64,000 nt of DNA, from contig NZ_AOIV01000045.1 in NCBI RefSeq assembly GCF_000337095.1, positions 126,795-190,794 of the forward strand. The letters run 5' to 3'. The stretch is from Halogeometricum pallidum JCM 14848 (lineage in GTDB: Archaea > Halobacteriota > Halobacteria > Halobacteriales > Haloferacaceae). Each line of letters begins with the position of its first letter. The first letter of the stretch is position 1. Positions 1 to 64,000 of this stretch are shown here, piece by piece. Position numbers and translations under genes: made by a program. The notes under the pieces are model-generated. The model was not told where the DNA came from and did no database searches. It worked only from the letters and a program-made list of their open reading frames with translations.

Positions 1-519
1 GCTATCGCGGCGGCGCTGACCTACCTGCGGTGGTCCGAACTGACGCGCTCGCAGTGGGAGGACGAACTGACGGAGGCGCTGAAGAGCGGTGGTAACATCG
101 CGGCTATCACGGCGATGGGCGGCGCGTTCGGCGCGCTGTTGGCCGCCTCGGGAATCGGTTCCTACATCGCCGGCAGTCTGGAGGGTATCGGCATCCCGCT
201 CATCGTGACCGCGTGGCTCATCGCCGCCATCGTCCGCATCGCGCAGGGGTCGGCGACGGCCGCGATGCTCACCACCGCGGGCATCATGGCGCCGCTGACC
301 GGTCAACTCGCCGTCCACCCGGCGTACCTCGTGATGGCCATCGGCGCCGGCGGGAACATCTGCTCGTGGTACAACGACTCCGGATTCTGGCTCGTCAAGG
401 AGATCGGCGGTCTCACGCAGGCGGAGACGCTGAAGACGTGGACGGTGCTGACGACCATCATCTCGATCACCGGTATCGTCGCCGTGCTCGCCTACTCGAC
501 GGTGCTCCCCCTCGCGTAG
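1..519 (+). CDS. GntP-family permease, C-terminal part (5' end outside window)
   Basis: This is the C-terminal end of a secondary transporter; the reading frame is open from base 1 and ends with TAG at 517-519. About 172 residues are visible and contain several hydrophobic helices. The glycine- and alanine-rich segment with GSATAAMLTTAGIMAP, followed by GAGGNICSWYNDSGFW, matches the C-terminal half of the GntP/gluconate:H+ symporter family. Members import gluconate or related sugar acids across the cytoplasmic membrane with protons. The substrate cannot be deduced from this fragment. The gene converges on the aminotransferase at 675, so the 155-base gap between them should hold both transcription ends. 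Confidence 0.8.
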   Translation, partial: AIAAALTYLRWSELTRSQWEDELTEALKSGGNIAAITAMGGAFGALLAASGIGSYIAGSLEGIGIPLIVTAWLIAAIVRIAQGSATAAMLTTAGIMAPLTGQLAVHPAYLVMAIGAGGNICSWYNDSGFWLVKEIGGLTQAETLKTWTVLTTIISITGIVAVLAYSTVLPLA

Positions 520-674
520 GCCGGCAGCCGTCCGAATCCTCTTTTCGACCGATTACCAGCGCACGTCGTCGCCGACGCGGAACCGCTCCACGACGAGGTG
601 GTTCAGTGCGACTCTCCGCGTCTGCATCCGCGGCGCTCGCGGTCTCTCGAAAAATCGATATCGCGACCGGGGGT

Positions 675-1826
675 TTACTCTCGCACGAACGATTCGATGC
701 GGTTCAGCGCCGTCTTCAACTCCGACATCCCCGTAGCGTAGGAGACGCGGAGGTGACCCTCGCCGCCCTCGCCGAAGACGCGACCCGGTACGAGGGCGAC
801 GCTCTCCTCTTCGAGCAAGGCTTCCGCGAACGCCTCGTCGTCCTCCCACCCCGGGGGACACTTCGGGAAGACGTAGAAGGCGCCCTTCGCCTCGAAGCAG
901 TCCATCCCCAGTTCGTTGAACCGCGAGATGACGAACCGCCGCCGTCGGTCGTAGGCGCGGCGCATGTCCTCGACGGCGTCGTCGCACGCCTCGATGGCCT
1001 CCAGGGCGGCGTACTGCGCCGTCGTCGGCGCCGACAGCATCGTGTACTGGTGGATGCGATTCATCGCGCCGATGACCTCCGAGGGACCGAGCGCGTAGCC
1101 GAGGCGGAACCCCGTCATCGCGTAGGCCTTCGAGAAGCCGTTGAACACGACGGTTCGCTCGCGCATCCCCGGTATCGTGGCGATGGAGGCATGGTCGTCT
1201 TCGTATCTGAGCGCCGCGTAAATCTCGTCGGAGAGGACGAACAGGTCGTGTTCCTCGACGAACTCCGCCACCTCGGCGAGTCCGTCCTCGGACATCACCG
1301 CGCCCGTCGGGTTGTTCGGGTAGCAGAGGACCAGAGCCTCGGCGTCGGCCGCGCCGGCGCGTTCGAGGTCCTCGTACCGGAGGGCGAACTCCTCTTCGGC
1401 GCGCGTCCGCACCGGCAGGGAGTCCCCGCCGGCGAACGAGACGGTCGGCGTGTAGGAGATGTACGACGGTTCCGGCACCGCGACGGTGTCGCCGGGGTCG
1501 ACGAGGGCGCGCATCGCCAGGTCGACGGCTTCGCTCGCGCCCGCGGTGACGAGTATCTCGTCGTCCGGGTCGTAGTAGTGGTCGTATCGCTCGACCCGGT
1601 CGGCGATGGCCTCCCGCAGGTCGCGGCGCCCGCGGTTCGACGTGTAGGAGGTGCGACCGCGTTCCAGCGAGTCGATGGCGGCGGTCCGGGCGGCCCACGG
1701 CGCGGAGAAGTCGGGTTCCCCGACGCCGAGGGAGATGACGTCGTCCATCTCCTCGGCCACCTCGAAGAAGCGCCGGATACCGGACGGCGGCGTCTCTTGC
1801 GCGCGCGTCGAGAGGTGACGGCTCAT
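675..1826 (-). CDS. PLP-dependent class I/II aminotransferase
   Basis: This 383-residue protein is a fold-type I aminotransferase of the aspartate/aromatic aminotransferase group and should be cytoplasmic. Visible signatures are the YPNNPTG segment that binds the cofactor and substrate, SDEIY with the PLP-contacting Asp and Tyr, the lysine that forms the Schiff base (about K233, in GFSKAYAMTGFRLGY), and a C-terminal LRVSYATG with the substrate-binding arginine. Its length is normal for the family. The start codon overlaps the stop of the upstream Lrp-type gene (ATGA), so the two are translationally coupled; the regulator may control amino-acid metabolism involving this enzyme. The amino donor and acceptor are not determined. 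Confidence 0.93.
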   Translation of the reverse strand: MSRHLSTRAQETPPSGIRRFFEVAEEMDDVISLGVGEPDFSAPWAARTAAIDSLERGRTSYTSNRGRRDLREAIADRVERYDHYYDPDDEILVTAGASEAVDLAMRALVDPGDTVAVPEPSYISYTPTVSFAGGDSLPVRTRAEEEFALRYEDLERAGAADAEALVLCYPNNPTGAVMSEDGLAEVAEFVEEHDLFVLSDEIYAALRYEDDHASIATIPGMRERTVVFNGFSKAYAMTGFRLGYALGPSEVIGAMNRIHQYTMLSAPTTAQYAALEAIEACDDAVEDMRRAYDRRRRFVISRFNELGMDCFEAKGAFYVFPKCPPGWEDDEAFAEALLEEESVALVPGRVFGEGGEGHLRVSYATGMSELKTALNRIESFVRE

Positions 1827-2311
1827 GGCGAGAACGTGAGTCGGTCGTCCTCGTCCGTATCGCCCATCTCGATGCCGCGTTCCTTGTACGTCTCCATGAC
1901 GAAGTGCGTCACCGTCTGGGTCACCTCCGGAATGGGGGCGATGCGTTCGGAGACGAACTGCGAGACGTCGTGCATCGACTTCCCCTCGACGTCGACGGCG
2001 AAGTCGAAGTCGCCGGAGACCAACCGGAGCGAGGACACCTCGGGGAACTTGGCGATGCGGCGGGCTATCTCTTCGTACCCCGTCTCGCGGTCGAGTTCGA
2101 CGTTGAGTTCCAACTGCGCCTGCACGTGCTCTTCGTCCACGCGGTCCCAGTCGACGACGGCCTGGTAGCCGCGGACGACGCCCTCCTCTTCTAACTCCGT
2201 GAGGAGCGTTTCGACCGCCGCCGCGTCGAGGCCAGTCTGCCGGGCGATGTCTTCTGGGCTCTCGCGAGCGTCTCGCAGCAACAGGTCGAGCAGTTCCCGC
2301 TTGTCGTCCAT
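1823..2311 (-). CDS. Lrp/AsnC-family transcriptional regulator
   Basis: The chosen start gives 162 residues beginning MDDKRELLDLLL. An in-frame start 13 codons further upstream (2350) exists, but the N-terminal helix of the AsnC-type helix-turn-helix begins right after the chosen methionine. Residues about 1-55 form the winged HTH (ARQTGLDAAAVETLLTELEEEGVVRG). Residues about 65-150 form the RAM/ACT-like effector domain, with LRLVSGDFDFAVDVEG typical of the family. Such proteins act as octameric feast/famine regulators that bind amino acids. The gene overlaps the downstream aminotransferase by 4 bases, which suggests joint transcription and possibly regulation of that enzyme. Confidence 0.92.
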   Translation of the reverse strand: MDDKRELLDLLLRDARESPEDIARQTGLDAAAVETLLTELEEEGVVRGYQAVVDWDRVDEEHVQAQLELNVELDRETGYEEIARRIAKFPEVSSLRLVSGDFDFAVDVEGKSMHDVSQFVSERIAPIPEVTQTVTHFVMETYKERGIEMGDTDEDDRLTFSP

Positions 2312-3109
2312 ACTACGGGGTTGCGGTCCCCCGTGAAATGATTTGCTCACGGCGCAAGCTTGGGGTCGAGGGTGGCGTGAACCGGATACCGCGATACGAA
2401 AACGGGATTTTGGAGGGCTGTGCGGATGCGGACCGGCGGCGTCGCTCCGACGTGGGGTCGTCGACTCCGTTGAAATCTGCGGGCGCTGACAATTCGTCGA
2501 GGCCGTGCTGAATAGAGGGCGCGAATCGGTCGGTGACCAGCACCCAATCTGAGAGAGTCGAATCGCTCAGAACAGCCCACCTTTTTTACTTCGTCGGGTC
2601 GCGCTCCGCGCGACCACTCCTCGCAAAAACCTGGACGAAAAAAGACCGACTCCGCCGTCAGAGACGGCTCCATCGGAGAACCGCTCGCTTCCTGCGGTCG
2701 CTCCCGGATGCTCACTACGCACACTTCTACTGAACAGCTGCATCACACCCTAAGGCGCGAAACGAACAGCAATTCACGGTTGAATACACCCTCTAGTCAG
2801 ACATCCATTCTATCACTTTTGAGAGGTATGAACAGAGCCGGGTCGTTCGCATCCCTTCCGGCGAACGCGGACGACCCTCGGCGAAACCTGTCAACTCCGC
2901 GGGCCGGCGGGCGCGTGTCGAAAAAGTATTTCGGGCGGAGCGCACCCGACTACACGTGATACGAAAGAGAACGGCGCGCGGTTCCGAGCGGTCCGGAAAC
3001 CCGCCGGACCCGTCCGAGACGTCGCCGTCCCCGCCGATTCGACCGTCGAGACAGCGCTCCGACACGACGGCCGTGACGCATATGAGTGTCGACCGCAGTC
3101 TGTACGCAT
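2312..3109. other. 798-base stretch without a convincing gene
   Basis: I see no protein-coding gene here. Short open frames on both strands give arginine- and serine-rich translations without recognisable domains. The left part (to about 2345) is the 5' flank of the Lrp-type gene. The middle contains a hairpin-rich segment listed separately. The right part has an AT-rich box at about 2919-2930 and an arginine-rich open frame from GTG 2957, neither of which I can tie to a product. The last 30 bases should hold the promoter of the arylsulfotransferase-like gene; CATATG at about 3080 sits some 30 bases before the chosen ATG. Confidence 0.5.
2580..2740. repeat. Hairpin-rich noncoding segment, probable dispersed haloarchaeal intergenic element
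   Basis: The segment opens with a T tract and contains a perfect 7-bp stem with a 5-base loop (2597-2603 and 2609-2615), a second perfect 6-bp stem with a 3-base loop (2654-2659 and 2663-2668) and further short palindromes towards 2700. A run of A residues follows each part (CGCAAAAAC, ACGAAAAAAG). I associate this layout with degenerate elements that recur between genes in many haloarchaeal genomes. That recollection is not proof, and no second copy lies in this window. It could also be a terminator array or a small RNA gene. Confidence 0.4.
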
Positions 3110-4507
3110 ATGGTCTCTAAGCGGGCCGTTCGCGCCTTCTTCGCCGTGGTCCTCTGTCTGTCCGCCGCCGGAGTCGCCTTCGGGTACGCCGCCGGGTCGT
3201 CGGGCAGCACCTTCGAGAGTCACATCTCAGAGGGGACCGTCGACGGGAGCGAGCAGGTGGTCCCGCCGCGGGACGGTATCACCGTGGTCGCCACCGACTC
3301 GAACTCCTGGCGCGGCCGGGCCAGCGAGGGACCGCGGGCGAGAGCGGAACTCGTCGCGTTCGCGCCGAACGGGACGACGCTCTACTACAACGACACCCAC
3401 ACGCGCTACTGGGACGTCGACCCCGTGCCCGGGACCGAGGCGACGGTCGAGTACATGTACGCCGACCATCTCGAACCCGACCAGTGCCCCGCCGAGTGGA
3501 ACCTCTCGAAGCGAGGGGTGAGCCAGGAGAAGTGGGACCGCTACCAGTCCGGCCGCTCCTCGGACGCCTGTACGCGAAACGGTTTCGAGCGCGTCAACCT
3601 CTCCACGGGCGAGACGACCGAGGTGTGGAACCGCGTGACGCCGGGTAAGGAGGCGACGCGGTACCACGACGCCGACCGACTGAACGAGACGCACCTCGTT
3701 GTCGCCGACATCTACCTCGACCGCGTGTTCGTCGTGGACACGCGCGACGGGCAGACCGAGTGGACGTGGAACGCCAGCGAGTCGTTCGCCCCCGACAGCG
3801 GCGACGACTCCCCGGGAGATTGGACCCACATCAACGACGTCGAGATACTCGACGACGGCCGAATCATGGTCAGCGCCCGGAACCAGGACCGCGTCGTCTT
3901 CGTCGACGAGAACGGTCTGGACGAGAACTGGACGCTCGGCGCCGAGGACGACACGAGCGTCCTCTACGAGCAGCACAACCCGGACTACATCCCCGAGTCG
4001 CGCGGCGGTCCGGCGGTGCTCGTCGCCGACTCGGAGAACAACCGCGTTATCGAGTACCAGCGGACCAACGGCACGTGGGAGCAGTCCTGGCACTGGCGCG
4101 ACGGCCGCATGCAGTGGCCGCGCGACGCCGACCGCCTGCCGAACGGTCACACCCTCATCAGCGACTCGAACGCCAACCGCGTCTTCGAGGTGAACGAGGA
4201 CGGCAAAGTCGTCTGGCGCGTCGACATCGCCTTCCCCTACGAGGCGGAGCGACTGGGGACGGGCGACGAGAGCGCCGGCGGACCGAGCGCCGCGTCCGCC
4301 AACCTGCAATCGAAGGACCCGAGCCTCGCTGACCGGGCGTCCATCCTCGTCAAACAGATCGTCCCCGGACGGTACCTGAACGGGCTGATGTACATCACGC
4401 CCGTCTGGATGGGCCTGCCGGAGATACTCGCGACGCTGCTCGCCGTCGTCACCCTACTCGCCTGGGGCGGGGCGGAGGCGGCGTGGCGGCGACGAGGCGG
4501 AGCGTAG
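3110..4507 (+). CDS. Arylsulfotransferase (ASST)-like membrane-anchored beta-propeller protein
   Basis: The ATG at 3110 is chosen over GTG 3086, because the hydrophobic N-terminal helix (AVRAFFAVVLCLSAAGVAFGYAAG) follows it directly. The protein has 465 residues. The N-terminal segment is a signal anchor or signal peptide; a second membrane helix lies near the C-terminus (YITPVWMGLPEILATLLAVV). Between them are repeated blades such as THINDVEILDDGRIMVSARN and WPRDADRLPNGHTLISDSN, the pattern of the arylsulfotransferase ASST propeller. Bacterial ASST moves sulfate between phenolic compounds using catalytic histidines. Here it may act on cell-surface or extracellular compounds, but the reaction is inferred only from the fold family. 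The next genes encode a glycosidase-like lipoprotein and a beta-helix protein, both exported. Confidence 0.78.
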   Translation: MVSKRAVRAFFAVVLCLSAAGVAFGYAAGSSGSTFESHISEGTVDGSEQVVPPRDGITVVATDSNSWRGRASEGPRARAELVAFAPNGTTLYYNDTHTRYWDVDPVPGTEATVEYMYADHLEPDQCPAEWNLSKRGVSQEKWDRYQSGRSSDACTRNGFERVNLSTGETTEVWNRVTPGKEATRYHDADRLNETHLVVADIYLDRVFVVDTRDGQTEWTWNASESFAPDSGDDSPGDWTHINDVEILDDGRIMVSARNQDRVVFVDENGLDENWTLGAEDDTSVLYEQHNPDYIPESRGGPAVLVADSENNRVIEYQRTNGTWEQSWHWRDGRMQWPRDADRLPNGHTLISDSNANRVFEVNEDGKVVWRVDIAFPYEAERLGTGDESAGGPSAASANLQSKDPSLADRASILVKQIVPGRYLNGLMYITPVWMGLPEILATLLAVVTLLAWGGAEAAWRRRGGA

Positions 4508-4613
4508 CGTAGCGGGAACTGAGGACGACTGACAGCGAGTGCGGCCGGCGACAACGCATAACGGACGGCACCACGATACCGATGACAACGACGATGACCG
4601 ACCGAGGAGGACG

Positions 4614-4772
4614 ATGACGGGCGGCGCGACGGACCGCACGACGAACGGTGCGGCCAAGAGCGGTGCGCCGCCGACGCCGGGCGCGCGTCGACCGCAGCGA
4701 CGCCCCGGACGGACCGACGGCGGAGACGGCGACGACAGCGGAAACGACGACTCACACTGGAGCACGCAATGA
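4614..4772 (+). CDS. Possible small arginine/proline-rich leader ORF before the GH5-like gene
   Basis: An open frame of 52 codons starts at ATG 4614, preceded by a good GAGGAGG ribosome-binding sequence, and its TGA stop overlaps the start of the next gene (ATGA at 4769-4772). The product would be rich in Arg, Pro, Gly, Thr and Asp, with no hydrophobic stretch or known domain. The ribosome-binding site and stop/start overlap are what favour translation. The composition is that of any open frame in high-GC DNA and argues against it. It could be a coupling leader or chance. Confidence 0.25.
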   Translation: MTGGATDRTTNGAAKSGAPPTPGARRPQRRPGRTDGGDGDDSGNDDSHWSTQ

Positions 4773-6124
4773 CACGGAACACGCGACGGAGGTTTCTCCG
4801 ATGGTGCGCGGCGAGTGGTATAGCGGGCCTCGCGGGTTGTTCGTCCCTCGGGTTCGACGACTCGGGCGACGACAACTCCGTGACCGAACTGAGCGACGAG
4901 GTGGAGACGGCGACGGCAACCGACGGGGAGGCAGCGACCCCGCCGGAGACGGCGACGCGGGACGTCACCGTCGCTCCCGACACCGACGCTCCCGTCGACG
5001 TGCGCGGGGCCATCTACATCCCCGCCCGGGCGTTCAACTTCTATCAGATGTGGCGGGACTACGACCACGAGATAACCGACCGCGACCTCGGCTACGCCGA
5101 GGAGGTGAACCTCAACGCGATTCGGACGTGGGGTAGCTACGAGTTCTGGAAGGAGGATCCCGAGGGGTTCTTCGAGGCGTTCGAGGACCTCGCGTCGACG
5201 GCCGACGACCACGGCATCCGAGTGCTCATCGGCCTCTTCGAGGGCATCGGCAACCAGCCCACGCGCGCGAACCTCGAAGACGAGGACCTGATGACCGCCA
5301 CCGGCGTCGCCTCGCCGTCGAACAAGGTGTTGAGCGACCGCAGCCGCTGGGAGGACACTCGGAAGTTCACCCGGCAGTTCATGGACCGCTACGCCGACGA
5401 CGACCGGTTGCTGGCCATCGAGGTGATGAACGAACCCGGCTGGAACTCCCGGCGGGTGGCGTTCTCGAAGGCGATGTACGAGACGATGTGGGAGATGCGC
5501 GGGTCCGTCCCGCTCACCATCGGCGCGACGAGCATGGCGAAGAACGCCAAGTACGCCGACTGGAACCTCGATCTGTTCCAGTTCCACTACAACTTCCCCA
5601 CGACGCAGGAGGATTTCCGCGACGCCCTCCGACAGGTGGTGACGCTCGACGAGAACATGGACCAACCGGTGATGCTCACCGAGTGGCAGCGCGTCCGGTC
5701 CGGCGCGGGGTTCCACACGGCCCCGCCGCGCGAGCAGCGGACGCCGGACTACGCCTCGATGGCGCCGACGATCACCGAGATGGGCGTCGGAAACTTCTTC
5801 TGGTCGTTGATGCTCCAGCCGGCGTACTTCTCCTCACAGCGGGAGGTCGGAATCCTCAACGGACTGTTTCACGAGGACGGCGCCGTCTGGAGTCTCGAAG
5901 ACGCCCGAGCCATCAAGGCGATGTCCGGCGAGGACTCCGTCGAGGGACTCGAGGAACGTCAGCTATGGCCGAAGTGGACCGAACCGATAAAGCAGGAGGT
6001 GTACGGCGAATCCGTCGGCACGGAGACGCCCGAGGAGTCGACGGCGGACACGCCGACCGAGGCCGAAGCCGAAGACGAGACGCCGAGCGGCGATTCCGAG
6101 AGCGCCGAGGCGTCCGACGCGTAG
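4769..6124 (+). CDS. Tat-exported lipoprotein with glycoside hydrolase family 5-like (cellulase/mannanase) domain
   Basis: The 451-residue protein begins with a twin-arginine signal (RRRFLRWCAASGIAG) ending in a lipobox with Cys24 (LAGC), so it should be anchored outside the cell. A Thr/Glu/Asp-rich linker follows to about residue 70. Residues about 75-405 look like a GH5 (beta/alpha)8 barrel: the likely acid/base Glu lies in VMNEPGW (about residue 220) and the likely nucleophile Glu in MLTEWQ (about residue 304). The C-terminus is an acidic, Thr- and Glu-rich low-complexity tail. The closest activity guess is endo-beta-mannanase or cellulase, but the substrate is not fixed. It follows the ASST-like gene on the same strand and converges on the beta-helix gene. 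Confidence 0.82.
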   Translation: MTRNTRRRFLRWCAASGIAGLAGCSSLGFDDSGDDNSVTELSDEVETATATDGEAATPPETATRDVTVAPDTDAPVDVRGAIYIPARAFNFYQMWRDYDHEITDRDLGYAEEVNLNAIRTWGSYEFWKEDPEGFFEAFEDLASTADDHGIRVLIGLFEGIGNQPTRANLEDEDLMTATGVASPSNKVLSDRSRWEDTRKFTRQFMDRYADDDRLLAIEVMNEPGWNSRRVAFSKAMYETMWEMRGSVPLTIGATSMAKNAKYADWNLDLFQFHYNFPTTQEDFRDALRQVVTLDENMDQPVMLTEWQRVRSGAGFHTAPPREQRTPDYASMAPTITEMGVGNFFWSLMLQPAYFSSQREVGILNGLFHEDGAVWSLEDARAIKAMSGEDSVEGLEERQLWPKWTEPIKQEVYGESVGTETPEESTADTPTEAEAEDETPSGDSESAEASDA

Positions 6125-6200
6125 CCGTCCCTTTTCGGTCTCGCGTCGGCGACGGAGAGAAAGAGTCGTTCGGCGTTCGGTTCAGTTCGGTTCGAGTCGT

Positions 6201-6893
6201 TCAGTAGTCGTCTTCTTCCTCGGTCGGGGTGGGTGTCGGCGTCGGCGTGGGCGTCGCGGTGGGAGTCGCCGTCGGCGTCTCCTCGGCCGCGCCGGCGTCC
6301 GTCTCGTTCTCGGTCACGTGGTCGCCGGCGTAGTTGCTGGCGTACCGGAGGTCGGTGAGTTCCGTACCGGTGTTGTCGTTCTCGTAGATTCCGAGGAGGT
6401 TGTTGACGACCATGGAGTCGACCACCCGCGTGCCCTCGGAGTGTTCGATGGACATCCCGTAGGCGCTCGCGCGGAGCGCCGACTCCCGCACGGTCCCGTT
6501 CTCGACGTGGCGGAAGTAGACGGCGCGGTTCCAGTCGGTGAAGGTGACGTTCGACACCGTCACGTTCTCGATGGGGTCAACCTCGTTCCCGACGACGGCG
6601 ACGCCCGTCGTGTCGCTGTTCCCGAGAGCGTCGACCCGGTGGCCGTTGCCCTCGATGTGTACGTCGTCGCTCTCGACGACGATACACGACTGGGAGGAGT
6701 AGGTGAAGTGGTCGCCGCCCCCGCCGTTCGTGATGTCGGTCGTCAGTACGTAGCGTCCCGGTTCGGAGATGACGCCGCAGTTGTCTATCTCCCGTACCTG
6801 CTCGGATTGGCCCGACGCCGCGGTGCCGAGTGCCGCCGGCGTGAGGAGGAGGACGGCGATGGCCACGACGAGGCCGGTCGAAGTGCGAGTCAC
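6201..6893 (-). CDS. Secreted NosD-like right-handed beta-helix protein with Thr/Pro tail
   Basis: The 230-residue protein has an N-terminal signal sequence (VVAIAVLLLTPAALGTAASG). Residues about 35-195 consist of short repeats such as IVVESDDVHIEGNGHRVDA and NVTVSNVTFTDWNRAVYF, typical of the parallel beta-helix (pectate-lyase-like/NosD) fold. Several NxS/NxT sequons suggest surface N-glycosylation. The tail alternates Thr and Pro (TPTATPTATPTPTPT) and ends in acidic residues, like a surface spacer. Nothing shows an enzyme active site. It could be a binding or structural surface protein, or a polysaccharide-modifying protein acting with the two upstream exported proteins. A TATA-like box about 30 bases upstream (near 6922) suggests a leaderless transcript. 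Confidence 0.75.
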   Translation of the reverse strand: MTRTSTGLVVAIAVLLLTPAALGTAASGQSEQVREIDNCGVISEPGRYVLTTDITNGGGGDHFTYSSQSCIVVESDDVHIEGNGHRVDALGNSDTTGVAVVGNEVDPIENVTVSNVTFTDWNRAVYFRHVENGTVRESALRASAYGMSIEHSEGTRVVDSMVVNNLLGIYENDNTGTELTDLRYASNYAGDHVTENETDAGAAEETPTATPTATPTPTPTPTPTEEEDDY

Positions 6894-7039
6894 GTTGTTC
6901 GACCATTTCCGGAGAGGTTGTTATATTCGTCGGCCGACGGCTGATATGTTAATACGGCTGATGTGTCCGGGCGCGGTCAGAATCGGCGTCCCGCGAGTCA
7001 GCGCGTCTCCCATGGTTGGAGACGGCGAACCCCGATATA

Positions 7040-7456
7040 TCACTCGAACGTCGCGAGTTTCGTCTGCCGGTTCGCCGCCTCCCCGTCGAGCAGTCGGCGC
7101 TTCAGTTCGACGCCGCCCTCGGCCGAGAACCCGACGAGTCGGCCGCCCGCGCCGACGACGCGGTGGCAGGGGACGACCAGCGGAACCGGGTTCCGGCCGC
7201 ACGCCTGTCCGACGGCGACCGGACTGGTGTCCAACTCGGCCGCGAGTTCGCCGTACGTCCGCGTCTCGCCGTAGGGAATCTCGCTCATCGCCCGCATCAC
7301 GCGGCCGGTGAACGTGTCGGGGTAGGCCACCTCGACGTCGAACGCCGTCCGGTCGCCGCGTTCGTACTCCCGGACCCGTTCGCGGACCGTCTCCGGGTCC
7401 GCGTCGAGGTACGACTCGTCCAATTCCAGCGCCGCCCCATGAACCTCTGCGCGCAT
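7040..7456 (-). CDS. ogt: Methylated-DNA--protein-cysteine S-methyltransferase
   Basis: This 138-residue protein removes alkyl groups from O6-methylguanine by transferring them irreversibly to its own cysteine. The active-site motif VVPCHRVV is present, with the acceptor at Cys97. The helix-turn-helix DNA-binding segment precedes it (TYGELAAELDTSPVAVGQACGRNP, with the arginine finger). The C-terminal GGRLVGFSAEGGVELKRRLLDGE block also fits the family. It is on the short side but complete for the catalytic domain. It lies in a run of minus-strand genes (FMN-barrel and cupin proteins upstream) with gaps near 100 bases, so it may have its own promoter. Confidence 0.93.
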   Translation of the reverse strand: MRAEVHGAALELDESYLDADPETVRERVREYERGDRTAFDVEVAYPDTFTGRVMRAMSEIPYGETRTYGELAAELDTSPVAVGQACGRNPVPLVVPCHRVVGAGGRLVGFSAEGGVELKRRLLDGEAANRQTKLATFE

Positions 7457-7558
7457 GCGCCCCGCTACTCGCCGCGAGGTGATAACTCCGCGCGTCCGGG
7501 GTCGACGGCGGGCGCCGCGCCGGCGTCGACGCGGGCGGGAGGCGGTCGACGCGCCCGT

Positions 7559-8059
7559 TCACGCGCCGTCGTCCCCGAACGTCCACCGCGTCGCGTCCGT
7601 CGGGTAGTCGGACCACGCCAGCACCCGCGTCGGTCGAATCGAGAACACGGGCGTCCCGTGGCGGATTCCGTACTTCTCCTCGTAGGCGTCGTTGATTCGG
7701 TCCAACCGGCGCGGGTCGGCGTCCTCGTCCAATCGCTCCGCCGCTCCGTCGAGAATCACCACCTCCTCGCCGCTCTCGCGGTGGACCACCACGCGCGGGT
7801 CGCGCGAGGCGTTCCGGACCCACCGCGTCCGCCCGCCGCCGCCGCAGTGCAGGCGGCCGTCGACCCAGACGCCCCAGACGGGTCGGGCGTGCGGCCGCCC
7901 GTCCGGGAGCGTCGTCGACACCCAGAGCGTCCGGTCGGCGGCCAGTCGCTCGGTCACGAACGACCACGGGAGCAACCCCTCCTCGGAGTCGGGGATGCCG
8001 TAACTCTCCTCGGTCTCGGGTCTGTCGCGGCGGGCGTCGGGCGTTCGGTCGTCGTCCAT
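7559..8059 (-). CDS. Pyridoxamine 5'-phosphate oxidase-like FMN-binding split-barrel protein
   Basis: The 166-residue protein shows the split-barrel pattern of the PPOX/F420 group: TLWVSTTLPDGRPHARPVWGVWVDGR, then RTRWVRNASRDPRVVVHRESGEE, then a long C-terminal helix and YEEKYG. This family binds FMN or F420 and reduces diverse small molecules; true PNPOx activity cannot be assumed. It is cytoplasmic with no signal sequence. The gene sits between the cupin/zinc-ribbon gene and the methyltransferase gene, all on the minus strand with moderate spacing. Confidence 0.83.
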   Translation of the reverse strand: MDDDRTPDARRDRPETEESYGIPDSEEGLLPWSFVTERLAADRTLWVSTTLPDGRPHARPVWGVWVDGRLHCGGGGRTRWVRNASRDPRVVVHRESGEEVVILDGAAERLDEDADPRRLDRINDAYEEKYGIRHGTPVFSIRPTRVLAWSDYPTDATRWTFGDDGA

Positions 8060-8125
8060 ACCTCGCGAGAGGCGTCCGGCGACGATGAACCTCGCGCGCG
8101 GGCGAGGCGGACCGACGCGGTTCGA

Positions 8126-8635
8126 CTACGCGCCCGTCTCGTTTCCGTCGTCGGGTCCGGCGCCGAACTGGTCCGTCTCCGCGCCGCAGGCCGCACAGGA
8201 GAGCACGTACTCCGTCCGCCCGCCCGACTCCACCGACTCGTACGTCCGGTCGGTCACCGCGCCGCAGGCGGGGCACTCCTCCTCGATGACGGCGCCGTCT
8301 TCGTCTTTCGGCGCGCCGACGGCGATGACTTCGGCCGCCTCCGCGCCGTCGTTGCGCGCGCGGTTCTTCTCGCCGGGCGAGACGAAGACGGCGTCGCCCG
8401 CCTCCGCGCGGACGGGACCGTCCTCGGTGTCGACGGTTATCGTCCCCGAGACGACGTAGAACAGTTCCTCGTGGTCGGGGTGAGAGTGGTAGCCCCACGG
8501 CACCCGTTCGCCCGGCCGCACCTCGTAGACGTTGAATCCGAACGCCGACGCGCCGACGGCTTCGTCGACCTCCTTCTTTCCACTCGTCGGGTTCGGAGCG
8601 TCGGGCAGGTCCGACACGGAGACTCGCTTCACCAT
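8126..8635 (-). CDS. Cupin-domain protein with C-terminal zinc ribbon
   Basis: The start at 8635 (MVKRVSVSDLPDAP) is chosen over an in-frame start at 8749, because the extra 38 residues look random and overlap the promoter of the divergent VWA gene. The product has 169 residues. Residues about 45-110 form a cupin barrel with the metal-ligand pattern HSHPDHEE and a distal PGEKNRARN in place of the second histidine motif. Residues about 120-160 hold two Cys pairs (CPACG and CAACG), a zinc ribbon. Small cupins of this type bind metal and may sense or convert small molecules; no substrate can be named. The cupin-zinc ribbon fusion is uncommon. Confidence 0.78.
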   Translation of the reverse strand: MVKRVSVSDLPDAPNPTSGKKEVDEAVGASAFGFNVYEVRPGERVPWGYHSHPDHEELFYVVSGTITVDTEDGPVRAEAGDAVFVSPGEKNRARNDGAEAAEVIAVGAPKDEDGAVIEEECPACGAVTDRTYESVESGGRTEYVLSCAACGAETDQFGAGPDDGNETGA

Positions 8636-8775
8636 GCCCGTCTCCTCGGGCGGCCGACCGATAAGTTCGGTGACGGCGCGTCGTCCGAGGGCGACCGGTC
8701 GCTCTGTGGAACTGTTCCGTGCGTCGTCATGACATTGGAAAAGACCCATTAGGGGTGCGAACGCCTTCTCTTTCG

Positions 8776-10572
8776 ATGGCCCTCTCCGACGCCTTTCTCA
8801 CCCCACTCGGGTTCGCCGCCCTCCTAGTGGTGATTCCGATACTCATCTTGTATCTCGTCCGACCGGACCCGAGGCGGGTCCGCCTGCCGACGTACCGGTT
8901 TCTCTCCGAGGACCGCCGTGACGTCACGTCCCACCCGCTCTTCGAACGCCTCAAGCGCAGCACGCTGCTCATCCTGCAACTGCTCGCCATCCTGCTGTTC
9001 GCGACGGCGCTGGCGTCGCCGTACGTCCCCGTATCGGAGTCCTCGACGGTCGAAGAGACGGTGCTGGTGGTCGACACCAGCGCCAGCATGACCGTCGAGT
9101 CGGGCGGCGCGACGCGATTCTCGCGCGCCGTTGACGGCGCCGAGGACGCCGTCACCGGCACCACCTCCGTCGTCCTCAGCGGGTCGGACGCGACCGTCGC
9201 CCTCCGGGACGGCAGCCCCGACGAGACGCGGGCGCTCCTGTCGGACCTCTCGGCCACCGCGGCCCCGGGCGACCTCCGCTCGGCCATCTCGACGGCGGCG
9301 TCCATCGCCGGCGACGGCTCCCGAATCGTCGTCGTGAGCGACTTCGCCGACGAGAGCGCCTGGGAGGACGCCGTCCGCGTCGCCCGCTCCCGCGGCCTCT
9401 CGGTCGAACTCCGCCAGTTCGCCGACGGCGGCGCGAGCAACGTCGGCATCGTCGAGCGGTCGTTCTCCGGCGACGAGGTGACGGTGTCGCTGAAGAACTA
9501 CGGCGAGGAGTCGGTCACGCGGTCGGTCTCGCTCGGCGGCCAGCGGAAGTCCCTGTCGCTCGGGCCGGGCGACGTCCGCACCGTGACGCTCGGGATTCCC
9601 GCCGGCGGCGGCACCGTCAGGCTCTCGCCGGGGGACGACTTCGCCGCGGACGACGTCTCCTACGTCGCCGCCCCCTCCGACGCCGTCGTCGACGTGCTCG
9701 TCCTGACGAACGACGAGAACCGTTATCTCACGACGGCGCTGTCCGTCGTCGACAGCGTCGAGGTGACGGTGAAGAACCCGCCCACCTCTGTGACGGAGGA
9801 GTACGACGCCATCGTCTACTCGAACGTGGACGGCGGCCGACTGCTCCGAACGAACGTCGAGGCGGGCCGCGAGACTCTCGAAAACGGCGGCGGCGTCGCG
9901 ATACAGGCGCAGGAGCCGATGCCGGACAGTTACGGCGACCTGCTCCTGCTCGAACCGAACGGAACGGGGACGAACCCGACGCTGCAGACGCCCGCGGAGG
10001 CCGAACTGACGCGCGACATCGGCTTCCCGCCGCCGGAGGTGTACCTGACGGGGAGCCTCCGCGAGGGGCGCGCGCTGGTGTCGACGGCCGACGGGTCGCC
10101 GCTCATCGCGACCGCAGAGCGCGGGAACGGCCGCATCCTCTACTACGGTTACATCGAGGAGGAGTCGGCGTTCAAGTACGACTACCAGTACCCCGTGTTC
10201 TGGAAGCGCGCGATATACGAACTCGCCGGGCGGCCGCCGTTGACCGAACTGAACGCCGAGACGGGCGGACGGCTCTCGTTCGGCAACGAGACGACCGTCT
10301 CGACCCCCGAGGGAACCGTCACCGCCGCCGCCGTCCCCCTCGACGGCGCCGGCTTCTACGAGGCGGGCGAGACCCGCTACAGCGCGTCGCTCCTCAGCGA
10401 GTCGGAGTCGTCCGTCGCCGCCGCGGACCTCGACGCGGCGGGCAACGAGAGCGTGGCGGCGCGCGAGGAGGAGCGGACCGTCCCCGACCCGCTGACCGAA
10501 TGGGTCGCACTCGCCGTCTTGGGGGGCGTCGTCCTCGAAGTCGCCTATCTGCGGCGACGGGGTGACCTCTGA
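8776..10572 (+). CDS. BatA-like membrane protein with von Willebrand factor A domain
   Basis: The ATG at 8776 begins MALSDAFLTPLGFAALLVVI, the usual BatA N-terminal membrane domain; the extension from 8719 overlaps the promoter zone. The 598-residue protein has two N-terminal membrane helices (about 10-28 and 56-75) flanking an Arg/Pro-rich loop (LVRPDPRRVRLPTYRFL). A VWA-like domain follows, with a MIDAS-type DTSAS beginning at D100. A long extracytoplasmic beta-rich region and a final membrane helix (WVALAVLGGVVLEVAYL) complete it. It overlaps the next gene by one base (TGATG). BatA-type proteins occur with MoxR ATPases and DUF58 proteins, as here, and are thought to assemble or stress-protect envelope complexes. 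Confidence 0.87.
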   Translation: MALSDAFLTPLGFAALLVVIPILILYLVRPDPRRVRLPTYRFLSEDRRDVTSHPLFERLKRSTLLILQLLAILLFATALASPYVPVSESSTVEETVLVVDTSASMTVESGGATRFSRAVDGAEDAVTGTTSVVLSGSDATVALRDGSPDETRALLSDLSATAAPGDLRSAISTAASIAGDGSRIVVVSDFADESAWEDAVRVARSRGLSVELRQFADGGASNVGIVERSFSGDEVTVSLKNYGEESVTRSVSLGGQRKSLSLGPGDVRTVTLGIPAGGGTVRLSPGDDFAADDVSYVAAPSDAVVDVLVLTNDENRYLTTALSVVDSVEVTVKNPPTSVTEEYDAIVYSNVDGGRLLRTNVEAGRETLENGGGVAIQAQEPMPDSYGDLLLLEPNGTGTNPTLQTPAEAELTRDIGFPPPEVYLTGSLREGRALVSTADGSPLIATAERGNGRILYYGYIEEESAFKYDYQYPVFWKRAIYELAGRPPLTELNAETGGRLSFGNETTVSTPEGTVTAAAVPLDGAGFYEAGETRYSASLLSESESSVAAADLDAAGNESVAAREEERTVPDPLTEWVALAVLGGVVLEVAYLRRRGDL

Positions 10573-12926
10573 TGGTCGGCGTCGAACTCTCGGGGCTGAC
10601 GCTCGGACTCGAACGGCCGCGGTTTCTCCTCGCGGGCGCGGGCGCCGTGGCCGTCCTCTGGGCGCTGATCTGGTACAACGCCCGCGGCACCGCCTCCGAG
10701 CGGAGCCGACGGCTGTTCTTCGCCGTCCGCGTCGTTACCGTCGCCCTCATCGTCGTCGGCGCGGCGGGGCCGTACACGGTCCAATCGGCGGAGACGCTCG
10801 GCGACCCGCGCGTGAACCTCCTCGTGGACCGCTCGGACAGCACGAACGTCTCGCCGCAACGGGCCGACCAGTTGGCGACGGCCATCGAAGACACGGGGCT
10901 GCCGGTGACGACGACGACCATCGCGAACGACGACTCCTCGCCCGTCGGCGAGGGCATCGCGGCGAACCTTCAGGAGAACGGGAGCGTCGTCGTCGTCTCG
11001 GACGGGCGGGTGACGGAGGGACGGTCGTTGCAGGAGGTGAGCGAACTCGCCCGCTCGCTGAACGCCAGCGTCTCCGTCGTCTCGCCGGAGGCGAGCGAGA
11101 CGGAGCGGTACGTGACGCTCAACGGCCCCTCGAAGACCAGCGTCGGCGTCGAGAGCGCGTTCCTCGTCAGCGTCGGCGGCGTCGAGGTGGACTCGCCCGC
11201 GACGGTGACCGTCGACGTCGACGGCGAACAGGTGTTCGAGGGGACGGTGGCGAACGCCTCCGACGCGCGGGAGTTCTCCTACACGTTCGAGGAGACGGGG
11301 ACGCACCGCGTCACCGCGCGCGTCGAGAGCGACGACGAGTTCGACCAGAACGACGTGTTCCGCAAGACGGTCCGCGCCGTCGAGCGACCGAAGATACTGT
11401 ACGTCTCTCAGCGCTCGTACCCGCTGGAAGACTACCTCGAACAGGTGTACGACGTGGAGACGACCTCTGAGGTGCCGTCGGACCTCTCGCCGTACTACGC
11501 CGTCGTGGTGCAGGATATGCCCGCCTCGCAGGCGGGCGACGTCGACGCGCTTCAGGAGTTCGTCATCGACGGCAACGGACTGCTCGTCGTCGGCGGGCCG
11601 AACTCCTTCGAGAACGGGGGCTACGAGGGAACCTCGCTGGCGTCGATGCTGCCGGTCACCACCGGTGAGGGGACGGGCCAGTCGACGAACATCGTCCTCG
11701 CCGTCGACGTCTCCGGAAGCGCCGACAGCGGCATGCGCGTGCAGAAGGCCGTGGCGCTGTCGGCGCTCGAACAACTCGGCGACCAGAACGACGTGGGCAT
11801 CGTCGGGTTCAACTACCGCGCCTACAGCGTCGCCGACCTGCAACCGCTCGGGCCGAACCGCGAAGTCCTCTCGGACAGAGTCCGTCGCCTCCAAGCCGGC
11901 GGTGCCACGGACATCGCGGCCGGCCTGCGCGGCGCGGGCAAGATGCTCGGCGACGACCCGGGAACCATCATCCTCATCAGCGACGGACAGGACAGACCCG
12001 ACGAGGCCGTCAGCTACGCGAGCCAACTCCGCGCCGAGGGGCAACGCGTCATCACCATCGGCGCCGGCCAGCGGGTCAACGAGAACACCCTCCGAACCAT
12101 CGCGCAGACGTCCGGCGGCAGCTACTTCCGCGCGACGCAGACGAACCGGCTCAACATCCTGTTCGGCGGCGCGCAGTCCTACGAGGGCGAGGGACTCGTC
12201 GTCGTCGACCCGAACAACTTTGTCACCTCGGGCGTCGAACTGACCGCGAACCCGGGGTCGACGAACGACGTCTCCATCCGGCGCGGCGCGAACTTCCTCG
12301 TCGCCAGCGACGACGGGACGCCCGCCGTCGCCACGTGGCGCTACGGACTGGGCCGCGTCGGCACCATCACGACGTACGCCGCCGACGGCAGCCTCGACGG
12401 ACTGCTCTCCCGACCCGACTCGCTTTTGGTGACGAAGTCGACGAACTACGTCATCGGCGACCCCGAGCGGAAGGCGACGGGTATCGTCGCCATCTCGGAC
12501 ACGCGCGTCGGGTCGCCGACGACGGTGACCTACCGCGGGAGCGAGCGACCGGCCGCCGCGGACGTCTCGTTCCGGCAGGTGGGCGAGGAGACGTACCGCG
12601 CGACGGCGACGCCCGACGAAGCGGGCTACCACGAGGTGCTGGACGCCGCCTACGCGGCGAACTACCGGGAGGAGTACGCCGCCTTCGGCCCCGACCCGGC
12701 GCTCGAAACGCTGGTGGAGGCGACCGGCGGCCGGGAGTTCTCCGCGACGCAGGCCAACGAGATAGCCGAGTTCACGCGCGAGGAGTCCCGGCGGGTGCGG
12801 TCGGTCCGCACCGACTGGACGTGGCTGGCGCTGGCGCTCGCGTTGGCGCTGTTCAGCCTCGACGTCATCTATCGGCGGGTTCAAGTTCGTCGGAGCAGTA
12901 GCGCGGGTGAAGGAGGCCTGACATGA
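10572..12926 (+). CDS. Large membrane protein with VWA domain and glutamine-amidotransferase-like fold
   Basis: The 784-residue protein starts in the stop codon of the BatA-like gene. Two N-terminal membrane helices (about 16-32 and 50-68) precede an extracytoplasmic beta-rich region. A GATase1-like segment (VVQDMPASQAGDVDALQEFV, then GLLVVGGPNSFENGGY) follows at about 305-355. The VWA domain spans about 370-540 with a full MIDAS: DVSGS from D379, the GGATDI threonine and SDGQD. A C-terminal helix (WLALALALALFSLDVIY) re-enters the membrane. The layout matches VWA proteins encoded with MoxR ATPases. VWA domains bind partner proteins through a metal ion. It overlaps the downstream gene by four bases (ATGA). 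Confidence 0.85.
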   Translation: MVGVELSGLTLGLERPRFLLAGAGAVAVLWALIWYNARGTASERSRRLFFAVRVVTVALIVVGAAGPYTVQSAETLGDPRVNLLVDRSDSTNVSPQRADQLATAIEDTGLPVTTTTIANDDSSPVGEGIAANLQENGSVVVVSDGRVTEGRSLQEVSELARSLNASVSVVSPEASETERYVTLNGPSKTSVGVESAFLVSVGGVEVDSPATVTVDVDGEQVFEGTVANASDAREFSYTFEETGTHRVTARVESDDEFDQNDVFRKTVRAVERPKILYVSQRSYPLEDYLEQVYDVETTSEVPSDLSPYYAVVVQDMPASQAGDVDALQEFVIDGNGLLVVGGPNSFENGGYEGTSLASMLPVTTGEGTGQSTNIVLAVDVSGSADSGMRVQKAVALSALEQLGDQNDVGIVGFNYRAYSVADLQPLGPNREVLSDRVRRLQAGGATDIAAGLRGAGKMLGDDPGTIILISDGQDRPDEAVSYASQLRAEGQRVITIGAGQRVNENTLRTIAQTSGGSYFRATQTNRLNILFGGAQSYEGEGLVVVDPNNFVTSGVELTANPGSTNDVSIRRGANFLVASDDGTPAVATWRYGLGRVGTITTYAADGSLDGLLSRPDSLLVTKSTNYVIGDPERKATGIVAISDTRVGSPTTVTYRGSERPAAADVSFRQVGEETYRATATPDEAGYHEVLDAAYAANYREEYAAFGPDPALETLVEATGGREFSATQANEIAEFTREESRRVRSVRTDWTWLALALALALFSLDVIYRRVQVRRSSSAGEGGLT

Positions 12927-13525
12927 GCTTCATCGGCCGCCCGATAAACCTCGCCCTCGTCGCCGTCGTCGCCCTCCTCCTCACCGGAACGGTGGGCGCG
13001 ACGGTCGTCTATCAGTCGTCGGCGGGTGATCTGGAGGCGCAGAACGAACAGTTGAGAGAGCGGAACCAAGAGCTCCAGCAGGAGCTGACCGAGACCCGCG
13101 AACGACTCCAGTCGCTCCAAGAGCGCGTCGACGACCTGAACCAGAGCGTCGAGCGCTCCGAGGGCGACGTGGGGCAGGTCTCCACCGAACTCCAGCGGAC
13201 CGAGCGACTCCTGAACCAGACCCAACAGAAACTGGCGCGCGCGGAGTCGTCGCTCGAAGAGCGCAACCAGCAGTTGGGAATCGTCCGCGACAACCTCGAA
13301 GAGGCGCAGGCGGAGATAGACGACCTCGAAGAGCAGACGGACGCGCTGGAAGCGGAGAACCGCGAGTTGGCCGCCGAGGTGGAGGACCTCGAAACCGAGA
13401 ACGAACAACTGCAGGAAGAGGCCAACGACCTGCGGGCCGAACGCAACGAGTTCGAAGACGACCTCCAAGCGGTCTGCAACCAGTGGAACACGAGCGCGGA
13501 CGACAAGCCGCCGGAGTGTCCCTGA
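12923..13525 (+). CDS. Membrane-anchored coiled-coil protein of the MoxR/VWA operon
   Basis: The 200-residue protein has one N-terminal membrane helix (NLALVAVVALLLTGTVGATVVY). From about residue 33 to 190 it is a nearly continuous coiled coil rich in Glu, Gln, Leu and Arg, with heptad spacing (ELQQELTETRERLQSLQERV). The tail has two cysteines (AVCNQW and PPECP). No enzyme motif is visible. It is joined by ATGA overlaps to the VWA gene before and the membrane-protein gene after, so it should be made in fixed ratio with them. A role as an extracytoplasmic spacer or scaffold is an inference from structure and context only. Confidence 0.8.
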   Translation: MSFIGRPINLALVAVVALLLTGTVGATVVYQSSAGDLEAQNEQLRERNQELQQELTETRERLQSLQERVDDLNQSVERSEGDVGQVSTELQRTERLLNQTQQKLARAESSLEERNQQLGIVRDNLEEAQAEIDDLEEQTDALEAENRELAAEVEDLETENEQLQEEANDLRAERNEFEDDLQAVCNQWNTSADDKPPECP

Positions 13526-14544
13526 TGAGTGACGGTGACCGCGACGACGGACGCGAGTTCGACGCGGACTCGGGGTTCGGCCCGGGTCCGGACGCGGCCG
13601 GGTCGGTCGACGGCGGCGGTGACTTCGGCGACGACGCCGACGCCCTCGGACCGGCCGCCGGCGACGACGCCGCCTCCCGGATGCGCGGAGCGCTCTCGGA
13701 GGTCCGCGAGGAGGCGCGGAAGGTCGCCTTCCTCCACGCCCTCCTCGACGCCGGCCTCGTCGCCCTCGCGGTGAACGTCCTCCTGCGACTGTTCCGTCCG
13801 GCCGCTCTCGGCGACGCCGTCGACCTCCCCGGATTCCTCGCGGGCGCGGGCGGCGTCGTCCCGAACACGATTCACACCGCGTCCATCGTCGGCCTCCTCC
13901 TGGGCGTCGCCGCGTTCGCCGGGGAGTACCTCCTCCGGACGCGGCGCCCGCTGGTCGAGCAGTTCGAGGCGGGCAACCCGAGCGTCGCCGAGGCGCTCCG
14001 GACCGCCCGCGACACCGTCGAAGACGGCGCGAACACCGAGATGGCGCGTCGGCTCTACGAGGACGTCCTCGCCGACCTGCGCGAGACGTCCAGCTTCGAA
14101 CTCGTCGGGACGCGCCGAGTCGTCGTCACGACGCTTCTCATCGTCCTCGTGAGCCTCGCCAGCATCCAGGTCGCCGTGGTCGACCTCGACCTGACCGACG
14201 CCCTCGACGGCGACGACGACGACGCGCCTGTCGAACAGCCGCAACGGACCGAGGCGGAGGACGAACTGCGGGACGGCGACGAGATACTCGGCGACGCCGA
14301 GAACGTCTCCGCGGGCGACGAGAGCATCAACGCCTCCGTCCAGGGCTCCGACGAGGGGGAGGGTGAGGGCGGGTCGGTCTCGCCGCCCTCCTCGTACGAC
14401 GACGGCGGATTCGCCGACGCCGCCGTCGAGGGGCAGGACGCGGGCTACGCCCCGTCGGAGAACATCGAAGACGCCGAACTCATCCGGGAGTACAACCTGC
14501 GAATACGCGACGACGACGAAGCGGACGACGAAGACGACACCTGA
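13525..14544 (+). CDS. Haloarchaeal membrane protein of unknown function in the MoxR/VWA operon
   Basis: The start at 13525 overlaps the preceding stop (TGATG) and gives 339 residues; an in-frame start at 13483 would lie inside the coiled-coil gene. The first 55 residues are acidic and glycine-rich. Membrane helices lie at about 70-90, 110-135 and 200-220 (VVVTTLLIVLVSLASIQVAVV), with a soluble helical segment between the second and third. The C-terminal 110 residues are acidic, disordered and end in DDDEADDEDDT. I do not recognise a named family. Placement between VWA proteins and the MoxR ATPase suggests it belongs to the same envelope complex. Confidence 0.78.
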   Translation: MSDGDRDDGREFDADSGFGPGPDAAGSVDGGGDFGDDADALGPAAGDDAASRMRGALSEVREEARKVAFLHALLDAGLVALAVNVLLRLFRPAALGDAVDLPGFLAGAGGVVPNTIHTASIVGLLLGVAAFAGEYLLRTRRPLVEQFEAGNPSVAEALRTARDTVEDGANTEMARRLYEDVLADLRETSSFELVGTRRVVVTTLLIVLVSLASIQVAVVDLDLTDALDGDDDDAPVEQPQRTEAEDELRDGDEILGDAENVSAGDESINASVQGSDEGEGEGGSVSPPSSYDDGGFADAAVEGQDAGYAPSENIEDAELIREYNLRIRDDDEADDEDDT

Positions 14545-14572
14545 GGACATCTGACACCATGCCAGCACGACA

Positions 14573-15517
14573 ATGCCAGTAGACGACATCGGCCGAGTAC
14601 AGGAGCGACTGACCCGCGTCCGCAGCGAGATAGGCAAGCGAATCGTCGGCCAGTCGGACGTAATCGAGCGACTGCTCGTCTGCATCCTCTGCGACGGCAA
14701 CGCCCTCTTGGAGTCGAACCCCGGTCTCGGGAAGACGACGCTCGTCCGCACCGTCGCCGAGGTGACGGACCTCTCCTTTTCGCGCATCCAGAACACGCCG
14801 GACCTGATGCCCTCGGACATCACGGGCACCGAAATCATCCGCGAGTCCGCGCAGGGGCGGGAGTTCGTCTTCGAGAAGGGGCCGGTGTTCGCCAACATCG
14901 TCCTCGCCGACGAGATAAACCGCGCGACGCCGAAGACGCAGGCCGCCCTCCTCGAAGCGATGCAGGAACGGCAGGTGACGGCGGCCGGCGAGACGTACGA
15001 ACTCCCCCGGCCGTTCTTCATCCTCGCCACGCAGAACCCAATCGACCAGGGCGGCACCTACCCGCTGCCGGAGGCGCAGACCGACCGCTTCCTGATGAAG
15101 ATACTCGTCGACTACCCCTCCGAACCCGAGGAGAACGACATCGTCACCCGCTACACGGGCGGCGCGCCGGACCCCGTGGTCGAACGCGTCCTCTCGCGCG
15201 ATGAGTTGCAGGCGGCGCAGCGCTTCGTCCGCGAGATGCCGATCGCCGACGACATCCGGAAACGCACGGTCAGACTCGTCCGCTCGACGCGCGAGGAGGA
15301 GATGATAGAGTACGGCGCGAGTCCCCGCGCGAGCATGGGTCTCGTCCTCGCGGCGAAGGCGCGCGCGTTCCTCGCCGGTCGGTCGCACGTGAGTTGGGAT
15401 GACGTGACGGACATGGCGCCGCCCATCCTCCGGCACCGCATCCTGCTCGACTTCCGCGCCGAACGGGAGGGGACGACGCCGGACGACGTGGTGAAGCGAC
15501 TCGTCGCGGAGCTATGA
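14573..15517 (+). CDS. moxR: MoxR-family AAA+ ATPase
   Basis: The 314-residue protein is a cytoplasmic AAA+ ATPase of the MoxR group. Walker A is NPGLGKTT (about 49-56), Walker B is VLADEINRA, and the sensor 1 region reads FILATQNPIDQGGTYPLPEAQTDRF. The C-terminal lid domain follows (GASPRASMGLVLAAKARAFL). MoxR proteins act as chaperone-like ATPases that use VWA-domain proteins as substrate adaptors, often in metal insertion or complex assembly. The flanking VWA and DUF58 genes fit that pairing. The gene lies 28 bases after the unknown membrane-protein gene and 24 before the DUF58 gene, so a single operon is likely. Confidence 0.94.
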   Translation: MPVDDIGRVQERLTRVRSEIGKRIVGQSDVIERLLVCILCDGNALLESNPGLGKTTLVRTVAEVTDLSFSRIQNTPDLMPSDITGTEIIRESAQGREFVFEKGPVFANIVLADEINRATPKTQAALLEAMQERQVTAAGETYELPRPFFILATQNPIDQGGTYPLPEAQTDRFLMKILVDYPSEPEENDIVTRYTGGAPDPVVERVLSRDELQAAQRFVREMPIADDIRKRTVRLVRSTREEEMIEYGASPRASMGLVLAAKARAFLAGRSHVSWDDVTDMAPPILRHRILLDFRAEREGTTPDDVVKRLVAEL

Positions 15518-15541
15518 CGGGAGACGGATGACAGACCACCA

Positions 15542-16402
15542 ATGACCATCGACCCGGGCTTCTTCGCGGAACTCGCGCGGTTCGACGCCTCGCTGAAGCG
15601 CGTCTCAGAGGACCTCCAGCAGGGCGAACAGGAGTCCCCGAGCGTCGGCGAGGGACTGACGTTCAGCGACTACCGGCGGTACGCTCCGGGCGACGACACC
15701 CGACTCATCGACTGGCGAGTGTACGCCCGCACCGAGGAGTACTACGTCAAGCAGTTCGAAGAGGAGCGGAACCTCACCGTCCACGTCCTCGTCGACACCT
15801 CGGCGTCGATGGACTACGGCGAGGGCGACGCCCACAAGTTCGAGTTCGGCGCGAAACTCGGTCTCGGATTCGCCTATCTCACCGTCGAGGAGAACAACGA
15901 ATTCCAGTTCTCGACGTTCCGCGACCGACCGCTCCGCCTCGACACCGGGCGGTCGAGTCGCGGCGACCTCCTGCACGTCGTCGACCTGTTGAACGAGACG
16001 GAACTGAGCGGCGAGGCCGACCTGGTCTCCTCGCTGGAGGAGTACGAGAGCAGCATCCGGTCGCGGTCGCTCGTCGTCGTCGTCAGCGACTTTCTCGTCG
16101 ACCCCGAGGAGGTGGAGGCCGCCGTGGCCGCACTCGGCAACAACGACGTGCTGTTGCTCCAGACGCTCGCGCCCGACGAACTCGACCCGAGTGTCTCCGG
16201 GGACACCATCTTCGAGGACCCCGAATCCGAGGAGTCACGGCGGTCGTACTTCGGCGGGTCGCTCGCCGAGCGGTACCGCCGCCGCCTCGAAGCGCACGTC
16301 GACGCCGTCGCCGACCGGGGGGAGACGCTCCGCGCGGACCACGTCCTCGTGAACACCGGCGACGACTTCTTCGACGCCTTTTCCGACGTTTGGGTCGGCT
16401 GA
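15542..16402 (+). CDS. DUF58-domain protein (MoxR-associated)
   Basis: The 286-residue protein carries the DUF58 signature: DYRRYAPGDDTRLIDWRVYART, followed by KQFEEERNLTVHVLVDTSASM. The last part contains a VWA-like metal site beginning at D85 (DTSAS). A VWA-like fold runs to about residue 250. It has no membrane helix, unlike many bacterial DUF58 proteins. DUF58 proteins occur almost always beside MoxR ATPases and are presumed adaptors or partners. It is the last gene of the operon that starts at 8776 and converges on a small zinc-finger gene 29 bases away. Confidence 0.92.
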   Translation: MTIDPGFFAELARFDASLKRVSEDLQQGEQESPSVGEGLTFSDYRRYAPGDDTRLIDWRVYARTEEYYVKQFEEERNLTVHVLVDTSASMDYGEGDAHKFEFGAKLGLGFAYLTVEENNEFQFSTFRDRPLRLDTGRSSRGDLLHVVDLLNETELSGEADLVSSLEEYESSIRSRSLVVVVSDFLVDPEEVEAAVAALGNNDVLLLQTLAPDELDPSVSGDTIFEDPESEESRRSYFGGSLAERYRRRLEAHVDAVADRGETLRADHVLVNTGDDFFDAFSDVWVG

Positions 16403-16431
16403 GCGGCTCTGTGCAGTCTTCGTACCTCCTT

Positions 16432-16629
16432 CTACCCGGACCACTCGCCGCGCATGTCGTCGGCGACGCTGGTCCGCCACGTCTCGAACCCGCGCTCGCA
16501 GACCGGACTCCGCTCTATGTGGGCGAGAAAGCCGGCGCCGGGGTCGTCGAGTTCGGTCCGACAGAACGGACAGCGGTTCGGGTTCTCCCACGTGTACGCG
16601 ATCTCCGACGGTGGCTGTGGTTGCGACAT
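16432..16629 (-). CDS. Small zinc-finger protein (CxxC...HxnC), haloarchaeal, unknown function
   Basis: The start at 16629 (MSQPQPPSEIAYTW) gives 65 residues and is preferred over ATG 16641, because an AT-rich TATA-like box centred near 16657 is at the leaderless spacing from it. The protein has CPFC, then a His in FLAHIERSPVC, forming a likely single C2HC zinc site within residues 20-45, followed by a tryptophan-containing helix. Haloarchaea encode many such short zinc-finger proteins, and some are involved in stress adaptation or biofilm formation, but the function here is unknown. It converges on the DUF58 gene. Confidence 0.72.
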   Translation of the reverse strand: MSQPQPPSEIAYTWENPNRCPFCRTELDDPGAGFLAHIERSPVCERGFETWRTSVADDMRGEWSG

Positions 16630-16815
16630 GAGCTCATCCATGGCATCAAATTAGTTAAAATCTGCCCCTATTCGTACCAGAGAATAACGGATATCTGTTC
16701 GAGGACTCAGAAGGTTGAAAATACAAACTTCAGAACGCGCTCGTGTTGTTAGCGCTCGAACCCGTCATTTCGGCGGCAACACGCCTTATCCGTGGCTCTC
16801 TCGAACTTCCACGGA

Positions 16816-18189
16816 GTGAGATTAATCCGGACCCTCATCCACGAGAACGACCGCGAGAACGTCGTGGCCGTCCTCGAAGACGAGAACATCGACTACGTCA
16901 TCTACGAGGAATCTAGCGGCCGCGGAGACCTGCTCGTCGTCGAGTTTCCCGTGCCCGAGCAGGCGCTCGAAGTCGTCCTCGCGCGGTTCGACGAGGCGGG
17001 GCACGACGAACACGCCTACACCGTCGCCGCCGACGCCACGTCGGCGCTCTCGGAGAACATGGGTGAGGTCGAAGACCGGTTCGTCGTCGGCGAGGAGGAG
17101 GACAGCAGCATCGCCGTCGAGGAACTCCGCTCGCAGGTTCTCGGTCTCCTGCCGGACGCATTCACCTACTACCTCCTGACGTGTCTCAGCGCCATCGTCG
17201 CCACCGCGGGCCTGCTCCTCGACGCGCCGGCGCTGGTCGTCGGTTCGATGGTCATCGCGCCGCTGGTGGGGTCGGCGCTGACCGCGAGTCTCGGGACCGT
17301 CCTCGCAGAGCGGGACATGATAATCAAGGGGTTCAGAACGCAGTTGCTCGGATTGGGACTGGCGATACTCGGCTCTATCGCCTTCGGCTACGCCCTCAAG
17401 AGCGGTGTCCTGCTCCCGCCCTCGCTGCGCCCTTCGACGACGGCGCAGATCGCACAGCGCATCTCGCCGGGGCTGTTGTCGCTCGTCATCGGGGTCTGCG
17501 CCGGCGCCGCGGGGGCCGTCAGCATCGCCACCGGTATCTCGGCCGCGCTGGTCGGCGTGATGATCGCCGCCGCCCTCATCCCCGCCGCCGCGGCGGTGTC
17601 CGTCGGGGTGGTCTGGGCGGAGCCCACCATCGCGCTCGGAGCGCTCGTACTCCTCGCCGTCAACGCCGCGTCGATACACGTCTCCGGCGTCGCCGTCTTC
17701 TGGTTCCTCGGCTACCGGCCGACCGGGTGGAACCCGGGCAGTCCGCTGTCGAGCATCTCGATACGACAATACGCGCCCTCGTTCGTCGTCGCAGTCGCCC
17801 TCCTCGTGGTGTTCGTCACCGCGGGGGGCGCCGTGTGGACGCACGTCGCGTTCAACTACTCGGCGAACGTCGCCGTCGAGGAAACGCTCTCGCAGGATCA
17901 GTACGACAGGCTCGAACTCGTGGGGGTGCAGGTCGGATTCAACCCGGGCCCCCGGTTCGCGGAATCGCAGCAGGTGACGGTCACCGTCCGCCGTCCGACC
18001 GACGAGAGCTATCCGAGGCTGAGCGAGCGAATCAGGAAGCAGATGGTGGCTGAGAGCGACCGCGAGCCGACTGTGGTCGTCGAGTTCGTGGCGAGTCAGC
18101 GCACCCCCTTAGAGCCCGGAACCAAGAACCGCTCGAACGTCGAGGGCGGGGCGGTGCGTCCGGGCGGACGCGGCGCGCCGGCGCTCTGA
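16816..18189 (+). CDS. DUF389 / TIGR00341-family integral membrane protein
   Basis: The GTG at 16816 is preferred over GTG 16792. It makes the protein begin (M)RLIRTLIHENDREN, the usual family start, and it lies about 30 bases after a TTAT-containing box (16784-16790), as in a leaderless transcript. Residues about 1-75 form a small ferredoxin-like domain (VLEDENIDYVIYEESS). Six or so membrane helices follow (from LGLLPDAFTYYLLTCLSAIVA to about residue 345), with the DUF389 signature LVVGSMVIAPLVG. The C-terminal 110 residues are soluble. The family's function is not established; transport or sensing has been proposed. Confidence 0.87.
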   Translation: MRLIRTLIHENDRENVVAVLEDENIDYVIYEESSGRGDLLVVEFPVPEQALEVVLARFDEAGHDEHAYTVAADATSALSENMGEVEDRFVVGEEEDSSIAVEELRSQVLGLLPDAFTYYLLTCLSAIVATAGLLLDAPALVVGSMVIAPLVGSALTASLGTVLAERDMIIKGFRTQLLGLGLAILGSIAFGYALKSGVLLPPSLRPSTTAQIAQRISPGLLSLVIGVCAGAAGAVSIATGISAALVGVMIAAALIPAAAAVSVGVVWAEPTIALGALVLLAVNAASIHVSGVAVFWFLGYRPTGWNPGSPLSSISIRQYAPSFVVAVALLVVFVTAGGAVWTHVAFNYSANVAVEETLSQDQYDRLELVGVQVGFNPGPRFAESQQVTVTVRRPTDESYPRLSERIRKQMVAESDREPTVVVEFVASQRTPLEPGTKNRSNVEGGAVRPGGRGAPAL

Positions 18190-18241
18190 CCGCGACCGCG
18201 GGTCGAAACCGTCAACTCCGCCCCGTCGAAACCGCACGACG

Positions 18242-18667
18242 ATGAACTATCTGCCGTGGGCCCTCCTCGCGTTGGGCGCGTACGCGTTCGTCGCGCCGTT
18301 GATGAGCGTCGCGACGACGGGGACGCCGAAGATTCCGAGCAACGTCGCCGCCCTGATAGCCAACACCGTCCTCGTCGTCGTGACGGCGGGCGTCGTCGTC
18401 TACAACGACGCGGACGCCCTCTCGTACGTGACGCACCCGAAGACGAAGTTCGTCCTCGCGGCCGGCCTCTGTCTCACCGTCGGCATCCTCTCGTACTACC
18501 GCGCGCTGTCGATGGGGCCGGTGAGCGTCGTCGCGCCCATCTTCGGAATGTTCCTCGCGCTCAGTTCGCTGGTCGGCATCGTCTTCCTGAACGAGTCGTT
18601 CACCGCGCGAAAGGGGCTGGGCATCGCGCTGGCCGTCGTCGCCGTCTACCTCGTCTCCGTCGAGTAA
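18242..18667 (+). CDS. EamA-like single-domain membrane transporter
   Basis: The 141-residue protein is almost wholly hydrophobic, with about five membrane helices. The last part, SYYRALSMGPVSVVAPIFGMFLALSSLVG and FLNESFTARKGLGIALAVVAVYLV, is the EamA/DMT half-repeat signature. Full DMT exporters carry two such halves; a protein of this length would act as a dimer, as for small multidrug-resistance-like members. The substrate is unknown. It starts 52 bases after the DUF389 gene on the same strand and is followed after 35 bases by the thioredoxin-like gene. Confidence 0.85.
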   Translation: MNYLPWALLALGAYAFVAPLMSVATTGTPKIPSNVAALIANTVLVVVTAGVVVYNDADALSYVTHPKTKFVLAAGLCLTVGILSYYRALSMGPVSVVAPIFGMFLALSSLVGIVFLNESFTARKGLGIALAVVAVYLVSVE

Positions 18668-18702
18668 CGTCTTTCCGCCTCGCTGCCGTACTCTCGGCCG
18701 AT

Positions 18703-19266
18703 ATGGTACTGAAGGAATCCGACTCGAAACTGTCGCGCGGCGACGCCGCGCCCGAGTTCTCGCTGCCGGGCGCGGACGGGGGGACGTACTCCCCGGCGTC
18801 GTTCGCCGACCGCGAAGCGCTGCTCGTCGTGTTCACCTGCAACCACTGCCCGTACGCGAAGGCGAAGTTCGACGAACTGAACTACCTCGCGCGCTCGTAC
18901 GACGAACTCGCCGTCGTGGGCATCAACGCCAACGACGCCGAGGAGTACCCCGAGGACTCCCTCGAACGGATGGAGGAACTCGTCGAGGACGGGACCATCG
19001 AGTACACGGCGTACCTCCGCGACGATTCCCAGGAGACGGCCCGCGAGTACGGCGCTGTGTGCACGCCCGACCCGTTCCTCTTCGGACGGGAAGAGGGGGA
19101 GTTCCGACTGGCGTTCCACTCGCGCATCGACGACGCGATGAGTCCGGACGACGAGGTGACCGACTACGAGATGCGGACGGCCGTCGAGGCGGTCATCGCG
19201 GGCGAGGAGATTCCGCTGGACGAGACCCCTTCGCAGGGCTGTTCGATCAAGTGGAAAGACGAGTGA
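18703..19266 (+). CDS. Thioredoxin-fold protein of the AhpC/TSA type (CxxC)
   Basis: The ATG at 18703 (MVLKESDSKLSRGDAAPEFS) is chosen; the long upstream extension runs through the transporter gene in another frame. The 187-residue protein has the peroxiredoxin-like start PEFSLPGADGG and a redox motif CNHCPYAK (Cys46 and Cys49). A C-terminal GCSIKWK is typical of a thioredoxin-like subfamily common in halophiles and marine bacteria. It lacks a signal peptide, so it should be cytoplasmic. It probably reduces disulfides or peroxides; the partner is unknown. Confidence 0.85.
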   Translation: MVLKESDSKLSRGDAAPEFSLPGADGGTYSPASFADREALLVVFTCNHCPYAKAKFDELNYLARSYDELAVVGINANDAEEYPEDSLERMEELVEDGTIEYTAYLRDDSQETAREYGAVCTPDPFLFGREEGEFRLAFHSRIDDAMSPDDEVTDYEMRTAVEAVIAGEEIPLDETPSQGCSIKWKDE

Positions 19267-19284
19267 GCTAACGGGCGAGCGAAG

Positions 19285-19731
19285 CTATTCGCCTTCGTGC
19301 ATCTCCGCGGCCTGTAACAGCGCCTCCCGCGCGTTCTCGACGGCGGCCTCCTTCTTCGCGGGGTACGCCTCCACCTTCGCGCGGAAGGTGATACCGTCGC
19401 CGAGGCGGGCGTCGCCGCCGAACGCCGCCTGCTTGTCCAACCGGAGGAACAGTTCGCAGTTGTCGGTCACGCGCTGGTCGAGTTCCTCGAGGAGTCGGTC
19501 GAACGTCGACAGTTCCGACAGCGCCGAGAGGACGTGCCGAACCTCGTCGGCGCGTTCGACGCGGGCCGAGAGGACGACGATTCGGTCGCCGTGGTGGCCG
19601 GCGTTCTCGGCGCGTTCGACCTCGAACTCGGGCGGCAGAAAGTTTCGAAGCGCCGCCTCGACGCGCTTCTCGTCTTCGGTCTCGTAGCAGAAGGTCCGCA
19701 GGTCGATGTAGTGGAAGGGGACGCGAGCCAT
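19285..19731 (-). CDS. RNA-binding protein of the COG1325 (exosome-associated) type
   Basis: The 148-residue protein begins MARVPFHYIDLRTFCYETED, followed by ALRNFLPPEFEVERAENAGHHGD, a pattern I associate with the archaeal family described as exosome-related RNA-binding protein with a dsRBD-like fold. Its later part (NCELFLRLDKQAAFGGDARLGDG, then FRAKVEAYPAKKE) also fits. No catalytic motif is present. It is probably a cytoplasmic RNA-processing factor. It lies 18 bases from the stop of the convergent thioredoxin-like gene and 40 bases downstream of the small SH3-like gene on the same strand. Confidence 0.75.
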   Translation of the reverse strand: MARVPFHYIDLRTFCYETEDEKRVEAALRNFLPPEFEVERAENAGHHGDRIVVLSARVERADEVRHVLSALSELSTFDRLLEELDQRVTDNCELFLRLDKQAAFGGDARLGDGITFRAKVEAYPAKKEAAVENAREALLQAAEMHEGE

Positions 19732-19771
19732 CTTCTGTTCCGTCTTCGCGCCCCGGCGGAAAAAGTCCGTC

Positions 19772-19978
19772 TTATTCCTCGTCGAGTTCGGCTTCGTCGT
19801 CGTCGGCCTCGTCGAGTTGGTCGGGCGAGATGCCGACCTCCTGACCCTCGTCGAAGCTGACGACGTACGTTTCGTCGCCGAACATCGTCTCTACGACCTG
19901 CGTGATCTTACCGACTTGCCCGTCGAACTCGCTGTGCTTGTCGTGCAGGACGACGGCGTCGCCTTCGTCGAATTCCAT
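19772..19978 (-). CDS. Small acidic SH3/KOW-like protein, unknown function
   Basis: The ATG at 19978 gives 68 residues starting MEFDEGDAVVLHDKHSEFDG. Upstream in-frame sequence out to 21070 only shadows other genes. The first 48 residues read as a small beta-barrel: GDAVVLHDKHSEFDGQVGKI, then VVSFDEGQEVGISPDQL, similar in layout to KOW or hypothetical SH3-like domains. The tail is strongly acidic. It could bind RNA or protein; nothing more specific can be said. It is upstream of the RNA-binding gene on the same strand, possibly co-transcribed. Confidence 0.65.
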   Translation of the reverse strand: MEFDEGDAVVLHDKHSEFDGQVGKITQVVETMFGDETYVVSFDEGQEVGISPDQLDEADDDEAELDEE

Positions 19979-20128
19979 ATCACGGATGGCGTCCGCGGAG
20001 GTGAAAAGTAGACTGGTTCGCCGCGACGACGGCGTTCGCGGTGCCGAAGGCATCTTTAGCCGCGCCCGCGAACGGCAGCGCATGACCCGTATCGACGCGC
20101 GACCGACGCGACCGCCCGGCCGCGAACG

Positions 20129-20692
20129 ATGGTCGTAAGCGACCTCTGGTTCCTGGCCGAGGAGGCGAGTCAGCGCGCCGAACAAGCCCACCAGCGACTC
20201 CGCGAACGGTACTCGGGCTACCTCGACGACCGCTGCACGCGCCGCGTCTCCCGGAGACGGTTTCGGACGCTCGCGCGCCGCGTGAAGCGCACGGGCGCAC
20301 CCTACGGCGCGCAGACCATCGTCCGCCGCGACGACGGTGAGGTGCTCCTCGTCCGCCACGAGGGCGTGGACCTGTGGGTCCTCCCCGGCGGCGAGGTGCG
20401 CGAGGGCGAGACGTACCGCGAGGCGGCGGTCCGCGAACTGCACGAGGAGGCGGGCATCACGGCCGACTACGGCGGCCTCGCCGTCGCGAGACGCGTCGAC
20501 ATCCGCTGTTCGGAGTGTGAGACGTGGGGCGTCCTCCCGGTGTTCGCCGCCGCCGCGGAGAAGACGACCCTCCGTGTGCGCGACCCCGACGGCGAGATAT
20601 CCGCCGCGCGGTGGTTCCCCTTCGAGGACCTGCCCGCCGACACCCGGGACCGGGCGGACCTCCTCGCGTGGCGCGACCGGGCGGCGCCCTAG
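20129..20692 (+). CDS. NUDIX hydrolase
   Basis: The 187-residue protein has an N-terminal helical region (residues 1-55, rich in Arg and Glu) and a Nudix domain from about residue 58. The Nudix box matches GX5EX7REUXEEXGU between residues 88 and 110 (GGEVREGETYREAAVREL, then HEEAGI). The domain hydrolyses a nucleoside diphosphate linked to another group, with Mg or Mn bound by the box glutamates. An insert with a Cys pair (IRCSEC) follows the box. The substrate cannot be deduced. The helical N-terminal extension recurs in haloarchaeal Nudix proteins. Confidence 0.9.
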   Translation: MVVSDLWFLAEEASQRAEQAHQRLRERYSGYLDDRCTRRVSRRRFRTLARRVKRTGAPYGAQTIVRRDDGEVLLVRHEGVDLWVLPGGEVREGETYREAAVRELHEEAGITADYGGLAVARRVDIRCSECETWGVLPVFAAAAEKTTLRVRDPDGEISAARWFPFEDLPADTRDRADLLAWRDRAAP

Positions 20693-20755
20693 AAGGAGAG
20701 GCGCCCTCCCGGCCATCCTTTTCCTTTTGTTCCTCGGAGCCGTCCTCCCGTCACG

Positions 20756-20947
20756 ATGCCCCTCGTGAGCGTTCCCTGTCCCGCCTGCGGCGCGTCGACG
20801 TATCTCTCGATTCCCGACGGCAACCGCTTCGTCACGACCGAACCGGGCGAGGGCGAGGGCGACCGGACCGACCTGACCGAGGAGACGTTGACGTGCGAGG
20901 ACTGCGGGTCGACGTTCCCGGCGCTCCACGGCCCCGCGAACGGCTGA
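20756..20947 (+). CDS. Small zinc-ribbon protein
   Basis: This 63-residue protein has two Cys pairs, VPCPACGAS near the N-terminus and LTCEDCGSTF near residue 45, which form one zinc ribbon. The loop between them is acidic and glycine-rich. No other domain is present. The function is unknown; such proteins may bind nucleic acid or act as protein-complex parts. It follows the NUDIX gene by 63 bases on the same strand. Confidence 0.68.
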   Translation: MPLVSVPCPACGASTYLSIPDGNRFVTTEPGEGEGDRTDLTEETLTCEDCGSTFPALHGPANG

Positions 20948-21072
20948 TTCGCCGAATCGCGGCCGGGGCGGAGTGGAACCGCCGCCGACCGCCGTCGCTA
21001 CGCCGTGGTTCGCCTCTGTGACGGCTTCCGGTTCACGGTGAGCATAAATAGCCAGACTCCTTCCACGCACCT

Positions 21073-21750
21073 ATGCGAACGACCCGACGAGCGTACCTCG
21101 CCGCGGCCGGCGGCGCCGTCACCGCCACCGCCGGATGTCTCGGCGGCGGGAGCGGAACCGCCGGGATGGCCGACCTCTCCTGCGACGTGGGCCAACTCGA
21201 CCAGGTGAACTCCCTCCCCCGTCCGTCGCTCGGCCCCGACGACGCCGCGGTCACCGTCAGCGCCTACGAGGACTACGCCTGTCCCCACTGCGCCACCTAC
21301 AGTCTGAACGTCTTCCCGAAGGTGAAGGAGAACTACATCGACACCGGGAAGATTCGCTACCGCTTCTTCGACTTTCCCCTCCCGGTGAACGAGCAGTGGT
21401 CGTGGGGCGGCGCCGTCGCCGCCCGCGCCGTGCAGGACCGCGCGGACGCGGAGACGTTCTTCGAGTACGGCAAGACCCTCTTCGAACGGCAGGGCGACCT
21501 GACGAGCGAGGGGTACTCCGTCGTCCACGACGCCGCCGAGGAGTTCGACGTGAACGGCTGCGAAGTCGCCGCGTCCGTCGACCAGGAGACCTACAAGTCG
21601 GTCGTCGAGAGCGACCGACAGCGCGCCGTCGACGCGGGGTTCCAGTCGACGCCGACCATCGTCGTCAACGGCGAGACGACCGCCGACCCCAGTTGGAGCA
21701 CGGTGAAACAGGCCATCGACGGACATCTCAAGTCCGCCTCGAAGTCGTAA
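21073..21750 (+). CDS. DsbA-like thioredoxin-fold protein, Tat lipoprotein
   Basis: The 225-residue protein starts with a twin-arginine signal and lipobox (TTRRAYLAAAGG, then TAGC with Cys22), so it should be anchored on the outer face of the membrane. Its redox centre is CPHC at 70-73 in YEDYACPHCATYSLNVF, the DsbA/thioredoxin_4 pattern. The region around STPTIVVNG supplies the cis-proline loop. It should oxidise or isomerise disulfides in exported proteins. The next two genes encode a TlpA-like protein and CcdA, with gaps of only 3 and 1 bases. The three form an extracytoplasmic thiol-redox operon. Confidence 0.9.
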   Translation: MRTTRRAYLAAAGGAVTATAGCLGGGSGTAGMADLSCDVGQLDQVNSLPRPSLGPDDAAVTVSAYEDYACPHCATYSLNVFPKVKENYIDTGKIRYRFFDFPLPVNEQWSWGGAVAARAVQDRADAETFFEYGKTLFERQGDLTSEGYSVVHDAAEEFDVNGCEVAASVDQETYKSVVESDRQRAVDAGFQSTPTIVVNGETTADPSWSTVKQAIDGHLKSASKS

Positions 21751-21753
21751 GCC

Positions 21754-22269
21754 GTGAAGCGACGCGAACTCCTCGCGGGTCTCGGCGGTCTCGGCGTCGT
21801 CGTCGGCGCGGGGTACGTCGCCCTGAACGGGGTCGGACCCCGCGGCGGACTCCCGCTCACCGTCCGGACGCTCGACGCGCCGGGGTCGACGGCCGGAGAG
21901 CGGGCGCTCCCGGTCCCGAACTCGCCGACGGTGCTCGACCTGTTCGCCACGTGGTGTGCGCCGTGCTCCGAGCAGATGGAGTCGCTGACGGCGCTGCACG
22001 AGGAGTTCGGCGACCGCGTCGCGTTCGCCTCGGTGACGAACGAACGGTTCGGCGGCGGCCTCTCGGCCGCCGACGTGCGCGCGTGGTGGGCGGACCACGA
22101 CGGCGCGTGGACCGTCGGACACGACCCCGAGAGCGACCTGATGCGCGAGTTGCAGGCCGGCGGCCTCCCCTTCCTCGCCGTCGCCGACGCCGACGGGACC
22201 GTGACGTGGACGCACCGCGGACTCGCCGAGGAGTCGGTCCTGCGCGAGGAGATTCGGGCGGTCCTGTGA
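21754..22269 (+). CDS. TlpA/ResA-like membrane thioredoxin
   Basis: Translation starts at GTG 21754, three bases after the DsbA-like stop. The 171-residue protein has an N-terminal anchor (LLAGLGGLGVVVGAGYVAL) and a thioredoxin domain with WCAPC at 67-71 and a cis-proline in GGLPFLAVADADG. TlpA/ResA proteins use electrons passed by CcdA to reduce cysteines outside the membrane, often those of apocytochromes or copper-centre proteins. The CcdA gene follows after one base, a common partnership. Confidence 0.9.
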   Translation: MKRRELLAGLGGLGVVVGAGYVALNGVGPRGGLPLTVRTLDAPGSTAGERALPVPNSPTVLDLFATWCAPCSEQMESLTALHEEFGDRVAFASVTNERFGGGLSAADVRAWWADHDGAWTVGHDPESDLMRELQAGGLPFLAVADADGTVTWTHRGLAEESVLREEIRAVL

Positions 22270-22270
22270 G

Positions 22271-22933
22271 ATGACCGCCGCCCCGTTCGTCGGCACCGTC
22301 GCCTTCGCCGTCTCCGCGGGCGTGGCCACCTTCCTCGCCCCCTGCGCGTACCCCCTCCTCCCGGGCTACGTCGGCTACTACGTCGGCCGCGAGGACGCGG
22401 ACCTGCGCGGCGCCGTCGTCCGCGGCACCGCCGCCTCCGTCGGCGCGCTCTCGGCGCTCGGCGCCGTCGCCGCCCTCCTGTTCACCGCCGGGGCAGCCGT
22501 CGTCTCCCGACTCGCCCTGCTGGAACCGCTTGCCGGCGCCGCACTGGTCGTCCTCGGGACTCTGTTCGCCCTCGACCGCGGGCCGACGCTCCACCTCCGA
22601 CTCCCGGCGCGACGCGCCTCCGTCAGCGGGTTCGCCGTCTTCGGTGCCGTCTACGCCCTCGCGGCCGCCGGATGCGTCGTCCCCGTCTTCGTCGGCGTCC
22701 TCGCGCAGTCGCTGACGCTTCCGGCCCCCCGAGCGGCCGTCGCCCTCCTCGCGTACGTCCTCGCCGCGGCGGTGCCGCTGGCCGCGGTGACGGTCCTCGG
22801 CGCCCTCGGCAGCGACGCCGTCGGCGGCCTCTCGGGGCGCGTCGGGTCGGTTCAACGCGTCGCCGGCGTGGTGATGGTGCTCGCGGGCCTCTGGCAGTTA
22901 GCCGTCTCGGCGCGCTTTCTCGGCCTCGTCTGA
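22271..22933 (+). CDS. ccdA: CcdA-type thiol:disulfide interchange membrane protein
   Basis: The 220-residue protein has six predicted membrane helices and the two cysteines typical of CcdA: one in LAPCAYPLLPGYVGYY in helix 1 and one in AAAGCVVPVFVGV in helix 4. CcdA carries electrons from cytoplasmic thioredoxin across the membrane to extracytoplasmic thioredoxins such as the TlpA-like protein encoded just upstream. In bacteria this supports cytochrome c maturation; in haloarchaea it may serve cytochromes and blue copper proteins. The 1-base gap to the preceding gene indicates one operon. Confidence 0.9.
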   Translation: MTAAPFVGTVAFAVSAGVATFLAPCAYPLLPGYVGYYVGREDADLRGAVVRGTAASVGALSALGAVAALLFTAGAAVVSRLALLEPLAGAALVVLGTLFALDRGPTLHLRLPARRASVSGFAVFGAVYALAAAGCVVPVFVGVLAQSLTLPAPRAAVALLAYVLAAAVPLAAVTVLGALGSDAVGGLSGRVGSVQRVAGVVMVLAGLWQLAVSARFLGLV

Positions 22934-23009
22934 ACCGGCGACCCGTTTTCGGACTCGGCGGGTCCGCGGGGCCACGGCCTGCGGCCCGCCGCCGACGCTC
23001 TCAGCCCCG

Positions 23010-23402
23010 TCAGTCTCCGCTTCCGGAGAGATGTCTCCGAACCTCGTCGACCGTCTGCGGTTGGTGTCGGGCGACGTCGGTCACCGTGACGGTGCCGACG
23101 AGTTCGATGCCGTCGCGGACGGGCAGTCGCTTCACGCCGTGCCGCTTCATCTCCTCCAGCGCGCTCGTGACGCTCGCTTTCTCCGTCGTCGTGGCGAGGT
23201 CGCGGCTCATCGCTCGGGTGACGGGGAGAGCGGAGAGCGATCCGTCGCCACGGTACGTCTCGCGGAGGGCGTCCGTGCGGGTGACGATGCCGACCGGTCC
23301 CGCGTCGACGACGACGACGCTGCCCACTCGCCGGTCCAGCATCTCGCCGACGGCGTCGCGGAGGGTCCCCCCGGCGTCGACGGTCACCACGGGCGAACTC
23401 AT
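23010..23402 (-). CDS. CBS-domain pair protein
   Basis: The ATG at 23402 (MSSPVVTVDAGGTLRDAVGE) opens a 130-residue protein; the upstream in-frame extension shadows the DyP-like gene. Two CBS motifs fill it: residues about 1-58 (VVVVDAGPVGIVTRTDALRE) and 65-122 (MKRHGVKRLPVRDGIELVGTVTVTDVAR). CBS pairs bind adenosine nucleotides and act as energy or redox sensors for other proteins. No partner domain is attached. It converges on the ccdA gene and lies downstream of the DyP-like gene. Confidence 0.9.
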   Translation of the reverse strand: MSSPVVTVDAGGTLRDAVGEMLDRRVGSVVVVDAGPVGIVTRTDALRETYRGDGSLSALPVTRAMSRDLATTTEKASVTSALEEMKRHGVKRLPVRDGIELVGTVTVTDVARHQPQTVDEVRRHLSGSGD

Positions 23403-23464
23403 TATCTTGCATACCGGAGCGGCCGTCGAGAGGGCGAGCAGACCCTTAGCTGTTCGGCGGGCGC

Positions 23465-24751
23465 TCAGTCGAGTCCCGGCGTCTCGCCGGTCGGCGTCGG
23501 TAGCGTCCGCAGGTCCCGGGGCGGGACGAGGAAGTTGCCGCGTCGCTGGACGAAGATATACTCTAAGATACCGTTGTTCACCCGCTGGCGGACGGTCGGC
23601 ACGTCGGTGAGGTCCGCGCCGTTCATCGCCTCCCGAACCTCCTCGAAGGCGGTGATTCCGCGCTGGAGGCTCGGGAAGTGCAGGTTCGCCTCCCCCTGGT
23701 CGGTGGACTCGAAGTGCCGGCGGAGCAGGCGGACGTTGCCCCCCTCGTCGCGGTTCGCGCGCGCGGCCTTCTGCGCGTGACCGACGCGGCCGAACTCCCT
23801 CGCGTCGTCGCGAATCGAGTCGAGCATCGCCTCGATGCCGCTGTCGTCGCCGAGGTTCTCGCCGACGCCCTCGACGAGATTCTGCTCGGCGTGCTCCGGG
23901 GAGAACATCTCCATCACGCGCTCCTCGAAGTCCTGTTCGTCGTACCAGTCGTCCAGACGCTGGCGGATGTTCGCCACCGTCTTCGTCGTCGCGCCGGCGA
24001 ACGGCCCCTCCGAGATGGTGACGTACTCCTCGGTAGCTTGGTTCCCGGCGAACCCCGCCTTGAACCCCATGAACAGCGGCGACGCCTCGGGGACCGGGCC
24101 GGAGTCGGGGATGCCCTTCAGGTCCCCCTGTCGCTCGGCGGGCATCCCCTCGCCGACGAACCCGGTGCGCCGGTCGGCGACCGTGAACGCGTCCGTCAGG
24201 GCTGCCGCCACCTCCTCGCCGTTGACCGTCTCTGTCTCGCCTTTCAGCGCCTCCTCGGCGCCGAGGAGCGCGTCCGGGCGGTCGGAGGCGAGGTGCAGGA
24301 GGGCGTCCTGCCGGTCGAACTCGGGCGTCTCGAACGACGAGAGCGCCCGCGGTTCGGGCAGGTCGACTCTCTCCGGGAGCGGTGCGTCGTACCGCGAGAA
24401 GTACCGCGGCGAGTAACCGATGGAGTGAACGAGACCCTCGTTGCTCCGCTCGTACGCCCGGTCCAGCGTCGAGAGTGCCGCCTCGACGGTTTCCCGGTCG
24501 CCGGCGTTCGGCCGGCCGTCGAGGGTCAAATAGAGAAGGAGTTGATGTCGCGGGAGGACGGTGTTGCCGGCGTCGTCCTCGGGGAGCAGGTCGTTCCACG
24601 CGTGCTGTCGGGTCGGAAGCGAGGAGGGGTGGTCCGTCCCCGTCGGAATCGGTTCCTCGGCGCGCGAGGTGCAGGCCGCGAGGGCCGTGGCGCCGCCGAC
24701 GGCGACGGCGGCCTTCATGAACTCCCGGCGCGACGCGCCACGCTCGAACAT
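23465..24751 (-). CDS. Tat-exported DyP-type peroxidase-like protein with altered active site
   Basis: The ATG at 24751 opens a 428-residue protein with a twin-arginine signal (SRREFMKAAVAVGGATALAAC), so it is exported and probably a lipoprotein. Residues about 215-420 follow the C-terminal half of dye-decolourising peroxidases: GFKAGFAGNQ in the place of GxxDG, a His in GRVGHAQKAARAN that could be the proximal haem ligand, RLLRRHFES containing the conserved arginine, and a terminal GNFLVPP. The aspartate of GxxDG is alanine (about residue 232), so normal peroxide cleavage is doubtful. The divergent gene 132 bases away encodes SCO, which suggests a role in copper or haem handling. This match rests on motif pattern, not a profile search. 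Confidence 0.7.
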   Translation of the reverse strand: MFERGASRREFMKAAVAVGGATALAACTSRAEEPIPTGTDHPSSLPTRQHAWNDLLPEDDAGNTVLPRHQLLLYLTLDGRPNAGDRETVEAALSTLDRAYERSNEGLVHSIGYSPRYFSRYDAPLPERVDLPEPRALSSFETPEFDRQDALLHLASDRPDALLGAEEALKGETETVNGEEVAAALTDAFTVADRRTGFVGEGMPAERQGDLKGIPDSGPVPEASPLFMGFKAGFAGNQATEEYVTISEGPFAGATTKTVANIRQRLDDWYDEQDFEERVMEMFSPEHAEQNLVEGVGENLGDDSGIEAMLDSIRDDAREFGRVGHAQKAARANRDEGGNVRLLRRHFESTDQGEANLHFPSLQRGITAFEEVREAMNGADLTDVPTVRQRVNNGILEYIFVQRRGNFLVPPRDLRTLPTPTGETPGLD

Positions 24752-24883
24752 AAAGTCGGCTAGGCGTCTCGCGGTGAAGTGGGTTCTGGTGCACCCGTCG
24801 GGAGCCCCCTCGTCGCGAACCATCCGTCGAACGCCGGTCGGCGAATCGCATCGTTCTTCACAGATGAACTCAACCCGAACGTC

Positions 24884-25573
24884 ATGGATCGACGGTCGTT
24901 CCTCGGCGCCGCGGGACTCGCGGGCGCGACGGGGTTGGCGGGGTGCGTCGGCGAGTCGGTAGCCGGGTTCGGCGACGCGGACCCGAACGTCGCCCTCGGC
25001 GAACCCGATAGAGACGAACAGTTGGAGAGTTCGGACCTGCCGTACCCCGCGTGGGGGGAACGGGTCCCGGACGTGACCGTTCCCTACGCGCTCTCGAACG
25101 GGAACGTCTCGGTACGAGATATCGACGGACCGCACTTTCACACGTTCTTCTTCACGAACTGCATGACGGTGTGTCCGGTTCTCATCAGCGCCCTCCGGGA
25201 GGTGCAGGTGCACTCGGTGAACGAGGGCTACGCCGACGAGGTGTCGTTCTACCCGATATCGTTCGACCCGGCGCGCGACGACGCCGCCGCCTTCAGAAAA
25301 GAGGCCGAGCAGATGAACGTCGACATCGACGCGGGCAACTGGCACTTCCTCCGTCCCGACGGCGAGAGCGAGGCGCGGCGCATCGTCGACGACGAGTTCG
25401 GCGTCTTCTTCCAGAAGCAGGCGAACGGCGACGACCCGTACATGTTCGCGCACACGAGCGTCGTCCTCCTCGTGAACGGCGACGGTTACGTCGAACGCTC
25501 CTACCGGGGCACGCAACCCGACGAGGGGACGATGATAGACGACCTGAAGCGGGTTCGACGCGCCTCCGAGTGA
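24884..25573 (+). CDS. sco: SCO1/SenC-family copper chaperone, Tat lipoprotein
   Basis: The ATG at 24884 starts a Tat signal with lipobox (DRRSFLGAAGLAG, then LAGC with Cys21); the earlier GTG at 24779 would bury it. The 229-residue protein has the SCO metal site: CMTVCP with Cys93 and Cys97, and a distal His190 in MFAHTSVVLLV. SCO proteins deliver copper to, or keep reduced, the CuA site of cytochrome c oxidase. The preceding TlpA/CcdA operon and the divergent DyP-like gene form the rest of an exported redox island. The 132 bases before it are a shared divergent promoter region. Confidence 0.92.
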   Translation: MDRRSFLGAAGLAGATGLAGCVGESVAGFGDADPNVALGEPDRDEQLESSDLPYPAWGERVPDVTVPYALSNGNVSVRDIDGPHFHTFFFTNCMTVCPVLISALREVQVHSVNEGYADEVSFYPISFDPARDDAAAFRKEAEQMNVDIDAGNWHFLRPDGESEARRIVDDEFGVFFQKQANGDDPYMFAHTSVVLLVNGDGYVERSYRGTQPDEGTMIDDLKRVRRASE

Positions 25574-25620
25574 GTCGGGCGGAGCGACGCGATTTTCCCC
25601 CGTCGCGCCGACTCGGAGGT

Positions 25621-26823
25621 ATGGACAGGCGGACCGAGCGCAGGCGACTCGCGCTCGCGGTCTGGACGGTACTGGTGTCTCAGGTGCTCCTCTATCCCGG
25701 CCTTTCCGACCTCGTGGAGGCGTTCGGCGTCCAGAACACCACCGGAACGCGGACGCTGTTCCTCGTCGCCGAGTACGCCGCCTTCGTCACCTTCGCCGGC
25801 GTCTGGGGCGCGGTGAGCGACTCGCTCGGCCGCCGCCGCCCGCTCATCGTCGCGGGCGCTCTCGGCGGCGCCCTCGGCTACCTCGCCCTCGCTGCCGTCC
25901 CGTCGCTCGGCCTCCCGTTCGCCGCCGTCCTCGCCGTCCGCCTCGTCGGCGGCGCGGCGACTATCGGCGCGTTCTCGCTGTCGATGACGGCGCTGGCGGA
26001 CCTCTCCTCGGACAACGGGCAGAACATGGGCGCGGCCGGCATCGCTATCGGCTTCGGCGCGGCACTCGGGTCCGTCGCCGGCGGCTTCCTCACCGACGTC
26101 GACCCGCTGTACCCGCTGTACGGCGCGGCGGTGCTCCTGACCGCCGCCGCGGTTCTCGCCGCCACGGTCCCCGACCGAACGCCGGACGGCGTCCGCGTCC
26201 GCCTCGGCGCCGCCCTCGGACGCCTCCGCGCGCGCCCGCAACTCGCCGTCCCCTACGCCTTCGGCTTCATCGACCGGATGACGGCCGGGTTCTTCGCGCT
26301 GGTCGGCGTCGCGTACTTCCGCGAGACGTTCGGCCTCGACGCCTCGCTGGCGGGGATGGCGCTGTTCGCCTTCTTCTTCCCGTTCGCCCTCCTGCAGTAC
26401 CCGTTCGGGATGCTCTCGGACCGGGTGGGGCGGTTCGTCCCCGTCGTCGCCGGGTCCGTCTGCTTCGGCCTCTCCATCGTCGCCGTCGGCCTCGCACCGT
26501 CGCTCGCCGTCGCCGTCACTCTGATGGTGCTCGTCGGCGTCTTCGGCGCCCTCGTCTCCCCGGCGACGATGGCGCTCGTGACGGACGTGGCCTCGCCCGA
26601 GGAACGAGGGGCGGCGCTGGGCGGGTTCAACGTCTTCGGAAGCCTGGGATTCCTCGCGGGGTTCGTCGTCGGCGGCGTCGCCAGTTCCACCGCGGGCTAT
26701 CTCGCCGCGTTCGTCGTCGTCGGTCTCTCTGAAGTGGCTATCGCCCTCGTCGCCGGTCGAGCGGTGAAACGCCTCTCCTCGGGCGGGTTCGGCGCGGGGT
26801 TCGTCGAATCGGCGGGCGACTGA
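25621..26823 (+). CDS. MFS transporter
   Basis: Starting at ATG 25621 (MDRRTERRRLALAVWTVLV), the 400-residue protein has 12 predicted membrane helices. The major facilitator loop between helices 2 and 3 is seen as GAVSDSLGRRRPLIV, and a second copy in the C-terminal half as GMLSDRVGRFVPVV. It is a secondary carrier, most like drug or metabolite exporters; no substrate is indicated. It follows the SCO gene after 47 bases on the same strand and converges on the aldo/keto reductase gene. Confidence 0.9.
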   Translation: MDRRTERRRLALAVWTVLVSQVLLYPGLSDLVEAFGVQNTTGTRTLFLVAEYAAFVTFAGVWGAVSDSLGRRRPLIVAGALGGALGYLALAAVPSLGLPFAAVLAVRLVGGAATIGAFSLSMTALADLSSDNGQNMGAAGIAIGFGAALGSVAGGFLTDVDPLYPLYGAAVLLTAAAVLAATVPDRTPDGVRVRLGAALGRLRARPQLAVPYAFGFIDRMTAGFFALVGVAYFRETFGLDASLAGMALFAFFFPFALLQYPFGMLSDRVGRFVPVVAGSVCFGLSIVAVGLAPSLAVAVTLMVLVGVFGALVSPATMALVTDVASPEERGAALGGFNVFGSLGFLAGFVVGGVASSTAGYLAAFVVVGLSEVAIALVAGRAVKRLSSGGFGAGFVESAGD

Positions 26824-26860
26824 AGAAAGGGAGCGACGGCGACAGCGCCGACGGGCAGCA

Positions 26861-27835
26861 CTACTCGTGCCCGCTGACGCGGACCGGTTCGTAGGGCTCT
26901 TCGAGGTACTCCATCTCCGACTCGGAGAGGTCGATGTCGAGGGCCTCGACGGCGTCTTCGAGGTGTTCGATGCTCGTCGTTCCGACGATGGGCGCGTCGA
27001 CCCAGTCCTTGTGGAACAGCCACGCGAGGCCGATCTGAGCCATCTTCACGCCCTTCTCGTCGGCTAACTCCTGGATGTGTTCGTTCACCGCCTCGCCGCC
27101 GCCCTCCAGGTAGGGGTGCTCGTGCGCGTAATCGTCCGTCTCGCCGCGCGTGGTCGACCGCGCCTCCTCGTGCGGGCGGGCGGCGACGCCGCGCGCCAGC
27201 GGACTCCACGGGACGACACCGACGTTCTTCTTCTCGCAGAGCGGCAGCATCTCGCGCTCCTCCTCGCGGTAGAGGAGGTTGTAGTGGTTCTGCATCGTCG
27301 CGAAGCGCTCCAGTCCCAGCGACTCGGAGGCGTGGAGAGCGTCGGCGAACTGGTGGGCCCACATCGACGACGCGCCGACGTACCGGGTCTTTCCCCGACG
27401 GACGGCGTCGTCCAACGCGCGCAGCGTCGTCTCCATCGGCGTCTCGGGGTCGTTGCGGTGAATCTGCAGGAGGTCGACGGTGTCCATCCCGAGTCGGTCC
27501 AGCGAGTTGTCCAACTCCTGTTCGATGGCCTTCCGCGAGAGGCCGCCGGAGTTCGGGTCTTCCTCGTCCATCTGGAAGAACACCTTCGTCGCCACGACGG
27601 CCTCCTCGCGGCGGCCCTCCAACGCCTCGCCGAGGACGCGTTCGGACTCGCCCCGCGAGTACATGTTCGCGGTGTCGAAGAAGTTGATGCCGAGTTCGAT
27701 GGCCCGGTCCACCAATTCCTTGCCCTCCTCCTCGTCTAACACCCACTCGCGCCAGTCGCTCGTCCCGAAACTCATGCAGCCGAGACAGATTTTGGACACT
27801 TCCATCCCGGTGTCGCCGAGCGTCGTGTACTCCAT
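26861..27835 (-). CDS. Aldo/keto reductase
   Basis: The ATG at 27835 (MEYTTLGDTGMEVSKICLGC) opens a 324-residue NADPH-dependent oxidoreductase with a TIM-barrel fold. The catalytic tetrad is visible: Asp in FFDTANMYSRGESE with its Tyr, Lys in VVATKVF, and His in LLQIHRND. The C-terminal cofactor segment (IVGTTSIEHLEDAVEAL) fits the YghZ/Tas-like group. The product is cytoplasmic and complete. The substrate, probably an aldehyde or ketone sugar derivative, cannot be named. Confidence 0.93.
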   Translation of the reverse strand: MEYTTLGDTGMEVSKICLGCMSFGTSDWREWVLDEEEGKELVDRAIELGINFFDTANMYSRGESERVLGEALEGRREEAVVATKVFFQMDEEDPNSGGLSRKAIEQELDNSLDRLGMDTVDLLQIHRNDPETPMETTLRALDDAVRRGKTRYVGASSMWAHQFADALHASESLGLERFATMQNHYNLLYREEEREMLPLCEKKNVGVVPWSPLARGVAARPHEEARSTTRGETDDYAHEHPYLEGGGEAVNEHIQELADEKGVKMAQIGLAWLFHKDWVDAPIVGTTSIEHLEDAVEALDIDLSESEMEYLEEPYEPVRVSGHE

Positions 27836-28079
27836 GTCATCGCTAGCCACGACCGCGCGGCGGAAAAACCCACGCGAGGCGGTGGGGACGGCCGGGTTCT
27901 CCGCCGCGAGCACTCGCCGCTCGCGGGATTGGCTGCGCTACGAGATTCTCACGATACAGGGCATCACACCCCCTTTATCTCCAGATGCGTCGTACTATCA
28001 ACCGTGAGCGAACCGGCCCGGTGGGGGCCGTAGGCTCCGCGCGAACCGGTCCGCGAGAGCGTTCGCTCGGGTGTCAATC

Positions 28080-29189
28080 ATGTCCATCACGTCCACTTCG
28101 TCGGTACGCAGGTCGCTCGCCGTCCTCGTCGCGCTACTCGTCTTCACGGGGAGCGCCGTCGGCGTCGCGAGCGCACAGGAAGCCCCCTTCGGCGGCGCTA
28201 TCGTCGTCGCCGAGGGCGAAACGCACGTCGGAACGCTCGAAGCCGTCGGCGGCACCGTCGTCGTCGCCGGCACCGTCGACGGCGACGTAGAGGCCCTCGC
28301 GGGCAACGTCGTCGTCACCGAGACGGGCCGCGTCACCGGCGACGTGAGCGCCGCCGCCGGGTCCGTCACGATAGACGGGACCGTCGACGGCGACGTGCAG
28401 GCGGCGAGCGGAACGCTCCTCGTCGGCGCGTCGGCCGTCGTCGTCGGCAACCTCGAAGCCGGCGCGGGCGACGTCAGACTCGACGGCACCGTCGACGGCG
28501 ACGTGACCGTCGGCGCCGACACGTTCCTCGTCGGGAGCACCGCCGTCGTCGGCGGGAGCATCACGTACGACGCCGAGACGTTCGCCGTCGCCGACGGCGC
28601 GTCCGTCGCCGGGACCGTCACCCGCGACGAGAACCTCGTGACGGCGACGCCCGTCGTCGGCGATTTCGAGGGGTTCGTCGTCCCAGATAGCGTCGTCGCC
28701 GTCTACTGGTTGCTCGTCAACCTCGCCCTCGGCGCCGTCCTCCTCGCGGTCGCTCCCCGGTTCGCCGCGCGCGTGACGAGCGTCGGGACGAAGCGGGCGG
28801 TCAGAAGCGGCGGCGTCGGCCTCCTCGCACTGGTCGGCGTCCCCGTGGCGCTGGTGCTGACGCTGCTGACCGTCGTCGGCATCCCGCTGTCGATAGCGGG
28901 GTTTGTCCTGTTCGCCCTCGTGCTGTGGGTGACCTCCGTGTACGGCGCGCTCGTCCTCGGAACGTGGCTGCTGTCGCTCGGCGGGTACGAGAACCGCTGG
29001 GCCGCCCTCGCGGCGGGCCTGTTCCTCGTGACCCTCGTCGGGGTCGTCCCGTTCGCGGGCGGCGTCCTCCAGTTCCTCGTCCTCCTCGTCGGTCTCGGGG
29101 CGTTCGCCCTGGCGCTCCGCGGCGAGGGCGGCGAGGAGGGCGGCGATTCGACCGGTACCGTCGGCGGGGACGAGACCCCGACGGTCTGA
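28080..29189 (+). CDS. Signal-peptide-bearing bactofilin-like (polymer-forming) membrane protein
   Basis: The ATG at 28080 is preferred to GTG 28071 (three extra codons). The 369-residue protein has a signal sequence (RRSLAVLVALLVFTGSAVGVASAQ). Residues about 35-185 repeat short beta-helix units such as GTVDGDVEALAGNVVV and GTVDGDVTVGADTFLV, typical of the polymer-forming cytoskeletal (bactofilin) fold. Four or five membrane helices follow from about residue 205 (VYWLLVNLALGAVLLAVAP), then an acidic Gly-rich tail. The beta-helix would lie outside the cell, unlike cytoplasmic bactofilins. Such fused proteins are frequent in haloarchaea; the role is unknown, perhaps envelope organisation. Confidence 0.8.
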   Translation: MSITSTSSVRRSLAVLVALLVFTGSAVGVASAQEAPFGGAIVVAEGETHVGTLEAVGGTVVVAGTVDGDVEALAGNVVVTETGRVTGDVSAAAGSVTIDGTVDGDVQAASGTLLVGASAVVVGNLEAGAGDVRLDGTVDGDVTVGADTFLVGSTAVVGGSITYDAETFAVADGASVAGTVTRDENLVTATPVVGDFEGFVVPDSVVAVYWLLVNLALGAVLLAVAPRFAARVTSVGTKRAVRSGGVGLLALVGVPVALVLTLLTVVGIPLSIAGFVLFALVLWVTSVYGALVLGTWLLSLGGYENRWAALAAGLFLVTLVGVVPFAGGVLQFLVLLVGLGAFALALRGEGGEEGGDSTGTVGGDETPTV

Positions 29190-29284
29190 GTCGCCGGTCG
29201 GTCCTCGTTTCCCGCCCGCGTGGGGCGGGTCGTTCATCGCCATCGAAATCCGTCTCCGGACCGTGTCGCCGCCGTCCGGGACCC

Positions 29285-29295
29285 AAATAATTATT
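29285..29295 (+). promoter_or_regulatory. TATA-like box of the acyl-CoA synthetase gene
   Basis: The AT-rich run AAATAATTATT stands out in GC-rich surroundings and is centred about 28 bases before ATG 29319. This is the spacing expected for a leaderless haloarchaeal transcript and supports that start over the TTG at 29310. Confidence 0.55.
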
Positions 29296-29318
29296 CAGTA
29301 CGTTCGTGATTGGTGTGC

Positions 29319-31016
29319 ATGGCACTCTCATACGACGACGCCGTCGGCGAGTTCGAGTGGGACGTACCCGAGGACTACTCCCTCCCGGCGGTCGTGGAGT
29401 CGCACGCGGCGTCGTTCGGCGACCGGGTGGCCCTCCGCTTCCGGAACGCCGACGGCGCGCGCGAGGAACGGACGTACGCCGACCTGCGGGACGGGATGAA
29501 CCGCTTCGCGAACGCGCTGGCCGAGATGGGCGTCGGGAAGGGCGACCGGGTGATGCACCTCGTCCCGCGGCACCCGGACGTGTTCGCGGTGCAACTCGGC
29601 GCGTTGAAGCGCGGCGCCCTCCTCGTCTCCTGTTCGTCGATGCTGAAGCCCAAGGATATCGCCTACCGCGCGAACGACTGCGGGGCGTCCGCCGTCGTCG
29701 CCCACGAGTCGCTGACGGGGATGGTCGACGCGGTGCGCGGCGAGACGCCGCTCGAACGGTTCGTCCGCCTCGGCGACGGAACGGGCGGAGACGACGACGG
29801 CGGCGAGGACGGGAGCGACGCCGACACCGGCGACTGGCGGTCGTTCGCCTCCCTCGTCGAAGGGCGGGAGACGACGCACGATGGCCCGGAACTCGGCGCG
29901 TCGGACCCGATGTCCATCAACTACACCTCGGGAACCACGGGACAACCCAAGCCCGTGGTGCACCGCCACCGGTGGATGCGCTGTTTCGAACTCGTGAACG
30001 CGCCGTACTGGTGGGGAGTCACCGCCGACGGCACCGTCCCGCCCGGCGAGACGGAAGAGCCCGCGGACTTGGACGAGGAACTGCTGTGGGCAACGACGGG
30101 AACCGGGTGGGCGAAGTGGTTCTGGAGTCCTGTCGGCGTCGGCCTCACGACGGGCGCGACGCAGTTGCTCTACGACGGCGAGTTCGACCCCGAGGCGTTC
30201 CTCTCGGTCATGGAGGAGGAGGGCGTCACGCGCCTGTGCGCCGTGCCGACGCAGTACCGGATGTTCTCGCAGGTCGACCTCTCGGAGTACGACATCGACC
30301 TGCGCGCGGCGCTCTCGGCGGGCGAACCGCTGAACCGCGAACCCATCGAGGCCGTCGAGTCCGCGTTCGGCGTCACCCCGCGCGACGGGTACGGCCAGAC
30401 GGAGACGGTGGCCCTCGTGACGAACTACCCCGGCGTCGAGGTCAAACCGGGGAGCATGGGCCGGCCGACGCCCGGCCTCGGGACGACGATAATCGGCGAG
30501 GACGAGGAGGAACTCGGACCGGGCGAGATAGGCGAGATAGCGGTCCCCGTCGGCTGTCCGGGCATCTTCGACGGCTACTACCAGCGCGACGACTTGGACC
30601 GTTCGACGTTCTCCGGGGAGTTCTACCGCACGGGCGATTTGGCCTCCCGCGACGAGGACGGGTTCTTCTTCTTCGAGGGCCGCGCCGACGACATCATCAT
30701 CTCGGCGGGCTACCGAATCGGGCCGTTCGAGGTGGAGGACGCCCTCGTCTCCCATCCGGCCGTCGCGGAGGCGGCCGCCGTCGCCTCCCCGCACGAGGAA
30801 CGCGGCGACGTGGTGAAGGCGTACGTCGTCCTCGGAGAGGGGTACGAGGGCTCCGAGGACCTCGCAGGGGAGATACAGGAGTTCATGAAGGAGGAGACGG
30901 CGCCGTACAAATACCCGCGACGGGTCGAGTTCGTCGACGAACTGCCGAAGACGTCCTCGGGGAAGATACGCCGCATCGAACTGCGGCGGATGGAGGAGGA
31001 GACGTTCGGGCAGTAG
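29319..31016 (+). CDS. Acyl-CoA synthetase (AMP-forming, ANL superfamily)
   Basis: The 565-residue cytoplasmic enzyme activates a carboxylic acid to its CoA thioester through an acyl-adenylate. Motifs in order are the P-loop NYTSGTTGQPKPVVHRHR, GYGQTETV, YRTGDLASRDEDGFFFFEGRADD and the hinge ISAGYRIGPFEVE, ending with the catalytic lysine in LPKTSSGKIRRIELR. The pattern is closest to medium-chain (ACSM-like) acyl-CoA synthetases; acetate is less likely. A 55-residue acidic insert near residue 150-190 (GTGGDDDGGEDGSDADTG) looks like a halophilic loop. It starts a two-gene run with the creatininase-family gene. Confidence 0.9.
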   Translation: MALSYDDAVGEFEWDVPEDYSLPAVVESHAASFGDRVALRFRNADGAREERTYADLRDGMNRFANALAEMGVGKGDRVMHLVPRHPDVFAVQLGALKRGALLVSCSSMLKPKDIAYRANDCGASAVVAHESLTGMVDAVRGETPLERFVRLGDGTGGDDDGGEDGSDADTGDWRSFASLVEGRETTHDGPELGASDPMSINYTSGTTGQPKPVVHRHRWMRCFELVNAPYWWGVTADGTVPPGETEEPADLDEELLWATTGTGWAKWFWSPVGVGLTTGATQLLYDGEFDPEAFLSVMEEEGVTRLCAVPTQYRMFSQVDLSEYDIDLRAALSAGEPLNREPIEAVESAFGVTPRDGYGQTETVALVTNYPGVEVKPGSMGRPTPGLGTTIIGEDEEELGPGEIGEIAVPVGCPGIFDGYYQRDDLDRSTFSGEFYRTGDLASRDEDGFFFFEGRADDIIISAGYRIGPFEVEDALVSHPAVAEAAAVASPHEERGDVVKAYVVLGEGYEGSEDLAGEIQEFMKEETAPYKYPRRVEFVDELPKTSSGKIRRIELRRMEEETFGQ

Positions 31017-31095
31017 CCGGCATCGGGTATCGAAACCCCGACAGCCGCGCCGACTCACGTACTTTCTTCTCCCTTCTCACAGTCTCTCCGAGTAG

Positions 31096-31893
31096 ATGTA
31101 CGTCGCAGACCAGACGTGGCCCGAACTCGGGGAGTACGTGGCCGAGGAGTCCGTCGCGCTCGTTCCGCTCGGTTCGACCGAACAGCACGGCCCGCACCTA
31201 CCGCTCGCCACCGACCACCTCATCGGCGAATCGCTCGCGCGGGAGGCGGCCGACCGGACGGACGTGCTCTGCACGCCGACGGTGAACGTCGGCGTCAGCC
31301 CCCACCACCGACAGTTCCACGGGACGATGTGGGTCGACCCGCCGCAGTTCCGCGACTACGTGGAGTCGATGACGCGCAACCTCGCGTACCACGGCGTCGA
31401 CCGCGTGGTGTACGTGAACGCCCACGGCGGCAACGTCCAGCATCTGCGCGAGGTGGGCCGCCGACTCCGCGACGACGGGACGATGTACGCCATCGAGTGG
31501 ATGTGGGACGAGTCCATCCCGGACCTCGTCGACGAGGTGTTCGAGCGCAACGGCCCGCACGCCGGCCCGAAGGAGACGGCGATGATCATGCACGTCGCGG
31601 GCGAACTCGTCCGCGAGGACCGACTCGAGGACGCCCGCGACGGCGGCCGCGTCGACCTCGACGACTCGCCGAACTACATGACGCACGGCGCACGCACCTT
31701 CTTCGACGCCCTCGAGAACTCCCCGAACGGCGCGTTCGGCGACCAGACGGGCGCGACACCGGAGAAGGGCGAACGGCTGTTCGAGGCGGCGACCGAGCAG
31801 TTGGTCAACCTCGTCGAGTGGCTCGACGCGCGCGAGTTCGAGGACCTGATGGCGCCCGCACACGTCGACCCCCAACCCGGCAGTCGGCGGTAG
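31096..31893 (+). CDS. Creatininase-family amidohydrolase
   Basis: The 265-residue protein shows the creatininase metal site: STEQHGPHLPLATDHLIGE near residues 20-40 with Glu, His and Asp ligands, then VNAHGGNVQHLREV and PHAGPKETAMIMHV. The family hydrolyses cyclic or linear amides, and archaeal relatives include the enzyme that cleaves the formamide of a riboflavin/F420 intermediate (ArfB). Which of these reactions applies is not settled by sequence alone. It begins 79 bases after the acyl-CoA synthetase gene. Confidence 0.87.
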   Translation: MYVADQTWPELGEYVAEESVALVPLGSTEQHGPHLPLATDHLIGESLAREAADRTDVLCTPTVNVGVSPHHRQFHGTMWVDPPQFRDYVESMTRNLAYHGVDRVVYVNAHGGNVQHLREVGRRLRDDGTMYAIEWMWDESIPDLVDEVFERNGPHAGPKETAMIMHVAGELVREDRLEDARDGGRVDLDDSPNYMTHGARTFFDALENSPNGAFGDQTGATPEKGERLFEAATEQLVNLVEWLDAREFEDLMAPAHVDPQPGSRR

Positions 31894-32010
31894 GGAACTC
31901 CGGGCGGCGGGTCCGCTCCGGGCCAGAACGGCGCTCCGTCCGCCTCGGCGACCAACACGACGGCCGCGTTCGCCAGCGATACGCTCAGGTACGCGGCACC
32001 TAGACGAAGA

Positions 32011-32061
32011 GCGACCGCGCTCGACTTCGCGGGCGCGTCCTCGAATCCGAGCGCGGTCGCT
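32011..32061. repeat. Perfect 14-bp inverted repeat between creatininase-family and cold-shock genes
   Basis: The arms 32011-32024 and 32048-32061 (AGCGACCGCGCTCG and its exact complement) are separated by 23 bases and could form a strong hairpin. The convergent genes end at 31893 and 32141, so it may be a bidirectional transcription terminator. A TAAAAATACC tract follows the right arm. The rest of the 247-base gap shows no gene. Confidence 0.6.
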
Positions 32062-32140
32062 CGCGGCGGGTAAAAATACCGAGAATCGTGATGAGAATCG
32101 ACGTGACCGCCGACCGCAGTACCGCTACCGTGTTGCGTTC

Positions 32141-32335
32141 TTACAGGCGCTGAAGATTCGTCGCGCGGGGACCTTTGTCCGCCTGCTCGATGTCGAATTC
32201 GACTTCTTGACCCTCTTCGAGGTCCGGACCGCCGACGTCTTCCATGTGGAAGAACACGTCTTCGTCCGCATCGTCGCTTTCGATAAATCCGTAACCGCCA
32301 GTGTCGTTAAAGAACGCAACCTTACCTTTCGCCAT
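32141..32335 (-). CDS. cspA: Cold-shock domain protein CspA
   Basis: The ATG at 32335 (MAKGKVAFFNDTGGYGFIES) gives 64 residues; an in-frame start at 32365 adds ten unlikely residues. It is a single cold-shock domain: GYGFIES is the RNP1-like motif and DVFFHMED contains RNP2, both contacting single-stranded nucleic acid. CspA proteins melt RNA structure at low temperature and in general growth. The ATA-like sequence near 32366-32372 could be its promoter. The downstream gap ends in an inverted repeat. Confidence 0.95.
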   Translation of the reverse strand: MAKGKVAFFNDTGGYGFIESDDADEDVFFHMEDVGGPDLEEGQEVEFDIEQADKGPRATNLQRL

Positions 32336-32398
32336 TGCGAGTTGACAGTGGTCGACCGAGTTCATAAGGCTTCCGCAGTTGGTTCGCGCACCTGAGAG

Positions 32399-32794
32399 TC
32401 AGGTACCGGACAGAGTCAGCGAGAGAACCGAGACGCGGCGGACGGCGTCGAAGTCGCGCAGGCGGTAGACGAGTCGGCGCACGCGTTCGGCCGGCCCGTC
32501 GCAGAACGCCACCTCGAAGCACCAGTGACCGTGGTGGGTGTGGCTCGTCGCCTCGATGACGTCCTCGAAGTCGTGCTGGACGGTGTGGAGTTCCCGGATG
32601 ACCGCCTCGTGTTCGTAGTCGAACGCGACGACGGCCGCGATGTCCCCCTCGGCCTCCTCTAGTCGCGTGTGCGATTCGACGTACTCCAGCATCGCCTCGC
32701 GTATCGCCCGCGAGCGAGAGTCGAGGCCCTCGGCCTCCCACACCGCGTCGAACTCCGCGAGGACGTCGTCGGGGACGTTCAGACTCGTTCGCAT
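32399..32794 (-). CDS. nikR: NikR-type nickel-responsive ribbon-helix-helix regulator
   Basis: The ATG at 32794 opens a 131-residue protein. Residues 1-45 form a ribbon-helix-helix DNA-binding domain (MRTSLNVPDDVLAEFDAVW, then SRSRAIREAMLEYV). The rest is the ACT-like NikR tetramerisation domain with likely metal ligands in VQHDFED, SHTHHGHWC and CFEV (His, His and Cys in the canonical spacing). NikR represses nickel uptake when nickel is bound. The divergently transcribed neighbour, 113 bases away, encodes a nickel/cobalt transporter, the expected target. A TATA-like TTCATAC lies about 27 bases before the start. Confidence 0.88.
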   Translation of the reverse strand: MRTSLNVPDDVLAEFDAVWEAEGLDSRSRAIREAMLEYVESHTRLEEAEGDIAAVVAFDYEHEAVIRELHTVQHDFEDVIEATSHTHHGHWCFEVAFCDGPAERVRRLVYRLRDFDAVRRVSVLSLTLSGT

Positions 32795-32907
32795 GGTCCT
32801 CACTCCGCGAGCGACCCGTATGAATCGTCGCATCCGGGCGGCGTTATTACGGAACCCTCGGTTTCGTCTTAACAGCCGTTATACCCGGTCGAGCAGTCCG
32901 TCCGACT
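32795..32907. promoter_or_regulatory. Divergent promoter region of nikR and the nickel transporter gene
   Basis: The 113-base gap holds two opposed TATA-like boxes: GTTATAC at 32878-32884, about 27 bases before the transporter ATG, and TTCATAC (read on the minus strand, about 32818-32824), about 27 bases before the nikR start. I could not find a perfect long palindrome like the bacterial NikR operator. Repeated GTTATTAC and GTTATACC motifs (32852-32884) may be half-sites. Feedback control of both genes by NikR is an inference. Confidence 0.5.
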
Positions 32908-33768
32908 ATGGCGAGCGACCTACTCGGACTGTTCGGCGGCGCGGTCGCACTCGGGGTCGTCCACGGCGTCGAACCGGGTCACGGTTGGCCCATCGCCGCC
33001 TCCTACGCGATGGAGAAGAAGAACAAGTGGGTGTCCGGGGCGGCCGCCGGGACGATTCTCGGCGTCGGCCACCTGGTGAGCAGCATCGCCATGGTGCTCG
33101 TCTTCTTCGCGGCGAAGTCGTACTTCGACCTGACGCAACTGCCGTGGATATCACAGGTCGCCGGCGTCCTGCTGATTCTACTGGGCCTGAACGAACTCCG
33201 CGGCGGCGGGCACGGCCACGACCACGAGGGCAACGGGGACGACGGGGCGGAGCACGGTCATCACGAACCGGACGGTCACCACCATCACCACGAACCGGAC
33301 GGTCACCACACTCACGACGGTAACGGCGGTCACGACCACGCCGATGGCCGTTCCGAATACCACGGCCACCGTACGGACCACGACCACGGCGAGAAGGGCG
33401 TCGTCGCGCGCCTGAAGTCCGCGCTCCCGTTCGTCGGCGATCACTCGCACTCGCATTCTCACGAGTTCGACGGCGACGCCTCGGGGACGACCCTGTGGAG
33501 TCTGGCGTGGTTCGCGTTCGTCCTCGGGTTCGCCCACGAGGAGGAGTTCGAGATTCTCCTCCTGTGTACGGGGTCGAACTACTGTCTGGAACTCATGAGC
33601 GCGTACGCCCTCGCCGTCGTCGTCGGCATCGTCTCGCTGACGCTGCTGCTCGTCGCGGGCTACTACCGCTACGAGGACCGGGTGGAGTCGCTGGCCCAGC
33701 ACTTCCCGACTATCTCGGCCGCGATTCTGATCCTGATGGGCCTCGGGTTCCTGTTCGGACTGTTCTAA
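32908..33768 (+). CDS. NicO-type nickel/cobalt transporter with histidine-rich loop
   Basis: The 286-residue membrane protein has six predicted helices. Helix 1 has VVHGVEPGHGWP, the metal-binding His of the NicO/UreH family, and a second motif WFAFVLGFAHEEEFEILL follows the loop. The central cytoplasmic or external loop (about residues 97-185) is extremely His/Asp-rich with short direct repeats (GHHHHHEPDGHHTHDGN) and would bind nickel or cobalt. Its promoter region is shared with the NikR-type gene, which points to nickel uptake or efflux under NikR control. The transport direction is not shown by sequence. Confidence 0.88.
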   Translation: MASDLLGLFGGAVALGVVHGVEPGHGWPIAASYAMEKKNKWVSGAAAGTILGVGHLVSSIAMVLVFFAAKSYFDLTQLPWISQVAGVLLILLGLNELRGGGHGHDHEGNGDDGAEHGHHEPDGHHHHHEPDGHHTHDGNGGHDHADGRSEYHGHRTDHDHGEKGVVARLKSALPFVGDHSHSHSHEFDGDASGTTLWSLAWFAFVLGFAHEEEFEILLLCTGSNYCLELMSAYALAVVVGIVSLTLLLVAGYYRYEDRVESLAQHFPTISAAILILMGLGFLFGLF

Positions 33769-33772
33769 CGAC

Positions 33773-34360
33773 TCACTCCCGCTTCTCGCGCCCGAGCGTG
33801 TGGAACTCCTCGTTCGGCCGCATGTCCGCGAACATCGCCATGCGGTTCGAGAGGTTGAACATCGCCGTCACCGAGGCGATGTCCCAGACGGCCTCCTCGG
33901 AGTACCCCGCCGCGGTCAGTCGCTCTACGTCCGCCTCGGTCACCTCGCGCGGCGATTCGGTGAGTTTCACGGCGACGTCGAGCATCGCCATGCGCCTCTC
34001 GGAGACGTCGGCCTGCCGGTAGTTGGCGACGAGTTGGTCCGCGAGCGTCGGGTCCTTCGCGTAGATGCGGACGAGGGCGCCGTGGGCGACGTTGCAGTAG
34101 TAGCAGTGGTTGACGCCCGAGACGGCGACGATTATCATCTCTATCTCCTCGCGGTCGAGGGCGGAGTCCTCGACGAGGGCGTCGTGGTACGCGAAGAACG
34201 CGCGGAAGTGGCTCGGCTTGTACGCGAACGCCGAGAAGACGTTCGGCGTGAACCCCGCGCGCTCGGTCTCCTCGTCGATTCGTTCGCGCAGGTCCTCGGG
34301 CAGGTCCTCGTAGTCGGGCACCGGGAATCGGGTCATCGCGTCGTCGGCCAGTTCCGTCAT
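33773..34360 (-). CDS. AhpD/carboxymuconolactone decarboxylase-family protein
   Basis: The 195-residue protein shows the AhpD-like signature NHCYYCNVAHGALVRIY, with a CxxC pair and His that relay protons in peroxidase members. Flanking helices (FFAYHDALVEDSALDREEIEMIIVAVSG) match the peroxidase-related CMD group, which includes halophilic members of about this size. Its role is probably alkyl-hydroperoxide or disulfide reduction in the cytoplasm; no partner gene is nearby. It ends 5 bases from the convergent nickel transporter gene. Confidence 0.88.
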   Translation of the reverse strand: MTELADDAMTRFPVPDYEDLPEDLRERIDEETERAGFTPNVFSAFAYKPSHFRAFFAYHDALVEDSALDREEIEMIIVAVSGVNHCYYCNVAHGALVRIYAKDPTLADQLVANYRQADVSERRMAMLDVAVKLTESPREVTEADVERLTAAGYSEEAVWDIASVTAMFNLSNRMAMFADMRPNEEFHTLGREKRE

Positions 34361-34498
34361 ACCGGAAACTGTCCCGGTCGACCCTTATACTCTCGCTCGT
34401 TCGTCCGATACTGACCTCGCTGTGGTTGTTCCCGTCGGGAGCGACCCGGCCGTCCGGGGAAAAGCGATTAGCCCCCGTCGTACGCATGTAGACTCATC

Positions 34499-35368
34499 AT
34501 GTACGAGCGTATACTCGTGCCGGTCGACGGCAGCGAGGGCTCCGAGGAGGTACTGTACCACGCGGGCGAGATGGCCCAGCGGACCGGCGGCGAAGTCACG
34601 CTGCTGTTCGTCGCCGATACGAGCAGGGACAGCGTTACCGTCGTCGAGGACGACGTGGTCGACGCCCTCGAACAGGAAGGAAGCGGCGTCGTCGACGACG
34701 CCGCCGAGGTACTCGACTCGCTGGGTGTCGGCTACTCGACGGACGTGGTGCAGGGCGACCCGGTTCCCACCATCGTCGACTACGCGGAGCGGTACGACTA
34801 CGACGCGGTCGTGATGCCGACGCAGGGGAAGGCGGGGCTCTCGAAGCAACTGCTCGGGAGCGTCACGGAGAAGGTCGTCCGCCTCTCGGAGCGGCCGGTC
34901 GTCACGGTCCGCACGGGAACCGAGCGGTCGCTGTCGTTCCCCTACGAACGGGTTCTCGTCGCGACTGACGGGAGTTCTGCGGCGACGTACGCGGCCGAGC
35001 ACGCCGTCGACCTGGCGGCGTCGCTCGACGCGACGCTGCACGTGCTCAGCGTCGTCGACGACTCGCTGCTCGGACTCGACGTGCGCTCGGCGCTCTCGGG
35101 GGCCGAAGCGGAGGAGGCCGCCGAAGAGGCCGTCGAGAACGTCGTCATCGCGGCCGAGTCGCGCGACGTCGAGGTCGAGACCCACGTCGAGCACGGGTCG
35201 CCGCACGAGGCCATGCTCGACGCCATCGAGTCCTACGACATCGACGCCGTGGTGATGGGGACGACGGGGAAGGGCGCCGTCGACCGCATCCTCCTCGGCA
35301 GCGTCGCCGAGAAGACGGTCCGCACCTCACCGGTACCGGTCGTCACCGTCCACAACGCCTCGGAGTGA
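34499..35368 (+). CDS. Tandem universal stress protein (two UspA domains)
   Basis: The 289-residue protein has two UspA domains, about residues 1-142 and 145-289. Each starts with the family strand (MYERILVPVDGSEGSEEVL; YERVLVATDGSSAATYA). Each ends with the nucleotide-binding GxxGxxxxxxGS pattern (MPTQGKAGLSKQLLGSV and MGTTGKGAVDRILLGSVAEKTV). Such proteins bind ATP and are induced under stress. It diverges from the AhpD-like gene, sharing 138 bases that must contain both promoters. Confidence 0.93.
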   Translation: MYERILVPVDGSEGSEEVLYHAGEMAQRTGGEVTLLFVADTSRDSVTVVEDDVVDALEQEGSGVVDDAAEVLDSLGVGYSTDVVQGDPVPTIVDYAERYDYDAVVMPTQGKAGLSKQLLGSVTEKVVRLSERPVVTVRTGTERSLSFPYERVLVATDGSSAATYAAEHAVDLAASLDATLHVLSVVDDSLLGLDVRSALSGAEAEEAAEEAVENVVIAAESRDVEVETHVEHGSPHEAMLDAIESYDIDAVVMGTTGKGAVDRILLGSVAEKTVRTSPVPVVTVHNASE

Positions 35369-35395
35369 CGCCGGACCGGTGAGCGGGAGAACCCC

Positions 35396-35908
35396 TCAGA
35401 CCGCGACGGCCGCGTAAAGCGCGCCCGCGGCGGCGAACACGCCCAGTCCGAACAGCGCGTAGTTGGCGACGGTGTTGTCCGCGCGCCACGCGGAGACGGT
35501 GTAGCGGCGACCGGAGAGCGGCCACAGGAAGTTCACGCCCATCGGCGTGAGAGCGTCGCCGAGGAGGTGCGCGAGGACGGTGAGAAAGCCGAGCAGGAAC
35601 GCGAAGACGGCGAGGCTCCCGCCCGCGAGGGCGACGATTCCGGCGTCGGCGACGCCGATGCCGACGGACGATAGCGCGCGGACGCCGCCGGCGAAGATAC
35701 CGCCGACGAGGGCCGCGAAGAGCAGCGAGTGCGTCGGGCCGCGGTGCGGGAGGCCGGGGATTTTGTGGTCCGCGTCCGGCAGCATCGTCAGCCACAGCAT
35801 CGTCGCGCCGACGACGAACGCGAGGTCCGGGCGGCCGAGACGGACGAGGGCGAACCCGACGGGCGCGAAGACGAGGAGCGAGACGCCGCAGTGTCCCTTC
35901 CAGTACAT
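35396..35908 (-). CDS. DUF457 membrane protein (YdjM-like metal-dependent hydrolase family)
   Basis: The ATG at 35908 (MYWKGHCGVSLLVFAPVGFA) gives 170 residues with four or five membrane helices. The family motifs are present: LPDADHKIPGLPHRGPTHSLLFAALVG (HRGxTHS) and LAHLLGDALTPMGV (HxxxD), which together could bind a metal at the membrane face. The family is described as membrane-bound metal-dependent hydrolase; its substrate is unknown. It converges on the UspA gene with 27 bases between the ends and diverges from the MscS pseudogene. Confidence 0.86.
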   Translation of the reverse strand: MYWKGHCGVSLLVFAPVGFALVRLGRPDLAFVVGATMLWLTMLPDADHKIPGLPHRGPTHSLLFAALVGGIFAGGVRALSSVGIGVADAGIVALAGGSLAVFAFLLGFLTVLAHLLGDALTPMGVNFLWPLSGRRYTVSAWRADNTVANYALFGLGVFAAAGALYAAVAV

Positions 35909-36030
35909 ACCCTCGCTCTCTCCGGAACTCGGAAAAAGCGATTGGTCGGGCGACCGGTCCGCCTTCACAACCGATCGCCACGAGCGACCGTACGGGAAAC
36001 TGTTATCTCCCGAGGCGTCCTGTCTCGGTC

Positions 36031-37319
36031 GTGCTCGGCCCACTCGCGGACGCGCTCGCGGGCCTCTCCGCGGTGGAAGCGACGGTCGCCCTCCTCCTCG
36101 TCTCCGTGGTCGCCGCCCTCGCCTTGGAGTTCGTCGTCCTCCGGACGGCCCGCCGCTACGTCGTCCACACCGACAGCGCCTACGACGACATCGTCCTCTC
36201 GGAACTACGAGCGCCCCTGGTCGTCACCGCCGCCCTCGCGGGCGTCTTCCTCCTCACGCAGGTGCCGGCCGTGCGGGCGTCGACGGTGTTCCCGTCGGAG
36301 ACCCTCGACACCTTCTTCGGCCGGCCGTCGATATCGGTCATCGTGGTCGTCTGGGCGTACGCGGCCAACCGCGCGGTGAACCGACTGGTCGAACGGGTGA
36401 ACGACGAGGGCGGCCGGTTCGACTTCGCGCCCGTGTTCTCGAACGTCTGGACGCTGGTCGTCCTCCTCGGCGGCGCGGCCACCCTGCTGTACGTCTGGGA
36501 CATCGAGGTGACGCCGCTGCTCGGCGCGGCGGGCGTCGCGGGTATCGCGGTGGGCTTCGCCGCGAAGGACACCGTCGCCAACTTCTTCGGGCGTCGCCGG
36601 GCCACGCCTGGCGGCCCGTCAGACGCAGTCTGACGACGGAATCGCGCTGTACTTCGACGACACGTACAAACTCGGCGACTTCATCGTTCTCGACGACGGC
36701 ACCTCGGGGTCCGTCGTGAAAGTCGGCATCCGCTCGACCACGCTTCTCACCCGGCGAACTGATGGTGACGGTGCCGAACTCGGTGCTCAACGCGGCGAAG
36801 ATAACGAACGACTCCGCCCCGCAGCGACGGCGGCGCATCCGCGTGCCCCTCTCCGTCGCCTACGGAACCGACCTGGACGACTTCGAGGCGTTGGCCCTCG
36901 ATGTGGCCGAGGCGGAATCGCTCGTCCTCGACTCGCCGAAGCCGCGGATGCGCTTCCGCCGGTTCGGCGAAAGCGCCCTGGAGTACGAACTGCTCTGCTG
37001 GGTGTGCGCGCCCACGCGCCGCCGCGCCCAACACGAACTGAATCGCGCGCTGTATGTGGCGCTGAACGACGCCGAGATAGAGATTCCGTTCCCGAAGCGC
37101 GACGTGACGCTGACGACGGCCGCCGCGTCCGCGACGACGGGGGCGTCCGAACCGAGCGACGCCCGGTCGGAGGCGGACGAGCGAGTGGCGACGGACGGCG
37201 CGGGTGTGGGCGAAGCGGCGAGTGGATGCGCGGAGGGAGACGCCGACGACGATAACGACGGCGGCGCACACTCGGTGTCGGGGTCGGAGTCGGACGCCGA
37301 CGCCAGCCCGAAACGGTAA
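36031..37319 (+). pseudogene. MscS-family mechanosensitive channel gene, broken by insertion and a second frameshift
   Basis: Three frames must be joined to recover an MscS-like protein. The first part (36031-36590, from GTG) encodes several membrane helices and ends inside the pore-helix sequence GIAVGFAAKDTVANFFG. A 46-base insert (36591-36636) then disrupts the frame and brings a stop. The text continues in another frame as GIALYFDDTYKLGDFIVLDD to 36750. At about 36751-36755 the frame shifts again, and VTVPNSVLNAAKIT (36762 on) leads to the end of the MscS domain (IPFPKRDV) and a long acidic tail. Otherwise the sequence keeps family residues, so inactivation looks recent. MscS channels release solutes on osmotic down-shock. 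A sequencing or assembly fault cannot be excluded. Confidence 0.85.
36591..36636. mobile_element. 46-nt double-hairpin insert inside the MscS gene
   Basis: The bases between TTCTTCGG and CGGAATC, which would join in frame (NFFG to GIALYF), are extra. They contain an imperfect hairpin (CGGGCC at 36598-36603 and GGCCCG at 36613-36618) and a perfect one with 8-bp arms and a GCA loop (36617-36624 and 36628-36635). CGG occurs at both borders, so the exact ends are ambiguous and a short target duplication is possible. No transposase is encoded. Two hairpins in so short an insert resemble a minimal palindromic repeat or the hairpin end of an IS200/IS605-type element, but no second copy was found here. 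Confidence 0.5.
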
Positions 37320-37343
37320 CCCCGCGGAGTCCGAATCGCCGGT

Positions 37344-37577
37344 ATGGCCGTGCTGCTACAGACCGTCGTTGCCCGCTTTCTCGATTGGCTCGTCGGGTCG
37401 TACGGCCCGTTCGTCATTCCGGTGCTCCTGTTCGCTATCGGCTCTGTCGGCTACCTCGTCCTCGTCGCTGCCGGCCGCGCCGGCATCGCGGACGAACTGG
37501 TCGAGACCGACGAGTTGGGGTGGGGGGAGTCGCCGCCCGACAGTCCGAACGACGGCGACGAGAAGTGGCAACGGTGA
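37344..37577 (+). CDS. Small one- or two-helix membrane protein, unknown
   Basis: The 77-residue protein has an N-terminal amphipathic stretch (LLQTVVARFLDWLVGSYG) and one clear membrane helix (FVIPVLLFAIGSVGYLVLVAAG), followed by an acidic, polar tail. I do not recognise a family. It lies 24 bases after the end of the MscS pseudogene and 4 bases from the convergent aldo/keto reductase stop, so it may once have been co-transcribed with the channel gene. Confidence 0.6.
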   Translation: MAVLLQTVVARFLDWLVGSYGPFVIPVLLFAIGSVGYLVLVAAGRAGIADELVETDELGWGESPPDSPNDGDEKWQR

Positions 37578-37581
37578 GCGG

Positions 37582-38385
37582 TCAGTCCCGGTTCCACGGC
37601 CCCATGTCGGGGTCGATGACGCGCCGCCGTTCCTCGATGTCGTCGATGGCCGCCAGGTCCTCCTCGTCCAGTTCCATCTCGGCGGCCGCGAGGTTGTCGG
37701 CCACGTGGTCGCCCGAGGACTTCGGGATGGGGACGATGCCGTGTTCGACGGCCCACGCGATGCACACCTCGGCGGTCGAGACGCCGTGCTTTTCGGCCAC
37801 CTCGGAGAGCACGGGGTGGTCGAGAATCTTCCCCCGTCCGAGCGGCGAGTAGGCGACGAGGTAGTGGTCGTGTTCGTCGGCGTACGCGCGAAGTTCCTCT
37901 TGGGGGAGGAGCGGATGGCACTCGACTTGGTGGGCCGCGACGGGGGCGTCCAGAATCTCTCGCGCCTCGTCGAGCAGGTCCGGTTCGAAGTTGCTGAGGC
38001 AGACGTGGTCGACGAGGCCCTCCTCGCGCAGTTGGTCGAAGGCGGGAAGCGTCTCCTCGGCGTCGTAGGCATCGGCGGGCCAGTGGACGTACAGCATCTC
38101 GACCTTCTCGACGCCGAGTCGATCCAGACTCTCCTTCGCCGTGCGTTCAACGTCCTCGGGCGCGAGATTTCCGGGCTCTATCTTCGTCGCCAGGACGATG
38201 TCGTCGCGGTCGACGTCGCTCTCGGCGATGCCCGCGCCGACTTCCGCCTCGTTGTCGTACATCTGCGCCGTGTCGACGAAGCGGTAACCGGCGTCCAACG
38301 CCGCGGCGACGTTGTCGGTCCACTCGTCTCCGTCCTCGTCGCCGGAGGTGCCGTACCCTATCTCGGGGAGGTCGAGGTCTGTCAC
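37582..38385 (-). CDS. Aldo/keto reductase
   Basis: The 267-residue NADPH-dependent reductase keeps the tetrad: Asp and Tyr in FVDTAQMYDNEAEVG, Lys in VLATKIEP and His in MLYVHWPA. The cofactor segment near the end (GIVPIPKSSGDHVADNLAA) is of the 2,5-diketo-gluconate reductase type (AKR5-like). The size is normal. It is the second reductase of this superfamily in the window, from a different subfamily than the one at 26861. A pair of 22-bp tandem repeats lies in its promoter region. Confidence 0.93.
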   Translation of the reverse strand: MTDLDLPEIGYGTSGDEDGDEWTDNVAAALDAGYRFVDTAQMYDNEAEVGAGIAESDVDRDDIVLATKIEPGNLAPEDVERTAKESLDRLGVEKVEMLYVHWPADAYDAEETLPAFDQLREEGLVDHVCLSNFEPDLLDEAREILDAPVAAHQVECHPLLPQEELRAYADEHDHYLVAYSPLGRGKILDHPVLSEVAEKHGVSTAEVCIAWAVEHGIVPIPKSSGDHVADNLAAAEMELDEEDLAAIDDIEERRRVIDPDMGPWNRD

Positions 38386-38420
38386 GTCCGGTGCGAAGGA
38401 CGGGTCGGTGAAAGACGTGT

Positions 38421-38464
38421 GCGAGGCGGAAAACGGTGTGATGCGAGGCGGAATACGGTGTGGT
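38421..38464. repeat. Two tandem 22-bp repeats upstream of the aldo/keto reductase gene
   Basis: Copy 1 (38421-38442) and copy 2 (38443-38464) share GCGAGGCGGAAaACGGTGTG with two mismatches in 22 positions. They lie 36 to 79 bases upstream of the reductase start (38385) and just beyond the stop of the NCS2 permease gene. Two helical turns separate the copies, so they could be paired operator sites; a recent duplication is an alternative. Confidence 0.55.
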
Positions 38465-38487
38465 CCGAGGAGTCGAACGGCGGACGC

Positions 38488-40065
38488 TCAGTCGCCCTTC
38501 GTCCCGCCGCGGACGAAGCGGTCGTACGCGGAGGCGAAGTCCTCGTCGGCCTCGGCGGACTCCTCCCACTCCTCTAAGCCGCGTTCCTCGCGCGTCCCCT
38601 CGATGGTGTTGTCGAGGACGAACGCGAACAGGCCGCCGACGGCCATCCCCGTCGACCCGATGACGAAGACGGTGTTCGAGACCACCTGCGCGCCGAGTAT
38701 CGGACCGAGGTAGGCGACGCCCCGCATCCCCTCCTGGAACGCCCCCGCGGACCCGACGTTCGCCATGTAGGTCGGAACGGCGAGGCCGACGAACAGGGAG
38801 ACGCCGACGACGAAGATGTTGCGCGAGGAGTCGAGGTCGACGTACTTCAGGTTCGAGAGGCCGACGGCGACTATCTGGCCGAACATGGCGATGTAGAGGC
38901 CGCCGACGACCGGGTCGGGGATGGTCGCGACGAGTTGGCCGAAGTAGCCGACGAAGCCGACGACCAGCATGACGGCCGCCCCTATCTGGACGACGTAGCG
39001 CGAGGCGACGCCGGTGAGGCCGATAGCGCCGATGTTCTCCGAGTAGGAGGTCGACCCGGACCCGCCCATGAGCGCGGAGAAGACGTTCATGAGGCCCTCC
39101 ATCCCGATACCGTGGTTGATTCGCTTCTCGGAAGGAGCGCCGATTCCCGAGAGGCGCGCGACGGCGTGGTAGTCGCCGAGGCTCTCGATCATCGACGCGC
39201 CGACGCCGGCGAGCATCCCGACGACGAACGCGGAGGTGACCTGCGGGACGCCGAACGCCACCTCGCCGAGGAGGGGGAACGCGACGGTGACGCTGTTCGG
39301 CCCGCCGGCGAAGCCCCACTGGAGGGGGTAGATGGGGACGAACGCGGGCGCCGAGAGGACCGTCCCGAAGTCGACGTATCCCGAGGTGTCGGGCGCGTAG
39401 ACGCCGACGGCCGAGAGGACGGCCGCGATGCCGTAGGCGACGACGATGCCGAGGAGGACGGGGAACAGTCCGAACACGCGGTGGGCGGTGTCGATATACT
39501 GCGAGAAGAGGACGATGAGAAGCAGCGTCAGAGCGAGGAGGGGGACGTTGGTCGTCGCCGCGGTGACCTGCGGGGTGTTGAACAGCGAGAGGCCGATGAG
39601 GGCGATGGTGGGCGCGATGACGACCGGCGAGAGGAACGAGCGGAGTTTCCCGAGGAGGCCGAAGTAGCCGACGGCGATCTCGGCGAGGGCGGCGACGAGT
39701 ATCGCCCCCTGCAACTGGAGGAGGGCGGCCTGCCACGCCGGGCCGGCCGGGTCGCTCGCCGTCACGACGCCGACGACGGCCAGTGCGGGCGCCAGCATCG
39801 AGAACGGCGCGCCCTGCACGATGGGGTAGCGGTTGCCGAACGTCGTCTGCGCCAGCGTGGCGACACCGGAAATGACGAAGAACGTCCCGACGAAGCGCGG
39901 GATAATCTCGGCGGGCATGCCGAGGGCGCCCGCGAGGATGAGCGGAACGGCGATGTTCGCGCCGACCATCGTCAGATAGTGTTGGACGCCGAGGAGAAGA
40001 GAGGTGCCGAGCGGTGGTCTGTCTTCGATGCCGTAGGCCACGAAGGAGTCGTCGGACCGACTCAC
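38488..40065 (-). CDS. NCS2-family nucleobase (uracil/xanthine) permease
   Basis: The first in-frame start before the conserved region is GTG at 40065 (MSRSDDSFVAYGIEDRPP); the frame stays open upstream only as a shadow of the divergent MFS gene. The 525-residue protein has about 13 to 14 membrane helices and the family pattern: GVQHYLTMVGANIAVPLILA near the N-terminus, the IVQGAPFSMLAPALAVVG segment, and GIGMEGLMNVFSALMGGSGSTSYSENIGAIGLTGVASR with the NCS2 signature. It imports purine or pyrimidine bases with protons. A related-family residue set that would separate uracil from xanthine substrates cannot be judged reliably. It diverges from the MFS gene, sharing 129 bases. Confidence 0.92.
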   Translation of the reverse strand: MSRSDDSFVAYGIEDRPPLGTSLLLGVQHYLTMVGANIAVPLILAGALGMPAEIIPRFVGTFFVISGVATLAQTTFGNRYPIVQGAPFSMLAPALAVVGVVTASDPAGPAWQAALLQLQGAILVAALAEIAVGYFGLLGKLRSFLSPVVIAPTIALIGLSLFNTPQVTAATTNVPLLALTLLLIVLFSQYIDTAHRVFGLFPVLLGIVVAYGIAAVLSAVGVYAPDTSGYVDFGTVLSAPAFVPIYPLQWGFAGGPNSVTVAFPLLGEVAFGVPQVTSAFVVGMLAGVGASMIESLGDYHAVARLSGIGAPSEKRINHGIGMEGLMNVFSALMGGSGSTSYSENIGAIGLTGVASRYVVQIGAAVMLVVGFVGYFGQLVATIPDPVVGGLYIAMFGQIVAVGLSNLKYVDLDSSRNIFVVGVSLFVGLAVPTYMANVGSAGAFQEGMRGVAYLGPILGAQVVSNTVFVIGSTGMAVGGLFAFVLDNTIEGTREERGLEEWEESAEADEDFASAYDRFVRGGTKGD

Positions 40066-40194
40066 GAGAAATCCCCGTCCATGTTCGTCGTCCTGTCCTC
40101 CGTCGACGCACAAATATCCGCCGTTCTGGACCGACGCGCTCCAACGACGTTCCGTATCGGTAACAATTTCACCCACGATTTCGTGCGGTAGTCC

Positions 40195-41529
40195 GTGAGT
40201 CAGACGGGACGGCCGAGCGACGCGTGGTTGTACGGGTGGGCGGCGGGGTACGCCTCGGTGGGCGCGGCGTCGGTGTTGGTTCCGCTGTACGCCATCGACC
40301 TCGGGTCGGGCGCATTCCTCGTCAGTCTCATCGCCGCCACCGCGGCGTTCGCGGGCGTCCCCGGGGCGATTCTCTGGGGGAAGGCGGTTTCCCGGACCCA
40401 ACGACGACGGCCGTTCATCCTCGTCGCCCTCGGATTGACCGGTGCCGTCCTCCTCATCGCACCGTTCCTGTCGTCGCCGTGGACGGTGCTGGTCGCCAAC
40501 GCCGCCCTCTGGTTCGTCGTCGCCGCCGCCGCGCCAGTGTTGAACCTCGTCGTCGTGGACGGCTACCAGCCGCACGAGTGGTCGGTCCGGTTCGGTAAGC
40601 TGAACCAGTATCAGGGCTACGGCTGGCTGGCGGGGCTGGTCGCCGGCGCGGTGTGGTCCGCCCTCGCGGGGTCGGTGTTCGGAATCGCTCCCCTCCCGGC
40701 CAAGCGCCTGTTCTTCGTCGCCGCAGGCGTCGTCGCCCTGCTCGGATTCGTCGCGGTGTACGTTCGCTACCCGGAGCGGCCGCGGCTGACGGAGCGACGG
40801 TACGTCCGCCTGCTCCGCCGCGTCCAGCACGACGGCCTCGGCGGCGGTCGGTCCACGCGGGCCGTCCCGTTCGGCCCCTCGCGAGTGTACTGGGCGCTCC
40901 GCTCGCTCCGACGGACGAGGCGGAGGCCCGAACCCCTGACCGAGCGGTTCTCGGGCGAGCTGACGCGCTACCTCGCGGCGGCGACGCTGTTCTTCGCGGG
41001 CTTCGCCGTCTTCTTCGCACCGCTTCCGGCGTTCCTGACGGATGCCGGCTACACCACCGACCACGTGTTCGCGCTGAACGTCGTCTCCGCGGCCGCCTCG
41101 GCCGTCGCGTACGCGCCCGTCGGGTCGCTTGCGGCCCGGTTCGACCGCTTTCAGCTACAGACGGGCGCGCTGCTCTCTCGGGTCGTCGTGTTCCCCCTCG
41201 TCGCCGTCGTCGGGGGCATTCTCGCCCCGCCGAGCGGACTGCTCGTCGTCGGCGTCCTGTTCGCCGTCATCGGACTCGCGTGGGCGTTCATCGCCGTGAC
41301 GGCGACGGGAATCGTCGCCGACCTCGCGGCGGAACCGGTGCGGAGCGAGGCGCTCGGCGCGTACACGGCGCTCGGGAGCCTCGGCGGCGGCGTCGGGAGC
41401 GCCCTCGGCGGCGTCGTCGCCGGCGGCTTCGGCTACGAGTCCGCGTTCGTGTTCGCCGCCTGCTGCATCGTCGTGGCCGCCGGCGCCGTCGTCCGCGGAC
41501 GACGGTCGGGGCGGAGCGGCGGGTTCTGA
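40195..41529 (+). CDS. MFS transporter
   Basis: From GTG 40195 the 444-residue protein has 12 predicted membrane helices with a longer central loop (about residues 195-255, rich in Arg) that separates the two six-helix halves. Motif-A-like sequence is seen as LWGKAVSRTQRRRPFIL in the first half. The substrate cannot be deduced. It diverges from the nucleobase permease gene and ends 54 bases before the convergent cheW stop, marking the left border of the motility island. Confidence 0.87.
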   Translation: MSQTGRPSDAWLYGWAAGYASVGAASVLVPLYAIDLGSGAFLVSLIAATAAFAGVPGAILWGKAVSRTQRRRPFILVALGLTGAVLLIAPFLSSPWTVLVANAALWFVVAAAAPVLNLVVVDGYQPHEWSVRFGKLNQYQGYGWLAGLVAGAVWSALAGSVFGIAPLPAKRLFFVAAGVVALLGFVAVYVRYPERPRLTERRYVRLLRRVQHDGLGGGRSTRAVPFGPSRVYWALRSLRRTRRRPEPLTERFSGELTRYLAAATLFFAGFAVFFAPLPAFLTDAGYTTDHVFALNVVSAAASAVAYAPVGSLAARFDRFQLQTGALLSRVVVFPLVAVVGGILAPPSGLLVVGVLFAVIGLAWAFIAVTATGIVADLAAEPVRSEALGAYTALGSLGGGVGSALGGVVAGGFGYESAFVFAACCIVVAAGAVVRGRRSGRSGGF

Positions 41530-41583
41530 GGTGCGGACGCTGCGCTCGACGCGGAGAGAACGAAACGAAAGCGGGTCGCACGC

Positions 41584-42060
41584 TCAGGGGGCCGTGGCGG
41601 CGCCGACCGGCGAAATCCAGATGACGAGTTCGCCGTCGCGCTTGATGATGCCCTCGATGGAGTCGTCCTTCTCTAAGGGCGGTTCCTCTATCTCCTCTCT
41701 CGCGACGCGGACGACCTGGTACACCTCGTCGACCAGCCATCCCACGGCGGCGTCGTCCTCGAACTTGTTGGAGTCGAAGATGATGATGCGCTTCGATTCG
41801 CCCTCGCCCGTATCGAGGTTCAGGAGGGCTTTCGGGTTGACGATGGACGTGGTGCGACCGCGAAGGTCCATCACGCCGTCGACGTAGTCGGGCGCGTTCG
41901 GGACGGCGGTCAGAGAGCCTTTGTCGACGATCTCCGAGACGTACTCGATGTCGACGCAGTACGTCTCCTCGCCGAGTTTGAACTCGAGTACCTGTATCTC
42001 TCGGACGTCGTCGGTCTCGTCGGCGTCGGGCACGGCAGCGGTCTGTGGTTCCTGCGACAT
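41584..42060 (-). CDS. cheW: Chemotaxis coupling protein CheW
   Basis: The ATG at 42060 (MSQEPQTAAVP) follows a strong GGGGGAT ribosome-binding sequence and is preferred to 42090. The 158-residue protein has an acidic N-terminal tail and then a CheW SH3-like double barrel: VLEFKLGEETYCVDIEYVSEIV, then APDYVDGVMDLRGRTTSIVN. It links transducer proteins to CheA. It is transcribed away from cheB; the 300-base gap between them carries both promoters. Confidence 0.95.
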   Translation of the reverse strand: MSQEPQTAAVPDADETDDVREIQVLEFKLGEETYCVDIEYVSEIVDKGSLTAVPNAPDYVDGVMDLRGRTTSIVNPKALLNLDTGEGESKRIIIFDSNKFEDDAAVGWLVDEVYQVVRVAREEIEEPPLEKDDSIEGIIKRDGELVIWISPVGAATAP

Positions 42061-42360
42061 AGTGAATCCCCCGTGACGGGTGAGCGTCACCGGCTTACCA
42101 GAACTTTCGCGCCAAATCGGCCATAAAGCTACGTACCTGATTATCAGACGTGAATATCGTCGGGGAGCGTTTAAGACCCCTACTCCGGAAGAACGGGTAG
42201 AGATGAGCGGTCAGAAAAACAGAACGTCACCGACCGGTCGCGCACCGCCCGCTGGTCATCGGTGCCGTTCTCCGTGCGCCGGGCGCGCGCGTCGAGAACG
42301 AGGGGGAAGGGGCGGGTCGCAGTGAGCGCCGCATCCGAGTCGAACACGGCGGAGAGCACG
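42061..42360. other. Divergent region between cheW and cheB
   Basis: The gap contains the cheW ribosome-binding site and a 6-bp hairpin (GTGACG 42073-42078, CGTCAC 42085-42090) upstream of cheW. An AT-rich TATA-like CGTTTAAG lies at about 42166-42173 for the plus strand. A 40-codon ORF begins at ATG 42203, about 33 bases after that box, and its stop (42323-42325) overlaps a GTG at 42322 in the cheB frame. The ORF is Arg- and Gly-rich with CRSPC; it could be a leader peptide or chance. Confidence 0.45.
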
Positions 42361-43494
42361 ATGCGCGCCGTCGTCGTCGACGACTCGCGATTCATGCGGA
42401 CGCTCATCCGCACCCTCCTCGAAGACGGGGGAATCGACGTCGTCGCCGAGGCGGAAAACGGGGCTGAGGCGGTCGACGTCGTCGCCGAGCACCGCCCCGA
42501 CGTGGTGACGATGGACATCGAGATGCCCGAGATGAACGGCATCGAGGCCGTCGAGGCCATCATGGAGTCGTGTCCGACGCCGGTGTTGATGCTCTCGGCC
42601 CACGCCGAGGACGACGCCCACGTGACGTTCGAGGCCCTCGACAAGGGCGCCGTCGACTTCGTGACGAAACCCGGCGGCGAGGTCACCTCCTCGATGCCGC
42701 GGGTGAAGCGCGAACTCGTCGAGAAGGTTCGGTCCGCCGCGGCGGTGGACCTCTCGGCGACGCGACGGACGGAGGCGCTGGGTCGTCGGGAGACGCCCCG
42801 GCGGGACGGGACGCGCACCGAACGACGGACACTGAGTCGCCGCGAGAGCGACGCCCGGACGAAGACCGCCCGGACGTCGAGTCCGCGGACGGGGTCGGCG
42901 TCGCCGTACCCGGACGTGTCGACGCTGATACTCGGCGCGTCGACCGGGGGGCCGAACGTGGTCGAACGGGTCCTCGCGGACCTGCCGACGGCGGCGAACC
43001 TCCGAATCGTGGTCGTCCAGCACATGCCCGCGGGGTTCACGAAGCGCTTCGCGGACCGACTCGACGCGCGCTCGGCGTACGGCGTCGCGGAGGCGACGGA
43101 CGGCGAGCGCATCGGCGTCGGCGAGGCGCGCGTCGCCCCCGGCGGGTCGCACCTCGTGGTCGACCGCGACCGCGCGGGGCGACTCTCGTTGAAACTCACG
43201 GACACGAAGCCGGTCCACGGCGTCAAACCCGCAATCGACCTGACGATGGCCTCGGCCGTCGAAGCCGTCGAGGGACCCCTCGTCGGAACGCTCCTCACCG
43301 GGATGGGGCGCGACGGGGTCGACGGCATGGGACGCATCCACGCCGCGGGCGGGTACACGGTCGCACAGGACGAGCAGACGTCGGCGATTTTCGGAATGCC
43401 GAAGCGGGCCATCGAGACGGGATGCGTCGACGCCGTCGCCCCCGACGACGACATCGCCTCGCACATTCTGGCGGGACTGACGGAGGAGGAGTGA
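42361..43494 (+). CDS. cheB: Chemotaxis response regulator / protein-glutamate methylesterase CheB
   Basis: The ATG at 42361 has a GGAG sequence at ideal spacing and gives MRAVVVDDSRFMR, the normal family start; GTG 42322 would add 13 residues. The 377-residue protein has a receiver domain (phospho-acceptor Asp52 in VVTMDIEMP), an Arg/Thr-rich linker and a C-terminal methylesterase domain with the catalytic Ser (LGASTGGP), His (VVQHMPAGF) and Asp (GMGRDGVDG). It removes methyl groups from, and deamidates, transducers for adaptation. cheA starts four bases after its stop. Confidence 0.96.
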   Translation: MRAVVVDDSRFMRTLIRTLLEDGGIDVVAEAENGAEAVDVVAEHRPDVVTMDIEMPEMNGIEAVEAIMESCPTPVLMLSAHAEDDAHVTFEALDKGAVDFVTKPGGEVTSSMPRVKRELVEKVRSAAAVDLSATRRTEALGRRETPRRDGTRTERRTLSRRESDARTKTARTSSPRTGSASPYPDVSTLILGASTGGPNVVERVLADLPTAANLRIVVVQHMPAGFTKRFADRLDARSAYGVAEATDGERIGVGEARVAPGGSHLVVDRDRAGRLSLKLTDTKPVHGVKPAIDLTMASAVEAVEGPLVGTLLTGMGRDGVDGMGRIHAAGGYTVAQDEQTSAIFGMPKRAIETGCVDAVAPDDDIASHILAGLTEEE

Positions 43495-43497
43495 ACG

Positions 43498-46047
43498 ATG
43501 GACGAGGAACTTTACCAAGCATTCATCACGGAGTCCGAAGAGAGCATCACGCAACTGAACAACTCGCTTCTGGAGTTGGAGTCGAACCCCGAGGCCACGG
43601 AGGCCATCGACGACATCTTCCGGCAGGCGCACACGCTGAAGGGCAATTTCGGCGCGATGGGCTTCGACAACGCCGCCACGGTGGCGCACGCCGTCGAGGA
43701 CCTGCTGGACGAGATACGACACGACCGGCTCAAGGTGACGCCGGACCGCATGGACCTCGTCTTCGACGGGATGGACGAGATTCTGGAGATTCTCCACGAC
43801 ATCGAAGCGCACGGCGAATCGAAAAGCGATCCGACGGACCTCGTCGAGGAGATACGCGCCGCCGCCCGGGCGGAAGACGCCGCGGACGACGGGCCGTCGG
43901 CGGCGGCCGACGACGACGCCCCGACCGAAGACGGCGTGCTCGCCGTCGCGGCCGAGACGGTGGATCCCGAAAGCGAGGCGCTCGCGGACGCGGAACTGCT
44001 CTACCACGCCGCCGTCGAACTGAACGCGGGGGAGATGAAGGGCGTCGACGCCGGCCTGTTTCTCGGCGGCGTACCCGACGATATCGACGTCGTCGGGTCG
44101 GTCCCCGACATCGACAGCATCGAAGACGGCGAGTTCGGCGACGGCTTCGCGCTGTTCGTCGCGAACGTCCCCGAGGCGGAACTGGGTCCGACGCTCGCCG
44201 GCCTCTGGAAGGTCGAACGCGTCGAACTGACCGACGTGTCGGCCGTCCTCGCGGACGACTACGACCCCGAGGCGACCGCCGCGGACGCGGAGACGAGCGA
44301 AGACGAGACCGACATCGAATCCGAAGCCGCCGCGCCCGTCGAGACGCCCGAATCGGAGACGGCGGAGATGGAGTTCGAAGACGGCGGCGACGCCGACGGT
44401 GACGCCGATAGTAGCGACGACGACCGCGCCGCCCAGGAAGTCGACCCCGCGCAGGCGGCGGAGGCCGTCGCGGCTGTCGAGGCCGCCTACTCCGGGGTCG
44501 GTTCCGGGAGCGACGCCGAACCGTCCGACGGCGATGCGTCCGACGACGGGCCGGAGGCCGACGAGGCCGACGCCGAATCCGACCCCGCGGACGCCGAGAC
44601 GCCCGACGAAGCCGGCGGCGTCGAGTCGGGTCCCAGCCCCACCGAGTCGGCTCCCGAAGCCGACGAATCCGAGAAGGCGGACGCGGCGGAAGAGCCGACA
44701 TCCACCGCCGAGAGCGGCGCGGACGAGGCCGCTGAGAACCCCGACCCGCCCGCGAACGAGGGCAATGCGGGCGACGGTCCGAAGGCGGGCCGCGAGAAGA
44801 AGCGGGAGAAGGGTCAGTCCATCTCCGCGGTCAAGTCCGTCCGCGTCGACGTGGACCAACTGGACGAACTGCACGAACTGGTCGAGCAACTGGTCACCAG
44901 CCGCATCAAACTCCGGCAGGCGATGGAGGGTGAGGCGGACCTGACGAGCGGCCTCGACACGCTCGACGAGCTGGACAAGATATCCACGAACCTCCAGAAC
45001 ACGGTGATGGACATGCGGCTCATCCCGCTGAAGAAGGTGTTCGACAAGTTCCCGCGTCTGGTCCGCGACTTGGCGCGCGACCAGGACAAGCGCGTCCGGT
45101 TCGCCGTCGAGGGCGAGGACATCGAACTCGACCGGACCATCCTCGACGAGATATCCGACCCGCTGATGCACGTCCTGCGGAACGCCGTGGACCACGGCAT
45201 CGAACGACCGGACGAGCGGGAGGCCAACGGGAAGCCGCGCACCGGGACGGTCGAACTCGGCGCGCACCGCGAACACGACACGGTCGTCATCACCGCCTCC
45301 GACGACGGGAGCGGTATCGACGCCGACGCCGTGCGCGAGAAGGCCGTCTCGAACGGCCTCGCGACCCGCGAGGAACTGAACGAGATGCCCGACGAGGAGG
45401 TGTACGACTACATTTTCCACCCCGGGTTCTCGACGAACGAGGAGATAACCGACGTCAGCGGCCGCGGCGTCGGCATGGACGTGGTGAAGACCACCGTGGA
45501 GGCGCTCGACGGCTCCGCGAGCGTCACCAGCACGCCCGGCGAGGGGTCCGTGTTCACCATCCGCCTGCCCGTCTCCGTCGCCATCATCAAGGTGCTGTTC
45601 GTCCGCGTCGGCGACCGGGAGTTCGGCGTCCCCATCAAGTACATCGACGAGATATCCCGCCGGCAGCGGGTCCAGACGGTCAACGGCGCGGAAGTGGTCC
45701 TCCACGAGGACTCGCTGTTCCCGCTCATCCGCCTCCGCGACGCGCTCGACATCGACGTCGAGGAGGGTGACGGCGGGATGATCGTCCGCGTCCGCCCGTC
45801 GGACAGACAGGTGGCGCTCCACTGCGACCACGTCACCCGACAGGAGGAGGTAGTCGTCACGCCGCTTCAGGGACCGCTCGGCGGCACCCGAGGGCTCTCC
45901 GGGACGGCCGTCATCGGCGACGGCAACGTCATCCCCATCCTCGACGTGAGCACGCTCGAACTGCCGGCCGGCGGGCGGGAGGCGCTGCGCGAGTGGACGC
46001 CGCCGTCCGGCGACGAGTCGGCCGAGGTCGAGGAGGCGGCCGACTGA
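43498..46047 (+). CDS. cheA: Chemotaxis histidine kinase CheA
   Basis: The 849-residue kinase starts four bases after cheB with a GGAGGAG ribosome-binding site inside the cheB 3' end. The HPt domain (about 1-105) carries the phosphorylated His45 in FRQAHTLKGN. A P2-like/acidic region of about 200 residues rich in Asp, Glu and Ala follows. Dimerisation and kinase domains lie at about 440-680, with the N box LMHVLRNAVDHGIE near residue 560 and GRGVGMDVVKTTVEAL. The CheW-like domain fills about 690-830. It is longer than bacterial CheA mainly because of the acidic linker. It phosphorylates CheY and CheB. Confidence 0.97.
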   Translation: MDEELYQAFITESEESITQLNNSLLELESNPEATEAIDDIFRQAHTLKGNFGAMGFDNAATVAHAVEDLLDEIRHDRLKVTPDRMDLVFDGMDEILEILHDIEAHGESKSDPTDLVEEIRAAARAEDAADDGPSAAADDDAPTEDGVLAVAAETVDPESEALADAELLYHAAVELNAGEMKGVDAGLFLGGVPDDIDVVGSVPDIDSIEDGEFGDGFALFVANVPEAELGPTLAGLWKVERVELTDVSAVLADDYDPEATAADAETSEDETDIESEAAAPVETPESETAEMEFEDGGDADGDADSSDDDRAAQEVDPAQAAEAVAAVEAAYSGVGSGSDAEPSDGDASDDGPEADEADAESDPADAETPDEAGGVESGPSPTESAPEADESEKADAAEEPTSTAESGADEAAENPDPPANEGNAGDGPKAGREKKREKGQSISAVKSVRVDVDQLDELHELVEQLVTSRIKLRQAMEGEADLTSGLDTLDELDKISTNLQNTVMDMRLIPLKKVFDKFPRLVRDLARDQDKRVRFAVEGEDIELDRTILDEISDPLMHVLRNAVDHGIERPDEREANGKPRTGTVELGAHREHDTVVITASDDGSGIDADAVREKAVSNGLATREELNEMPDEEVYDYIFHPGFSTNEEITDVSGRGVGMDVVKTTVEALDGSASVTSTPGEGSVFTIRLPVSVAIIKVLFVRVGDREFGVPIKYIDEISRRQRVQTVNGAEVVLHEDSLFPLIRLRDALDIDVEEGDGGMIVRVRPSDRQVALHCDHVTRQEEVVVTPLQGPLGGTRGLSGTAVIGDGNVIPILDVSTLELPAGGREALREWTPPSGDESAEVEEAAD

Positions 46048-46880
46048 TGTCTCGACCCGAAGCCTCCTCGGACGACGGGTTCCGACGGCTGCTCGGTTAC
46101 GTCGAGGACTCGCTGTCGTTCGCGACGAGTTCGTACAACGACGCGTACCTCGACCGTCGAATCTCCGCGCGGATGCGCCGCCGCGGCGTCGACGGCTACG
46201 GCGCCTACCAGTCGCTTCTGACCGAGGACTCCGAAGAGCAGCGGGCGCTGCTGAACTCGCTGAGCGTCAACGTCACCAGCTTCTTCCGCAACCCGGAGGT
46301 GTGGGACGCGCTCCGCGAGGTGCTGGCCGAACTCGCCGAGAGCGGCCGGGTCCGCGTCTGGAGCGCGGCCTGCTCGGACGGCCGCGAGGCGTACTCGCTG
46401 GCGATGCTGGCGCACGACGACGACCGCATCGACCCGAGCAAGGTGTCGATACTCGGCACCGACATCAAACCCGAGATACTCCGCGCCGCGCGGGGGGGCG
46501 AGTACCGCGCCTCCGAGACGAACGACGTCGCGGGACAACTCGCACCGCTCTCCGGCAACGACCAGTACGTCGAACGCGACGGCGACGTCTATCGCGTGAG
46601 CGAGGACGTGAAGTCGCTGGTGTCGTTCCGGCGCCACGACCTCGTGCAGGAGCGACCGCCGGACACGTTCGACCTCGTGGTGTGCCGGAACCTGTTCATC
46701 TACATCAACAGCGAGGCGAAACAGGCGATATTCGACACGCTCGGCTCGGCGCTCAGTCCGAACGGCTATCTCACCATCGGGATGACCGAGACGGTGCCGC
46801 CGTCGTGCCGCGATTGGTTCGAGCCGGTCGAAAAGCGACTCCGAATCTACCGGAACGCGACGGGGTCGTCGACTCCGTGA
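46047..46880 (+). CDS. cheR: Chemotaxis protein methyltransferase CheR
   Basis: The ATG overlaps the cheA stop (TGATG). The 277-residue enzyme has the CheR N-terminal helical domain and a SAM-binding domain with VRVWSAACSDGREAYSLAM and LVVCRNLFIYINSEAKQAIF. It methylates glutamates of transducer proteins using S-adenosylmethionine, opposing CheB. The gene is followed after 8 bases by cheF1. Confidence 0.95.
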   Translation: MSRPEASSDDGFRRLLGYVEDSLSFATSSYNDAYLDRRISARMRRRGVDGYGAYQSLLTEDSEEQRALLNSLSVNVTSFFRNPEVWDALREVLAELAESGRVRVWSAACSDGREAYSLAMLAHDDDRIDPSKVSILGTDIKPEILRAARGGEYRASETNDVAGQLAPLSGNDQYVERDGDVYRVSEDVKSLVSFRRHDLVQERPPDTFDLVVCRNLFIYINSEAKQAIFDTLGSALSPNGYLTIGMTETVPPSCRDWFEPVEKRLRIYRNATGSSTP

Positions 46881-46888
46881 GATAACAG

Positions 46889-47773
46889 ATGAAACCCGGA
46901 GAGAAAAAGGTCTCAGACACGAACGGCCGGTTCCTGCAGGTGCGACGCGGCGGACGGAGTCTCAACGACGCCAACTGGACCAACGGGCGCATCCTCCTCT
47001 CGAACCAGCGGCTCATCCTGGCGGGCACCGCCGGGAAGCGGACGTTCGAGCTCTCCACTATCGAACAGCTCGGCGGCCGGTTCGACGTGAACCAGCGCAT
47101 CGCCACCGTCTCCGACTACCTCGCAGTTCGGTACAACGACGGCGAGGACGTGGTTCTCGTGGCGCCCGTGGACCTCGACGAGTTCGAACTCGAACTGTAC
47201 GGGACGCTGTTGAACGCGACGAAGTTCCTCGTCCGTCACCCGGCCGTCGAGGGCGGCGTCGTCCAGAACACCGAGTGGGTCGGCGCGCGACTGAAAGTCG
47301 AGGAGGAGGGCGTCAGCATCGCCACCGTGAAGGGGTCGTTCGTTCACGTCAGACTCGACGACATCGGCGACATCGAGATGGGTCGGCGGACGGTCCGCGA
47401 GGAGACGCGCGAGGTCATCGAAGTCGAACACTCCTACGACGACGGGACGAGCGTGCAGACGTACGTCTCGGGGCCGGAACGAGCGGTGAACATCCTGAAG
47501 TCGCTGCTCCGCATCGGCGAGGAGCAGTCCGAGACGGCGCTCGAACTGTCGAAGCAGGACAAACAGGTGTTGATGGCGCTGTACTCCGGCGTCTCACCGT
47601 TCGACATCCCGGCGTTTCTCGGCATCGACGTCGACGACGTCGAAGAGCTATTCATGCGCCTCATCGACCACAACGTCCTCGACGAGGTTCGCGTCCGCCA
47701 CGAGGTGGAGTTGAACGCCCGCGGGCGCTCTATCGCCGCGGACGCCATCGACGACCAAGCCGCGAACATGTGA
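46889..47773 (+). CDS. cheF1: Archaeal chemotaxis adaptor CheF (first copy)
   Basis: The 294-residue protein matches the archaea-specific CheF (DUF439) family, which connects phosphorylated CheY to the archaellum motor. Features are an N-terminal PH-like beta-rich region (GRILLSNQRLILAGTAGKRTFELS), a central repeat-like region and a C-terminal winged-helix region (LSKQDKQVLMALYSGVSPFDIPAFLGI). It is the last gene of cheB-cheA-cheR-cheF1, followed by a broken CDF transporter gene and, on the other strand, a second CheF gene at the arl operon. Confidence 0.92.
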   Translation: MKPGEKKVSDTNGRFLQVRRGGRSLNDANWTNGRILLSNQRLILAGTAGKRTFELSTIEQLGGRFDVNQRIATVSDYLAVRYNDGEDVVLVAPVDLDEFELELYGTLLNATKFLVRHPAVEGGVVQNTEWVGARLKVEEEGVSIATVKGSFVHVRLDDIGDIEMGRRTVREETREVIEVEHSYDDGTSVQTYVSGPERAVNILKSLLRIGEEQSETALELSKQDKQVLMALYSGVSPFDIPAFLGIDVDDVEELFMRLIDHNVLDEVRVRHEVELNARGRSIAADAIDDQAANM

Positions 47774-47859
47774 GCGAGCGCGAATTAGACTCAGTCAAAA
47801 AGTCGATTGTACGCCCTTAACGAGCGCTCTTAAGTGGGAGTGGGGCGAATTCGTGCGCG

Positions 47860-48566
47860 ATGGCGGGGACTCGCGAAACCGTCCTCAGAACCTCTTGGGT
47901 GAACGTCCTGTTGAACGGCCTCAAGATCGTCGTCGAGGGGTCGATCGGGCTACTCACCGGAAGCCTCGCACTCACCGCGGACGCGGCCCACTCCATCGCC
48001 GACCCTCTCGCGAGCGGTGTCGTCTTGTTCGTGGGCCGGTCCGTGCACGAGGATGCAGGCGACTCACATCCGCACGGCCACGACAGGTTCGAGCCGCTTT
48101 CGGCGCTCTTTGTCGGTGGAGTCCTCGTCCTCTTCGGGCTTAAACTGCTGTACGATTCCGGCCACTCGCTCCTCAGCGGCGTTACCGCCGAGTACAGCGT
48201 CTGGCTCGTCGTCGGTCTCCTGTTCGCGCTCGTCGACATCTCGCGGGAGAACGTTCAATATCTCGCGGATAGCGCACCCCCCAGTCGGAGCAGGACGTGA
48301 TCGGATCCCGGGTCCGCGACCATCCCGAAGTCCACGGCGTTCACGATTTCGTAGCCTACTACTCCGGCCACGTCATCGAGGTGGAGTTCCACGCCGAAGT
48401 GGACCGGGACCTGACCGTGGTCGAGGCCCACGACATCGAATCAGAACTCCGCGAACGCGTCCGCGGCGTCGAACCGGTTTCGGACGCTCGCATCCACCTC
48501 GACCCGGCCGGCGTCGGTGAGTGGAAAGACGCCGATGTCGCTGCTCGCACTTCCGCCGGAGGGTAA
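47860..48566 (+). pseudogene. Cation diffusion facilitator transporter, internally deleted and frameshifted
   Basis: The first frame (47860-48300) encodes about four CDF helices with the metal motif LTADAAHSIADP and loop HPHGHDRFEPL. It stops at TGA 48300. The second frame (from about 48280, listed as starting GTG 48297) resumes with IGSRVRDHPEVHGVHDFVAYY, GHVIEVEFHAEVD and the rest of the cytoplasmic CDF domain. The helix 5-6 segment with the second HxxxD site is missing: the text jumps from LLFALVDI to RENVQYLADSAPP, the end of helix 6. So an internal deletion of about 70 codons and a frameshift both occurred. CDF proteins export zinc or other divalent metals; this copy should be dead. It sits between two motility operons. 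Confidence 0.85.
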
Positions 48567-48642
48567 TCGCGACGATCTGCGACCGGTCCGTCCGGGCTGT
48601 AGTCGGAACGTCGAAGAGCGAAGTCCGCTCCTCGCGAGACGC

Positions 48643-49746
48643 TCAGACGTTGACGCCCTCTATCTCTTCGTTGACCACTAATCGGCCCTGCGGCGTGAGG
48701 TCGCAGGGCAACTCCCCGTCGGTGATGAGGTTGTCGTCGAACAGTTCGGCGAGGCGGACTCCGAGTTCGCTCTCTTCGAGGTCCAGCAGGGAGGCGAGGT
48801 CTATCTCCGAGCCGGTGGAGTAGAGGCCGACGAGCACCTCCAGCGTCTCCTCTTCGAGTTCCACGTCGCGCACGTCGCTTTTGATCCAGTGGTAGATGAG
48901 ACGGAGGTAGCGCCCGAGGATGTTCATCTTCCGGCGCGACCCCATAGATATCTCGGAGGTAACGGTCTGGCCGTTCTCGAAGTGCTGCACCGAGAGCACG
49001 AGTCGGTTCTCGTCGTCTATCGTCCGCTCTATGACCTCGAAGAAGATGACCGACGCGAGGTCTATCTCGAACGGGTCGTCGCCCTCGCCGAGGACGTCGT
49101 TGCCGGGGAACACCACCGACTCGTAGTCGAGGTGGAGTCCGGTCTTTCGCTTCGGCGTGTCCATCACGCGGCCGCCCACCTTCGCGGGGTGTTTCACGAG
49201 CGTCGTCGACCCGTTCAGCGTCGCGCGGAACAAGAGCAGCGAGAACTTCTCGATGGTGTCGCGGTCGCCGCCGATGACGGTCGTCCGCCGGCGGTTGCCG
49301 ACGATGTACCCGACCATGATGGTGTAGTCGAAGAACTCTTCGACCTCCGGCGGGACCTGCCCGACCGCGATGTCGAAGATGGAGGTGATGGGAACGACCG
49401 TCTTCGCCTGCGAGGTGGCGAGGATGAGTCGCCGTTCGCTCATCAGGACGCGCCCCTTCACCGGTTCGAACGTCGCGTCGCCGCCGGCGACGAAGTTCGC
49501 CACGAAGTCGACGACGATGGACTCGCCGTTCTTCGAGCGGCGGAGCTCCGTTCGACTCTGCGCGTCGTCGACCTCCTCGCTCTCCGCGGGTTCTTCTTTC
49601 TGCTGTCGGTAGGCTTCGAGCAGGTCGTCGTTCCCGGGGGAGGCAGTCCCCCCGTCGGTCCGGAGTTCGCTCTCGCGGCCGCCTTCGGTTCCGCCCGGTG
49701 GTTCGAGCGTCGATACGTCCGTCGGTGAGTGAGGCTGGTCCGTCAT
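48643..49746 (-). CDS. cheF2: Archaeal chemotaxis adaptor CheF (second copy)
   Basis: From ATG 49746, which overlaps the arlJ stop by four bases (ATGA), the 367-residue protein starts with a 75-residue acidic/polar, probably disordered region. A CheF (DUF439) body follows: GRVLMSERRLILATSQAKTVV, SLLLFRATLNGSTTLVKHPA, and a C-terminal winged-helix region (EETLEVLVGLYSTGSEIDLASLL). Haloarchaea often carry two CheF proteins that bind each other. Here one is made with the che genes and this one with the archaellum motor genes. Confidence 0.9.
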   Translation of the reverse strand: MTDQPHSPTDVSTLEPPGGTEGGRESELRTDGGTASPGNDDLLEAYRQQKEEPAESEEVDDAQSRTELRRSKNGESIVVDFVANFVAGGDATFEPVKGRVLMSERRLILATSQAKTVVPITSIFDIAVGQVPPEVEEFFDYTIMVGYIVGNRRRTTVIGGDRDTIEKFSLLLFRATLNGSTTLVKHPAKVGGRVMDTPKRKTGLHLDYESVVFPGNDVLGEGDDPFEIDLASVIFFEVIERTIDDENRLVLSVQHFENGQTVTSEISMGSRRKMNILGRYLRLIYHWIKSDVRDVELEEETLEVLVGLYSTGSEIDLASLLDLEESELGVRLAELFDDNLITDGELPCDLTPQGRLVVNEEIEGVNV

Positions 49747-51500
49747 ACGCTTATCAGTGCTCCCGCGAGCGAGGAGGTCAGCACGGCGCTCGCGCACCCG
49801 ATCCACACGAGCACTACGAAGTGGAGGTAGGCGTTCGCCTTGTGCCCGCCGTCGACCATCCGGATCATCAGCGACGACAGGAGGGCGTTGAACAGGATGA
49901 TGAGCGCCAACAGGAACTCGATGAACGGGATGTCGTAGACCCCGGCGTAGATGAGTTGACCGAACTGCATCTGGCCGAGGTTCATCTTCGTCGAGAAGGA
50001 GGCGAGGATTTCGACGACTTCGAGACCGATGAAGAAGGCGAACGACGCGGAGGCGGTGATGCCGTAGAGGACGCCGATGAGGGTGACCGTCGACTGTTCG
50101 CGCTGGCGGCGGAGCTTGATTATCTCGTTCATGTTCCGCGAGATGAGTTCGCCGAGTTGCTTCGGCCGCCCGCCCATCTGCCGGCCGATGTTGTACATCT
50201 CGCTGAACTTCTGGATGAGATAGGAGCTGGATTCGGCGGTGAAGTAGAACCACGACCGGGTCGGTCCGATACGCATGTTGAGCCGGACGTACAGCCGGTC
50301 TATCTCCTGCGAGAGGACGCCGAAATCCTTCGTTCGGAGGGTCTTCAGCACGGCCGTCGTCGTGCTCTGCTTCGCGCTCTCGGAGGCGCCCAGCGCGCGG
50401 ATGAATCCCGGGTACTCCTCGTCGCGTTCTTTGATGCGGTTCTCGTGCCGTCGGGCGATGATGCCCGGGATGGCCAGCGGCGTCAACGGCGCGGCGATGA
50501 GGAGGGGGACGGGCGTGTCCAGCATAACGCCTCGCACGGCCCGACCGAGGGGCCCGATGCCGACCGTCCCGAGAGCCAGGACGCAGACGAGGACGAACGA
50601 CAGCGCGACGGCGCCGTACAGCGCGATGTCTATCTGCCGGTCGGCCTTCGTCCGATACTCGCTCTGGACGTACCACAGCGGGTCGTACGGCGACATCGTT
50701 TTGATGACGTAGTAGAAGCCGAGTTGGACGAAGACGAAGAGGATGATGACGGCGCCGATGGTCATCGTCGCGTCCGTCCCCGTGAGGATGGGGAGGACGA
50801 TGGCGTTGATGATGGCGAACGTCATCGAGAGAATCATCGAGAGGTAGAGGTCCTTCATCACTTCGAGGTTGCCCAGCGCGCTCTCGTAGACGGTGATGTA
50901 CTTTTGGACCATCGCGTTCTGCTCGCCGAGGAGGAAGTCGTCGATGTCCTGCCCGGCGCTGAGCGAGTACGCCAGCCTGTCGAGAAAGTCCGCGAGCGGT
51001 TTCGAGGGCACTTGCCGGGCGCGACGCTCGCAGGCGTCGTCGAGCGACTGGTTCCACGTGTCGACGAGTTGGGTGATGCGTCGCATCTCGATGGCGAGTT
51101 CGCCGTACTCCTCCTCCCGCCCCAGTTGGCGGAACACGGAGACGCGGTCGATGTTCGTCGTCGAGAGCACGGTCATGTGCGTGATGAGGAGGTGCAGTTG
51201 GTTCTCCAGTCCGCGGCGCTGCTCCTCGACGAGCAGACGCGGGTACAGCACCGCGCCCGCGACGATGAGCGCGCCGAGGAGGAAGATGGGGATGCGGACG
51301 AGCACCGGGAACGGAAGCACGATGGCGCCGGCGAGGCTGACGAGGAAGAAGACGCCCGCGGGGGCGAGCACCGTCAGCGCGTACCGCCGCATGGGTATCG
51401 GCATCCGCTCGTAGGACTCCAAGACGGAGTTGAAGAACGCGCGAACCTGTCGGCTCTGCGCGCCGAATCCGTCCTCGGGACCGGTGCTCGTCTCGACCAT
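49743..51500 (-). CDS. arlJ: Archaellum assembly membrane protein ArlJ (FlaJ)
   Basis: The 585-residue protein is the membrane platform of the archaellum motor. It has two N-terminal helices (RYALTVLAPAGVFFLVSLAG; FLLGALIVAGAVLYP), a cytoplasmic T2SF-type domain (LIRSVETS-like segment around MRRITQLVDTWNQSLDDACERRAR), and several more helices in the middle and at the C-terminus. ArlJ anchors ArlI and ArlH. The gene is two bases downstream of arlI and overlaps the cheF2 start. Confidence 0.94.
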   Translation of the reverse strand: MVETSTGPEDGFGAQSRQVRAFFNSVLESYERMPIPMRRYALTVLAPAGVFFLVSLAGAIVLPFPVLVRIPIFLLGALIVAGAVLYPRLLVEEQRRGLENQLHLLITHMTVLSTTNIDRVSVFRQLGREEEYGELAIEMRRITQLVDTWNQSLDDACERRARQVPSKPLADFLDRLAYSLSAGQDIDDFLLGEQNAMVQKYITVYESALGNLEVMKDLYLSMILSMTFAIINAIVLPILTGTDATMTIGAVIILFVFVQLGFYYVIKTMSPYDPLWYVQSEYRTKADRQIDIALYGAVALSFVLVCVLALGTVGIGPLGRAVRGVMLDTPVPLLIAAPLTPLAIPGIIARRHENRIKERDEEYPGFIRALGASESAKQSTTTAVLKTLRTKDFGVLSQEIDRLYVRLNMRIGPTRSWFYFTAESSSYLIQKFSEMYNIGRQMGGRPKQLGELISRNMNEIIKLRRQREQSTVTLIGVLYGITASASFAFFIGLEVVEILASFSTKMNLGQMQFGQLIYAGVYDIPFIEFLLALIILFNALLSSLMIRMVDGGHKANAYLHFVVLVWIGCASAVLTSSLAGALISV

Positions 51501-51502
51501 CG

Positions 51503-53170
51503 TCAGATCCTCGCCATGTCGAACGGGAGCCCCTCGGCGCCGTCGCGCTGGAAGGACTCGATGAGTTCGTTCACCTCGTGGTAGCCGGTGATATCCTCCT
51601 GGATGGCCCGGCGGACGATCTCCGCGCGGTACTCGATGTCGTCGTAGATCTTCCGCGTGTCGTCGTAGCCGAGGAGGGTCGCGATTTTCTCCTCCATGAT
51701 GAAGGAGTTGTTCCGACCCTGAAAGACGATCTCGTCCTCGACGGGGTCCCAGTAGAACGCCTCGCGGGTGACGACGCCGCCCATCTCCTTCGAGTAGCCC
51801 TCTATCTCCTGCACGCTCGTCACGCGCCGAAGCGTGTCGTTACCGCGCTTCACCCGGTTTTGGAACAGGGCGATGTCGCAGTTCGACATGAACGTCTCCG
51901 GCACGCGGATGGGGTCGCCGGTGAACCGCTGGATCATCGAGACGATGTCGGAGGCGTGGAACGTCAGCATCACCGGGTGACCCGTCTGTGCCGCCTGGAA
52001 CGCCATGCGGCCCTCCTCGCCACGCACCTCCCCCACGATGATGTAGTCGGGCCGGGAACGCAGGGCGGCCGCGACGAGGTCGAACATGTCCACCTCGGAA
52101 TCGGCGCCGCGCCCCTCGCGCGTGAGGAGTTGCTGCCACGTGTCGTGCGGAGGGAGCACCTCGGCGGTGTCTTCCGCCGTGTAGATCTTCGAGTCCTGCG
52201 GGATGAACGAGAGGATGGCGTTCAGCGTCGTCGTCTTCCCCGACGCCGTCTCGCCGACGACGAATATCGTCCGCTCGTTCTCCAGCGCCATCCAGAGGTA
52301 CGCGCACAGGTCCGGCGAGAGCGTCCCCCACTTGCAGATCTGGAACACGGAGAGGGGAACGTCGTCGCCCTGGCGGATGGTGAGACTCGACCCCTTCAGC
52401 GACACGTCGTCGGAGTAGATGATGTTGATACGCGACCCGTCCGGGAGCGTCGAGTCGACGATGGGGTGCGCGTCGGAGACGGGGTCCCCGATGCGTTCGC
52501 CCATGTTGCGGAGCCAGTTGTCGAACTGCGCCTTCGAGTCGAACTCGACGGTCGTCTCCAGCAGGCCGTAGACGCCGTGGTCGACGTCGACCTGGTTGGG
52601 CCCGATGACGTGAATGTCCTCGTTCGCCGGGTCGCGCATGATGGGTTCGAGCGGCCCGAGACCGACGATGTCGCGCACGAGGCGGTACTGTATCTTCTCG
52701 TACGTCTCCTCGGACACCTGGAGCGGACCGATGTCCAGCCGCTGGATGAGTTCGTGGACGCGGCCGCGATCTTGGCCCTCCAGCATGACGATTTCCTCCA
52801 GCAGTTCCTGGATGCGGTCCTCGTACTCCACGTCGGCCTCGGGGGCGGGCTTCGAGACGGAGCGTTCGAGCAGTTTGTCTTTGACCTGGTCGAATATCTC
52901 CCGCTCGCCCTCGTCGAGTTCGGGTTCGATGGCGTAGTACTTCGTCGTCTCGCCGAAGTTGCCGTACACCTGCGCGTAGATGGGGCCGCCGAGGTGGTAG
53001 ATGATGTTCGGTCGGCGGGACTCGTACTCGCCGGAGGCCTCCTCGACCAGCATCGGGAACTCGCCCGTGATCTGCCGGAACCGCTTGAGGTGCTCGCGCA
53101 GGTGACCCCACCGCATGGCGTGCTGTTTCAGTTCGTCCGAGAGCTTCGCGGAGCCGTGTTCGGTCGCCAT
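51503..53170 (-). CDS. arlI: Archaellum motor ATPase ArlI (FlaI)
   Basis: The 555-residue ATPase belongs to the type II/IV secretion family. Walker A is VVGETASGKTTTLNAI at about 303-310. The Asp box region is DSKIYTAEDTAEVLPP, Walker B is RPDYIIVGEVRGEEGRMAF, and the His box follows in TGHPVMLTFHAS. ArlI powers both assembly and rotation of the archaellum as a hexamer. Its ATG overlaps the arlH stop. Confidence 0.96.
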   Translation of the reverse strand: MATEHGSAKLSDELKQHAMRWGHLREHLKRFRQITGEFPMLVEEASGEYESRRPNIIYHLGGPIYAQVYGNFGETTKYYAIEPELDEGEREIFDQVKDKLLERSVSKPAPEADVEYEDRIQELLEEIVMLEGQDRGRVHELIQRLDIGPLQVSEETYEKIQYRLVRDIVGLGPLEPIMRDPANEDIHVIGPNQVDVDHGVYGLLETTVEFDSKAQFDNWLRNMGERIGDPVSDAHPIVDSTLPDGSRINIIYSDDVSLKGSSLTIRQGDDVPLSVFQICKWGTLSPDLCAYLWMALENERTIFVVGETASGKTTTLNAILSFIPQDSKIYTAEDTAEVLPPHDTWQQLLTREGRGADSEVDMFDLVAAALRSRPDYIIVGEVRGEEGRMAFQAAQTGHPVMLTFHASDIVSMIQRFTGDPIRVPETFMSNCDIALFQNRVKRGNDTLRRVTSVQEIEGYSKEMGGVVTREAFYWDPVEDEIVFQGRNNSFIMEEKIATLLGYDDTRKIYDDIEYRAEIVRRAIQEDITGYHEVNELIESFQRDGAEGLPFDMARI

Positions 53171-53919
53171 CAGGCCACGCTCCTGCTCTCGATGACGATG
53201 CCGATGCCGGACCGCACCGAGAAGCCGATGCGGTCGCCGACCTGTTCGCCCATCCCCGCGAACCGCTTGACGAAGATGTTCCGACGCACGTCGTTACCGA
53301 CCTCGACCATCTCCAATTTGAGATAGACGTCGGCGATGGAGCGGAACGGGCCGATGGCGTCCTCGTCGACCGTGGAGGGGTCGACGGTGAGGATGATGGT
53401 CTTGTTCTTCGTCGTCAGTTCGCGGAAGAAGGAGATGATCTCCAGGGCGGCCTGTCGCTCCTCGTTCTGACGGATGAGCGCCTCGAACTGCGGGTCGTTG
53501 CGGAGGATGGCGTCGAACGTGTCGATGATGGTCACGTCCGCCTCCCAGAGCGTCTCGGCCTCCATCAACCGCCGAAGGAGCTGTTTGCGCTCGGACGCCG
53601 CGCCGCCGGTGAGGGCGCCGGAGGCGTCTATCTCGGCGGGGATGAAGAGCACCTCCTCGTCGAGCAGCGGCTTGACCATGTGGTACGACAGCGAGTGCAT
53701 CTGGTCGAGGAAGCCGCGGACGCCCAACTCGGTGGAGATGAGCGAGGTGACGATATCCTCCTGGCTGAAGCCGTAGGTGAACCGCTGTGAGAGGACGCTC
53801 TTGCCGGCGCCGTAGTCGCCCTCGATGAGGACGATAGCGCCGCGGGGGATACCCCCGCCGAGCTCCTTCTGTAGCCGGTCGTGCTGTTGCAGCCCGAGTG
53901 AGAATTGATTCGACTTCAT
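53170..53919 (-). CDS. arlH: Archaellum motor regulator ArlH (FlaH)
   Basis: The 249-residue RecA/KaiC-like protein has Walker A GDYGAGKS (residues 34-41) and Walker B VTIIDTFDAIL. ArlH binds ATP, forms a ring with ArlI and is thought to regulate the motor. Its start is adjacent to the arlG stop and its stop overlaps the arlI start, so translation is coupled through the operon. A second KaiC-like ATPase is encoded on the opposite strand at 56511. Confidence 0.95.
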   Translation of the reverse strand: MKSNQFSLGLQQHDRLQKELGGGIPRGAIVLIEGDYGAGKSVLSQRFTYGFSQEDIVTSLISTELGVRGFLDQMHSLSYHMVKPLLDEEVLFIPAEIDASGALTGGAASERKQLLRRLMEAETLWEADVTIIDTFDAILRNDPQFEALIRQNEERQAALEIISFFRELTTKNKTIILTVDPSTVDEDAIGPFRSIADVYLKLEMVEVGNDVRRNIFVKRFAGMGEQVGDRIGFSVRSGIGIVIESRSVA

Positions 53920-54369
53920 TTATATGTTGAACTGGAACGTCTCTTCGTCGCCGTCGACGACGAACGTCGCGCGGTGGTCGCCGGCGTCGAGGTTCAGATC
54001 GCCGACGACGATTTTGACCACCCCGTGCGGTCTCCACGCCGACTCGCCGTCCGCGATGGTGACGGTGACGTTCGTTCGATACCGCGCGTCGACGATGACG
54101 TCGAACGTCTGACCGGTCGCTGGGAGAGACCTAGTCCCTGTGTTTTTCACGTACAGCGTGAGCGTCCCGTTGGTCGCGTCGTAGACGTTCGGTTCGGCGG
54201 CGCTGATTATCTCCACGTCCGTGCGGATGTTGCTCGATACGTCCGCCCCCCGGTCGTCGAGGGCGCTGCTGATGTCCGTCACCGTGTTGATGAGGACGCC
54301 CGAGACGCCCGCCGCGATGACGAGGCTGGCGATGAACAGGATGAGCGTCGGTGCGGAGACGTCCGCCAT
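53920..54369 (-). CDS. arlG: Archaellum stator/S-layer protein ArlG (FlaG)
   Basis: The 149-residue protein has one N-terminal hydrophobic helix (LILFIASLVIAAGVSGVLI) and a beta-rich extracytoplasmic domain with GTLTLYVKNTGTRSLP. ArlG and ArlF interact and anchor the motor to the S-layer. Its TAA stop abuts the arlH ATG and its ATG overlaps the arlF stop. Confidence 0.92.
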   Translation of the reverse strand: MADVSAPTLILFIASLVIAAGVSGVLINTVTDISSALDDRGADVSSNIRTDVEIISAAEPNVYDATNGTLTLYVKNTGTRSLPATGQTFDVIVDARYRTNVTVTIADGESAWRPHGVVKIVVGDLNLDAGDHRATFVVDGDEETFQFNI

Positions 54370-54825
54370 TCAGCCCACCACCGTGACGTTGGTGTCGCTC
54401 ACGCCGTAACCCGTGACGACGGTGACCGTCTCGGGCTTCTCGTCGGTCATATACTCCAGTTCGAGCGTCCGACCCGACGCCCAGATGTCGGTCGAGCCGT
54501 CGCCGTCGACTTCGACGACGTCGAACTGGCTCGGTTCGACGTACTCGTTGTTGAGCAGAACGGACGTGTCGTTCACCGACAGCGTCGTCGTCCCGGTGTT
54601 CTCTATCCGGACGCTCACCGTGTAGCCGTTCGACTCGTTGCCCGTGTAGGTCGCGGAGGTGACGTCGACGGCGGTGTTTCGCCGTTCGAGCAGGCGCTCG
54701 TTGTCGGCGTGTTTCGCGTCGGTGAGTCGCTCTGCGCTCCCGGCAGTCGCGGTGTACAGCGTCCCCGTGCAGATGAGAACACCGAGGAAGATGATGGCGG
54801 CCGAACCGCTAACGCCGAATCCCAC
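54370..54825 (-). CDS. arlF: Archaellum stator protein ArlF (FlaF)
   Basis: From GTG 54825, 17 bases inside the arlCDE 3' end, the 151-residue protein starts with the archaellin-like hydrophobic segment VSGSAAIIFLGVLICTGTLY. A beta-sandwich follows (VSVRIENTGTTTLSVNDTSVLLNN). ArlF binds the S-layer and is part of the stator of the archaellum. The GTG start with overlapping frame suggests coupling to arlCDE. Confidence 0.92.
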   Translation of the reverse strand: MGFGVSGSAAIIFLGVLICTGTLYTATAGSAERLTDAKHADNERLLERRNTAVDVTSATYTGNESNGYTVSVRIENTGTTTLSVNDTSVLLNNEYVEPSQFDVVEVDGDGSTDIWASGRTLELEYMTDEKPETVTVVTGYGVSDTNVTVVG

Positions 54826-56203
54826 GGGTCCCTCCTCGGTGCGATAGCGCCTCGAGCAGACGCGCCTCGGCGACGTCGCCGGCGAGTCGACTGACGTACG
54901 TGAGGCTCTCTTTGTGGTGTTCGACGCGCAGGTCCTGCGGTTCCTCCGCCGTCGTCGCCGAGGCGGCGTTACGGACGTGCGCGTTCATCTGCCGTTCGAC
55001 GGGACGGGAGATCCACTCCTGTTCGCGGTACTGTCGGAGCGCGCGGGCGGCGCCGATAGCGCCGCCGACGGAGACGAGGAACTGCGTCCACTCCAGCGCC
55101 ACCGACTCGGCGACGTAACTCGCCGGGAGGGTCGCGAGGTAGACGTCCGCGTCTGCCTTCGCCTCCGCACCCACATCCGAATCTGCGTCCGCGTTCGCGT
55201 CCTGCGAGGACCGGGCGGCCGTCGCGTCCGCTTCGACCGGCTCCGACTCGGCGGTGGGTTCGGCGAACTCGAACGCGTCCGTCGCCTCCTCCGATTCGGG
55301 TCCGTCGTCCTCGGAGGCGTCCGACTCGTCGGCGTCGTCGGTCGATTCCTCCTCGGCCGCCTCTTCGCCGAGGAGTTCCTCGGTCGTCGGCACGTCGGCG
55401 TCCCCGACGGCCAGGTCGTCCGCGTCGAGAGGGCCGTCGTCGACCGCCTCCAGTTCGTCTTCGTCCTCCTCTTCGTCGTCTTCCCACCCGTCCTCCTCGT
55501 ACTCGGCCTTCAGATCGTCGAAGCTCGACCCGCCGCCGGAGGACTCCTGTTCGTCCTCCTCGTCGACGATGGGATCCTCCTCGCCGAGTATCTCGGAGGG
55601 GTCTTCCCGCTCGTTCTCTGCGAGTTCGTCCTCGGCGGCCAACTCCGCCTCCTGGGCCGCCTCGTCGGCGTCGAGTTCGCCGAAGTCCTCGTCGAAGAAG
55701 CTCTCGGCGTCGGCGCTGGCGACGGCGGGGTCGAGGTGTTCTTCTTCCTCCTCTTCGGCCTCGAACAGGCCGAACGACCCGCCGCCCTCCAGACCGCCCA
55801 TCTCGCGGGCGTCGTCGACGAAGGGGTTGATGCCGCGCGTCACCATCTCGTAGATGTCGAGCAGTTTCCGGATGGTGTCGTCGAGTTCCTCGACGGTTTC
55901 GCCTATCTGTTTGTTCTCTTCGCGGACGGTGTTCATGCCGGACGACGTCGCGCTGACCTCGTTTTCGAGGTCGGAGACGCGGTCTTCGAGGTCGGCGATG
56001 GCGCCGGGGTCGGCAGCTCCGCCGTCGCCGAACTCGTCGTCCTCGTCGTCGAACCCCTCGAGATCGTCGTCGAAGTCGCCGAAGTCGTCTCCGAAGTCGT
56101 CGAGGTCCTCGTCGAAGCCGAGGCCGTCGGTGGCGAGGCTCGTTCCCTCGTCCTCTGACCGTGTCTCCTCGTCCTCGCCGTGTATCCAGTCCGTCATTCC
56201 CAT
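54809..56203 (-). CDS. arlCDE: Fused archaellum protein ArlCDE (FlaC/D/E)
   Basis: The 464-residue protein joins parts that are separate in many archaea. An acidic start (about 1-60) precedes an ArlC-like coiled region with LEDRVSDLENEVSA and YEMVTRGINPFVDD. A linker of about 200 residues almost wholly Asp, Glu, Ser and Ala follows. The ArlD/E-like C-terminal domain has YLATLPASYVAESVALEWTQFL and LRQYREQEWIS. These proteins form the cytoplasmic ring that receives CheF/CheY input. It is the first gene of the arl operon. Two start codons six bases apart (56203 and 56197) are equally plausible. Confidence 0.87.
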   Translation of the reverse strand: MGMTDWIHGEDEETRSEDEGTSLATDGLGFDEDLDDFGDDFGDFDDDLEGFDDEDDEFGDGGAADPGAIADLEDRVSDLENEVSATSSGMNTVREENKQIGETVEELDDTIRKLLDIYEMVTRGINPFVDDAREMGGLEGGGSFGLFEAEEEEEEHLDPAVASADAESFFDEDFGELDADEAAQEAELAAEDELAENEREDPSEILGEEDPIVDEEDEQESSGGGSSFDDLKAEYEEDGWEDDEEEDEDELEAVDDGPLDADDLAVGDADVPTTEELLGEEAAEEESTDDADESDASEDDGPESEEATDAFEFAEPTAESEPVEADATAARSSQDANADADSDVGAEAKADADVYLATLPASYVAESVALEWTQFLVSVGGAIGAARALRQYREQEWISRPVERQMNAHVRNAASATTAEEPQDLRVEHHKESLTYVSRLAGDVAEARLLEALSHRGGTRGIRR

Positions 56204-56510
56204 CCGACTCGCCTCCGTTGCGTGCGGCGGGCCGTTCCAACCCGCGTTCTGTCCGACGGCGACGTACGGCCCTCACACCGGCGTCGCGTCGACTCCCGGC
56301 CGGATGAGTACTCCGACGTCGGGGAAACAGGTAGCATTGACTCAGATGAACAGTCATCGGTACAAGAATGTTCCCACCAAATTATCAGCCGTGATACGAT
56401 ATTTTTGGACCGGCCTCCACGCCGCGTTCGGGTGTCACCGAGCGTGTGAGAAGAATTATCCGGGTGGAACCCCGATAAGCGAACCGATAGTCTACACGGA
56501 GTCATCATCT
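56204..56510. other. Divergent promoter region of the arl operon and the KaiC-like gene
   Basis: This 307-base stretch has no gene. Its right half is conspicuously AT-rich for the window, with AAATTATC near 56379 and ATATTTTTGG near 56400, which could serve promoters in either direction. GAATTATCC at about 56453-56461 lies 50 bases before the KaiC-like ATG. The left half is GC-rich. Separate promoters for both directions are inferred from position. Confidence 0.5.
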
Positions 56511-57257
56511 ATGTCAGATCTCGTCAAAACCGGAGTCGAAGGCCTCGACTCCATCCTCAACGGCGGCATCGTACGGAACGCCGCGGTACTCATCAGCGGC
56601 AACCCCGGGACGGGGAAGAGTATCCTCGGCCTCCAGTATCTCTACAACGGCGTCGACAAATACGACGAGGGGGGAATCTACCTCACCTTCGAGGAGGCCG
56701 AAGACGACATTCGGGAAGCCGCAGAGTCCATCGGCTTCGACCGCTGGTCGGAGTACGTCGACGAGGGGAAGATCAAGGTGTACGACAAGCGTACGCTCCT
56801 CCGAGACGGCGACTTCTCCTCCACGCTCGACCGCATCCTCGGCGACCTGCAGGACACCTCCTACGACCGCCTCGTCCTCGACTCGCTGACGATGTTCCAG
56901 TTGTTCTTCGAGGACGAGAAGGAGCAGCGCCACTACCTTCTGAAGTTCATCGACATCCTGAAGGACAGCGGGCTGACCTCGCTTTTGACCACCGAGCAGT
57001 CGGCCATCTTCCCCGAGACCGAAATCGGACTGGAGAACTTCCTCACCGACGGGAACATCTACCTCATTCAGAGCCCCGCAGGCGCGACGAGCAACCGGTA
57101 CGTCTGGGTGGCGAAGATGCGTAAGCAGTCCATCAAGAACTCGATGTTCCCCCTCGAGATCAACGAGGGCGGCATCCAGATCTACGAGCAGGCCGCGGGC
57201 TTCTCCATGGTCGGCGAGTCGCCGCCGTGGTTCGGTGAGGAAGGCGACTTAGAGTAG
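56511..57257 (+). CDS. KaiC/RAD55-like RecA-superfamily ATPase
   Basis: From ATG 56511 the 248-residue protein is a single KaiC domain. Walker A is GNPGTGKS (residues 30-37), a double Glu (YLTFEEAEDD) holds the catalytic glutamates, and Walker B is YDRLVLDSLTMFQLFF. It is about the size of ArlH but is clearly a different paralog. Single-domain KaiC proteins are widespread in haloarchaea, some with day-night rhythmic expression. Divergence from the arl operon and proximity to archaellin genes suggest a motility-regulating role. That is inference. Confidence 0.88.
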   Translation: MSDLVKTGVEGLDSILNGGIVRNAAVLISGNPGTGKSILGLQYLYNGVDKYDEGGIYLTFEEAEDDIREAAESIGFDRWSEYVDEGKIKVYDKRTLLRDGDFSSTLDRILGDLQDTSYDRLVLDSLTMFQLFFEDEKEQRHYLLKFIDILKDSGLTSLLTTEQSAIFPETEIGLENFLTDGNIYLIQSPAGATSNRYVWVAKMRKQSIKNSMFPLEINEGGIQIYEQAAGFSMVGESPPWFGEEGDLE

Positions 57258-57381
57258 ACGGCTCGTTTCTCACGTTTGCCTGCAGTATCTATTCAGACGT
57301 TCCCGTAGTCCTGCCGCTCGGGGGTTGAGTTCACGAAGAAATGAGAAGTAGTCGAAAACGATGCGGAGGGTATCGGTGAAC

Positions 57382-58026
57382 TTAGAGTTCGACCGGGTCG
57401 TCCACTTCTTTGCCGGCGAGCTGCTGGGGCATCGTCAGGATAACCTGCGTCGTGCCGCCCGTGCGGCTGGTAATCTCGAGGGTGACCTGTTCGCCCGTCG
57501 TGAGACCGTTGTTGATGTCCGCGCCATCGTTACCGGTTTCGATGTCAGCGGTGTCAAGTGTAACCTCGTAGCGGTCGTTCATGCTGTTGAGGACGCCGAA
57601 CGAACCATCGTCATCGGTGACCATAGTAAGACCGAATTCGTCGGCGTCAGCGACCTCATTTGTACCGTCGCCGTCCGTGGTCGTCTGGTTCGTCAACGTC
57701 TGAACGGTTTTCGAGCTCAGATACTTGATCGATGTCTCGTTCATGTCGACGCTGCTGGAACCCGCCGCGAGGCGGACCGTCATGTTGATACCCTGGATGT
57801 TGCTCTCGTTACCGACGACGCCGTGCGTGTTCAGCACTTCGACGCGGTTCGTCACTTTGTTAACGCTCTGCTGGCCGGCGTCCTCCGCCGTCGCCTGCAG
57901 GAAGCCCGCCGTGTTCACGAGGACGCCCGCCGCGATCGCCGCGACGAGGACCATCGCGATGAACACGATGAGCGTACCGATACCGACCTGACCGCGGTCT
58001 TCTTCGTTGAATATGTTTTTGAACAT
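57382..58026 (-). CDS. arlA2: Archaellin (archaellum filament protein), second gene
   Basis: The ATG at 58026 (MFKNIF) is preferred to GTG 58035. The 214-residue prepilin-like protein has a short charged leader cut by PibD after EEDRG, followed by [22 protein letters not shown], the hydrophobic assembly helix. The C-terminal beta domain carries several N-glycosylation sequons (such as NMTV and NETS). The gene begins 13 bases after the stop of the first archaellin gene. Its 5' 120 bases and 3' end match that gene closely, while the middle differs. Confidence 0.95.
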
Positions 58027-58038
58027 TTTACTCACTTC

Positions 58039-58713
58039 TTAGAGGGCGATGGGGTCGTTGTCGTCCTTGCCCGCGAGCTGCTGGGGCATCGTCAGGATGA
58101 CCTGGCTGGAACCGCCGGAGCGGCTCGTAATCTCGAGCTTCACGGAGTCGCCCGTGCTGACGCCCGCACCGTTCGCCTCGACAACGGACGTGTTGATGAT
58201 GAGCTCGTAGCGGTCGCCCTGGTTGCTGAGGACGGGGAACGAGGTGTCGTCGCCGTCTTCGAGCGCGTAGGCGGTGAACTCCGTCGAGTTCAGACCCTTG
58301 CTATTCCCGCTGCTGTTGTACTTGTGGACTGGTCCAAGCGTTGTCCCATCGGCATCCGTCGTCGCATTCTTGTAGATGAGATTTCGCGCGGTGTCGCTGC
58401 TCAGGTACTTGATGGTCGTATCTTCGAGAGAGACGCTGCCGGACCCGGCCGCCAGACGAACCGTCAGGTTCAGACTGTCGACGGCGAGTCCGCTGCCGGT
58501 GTCGTTCACGATACCGTGCGTGCTGACGACGTCGACGCGGTTGGTGACCTTGTTAACGCTCTCTTGCCCTGCGTCCTGCGCCGTCGCCTGCAGGAAGCCC
58601 GCCGTGTTCACGAGGACCCCGGCGGCGATTGCCGCGACGAGGACCATCGCGATGAACACGATGAGCGTACCGATACCGACCTGACCGCGATCGGTTTCAA
58701 ATTTTTCGAACAT
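58039..58713 (-). CDS. arlA1: Archaellin (archaellum filament protein), first gene
   Basis: The ATG at 58713 ([10 protein letters not shown]) is chosen because the leader peptidase site follows directly ([11 protein letters not shown]). The 224-residue protein has the standard hydrophobic helix and a beta-rich domain with sequons (NLTV, NATT, NSTE, NTSV) and the conserved end [12 protein letters not shown]. It forms the filament with the second archaellin. A leader of about 100 bases with AT-rich boxes (near 58795-58830) lies upstream. Confidence 0.95.
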
Positions 58714-58946
58714 GTATTTTGTATCTCCAGTTCGGTCCCCCACCCCCATGCCGGAGGTGACGACCTACGACCCAGACAATCAGGGATGACTACATAATCC
58801 TACGGCCCTGAATATCTTTAATGATAACAAACCGCCGATCGCGGGATACCGATATCCCTACGCGTACGCGTGTGAGTTAACAGTTCGTTAACAGCTCGGA
58901 GAGAAGAGGGAGGAGTGACGAGGGCGTTCGGCGCGGACGCGTGGAC
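58714..58946 (-). promoter_or_regulatory. Upstream region of the archaellin genes
   Basis: The 233 bases between the winged-helix regulator stop and the archaellin start contain AT-rich sequence unusual for this genome (AATATCTTTAATGATAAC around 58810-58829, and ACATAATCC near 58792-58800). On the minus strand they give TATA-like boxes 80 to 115 bases before the start, so an untranslated leader of moderate length is likely. AACAGTTCGTTAACAGCTC at about 58878-58896 holds two GTTAAC-like half repeats, a possible binding site. Confidence 0.5.
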
Positions 58947-59285
58947 TCACTCCTGCGCGATCTTCCGCCAGACGTCGTCGAGTTTGTTCTTCACTTCGGG
59001 GCGCTCGGTCACCTGCACGTTGCACTCCTGGCCGTCGAAGCGGATGACAATCTCGTCGACCTCGCGTCGGTAGACGTTCGTTCGCCGGTGCTCGTCCGAG
59101 AGGACCCTGTCGTGGAGTTCGAGGAGGCCGGCGGCCGTCAGTTCCTCGATGCGCCGGTAGCACGTCGCGATCGGAATGTCGAGCATGTTACTGAACTCCT
59201 GGGCGGAGTGCGGTTCGTCCGCGGCGCGTAAGATATCGGGGTTGTATTCGTTGCCGAGCGCTGCGAGGGTCCTGTCAGACTCCAT
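58947..59285 (-). CDS. Winged-helix (ArsR-type) regulator next to the archaellin genes
   Basis: The 112-residue protein is mostly a winged helix-turn-helix: AALGNEYNPDILRAADEPHSAQEFSNML, IPIATCYRRIEELTAAGLLELHD, then the wing with RRTNVYRREVDEIVIRF. It has no sensor domain. It lies upstream of, and on the same strand as, the archaellin genes with 233 bases between, so it has its own promoter. Control of archaellin or motility genes is a context-based guess; similar regulators of archaellum genes are known in other archaea. Confidence 0.82.
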   Translation of the reverse strand: MESDRTLAALGNEYNPDILRAADEPHSAQEFSNMLDIPIATCYRRIEELTAAGLLELHDRVLSDEHRRTNVYRREVDEIVIRFDGQECNVQVTERPEVKNKLDDVWRKIAQE

Positions 59286-59460
59286 AGACGGAGATACCTC
59301 TGTCGTGAGTTAATGTGAATGTGTTGGTTATCCTACCGAGACGACGGTCGGTCGTCGATTAATCCGCTCGTAAGGCACTCCGCGGTGAGGCGCTCGTTGG
59401 TGTCGATGCGGGTCCGAACCCGGCGATGGGCTTAATAGTTCGCCGAAGCCACCACGGAGC

Positions 59461-60024
59461 ATGGCGTCCGACGACCCTCCAGACGAAGAGCCCTCCCGCC
59501 GGGACGGCGAGGGAGTCGTCGGACCGAGAGAGTTGAACTACGCGGCGAGCGAACGCGTCGCGGACCTCGGCGAGGGACGGTTCGTCGTCGCCACCGACCG
59601 GGACGGCACGCCGACGGTCGAGGACGGCGAGGCCGCCGAAGACGACCGCTCGCTGGAGGAACGGGGGAAGTTCGCCGCACAGCAGACGAATCGATACGTC
59701 TCCGACCGGAACGCCGCCTACGGCTTCTCGCTCACCGCCGCGTTCGACGGCTCCGTCGCGCACCGAGAGTGTTTCTCCGACGACGTCGCCGCGGCGTTCG
59801 GGAACGTCGCGACGTGGTACGCCGGACAGGTCGACGCCGACGCGTCCACCTCGGAGGTGCTGGGCATCCTCCTTCTCGCCTCGGACACCGACGTGACGTT
59901 CCCGACGAAAGTGTTGGCGCCCGTGCTGCGCGAACACGACCTGACGCCGGACGACTCCATCGCGGATCTCATCGAGGCGCTGGCCGGCGACGGACTCCGT
60001 ATTCCGCCGTCCGAACGAGACTAA
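59461..60024 (+). CDS. Conserved haloarchaeal protein of unknown function in the motility island
   Basis: The 187-residue protein begins about 27 bases after a TTAATAG box near 59430-59437, as for a leaderless transcript. It has an acidic N-terminus with VVGPRELNYAASERVADLGEGRFVVATDRD, a middle with YVSDRNAAYGFSLTAAFDG and a helical C-terminal half with TSEVLGILLLASDTDVTFPTKVLAPVL. It has no membrane helix and no family I can name with certainty. It is transcribed toward cheY and diverges from the winged-helix gene. A taxis-related role is suggested by place alone. Confidence 0.75.
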   Translation: MASDDPPDEEPSRRDGEGVVGPRELNYAASERVADLGEGRFVVATDRDGTPTVEDGEAAEDDRSLEERGKFAAQQTNRYVSDRNAAYGFSLTAAFDGSVAHRECFSDDVAAAFGNVATWYAGQVDADASTSEVLGILLLASDTDVTFPTKVLAPVLREHDLTPDDSIADLIEALAGDGLRIPPSERD

Positions 60025-60096
60025 CGCGGGGAGCCGACTCGGCGGACGGTCCCCTCAGCAACCTGTCGTATCATAGATGATAATGAGGGGGAAGAG

Positions 60097-60103
60097 TTTA
60101 TAG
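60097..60103 (+). promoter_or_regulatory. TATA-like box of the cheY operon
   Basis: TTTATAG sits about 27 bases upstream of the cheY ATG (60127), the usual distance for a leaderless haloarchaeal mRNA. It is the only AT-rich block in the 100 bases upstream. Confidence 0.6.
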
Positions 60104-60126
60104 TTAGATTCCCGGAAGGAAGGTGC

Positions 60127-60495
60127 ATGGCAAGCACCGTACTGGTCGTGGACGACTCAGCGTTTATGCGAAACCTGCTGAAGCAGTTGCTCGACGGCGA
60201 ACACGAAGTCGTCGGCGAGGCGGAGAACGGCGTCGAAGCGGTCGAGAAGTACCGCGAACTCTCACCCGACGTGGTCACGATGGACGTCGTGATGCCCATC
60301 CGAAACGGTATCGAGGCGACGACGGAGATCAAATCGCTGGACACGAACGCCTCCGTCATCATGTGTACGTCGGTCGGGCAGGAAGAGAAGATGCGAGAGG
60401 CCGTCGAAGCCGGCGCGGACGGCTACATCACGAAACCGTTCCAGAAGCCCAACGTCCTCCAAGCGATAGACGACGTGGTGAGCGTCGAGGCATGA
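60127..60495 (+). CDS. cheY: Chemotaxis response regulator CheY
   Basis: The 122-residue protein is a single receiver domain: acidic pocket VVDDSAF, phospho-acceptor Asp53 in VVTMDVVMP, switch Thr in IMCTSVGQ and Lys in YITKPF. CheA phosphorylates it; the phosphorylated form signals to the archaellum through CheF. It overlaps cheC by four bases (ATGA). Confidence 0.97.
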   Translation: MASTVLVVDDSAFMRNLLKQLLDGEHEVVGEAENGVEAVEKYRELSPDVVTMDVVMPIRNGIEATTEIKSLDTNASVIMCTSVGQEEKMREAVEAGADGYITKPFQKPNVLQAIDDVVSVEA

Positions 60496-61697
60496 ATCTC
60501 GACGTCCAGTCGCTGCGCACCTTCAGCCGTCTCGCTCACTCGGGAGCGGAGCGAGCGGCCGGGTCGCTCTCGCAGCTCACCGGCATCGAGACGTTCGTCA
60601 AGGTGACGAAAATCGAAGTGAGCACCCGCTCCGACGTCGAGCGCGAGTTCCGTGAACAGGACCTCGTGACGGTCCACATCGGGTTCAACGGCGGAATCGA
60701 CGGACGAACGATCCTCGCGTTCGACCGGGAGGAAGCGGTCCAACTCGTCGACGCCCTCGTCCCCGGAGCCGCGGACCAACCCGACAGCGAGATGGCCACG
60801 AGCGGGCTGAAGGAGCTCGGCAACATCATGCTCGGAGGCTTCCTCGACGGGTGGGCCAACTACCTCGACACCTCCATCGACATCACGACGCCGACGTTCG
60901 TGGACATCCAGACGGAGGGTGCGCTCGAAGACATCACCGGCGATTCCGGGTTCAGGATGGCGACGGGCGAGGATCACGTCCTCGCGTTCCGAAACCAACT
61001 CGATACCGACGACCAGCAGGTGGGCTTTCACATCTACATGCTGCCGACCCACGACTCCATCGATACCATCTCGAACGTCGCGGGCGATGGGGGCGTCGGA
61101 AGCGTCCCCATCGAGACGTTCACGTCGTTCTCCGGGATGATCTCCGACGGGGCCGAACAGGCCTCCGACGACCTGACGGCGATGACCGGCATGGAGTCGG
61201 TAGTCGAGGTCAGCCGACTCAGTTTCGTCCCCATCGAGGCGGTGCCGATGCAGCTCACGGACGCGACGCGGAAGGGCGTCGTCTTGGAGTTCATGGGAAC
61301 GCCCTCGGGCTACATCGCCATCCTGTTCGACGAGGCGTCGGCAGACAGCGTGGCCGACGCGCTCATGCCCGGGATGGAGGCGGACTCGGCGATGCAACAG
61401 AGCGCCATCCAGGAGATCGGAAACATCGTCACCTCGGGGTTCATCGACGGCTGGGCGAACGCGCTGGAGACCACTATCGACATCTCCCCGCCCACGTACG
61501 TCGACGATATCGGCTCGGCCATCATCGACCCCCTGGCGACCGAACTCGCCCAGGCCCAGGAGTACGCGTTCCTCATCGACTCGGCGATTCGGACCGCGAA
61601 CGACGAGTTCACCTGCGATATCTACGCGCTCCCGAACGAGGCGGAACTCCGCGAGGCGCTGGATCGCCTATCGGTGGAAGCGCAGTCGACGCAGTGA
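60492..61697 (+). CDS. cheC: Chemotaxis protein CheC, tandem-domain form
   Basis: The start at 60492 (MNLDVQSLRTFSRL) overlaps the cheY stop. The 401-residue protein has two CheC/FliY-like halves, each with the E-x-G-N active-site helix: ELGNIMLGGFLDGWANYLDT around residue 105, and EIGNIVTSGFIDGWANALET around residue 312. CheC dephosphorylates CheY-P and binds CheD. The doubled form is common in haloarchaea. cheD follows after 40 bases. Confidence 0.95.
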   Translation: MNLDVQSLRTFSRLAHSGAERAAGSLSQLTGIETFVKVTKIEVSTRSDVEREFREQDLVTVHIGFNGGIDGRTILAFDREEAVQLVDALVPGAADQPDSEMATSGLKELGNIMLGGFLDGWANYLDTSIDITTPTFVDIQTEGALEDITGDSGFRMATGEDHVLAFRNQLDTDDQQVGFHIYMLPTHDSIDTISNVAGDGGVGSVPIETFTSFSGMISDGAEQASDDLTAMTGMESVVEVSRLSFVPIEAVPMQLTDATRKGVVLEFMGTPSGYIAILFDEASADSVADALMPGMEADSAMQQSAIQEIGNIVTSGFIDGWANALETTIDISPPTYVDDIGSAIIDPLATELAQAQEYAFLIDSAIRTANDEFTCDIYALPNEAELREALDRLSVEAQSTQ

Positions 61698-61737
61698 GCT
61701 CGCGACACCGCGATTCCGCCGTCCCGAACGCACCACG

Positions 61738-62247
61738 ATGAAAGTATACACGAGCACCACGACCACGACGCGTTCGGAGTCGGATCGCACGAAAGTCGGC
61801 ATCGCCGACTACGCCGTCGTGTCCGGCGACGCCACCCTGACCACGAGCGGTCTCGGGTCGTGCGTCGGAATCTCCCTCCACGACCGGGAGTCCGGGGTCG
61901 CGGGGTTGGCGCACGCGATGCTGCCCTACGCCGACGGGGACGCCACGGAAGCGAAGTACGCCGACACCGTCGTGCCGGCGCTCGTCCGGGCGATGGTCGA
62001 GGAGAGGGCGGACCCGAATCGGATGCAGGCCAAACTCGCCGGCGGGAGCACGATGTTCGAGTTCTCCTCCGCCGACGGCAGCATCGGCGACCGGAACGTC
62101 GCCGCGGCCAAGGAGGCCCTCGCGCGGCAGGGCATCCGCGTGGTCGCCGAAGACGTCGGCGGTAACCACGGCCGGTCGCTCGAACTCGTCGCCTCGACCG
62201 GCGAGTTACGCGTCAGGAGCGCGCACGTCGGCGAGACGACGCTCTGA
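61738..62247 (+). CDS. cheD: Chemoreceptor glutamine deamidase CheD
   Basis: The 169-residue protein has the CheD catalytic pattern: TTSGLGSCVGISLHDRESGV with the nucleophilic Cys, AGLAHAMLP with the His, and LAGGSTMFEF with a Thr. It deamidates transducer glutamines and binds CheC to enhance its activity. An N-terminal Thr-rich stretch (STTTTTRSESD) precedes the domain. Confidence 0.95.
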   Translation: MKVYTSTTTTTRSESDRTKVGIADYAVVSGDATLTTSGLGSCVGISLHDRESGVAGLAHAMLPYADGDATEAKYADTVVPALVRAMVEERADPNRMQAKLAGGSTMFEFSSADGSIGDRNVAAAKEALARQGIRVVAEDVGGNHGRSLELVASTGELRVRSAHVGETTL

Positions 62248-62298
62248 ACCCCGACCGCGTTCCCGTACGTTATCTGATTTGATACTAAGTAGGGTGGG

Positions 62299-62305
62299 TT
62301 TATTC
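62299..62305 (+). promoter_or_regulatory. TATA-like box of the Cache/HAMP gene
   Basis: TTTATTC is about 27 bases before ATG 62328, so the gene appears to have its own promoter and a leaderless transcript, separate from cheY-cheC-cheD. Confidence 0.6.
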
Positions 62306-62327
62306 GTGATTCACATGACAAACGGTC

Positions 62328-63671
62328 ATGAATTGGCTCCGTTCCGTAGTACGACGCGTCTCCCAGCGCGTACGCGCACGCTCCGTTCCGAGCGTTCCGT
62401 TCCTGACTCCGAGCACCGACTCCGAGAATAGGACTCTCCTCCCCCGGCAGATTCGGCGGAGCTACGCCGGGAAGCTGGCCTCGCTGTTTCTCGTCGTCAT
62501 CGTCCTCTTCGCCGGCGTCGCCGCCTTCGAGTACCGGACGGTCGCCGCGGAGGTGCAGTCGACCGCCCACGGGGACGTCCAGCAGACGGCCAGGCTCCAG
62601 GCGAACCAGCTCGGCGAGTGGATGCAGCAGCGTCGCGAGACGACCCGGATGCTCTCGTCCTACGAGATGTACGACACCCCGTCGTACATCCTGAACGAGA
62701 ATCTGAAGTCCGAGCGGGCGAAGCTCCCGCTGGGCTACACCGCCATCCACTACGCGGACGCACGCTCGGGCGAGGTCATCGCCAGCTCGAACGACTCGAT
62801 GGTCGGCGAGCGGCCGTGGCGCGACACGACCTTCGTCTCGGACGCCGGGTCGCGCTTCGCTGACGACGTGGTGCGGTCGGACCCGTACACGTCGCCGTCC
62901 GGAGAGCGGGTCGTCGCGTTCGCCTCCAGCGTGTCGAGCAAGTCGAACGGCGTCCTCGTCGTCACCGCCGACGTGTCGGTGCTGGAATCGCGCCTCGAGA
63001 CGAACATGAACGGCTCGTTCGTCACGGTGGTCTCCGAGAAGGGGACGCCGATGTTCACTTCCGGCGAGTCCGACGCGGGCGGGTTAGACGCCGAGAGCCC
63101 GATTCTCGCGGGCGCAGTCAGCGGGAAATCGGGCGTCGTCGAACGGGAGGCCGACGGCGCGATGGACGTGCGGCACCTCCTGGCGTACGCGCCGTCCGGC
63201 GACGGTTCGGTCGTCCTCGTCTACGTACCGACGTCGACGGCGTACGCCCTGCAGGACACCGTCGGGACGCACGTCCTCCTCATCGTCGCTCTCGCCGTCG
63301 TCTCTTTGGCCGGCGTCGGCTACCTGCTCCGTCGCATCACCGTCAGACCGCTCGACGAACTGGCGACCGCCGTCGCGCGACTCCGGTCGGGAGAACTGGA
63401 GACGGAGCTCGAAGTCGGCCGCGAGGACGAGTTCGGCGAGGTGTTCGCGGGCGTCGCCCAGATGCGCGACGACCTGCGCGACCAGCGCGACGACGCGGAC
63501 TCCTACCGCGAGGTGATGGAGCGGACGGCCGCGGGCGAGTCGTTCGACGGGAGCGGACTCGATAGCGATACCGCGCTCAACCCCGACGACGGACCCGACT
63601 CCGACCCGGTCCCGACTCCCAGCGCCGACGGGGGGCGCGTCTCGTCCGATGTGGGCCCCACCGACAAGTGA
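62328..63671 (+). CDS. Cache-HAMP membrane sensor lacking a signalling output domain
   Basis: The 447-residue protein has a basic N-terminal cytoplasmic region (residues 1-48), a first membrane helix (about 50-68), an extracellular sensor region of about 245 residues with Cache-like features (LPLGYTAIHYADARSGEVIASS, then SDPYTSPSGERVVAFASSV), a second helix (about 317-337) and a HAMP domain (about 338-390, RPLDELATAVARLRSGELETE). After HAMP there is only about 55 residues of acidic, disordered sequence. A chemoreceptor would continue with a methyl-accepting hairpin of about 300 residues; none is present and the frame ends with a normal stop. It could act through partners or be a receptor remnant. 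Confidence 0.85.
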   Translation: MNWLRSVVRRVSQRVRARSVPSVPFLTPSTDSENRTLLPRQIRRSYAGKLASLFLVVIVLFAGVAAFEYRTVAAEVQSTAHGDVQQTARLQANQLGEWMQQRRETTRMLSSYEMYDTPSYILNENLKSERAKLPLGYTAIHYADARSGEVIASSNDSMVGERPWRDTTFVSDAGSRFADDVVRSDPYTSPSGERVVAFASSVSSKSNGVLVVTADVSVLESRLETNMNGSFVTVVSEKGTPMFTSGESDAGGLDAESPILAGAVSGKSGVVEREADGAMDVRHLLAYAPSGDGSVVLVYVPTSTAYALQDTVGTHVLLIVALAVVSLAGVGYLLRRITVRPLDELATAVARLRSGELETELEVGREDEFGEVFAGVAQMRDDLRDQRDDADSYREVMERTAAGESFDGSGLDSDTALNPDDGPDSDPVPTPSADGGRVSSDVGPTDK

Positions 63672-63824
63672 ACGCAACGACCCACCACATATTATCTAAG
63701 GTGATATTCTCGGGGGCAAGTTTATCAATCGTCCGTGGTTGTTTTCCGACAACACGCCCCCGTCTCTGACCCGGCGGAGTCGACCGTACGACGCCGTCGC
63801 GTCGTCTGCGTGCGAGGTGAGGAC

Positions 63825-64000
63825 ATGAAGATAGATCCCGACAACTACGATTTACGTGAACTCCGGCGCATCGCCGACGAACGACGCAGCGACCGAAACG
63901 GCACCGACGACGAGCGTCGGCGGGGCCGCGACGGCGGGCGACCGCCCCGCGGGAACTCCCGCCGTTCGCGGGACCGATCGACCCGAGACGGGGGTGACGA
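63825..64000 (+). CDS. Start of a gene continuing beyond the window, possibly an ArlD/E-like protein
   Basis: The ATG at 63825 follows a GAGGTGAGG ribosome-binding sequence and stays open to the window end. The visible 58 residues start MKIDPDNYDLRELRRIADER and then are Arg-, Asp- and Gly-rich. The opening resembles N-terminal segments of haloarchaeal FlaD/E-type proteins, but I cannot confirm this from the fragment. A TTTATC box at about 63721-63726 suggests an untranslated leader near 75 bases. It is on the same strand as the che genes. Confidence 0.45.
   Translation, partial: MKIDPDNYDLRELRRIADERRSDRNGTDDERRRGRDGGRPPRGNSRRSRDRSTRDGGD

Follow-up and report, generated by a model that had tools for sequence, protein, structure and literature searches.

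Which process placed 46 additional nucleotides inside a conserved MscS-like gene of Halogeometricum pallidum JCM 14848, and do these nucleotides belong to a wider class of elements? The locus lies on contig NZ_AOIV01000045.1, within the 64,000-nt stretch of DNA that we analyzed (the window), and comprises the following features.

36031..36591, + strand: N-terminal, MscS-like part of the gene, to ...VANFFG (open reading frame and orthologues)
36592..36637 (alternatively 36591-36636), + strand: 46-nt insert, absent from the four congeneric MscS genes in pairwise alignments
36592..36594, + strand: left tag CGT (CGTC with the next base), according to the tag preference in 31 aligned copies
36595..36613, + strand: hairpin 1, CGCCGGGC-cac-GCCTGGCG, 8 bp with one G.T and a 3-nt loop
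36614..36616, + strand: linker GCC (family version G, then C or G, then C or T)
36617..36635, + strand: hairpin 2, CGTCAGAC-gca-GTCTGACG, perfect 8 bp with a 3-nt GNA-type loop
36636..36638, + strand: right tag ACG (GACG when the base before it is included, CGTC on the opposite strand), according to 31 aligned copies
36638..37319, + strand: C-terminal part GIALYF..., in another frame (open reading frame and orthologues), with a further frame change near 36752
36749..36755, + strand: 2-nt deletion relative to congeners in pairwise alignment, the second break of the gene

The MscS orthologues in all four congeneric genomes compared (G001-G004) are intact, read continuously with 87-93% amino acid identity, and are exactly 46 nt shorter at this position. 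The initial annotation had described an insert that disrupts a conserved MscS segment, holds two hairpins, of which one is perfect with 8-bp arms and a 3-base loop, and has ambiguous ends, and all of this agrees with our comparison. The borders 36592-36637 and 36591-36636 are equivalent placements, the choice depending on whether the ancestral codons were GGG-GGA or GGC-GGA, each of these patterns being found among the congeners. The unit is laid out as CGT-CGCCGGGC-cac-GCCTGGCG-GCC-CGTCAGAC-gca-GTCTGACG-ACG, with the two hairpins 3 nt apart, and its net length of 46 nt is one above the common 45. Folded as single-stranded DNA, it reaches -17 kcal/mol (z = -2.2). A de novo detector of adjoining hairpins, run over the 64 kb of the window, returned a single unit whose linker is of the G(C/G)C type, namely the insert, against one such unit in total in 20 dinucleotide shuffles.

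The same annotation held that removing the insert restores NFFG followed by GIALYF in one frame. This is true of the local junction, where exactly 46 nt are extra, but not of the gene as a whole, since the second frame break near 36752 (window ACCCGG--CGAACTG versus congener ACCCGCGACGAACTG) means that removal of the insert by itself restores no full reading frame. As 46 is not a multiple of three and the 2-nt deletion is separate, the gene is broken twice and has no single reading frame. The N-terminal part gives a weak Pfam match to MS_channel_1st (E 7e-4, below the curated cut-off of that family), and MS_channel_3rd (PF21082) matches 36762-37316 (E 6e-8). Lineage-specific codon changes number 15 synonymous and 6 nonsynonymous, compared with 8/2 and 6/5 in two congeners; since they show no clear decay, the loss of MscS would be recent or partly a sequencing matter.

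Exact matches to the core of hairpin 2, GTCAGAC-GNA-GTCTGAC (GTCAGACGNAGTCTGACG), were found at about 113 places in 85 of 392 genomes of the order, which represent 43 of the 95 genera sampled. These numbers undercount the family, the census having been built on one version of hairpin 2, and they refer to a sample of a larger order. A reversed-pattern control had zero occurrences in the same 392 genomes, which excludes a unique chance palindrome. In about 70 loci inspected with their flanks, a second, site-specific hairpin adjoins hairpin 2 across a fixed linker. When sites were picked by hairpin 2 alone, such a hairpin was present in 67 of 80 non-redundant haloarchaeal sites, compared with 66 of 1600 (4%) in a shuffled-flank control. 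Among 31 units of 19-3-19 geometry, hairpin 1 paired in 239 of 248 Watson-Crick cells versus 141 +- 6 with partners shuffled; these units had been selected for hairpin 1, so that the 80-site set provides the unbiased test. The sequence of hairpin 1 differs from copy to copy while its complementarity persists. In the 31 aligned copies, the linker reads G, then C or G, then C or T, the left tag has C in 21, G in 25, and T in 28, and the right tag has A in 26, C in 22, and G in 29. The family plan is thus CGT(C)-[about 8 bp, 3-nt loop]-G(C/G)C-[about 8 bp, 3-nt loop]-(G)ACG, with a net length of 45-48 nt. An outer CGT/ACG stem closing a three-way junction was also considered and rejected for want of covariation between its sides (81 Watson-Crick cells versus 91 shuffled), and the ends are better viewed as conserved tags. 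As unpaired tags, CGT and ACG are strongly preferred; the tag becomes CGTC if the outer stem base is counted, with CGTT in about a third.

We conclude, with a probability of about 0.78, that the insert is a non-autonomous palindromic element belonging to a family spread across the haloarchaea, in which each member is an inverted pair of hairpins with the tags outside. A viral vehicle for the element was rejected, IMG/VR contigs having yielded 0 exact matches.

Stretches of the H. pallidum genome totaling 1.66 Mb were searched for further copies. They contain 41 raw double-hairpin matches, each unit being counted on either strand, and a single shuffle gave 3. The exact 46-nt unit is present as a single copy. 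Two further units, in a MATE-family gene and in an ABC exporter gene, share the plan CGT-[8/3/8]-GCC-[8/3/8]-ACG with the MscS insert and have other stem sequences. Each is exactly 45 nt long and is missing from four of four congeners, which indicates that insertion has been recent and recurrent. Among the three well-mapped copies of this genome the stem sequences are not the same, which is not the pattern of a transposon that has just been amplified. The initial annotation's picture of a small palindromic element that has jumped into a conserved gene is therefore borne out by related copies at unrelated sites in dozens of genera and by empty sites in close relatives. Its expectation of copies elsewhere proved right for hairpin 2 across the order and wrong for identical copies in the own genome, where the relatives keep geometry and tags and have different, mutually complementary stems.

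Empty sites were also mapped in other hosts. The unit in TrpA (tryptophan synthase alpha) accounts for 45 nt that are absent from the nearest congener, the other alignments agreeing barring small indels; most congeners lack the unit in BirA (biotin ligase), a difference of 48 nt; and a third site, in Halolamina, shows a 51-nt difference from its congeners. By these alignments, the mapped units are recent insertions at unrelated gene sites.

Against the empty sites, the BirA unit carries the target repeat ACGACGTNCTNGTCCC on both sides, and direct target repeats border several other copies, such as GACGTTGA in L014 and GACTTCGA in L016. At the amino acid level, own pairs agree at the third codon of the repeat in 38% of cases, versus 13.5% for swapped pairs (z = 4.8, 0/3000 shuffles). 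A rigid nucleotide repeat test over 41 copies was weak (0.433 versus 0.40, z = 1.6), and the idea that every copy makes a target duplication of exactly 8 bp was rejected. We take a short target duplication as real on average and for BirA, not for every copy; at the borders of the window copy, a clear direct repeat was not seen. The duplicated target contains the left arm of hairpin 1 in both BirA and TrpA, a hint that the hairpin may be completed from the target.

Where the units fall in genes, they seem to be read through. Of the 34 copies in clear coding sequence, as called from GC3 and stops with 29 ambiguous sites left outside this number, 32 preserve the reading frame without a stop and insert about 15 codons (...SQTxSDD...). 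Nearly all coding copies are in one phase, in which hairpin 2 reads (S/R)QTxSD; the downstream frame in the window likewise reads ...ARQTQSDDGIALYF. The hosts include, by Pfam, FolD, TrpA, BPL, ABC_tran, MatE, and AIRS, as well as histidine kinases. Examples of the translated unit are KWPN-DVLVPTGTGASQTESD-DVLVPDEE in the biotin ligase, VDIIAEQSSAGSQTQSDDVAEQ in TrpA, and RNAVEHGSTTSQTESDDAVEHG at the N-box of a histidine kinase. Surviving genic copies are thus, to judge from their lengths, read as a polar linker SQTxSDD or RQTxSDD. An absence of coding capacity, which had been attributed to the element, is not supported as a property of the family.

Several sites deserve separate mention. At the histidine kinase N-box NAVEHG, the AVEHG stretch is duplicated with the hairpin unit between the two copies, an arrangement observed in at least two genera (L026; L288 8631; L332 8494) and more than once in the H. 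pallidum genome itself. At the LYDVD position of an ABC exporter, a unit is present in three genomes of different families (L014 in G008, L064 in G105, and L117 in G198), where a hot spot, transfer, or an old shared insertion would each account for the shared position. In L016, from the congener G002, a unit with 8-bp direct repeats GACTTCGA sits at the 3' end of an apparent rpl29, and the apparent ribosomal protein L29 ends a few residues early. In L045, L109, L120, L124, L164, and L191, units are found at the acidic C-termini of a recurring haloarchaeal gene, the stop codon of which falls inside hairpin 1.

As to how the family spreads, the element may move in single-stranded form, folded, with a strand-processing enzyme or the replication machinery recognizing the hairpins and the CGTC/GACG tags; a transposase of the IS200/IS605-type HUH class acting in trans is one possibility. 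Selection would afterwards retain in-frame copies in tolerant loops, and the window copy would have come to rest at the NFFG/GIALYF junction of the MscS gene. A survey of Y1 HUH enzymes assigns to archaea the IS200-type subclass only (PMC6006769). The H. pallidum genome has one intact IS200/IS605 tnpA; this sole intact Y1 transposase, a candidate for such a role in trans, sits in an IS605 element, the right-end hairpin of which (CCTCGCCG-ttta-CGGCGAGG) is unlike the unit, and no enzyme could be tied to the element. Tentatively, and in our estimation rather doubtfully, about 8-16 bp of the gene would be duplicated on insertion and the end of the duplication inversely copied, hairpin 1 being a target-templated snap-back so that only the linker and hairpin 2 would travel. 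If true, insertion would follow a new mechanism, one that accounts for stems that are site specific yet pair perfectly.

The main rival to mobility as a tagged hairpin pair is template switching at replication, which dispenses with a mobile element altogether: hairpin 1 forms as the nascent strand snaps back onto the target, a second palindrome is copied or made, and the strand re-anneals upstream, leaving a direct repeat, while palindrome correction keeps the stems perfect. Such a process would fit stems that vary freely under constant complementarity, the left arm of hairpin 1 in the duplicated targets of BirA and TrpA, and the direct repeats found on average. It would also fit the first 13 nt around the insert's left edge in the window (CGGGCGTCGCCGG), which match a stretch 58 nt upstream at 13 of 13 positions in the version of congeners G003/G004 and at 12 of 13 in the window itself. 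Local slippage would not, however, produce one hairpin 2 core with its GNA loop over and over in dozens of genera, together with a common linker and tags, and what differs between congeners are whole 45-48-nt units, with partial forms not seen. We therefore deem this explanation improbable.

The remaining rivals fare worse. Mitochondrial double-hairpin elements and byps are tiny double hairpins inserted in genes, and byps are skipped by the ribosome. With its 46-nt size and pair of hairpins, the insert resembles the byps and double-hairpin elements of fungal mitochondria, and its RNA might be skipped by translational bypass, as in Magnusiomyces, or spliced out as a mini-intron, so that MscS protein would still be made. 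A bypass element would have a length independent of frame, whereas 32 of the 34 coding copies are open multiples of three, which makes skipping needless and points to selection on the frame; the haloarchaeal units are, judging by their lengths, translated rather than skipped, and the window gene would in any case stay broken by its separate 2-nt deletion. We accordingly regard a bypass element, or skipping of any kind, as very improbable. An assembly or sequencing artifact would account for two frame breaks in a gene otherwise free of clear decay, and errors could indeed lie behind the odd base and the missing 2 nt, but a 46-nt unit with the geometry, tags, and linker of the family is no random error, and an artifact explanation, at most applicable to that single base and the deletion, is hardly credible for the insert. 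A terminator, riboswitch, protein site, or other regulatory structure kept by selection at these positions, for which the stability of the hairpins and the copies in non-coding DNA and around tnpB might speak, is scarcely conceivable given the unrelated hosts and positions, the lack of a match to the unit at threshold in Rfam, the in-frame translation through intragenic copies, and the missing unit at the same position in orthologues of the mapped loci.

Among known systems, the haloarchaeal unit comes closest to the CGTC-tagged REPs, which include Rickettsia RPE-4 and RPE-6 as members lying in frame within genes (Di Nocera et al. 2013, PMC3733652). Both are small palindromes, located in some cases inside genes. 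The REPs carry an unpaired CGTC-like tag and have no dedicated transposase known; the haloarchaeal CGT and ACG ends may correspond to that tag, and the unit may likewise be without a transposase of its own. The stems are of 8-9 bp in the REPs and typically of 8 bp, also 7 and 9-10, in the haloarchaeal unit; the REPs mostly form inverted HH dimers with the tags outside, as do 67 of the 80 haloarchaeal sites; and both have a 3-nt tail. They differ in the loop (4-5 nt versus mostly 3 nt, mostly GNA), in the tail (CCA versus GCC/GGC/GCT, common to both hairpins), and in the first two stem positions (A-T versus C-G or T-A, then mostly G-C). As loop length, tail, and first stem bases disagree with the text of the 2013 paper, on which rather than on its sequences membership was judged, the unit is not filed as a CGTC-tagged REP. 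That survey reports bacteria only, with "archaea" solely in its reference list (PMC3733652), and a later REP survey covering archaea considers intergenic DNA only and lists no Halobacteria (PMC12306157). The RPEs, described as palindromic repeats in frame within many unrelated protein genes (PMC3733652), resemble the unit by description in their in-frame location in diverse conserved protein genes, and differ in host domain and in that the haloarchaeal unit has one fixed two-hairpin plan of 45-48 nt. The PATEs and IS605-type ends of Haloquadratum (PMC3119063) are, like the unit, haloarchaeal and transposase-free, with palindromes near their ends and strain-specific insertions; however, they are longer, IS605-related, and make no target duplication, whereas the unit consists of the two hairpins alone. 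An identity as a PATE or IS605 derivative was rejected, the ends being unlike those of the one intact resident IS605 element compared. The GTAG REPs with RAYT transposases likewise come as pairs of tagged palindromes, for which movement in single-stranded form is assumed, but their tag is GTAG instead of CGTC/GACG. We therefore call the unit a new archaeal variant of the tagged palindrome kind, set apart from the CGTC-tagged REPs by their description.

The claim of a new or little-known haloarchaeal repeat also stands, in that CAGACGNAGTCTG, SQTQSDD, and SQTESDD led to no relevant paper in the open-licence literature, although an earlier description elsewhere is possible; as far as could be found, this tiny two-hairpin family was previously undescribed. 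In-frame palindromic elements are known from Rickettsia and some other bacteria, and the units described here provide an archaeal counterpart in 43 of 95 sampled genera of one order, still inserting between congeneric species. The family is thus ordinary in principle yet widespread, active, and testable. As haloarchaea have genetics, they offer a tractable setting for how transposase-less REP-like palindromes move. Through these units, proteins naturally acquire polar linkers of 15-16 residues, even in enzymes of core metabolism, and short SQTxSDD-type insertions in haloarchaeal proteins can be annotated as element-derived.

Related palindromes were noticed elsewhere. The same hairpin GTCAGACGNAGTCTGAC lies beside another in bacterial genomes of Kapaibacterium, Ignavibacteria, Leptospiraceae, Atribacteria, Butyrivibrio, Oscillospiraceae, and others (L129, L136, L141, L150, L151, L154, L165, L169, L172, L176, L185, L194, L198), where it takes the form CCCC..GGGG-T-hairpin-GGGGTG, is apparently non-coding, and reaches several copies in one Kapaibacterium bin. 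Arrays of longer palindromes, with 9-13-bp stems, YCAGA...TCTGR, and linkers TAGCA/TGCG/TGCC, are present in and around IS1341-type tnpB (L017-L023, L050-L061, L260 4000-5750, L335 2975-3083), and some of them apparently cause a shift of about 46 nt in the tnpB frame. In L009/L037 (G045 contig C2, about 95.5 kb), which belong to a small-genome member of the order, we observed dense tandem arrays of small hairpins with CGTCCC and GTGGGCT linkers.
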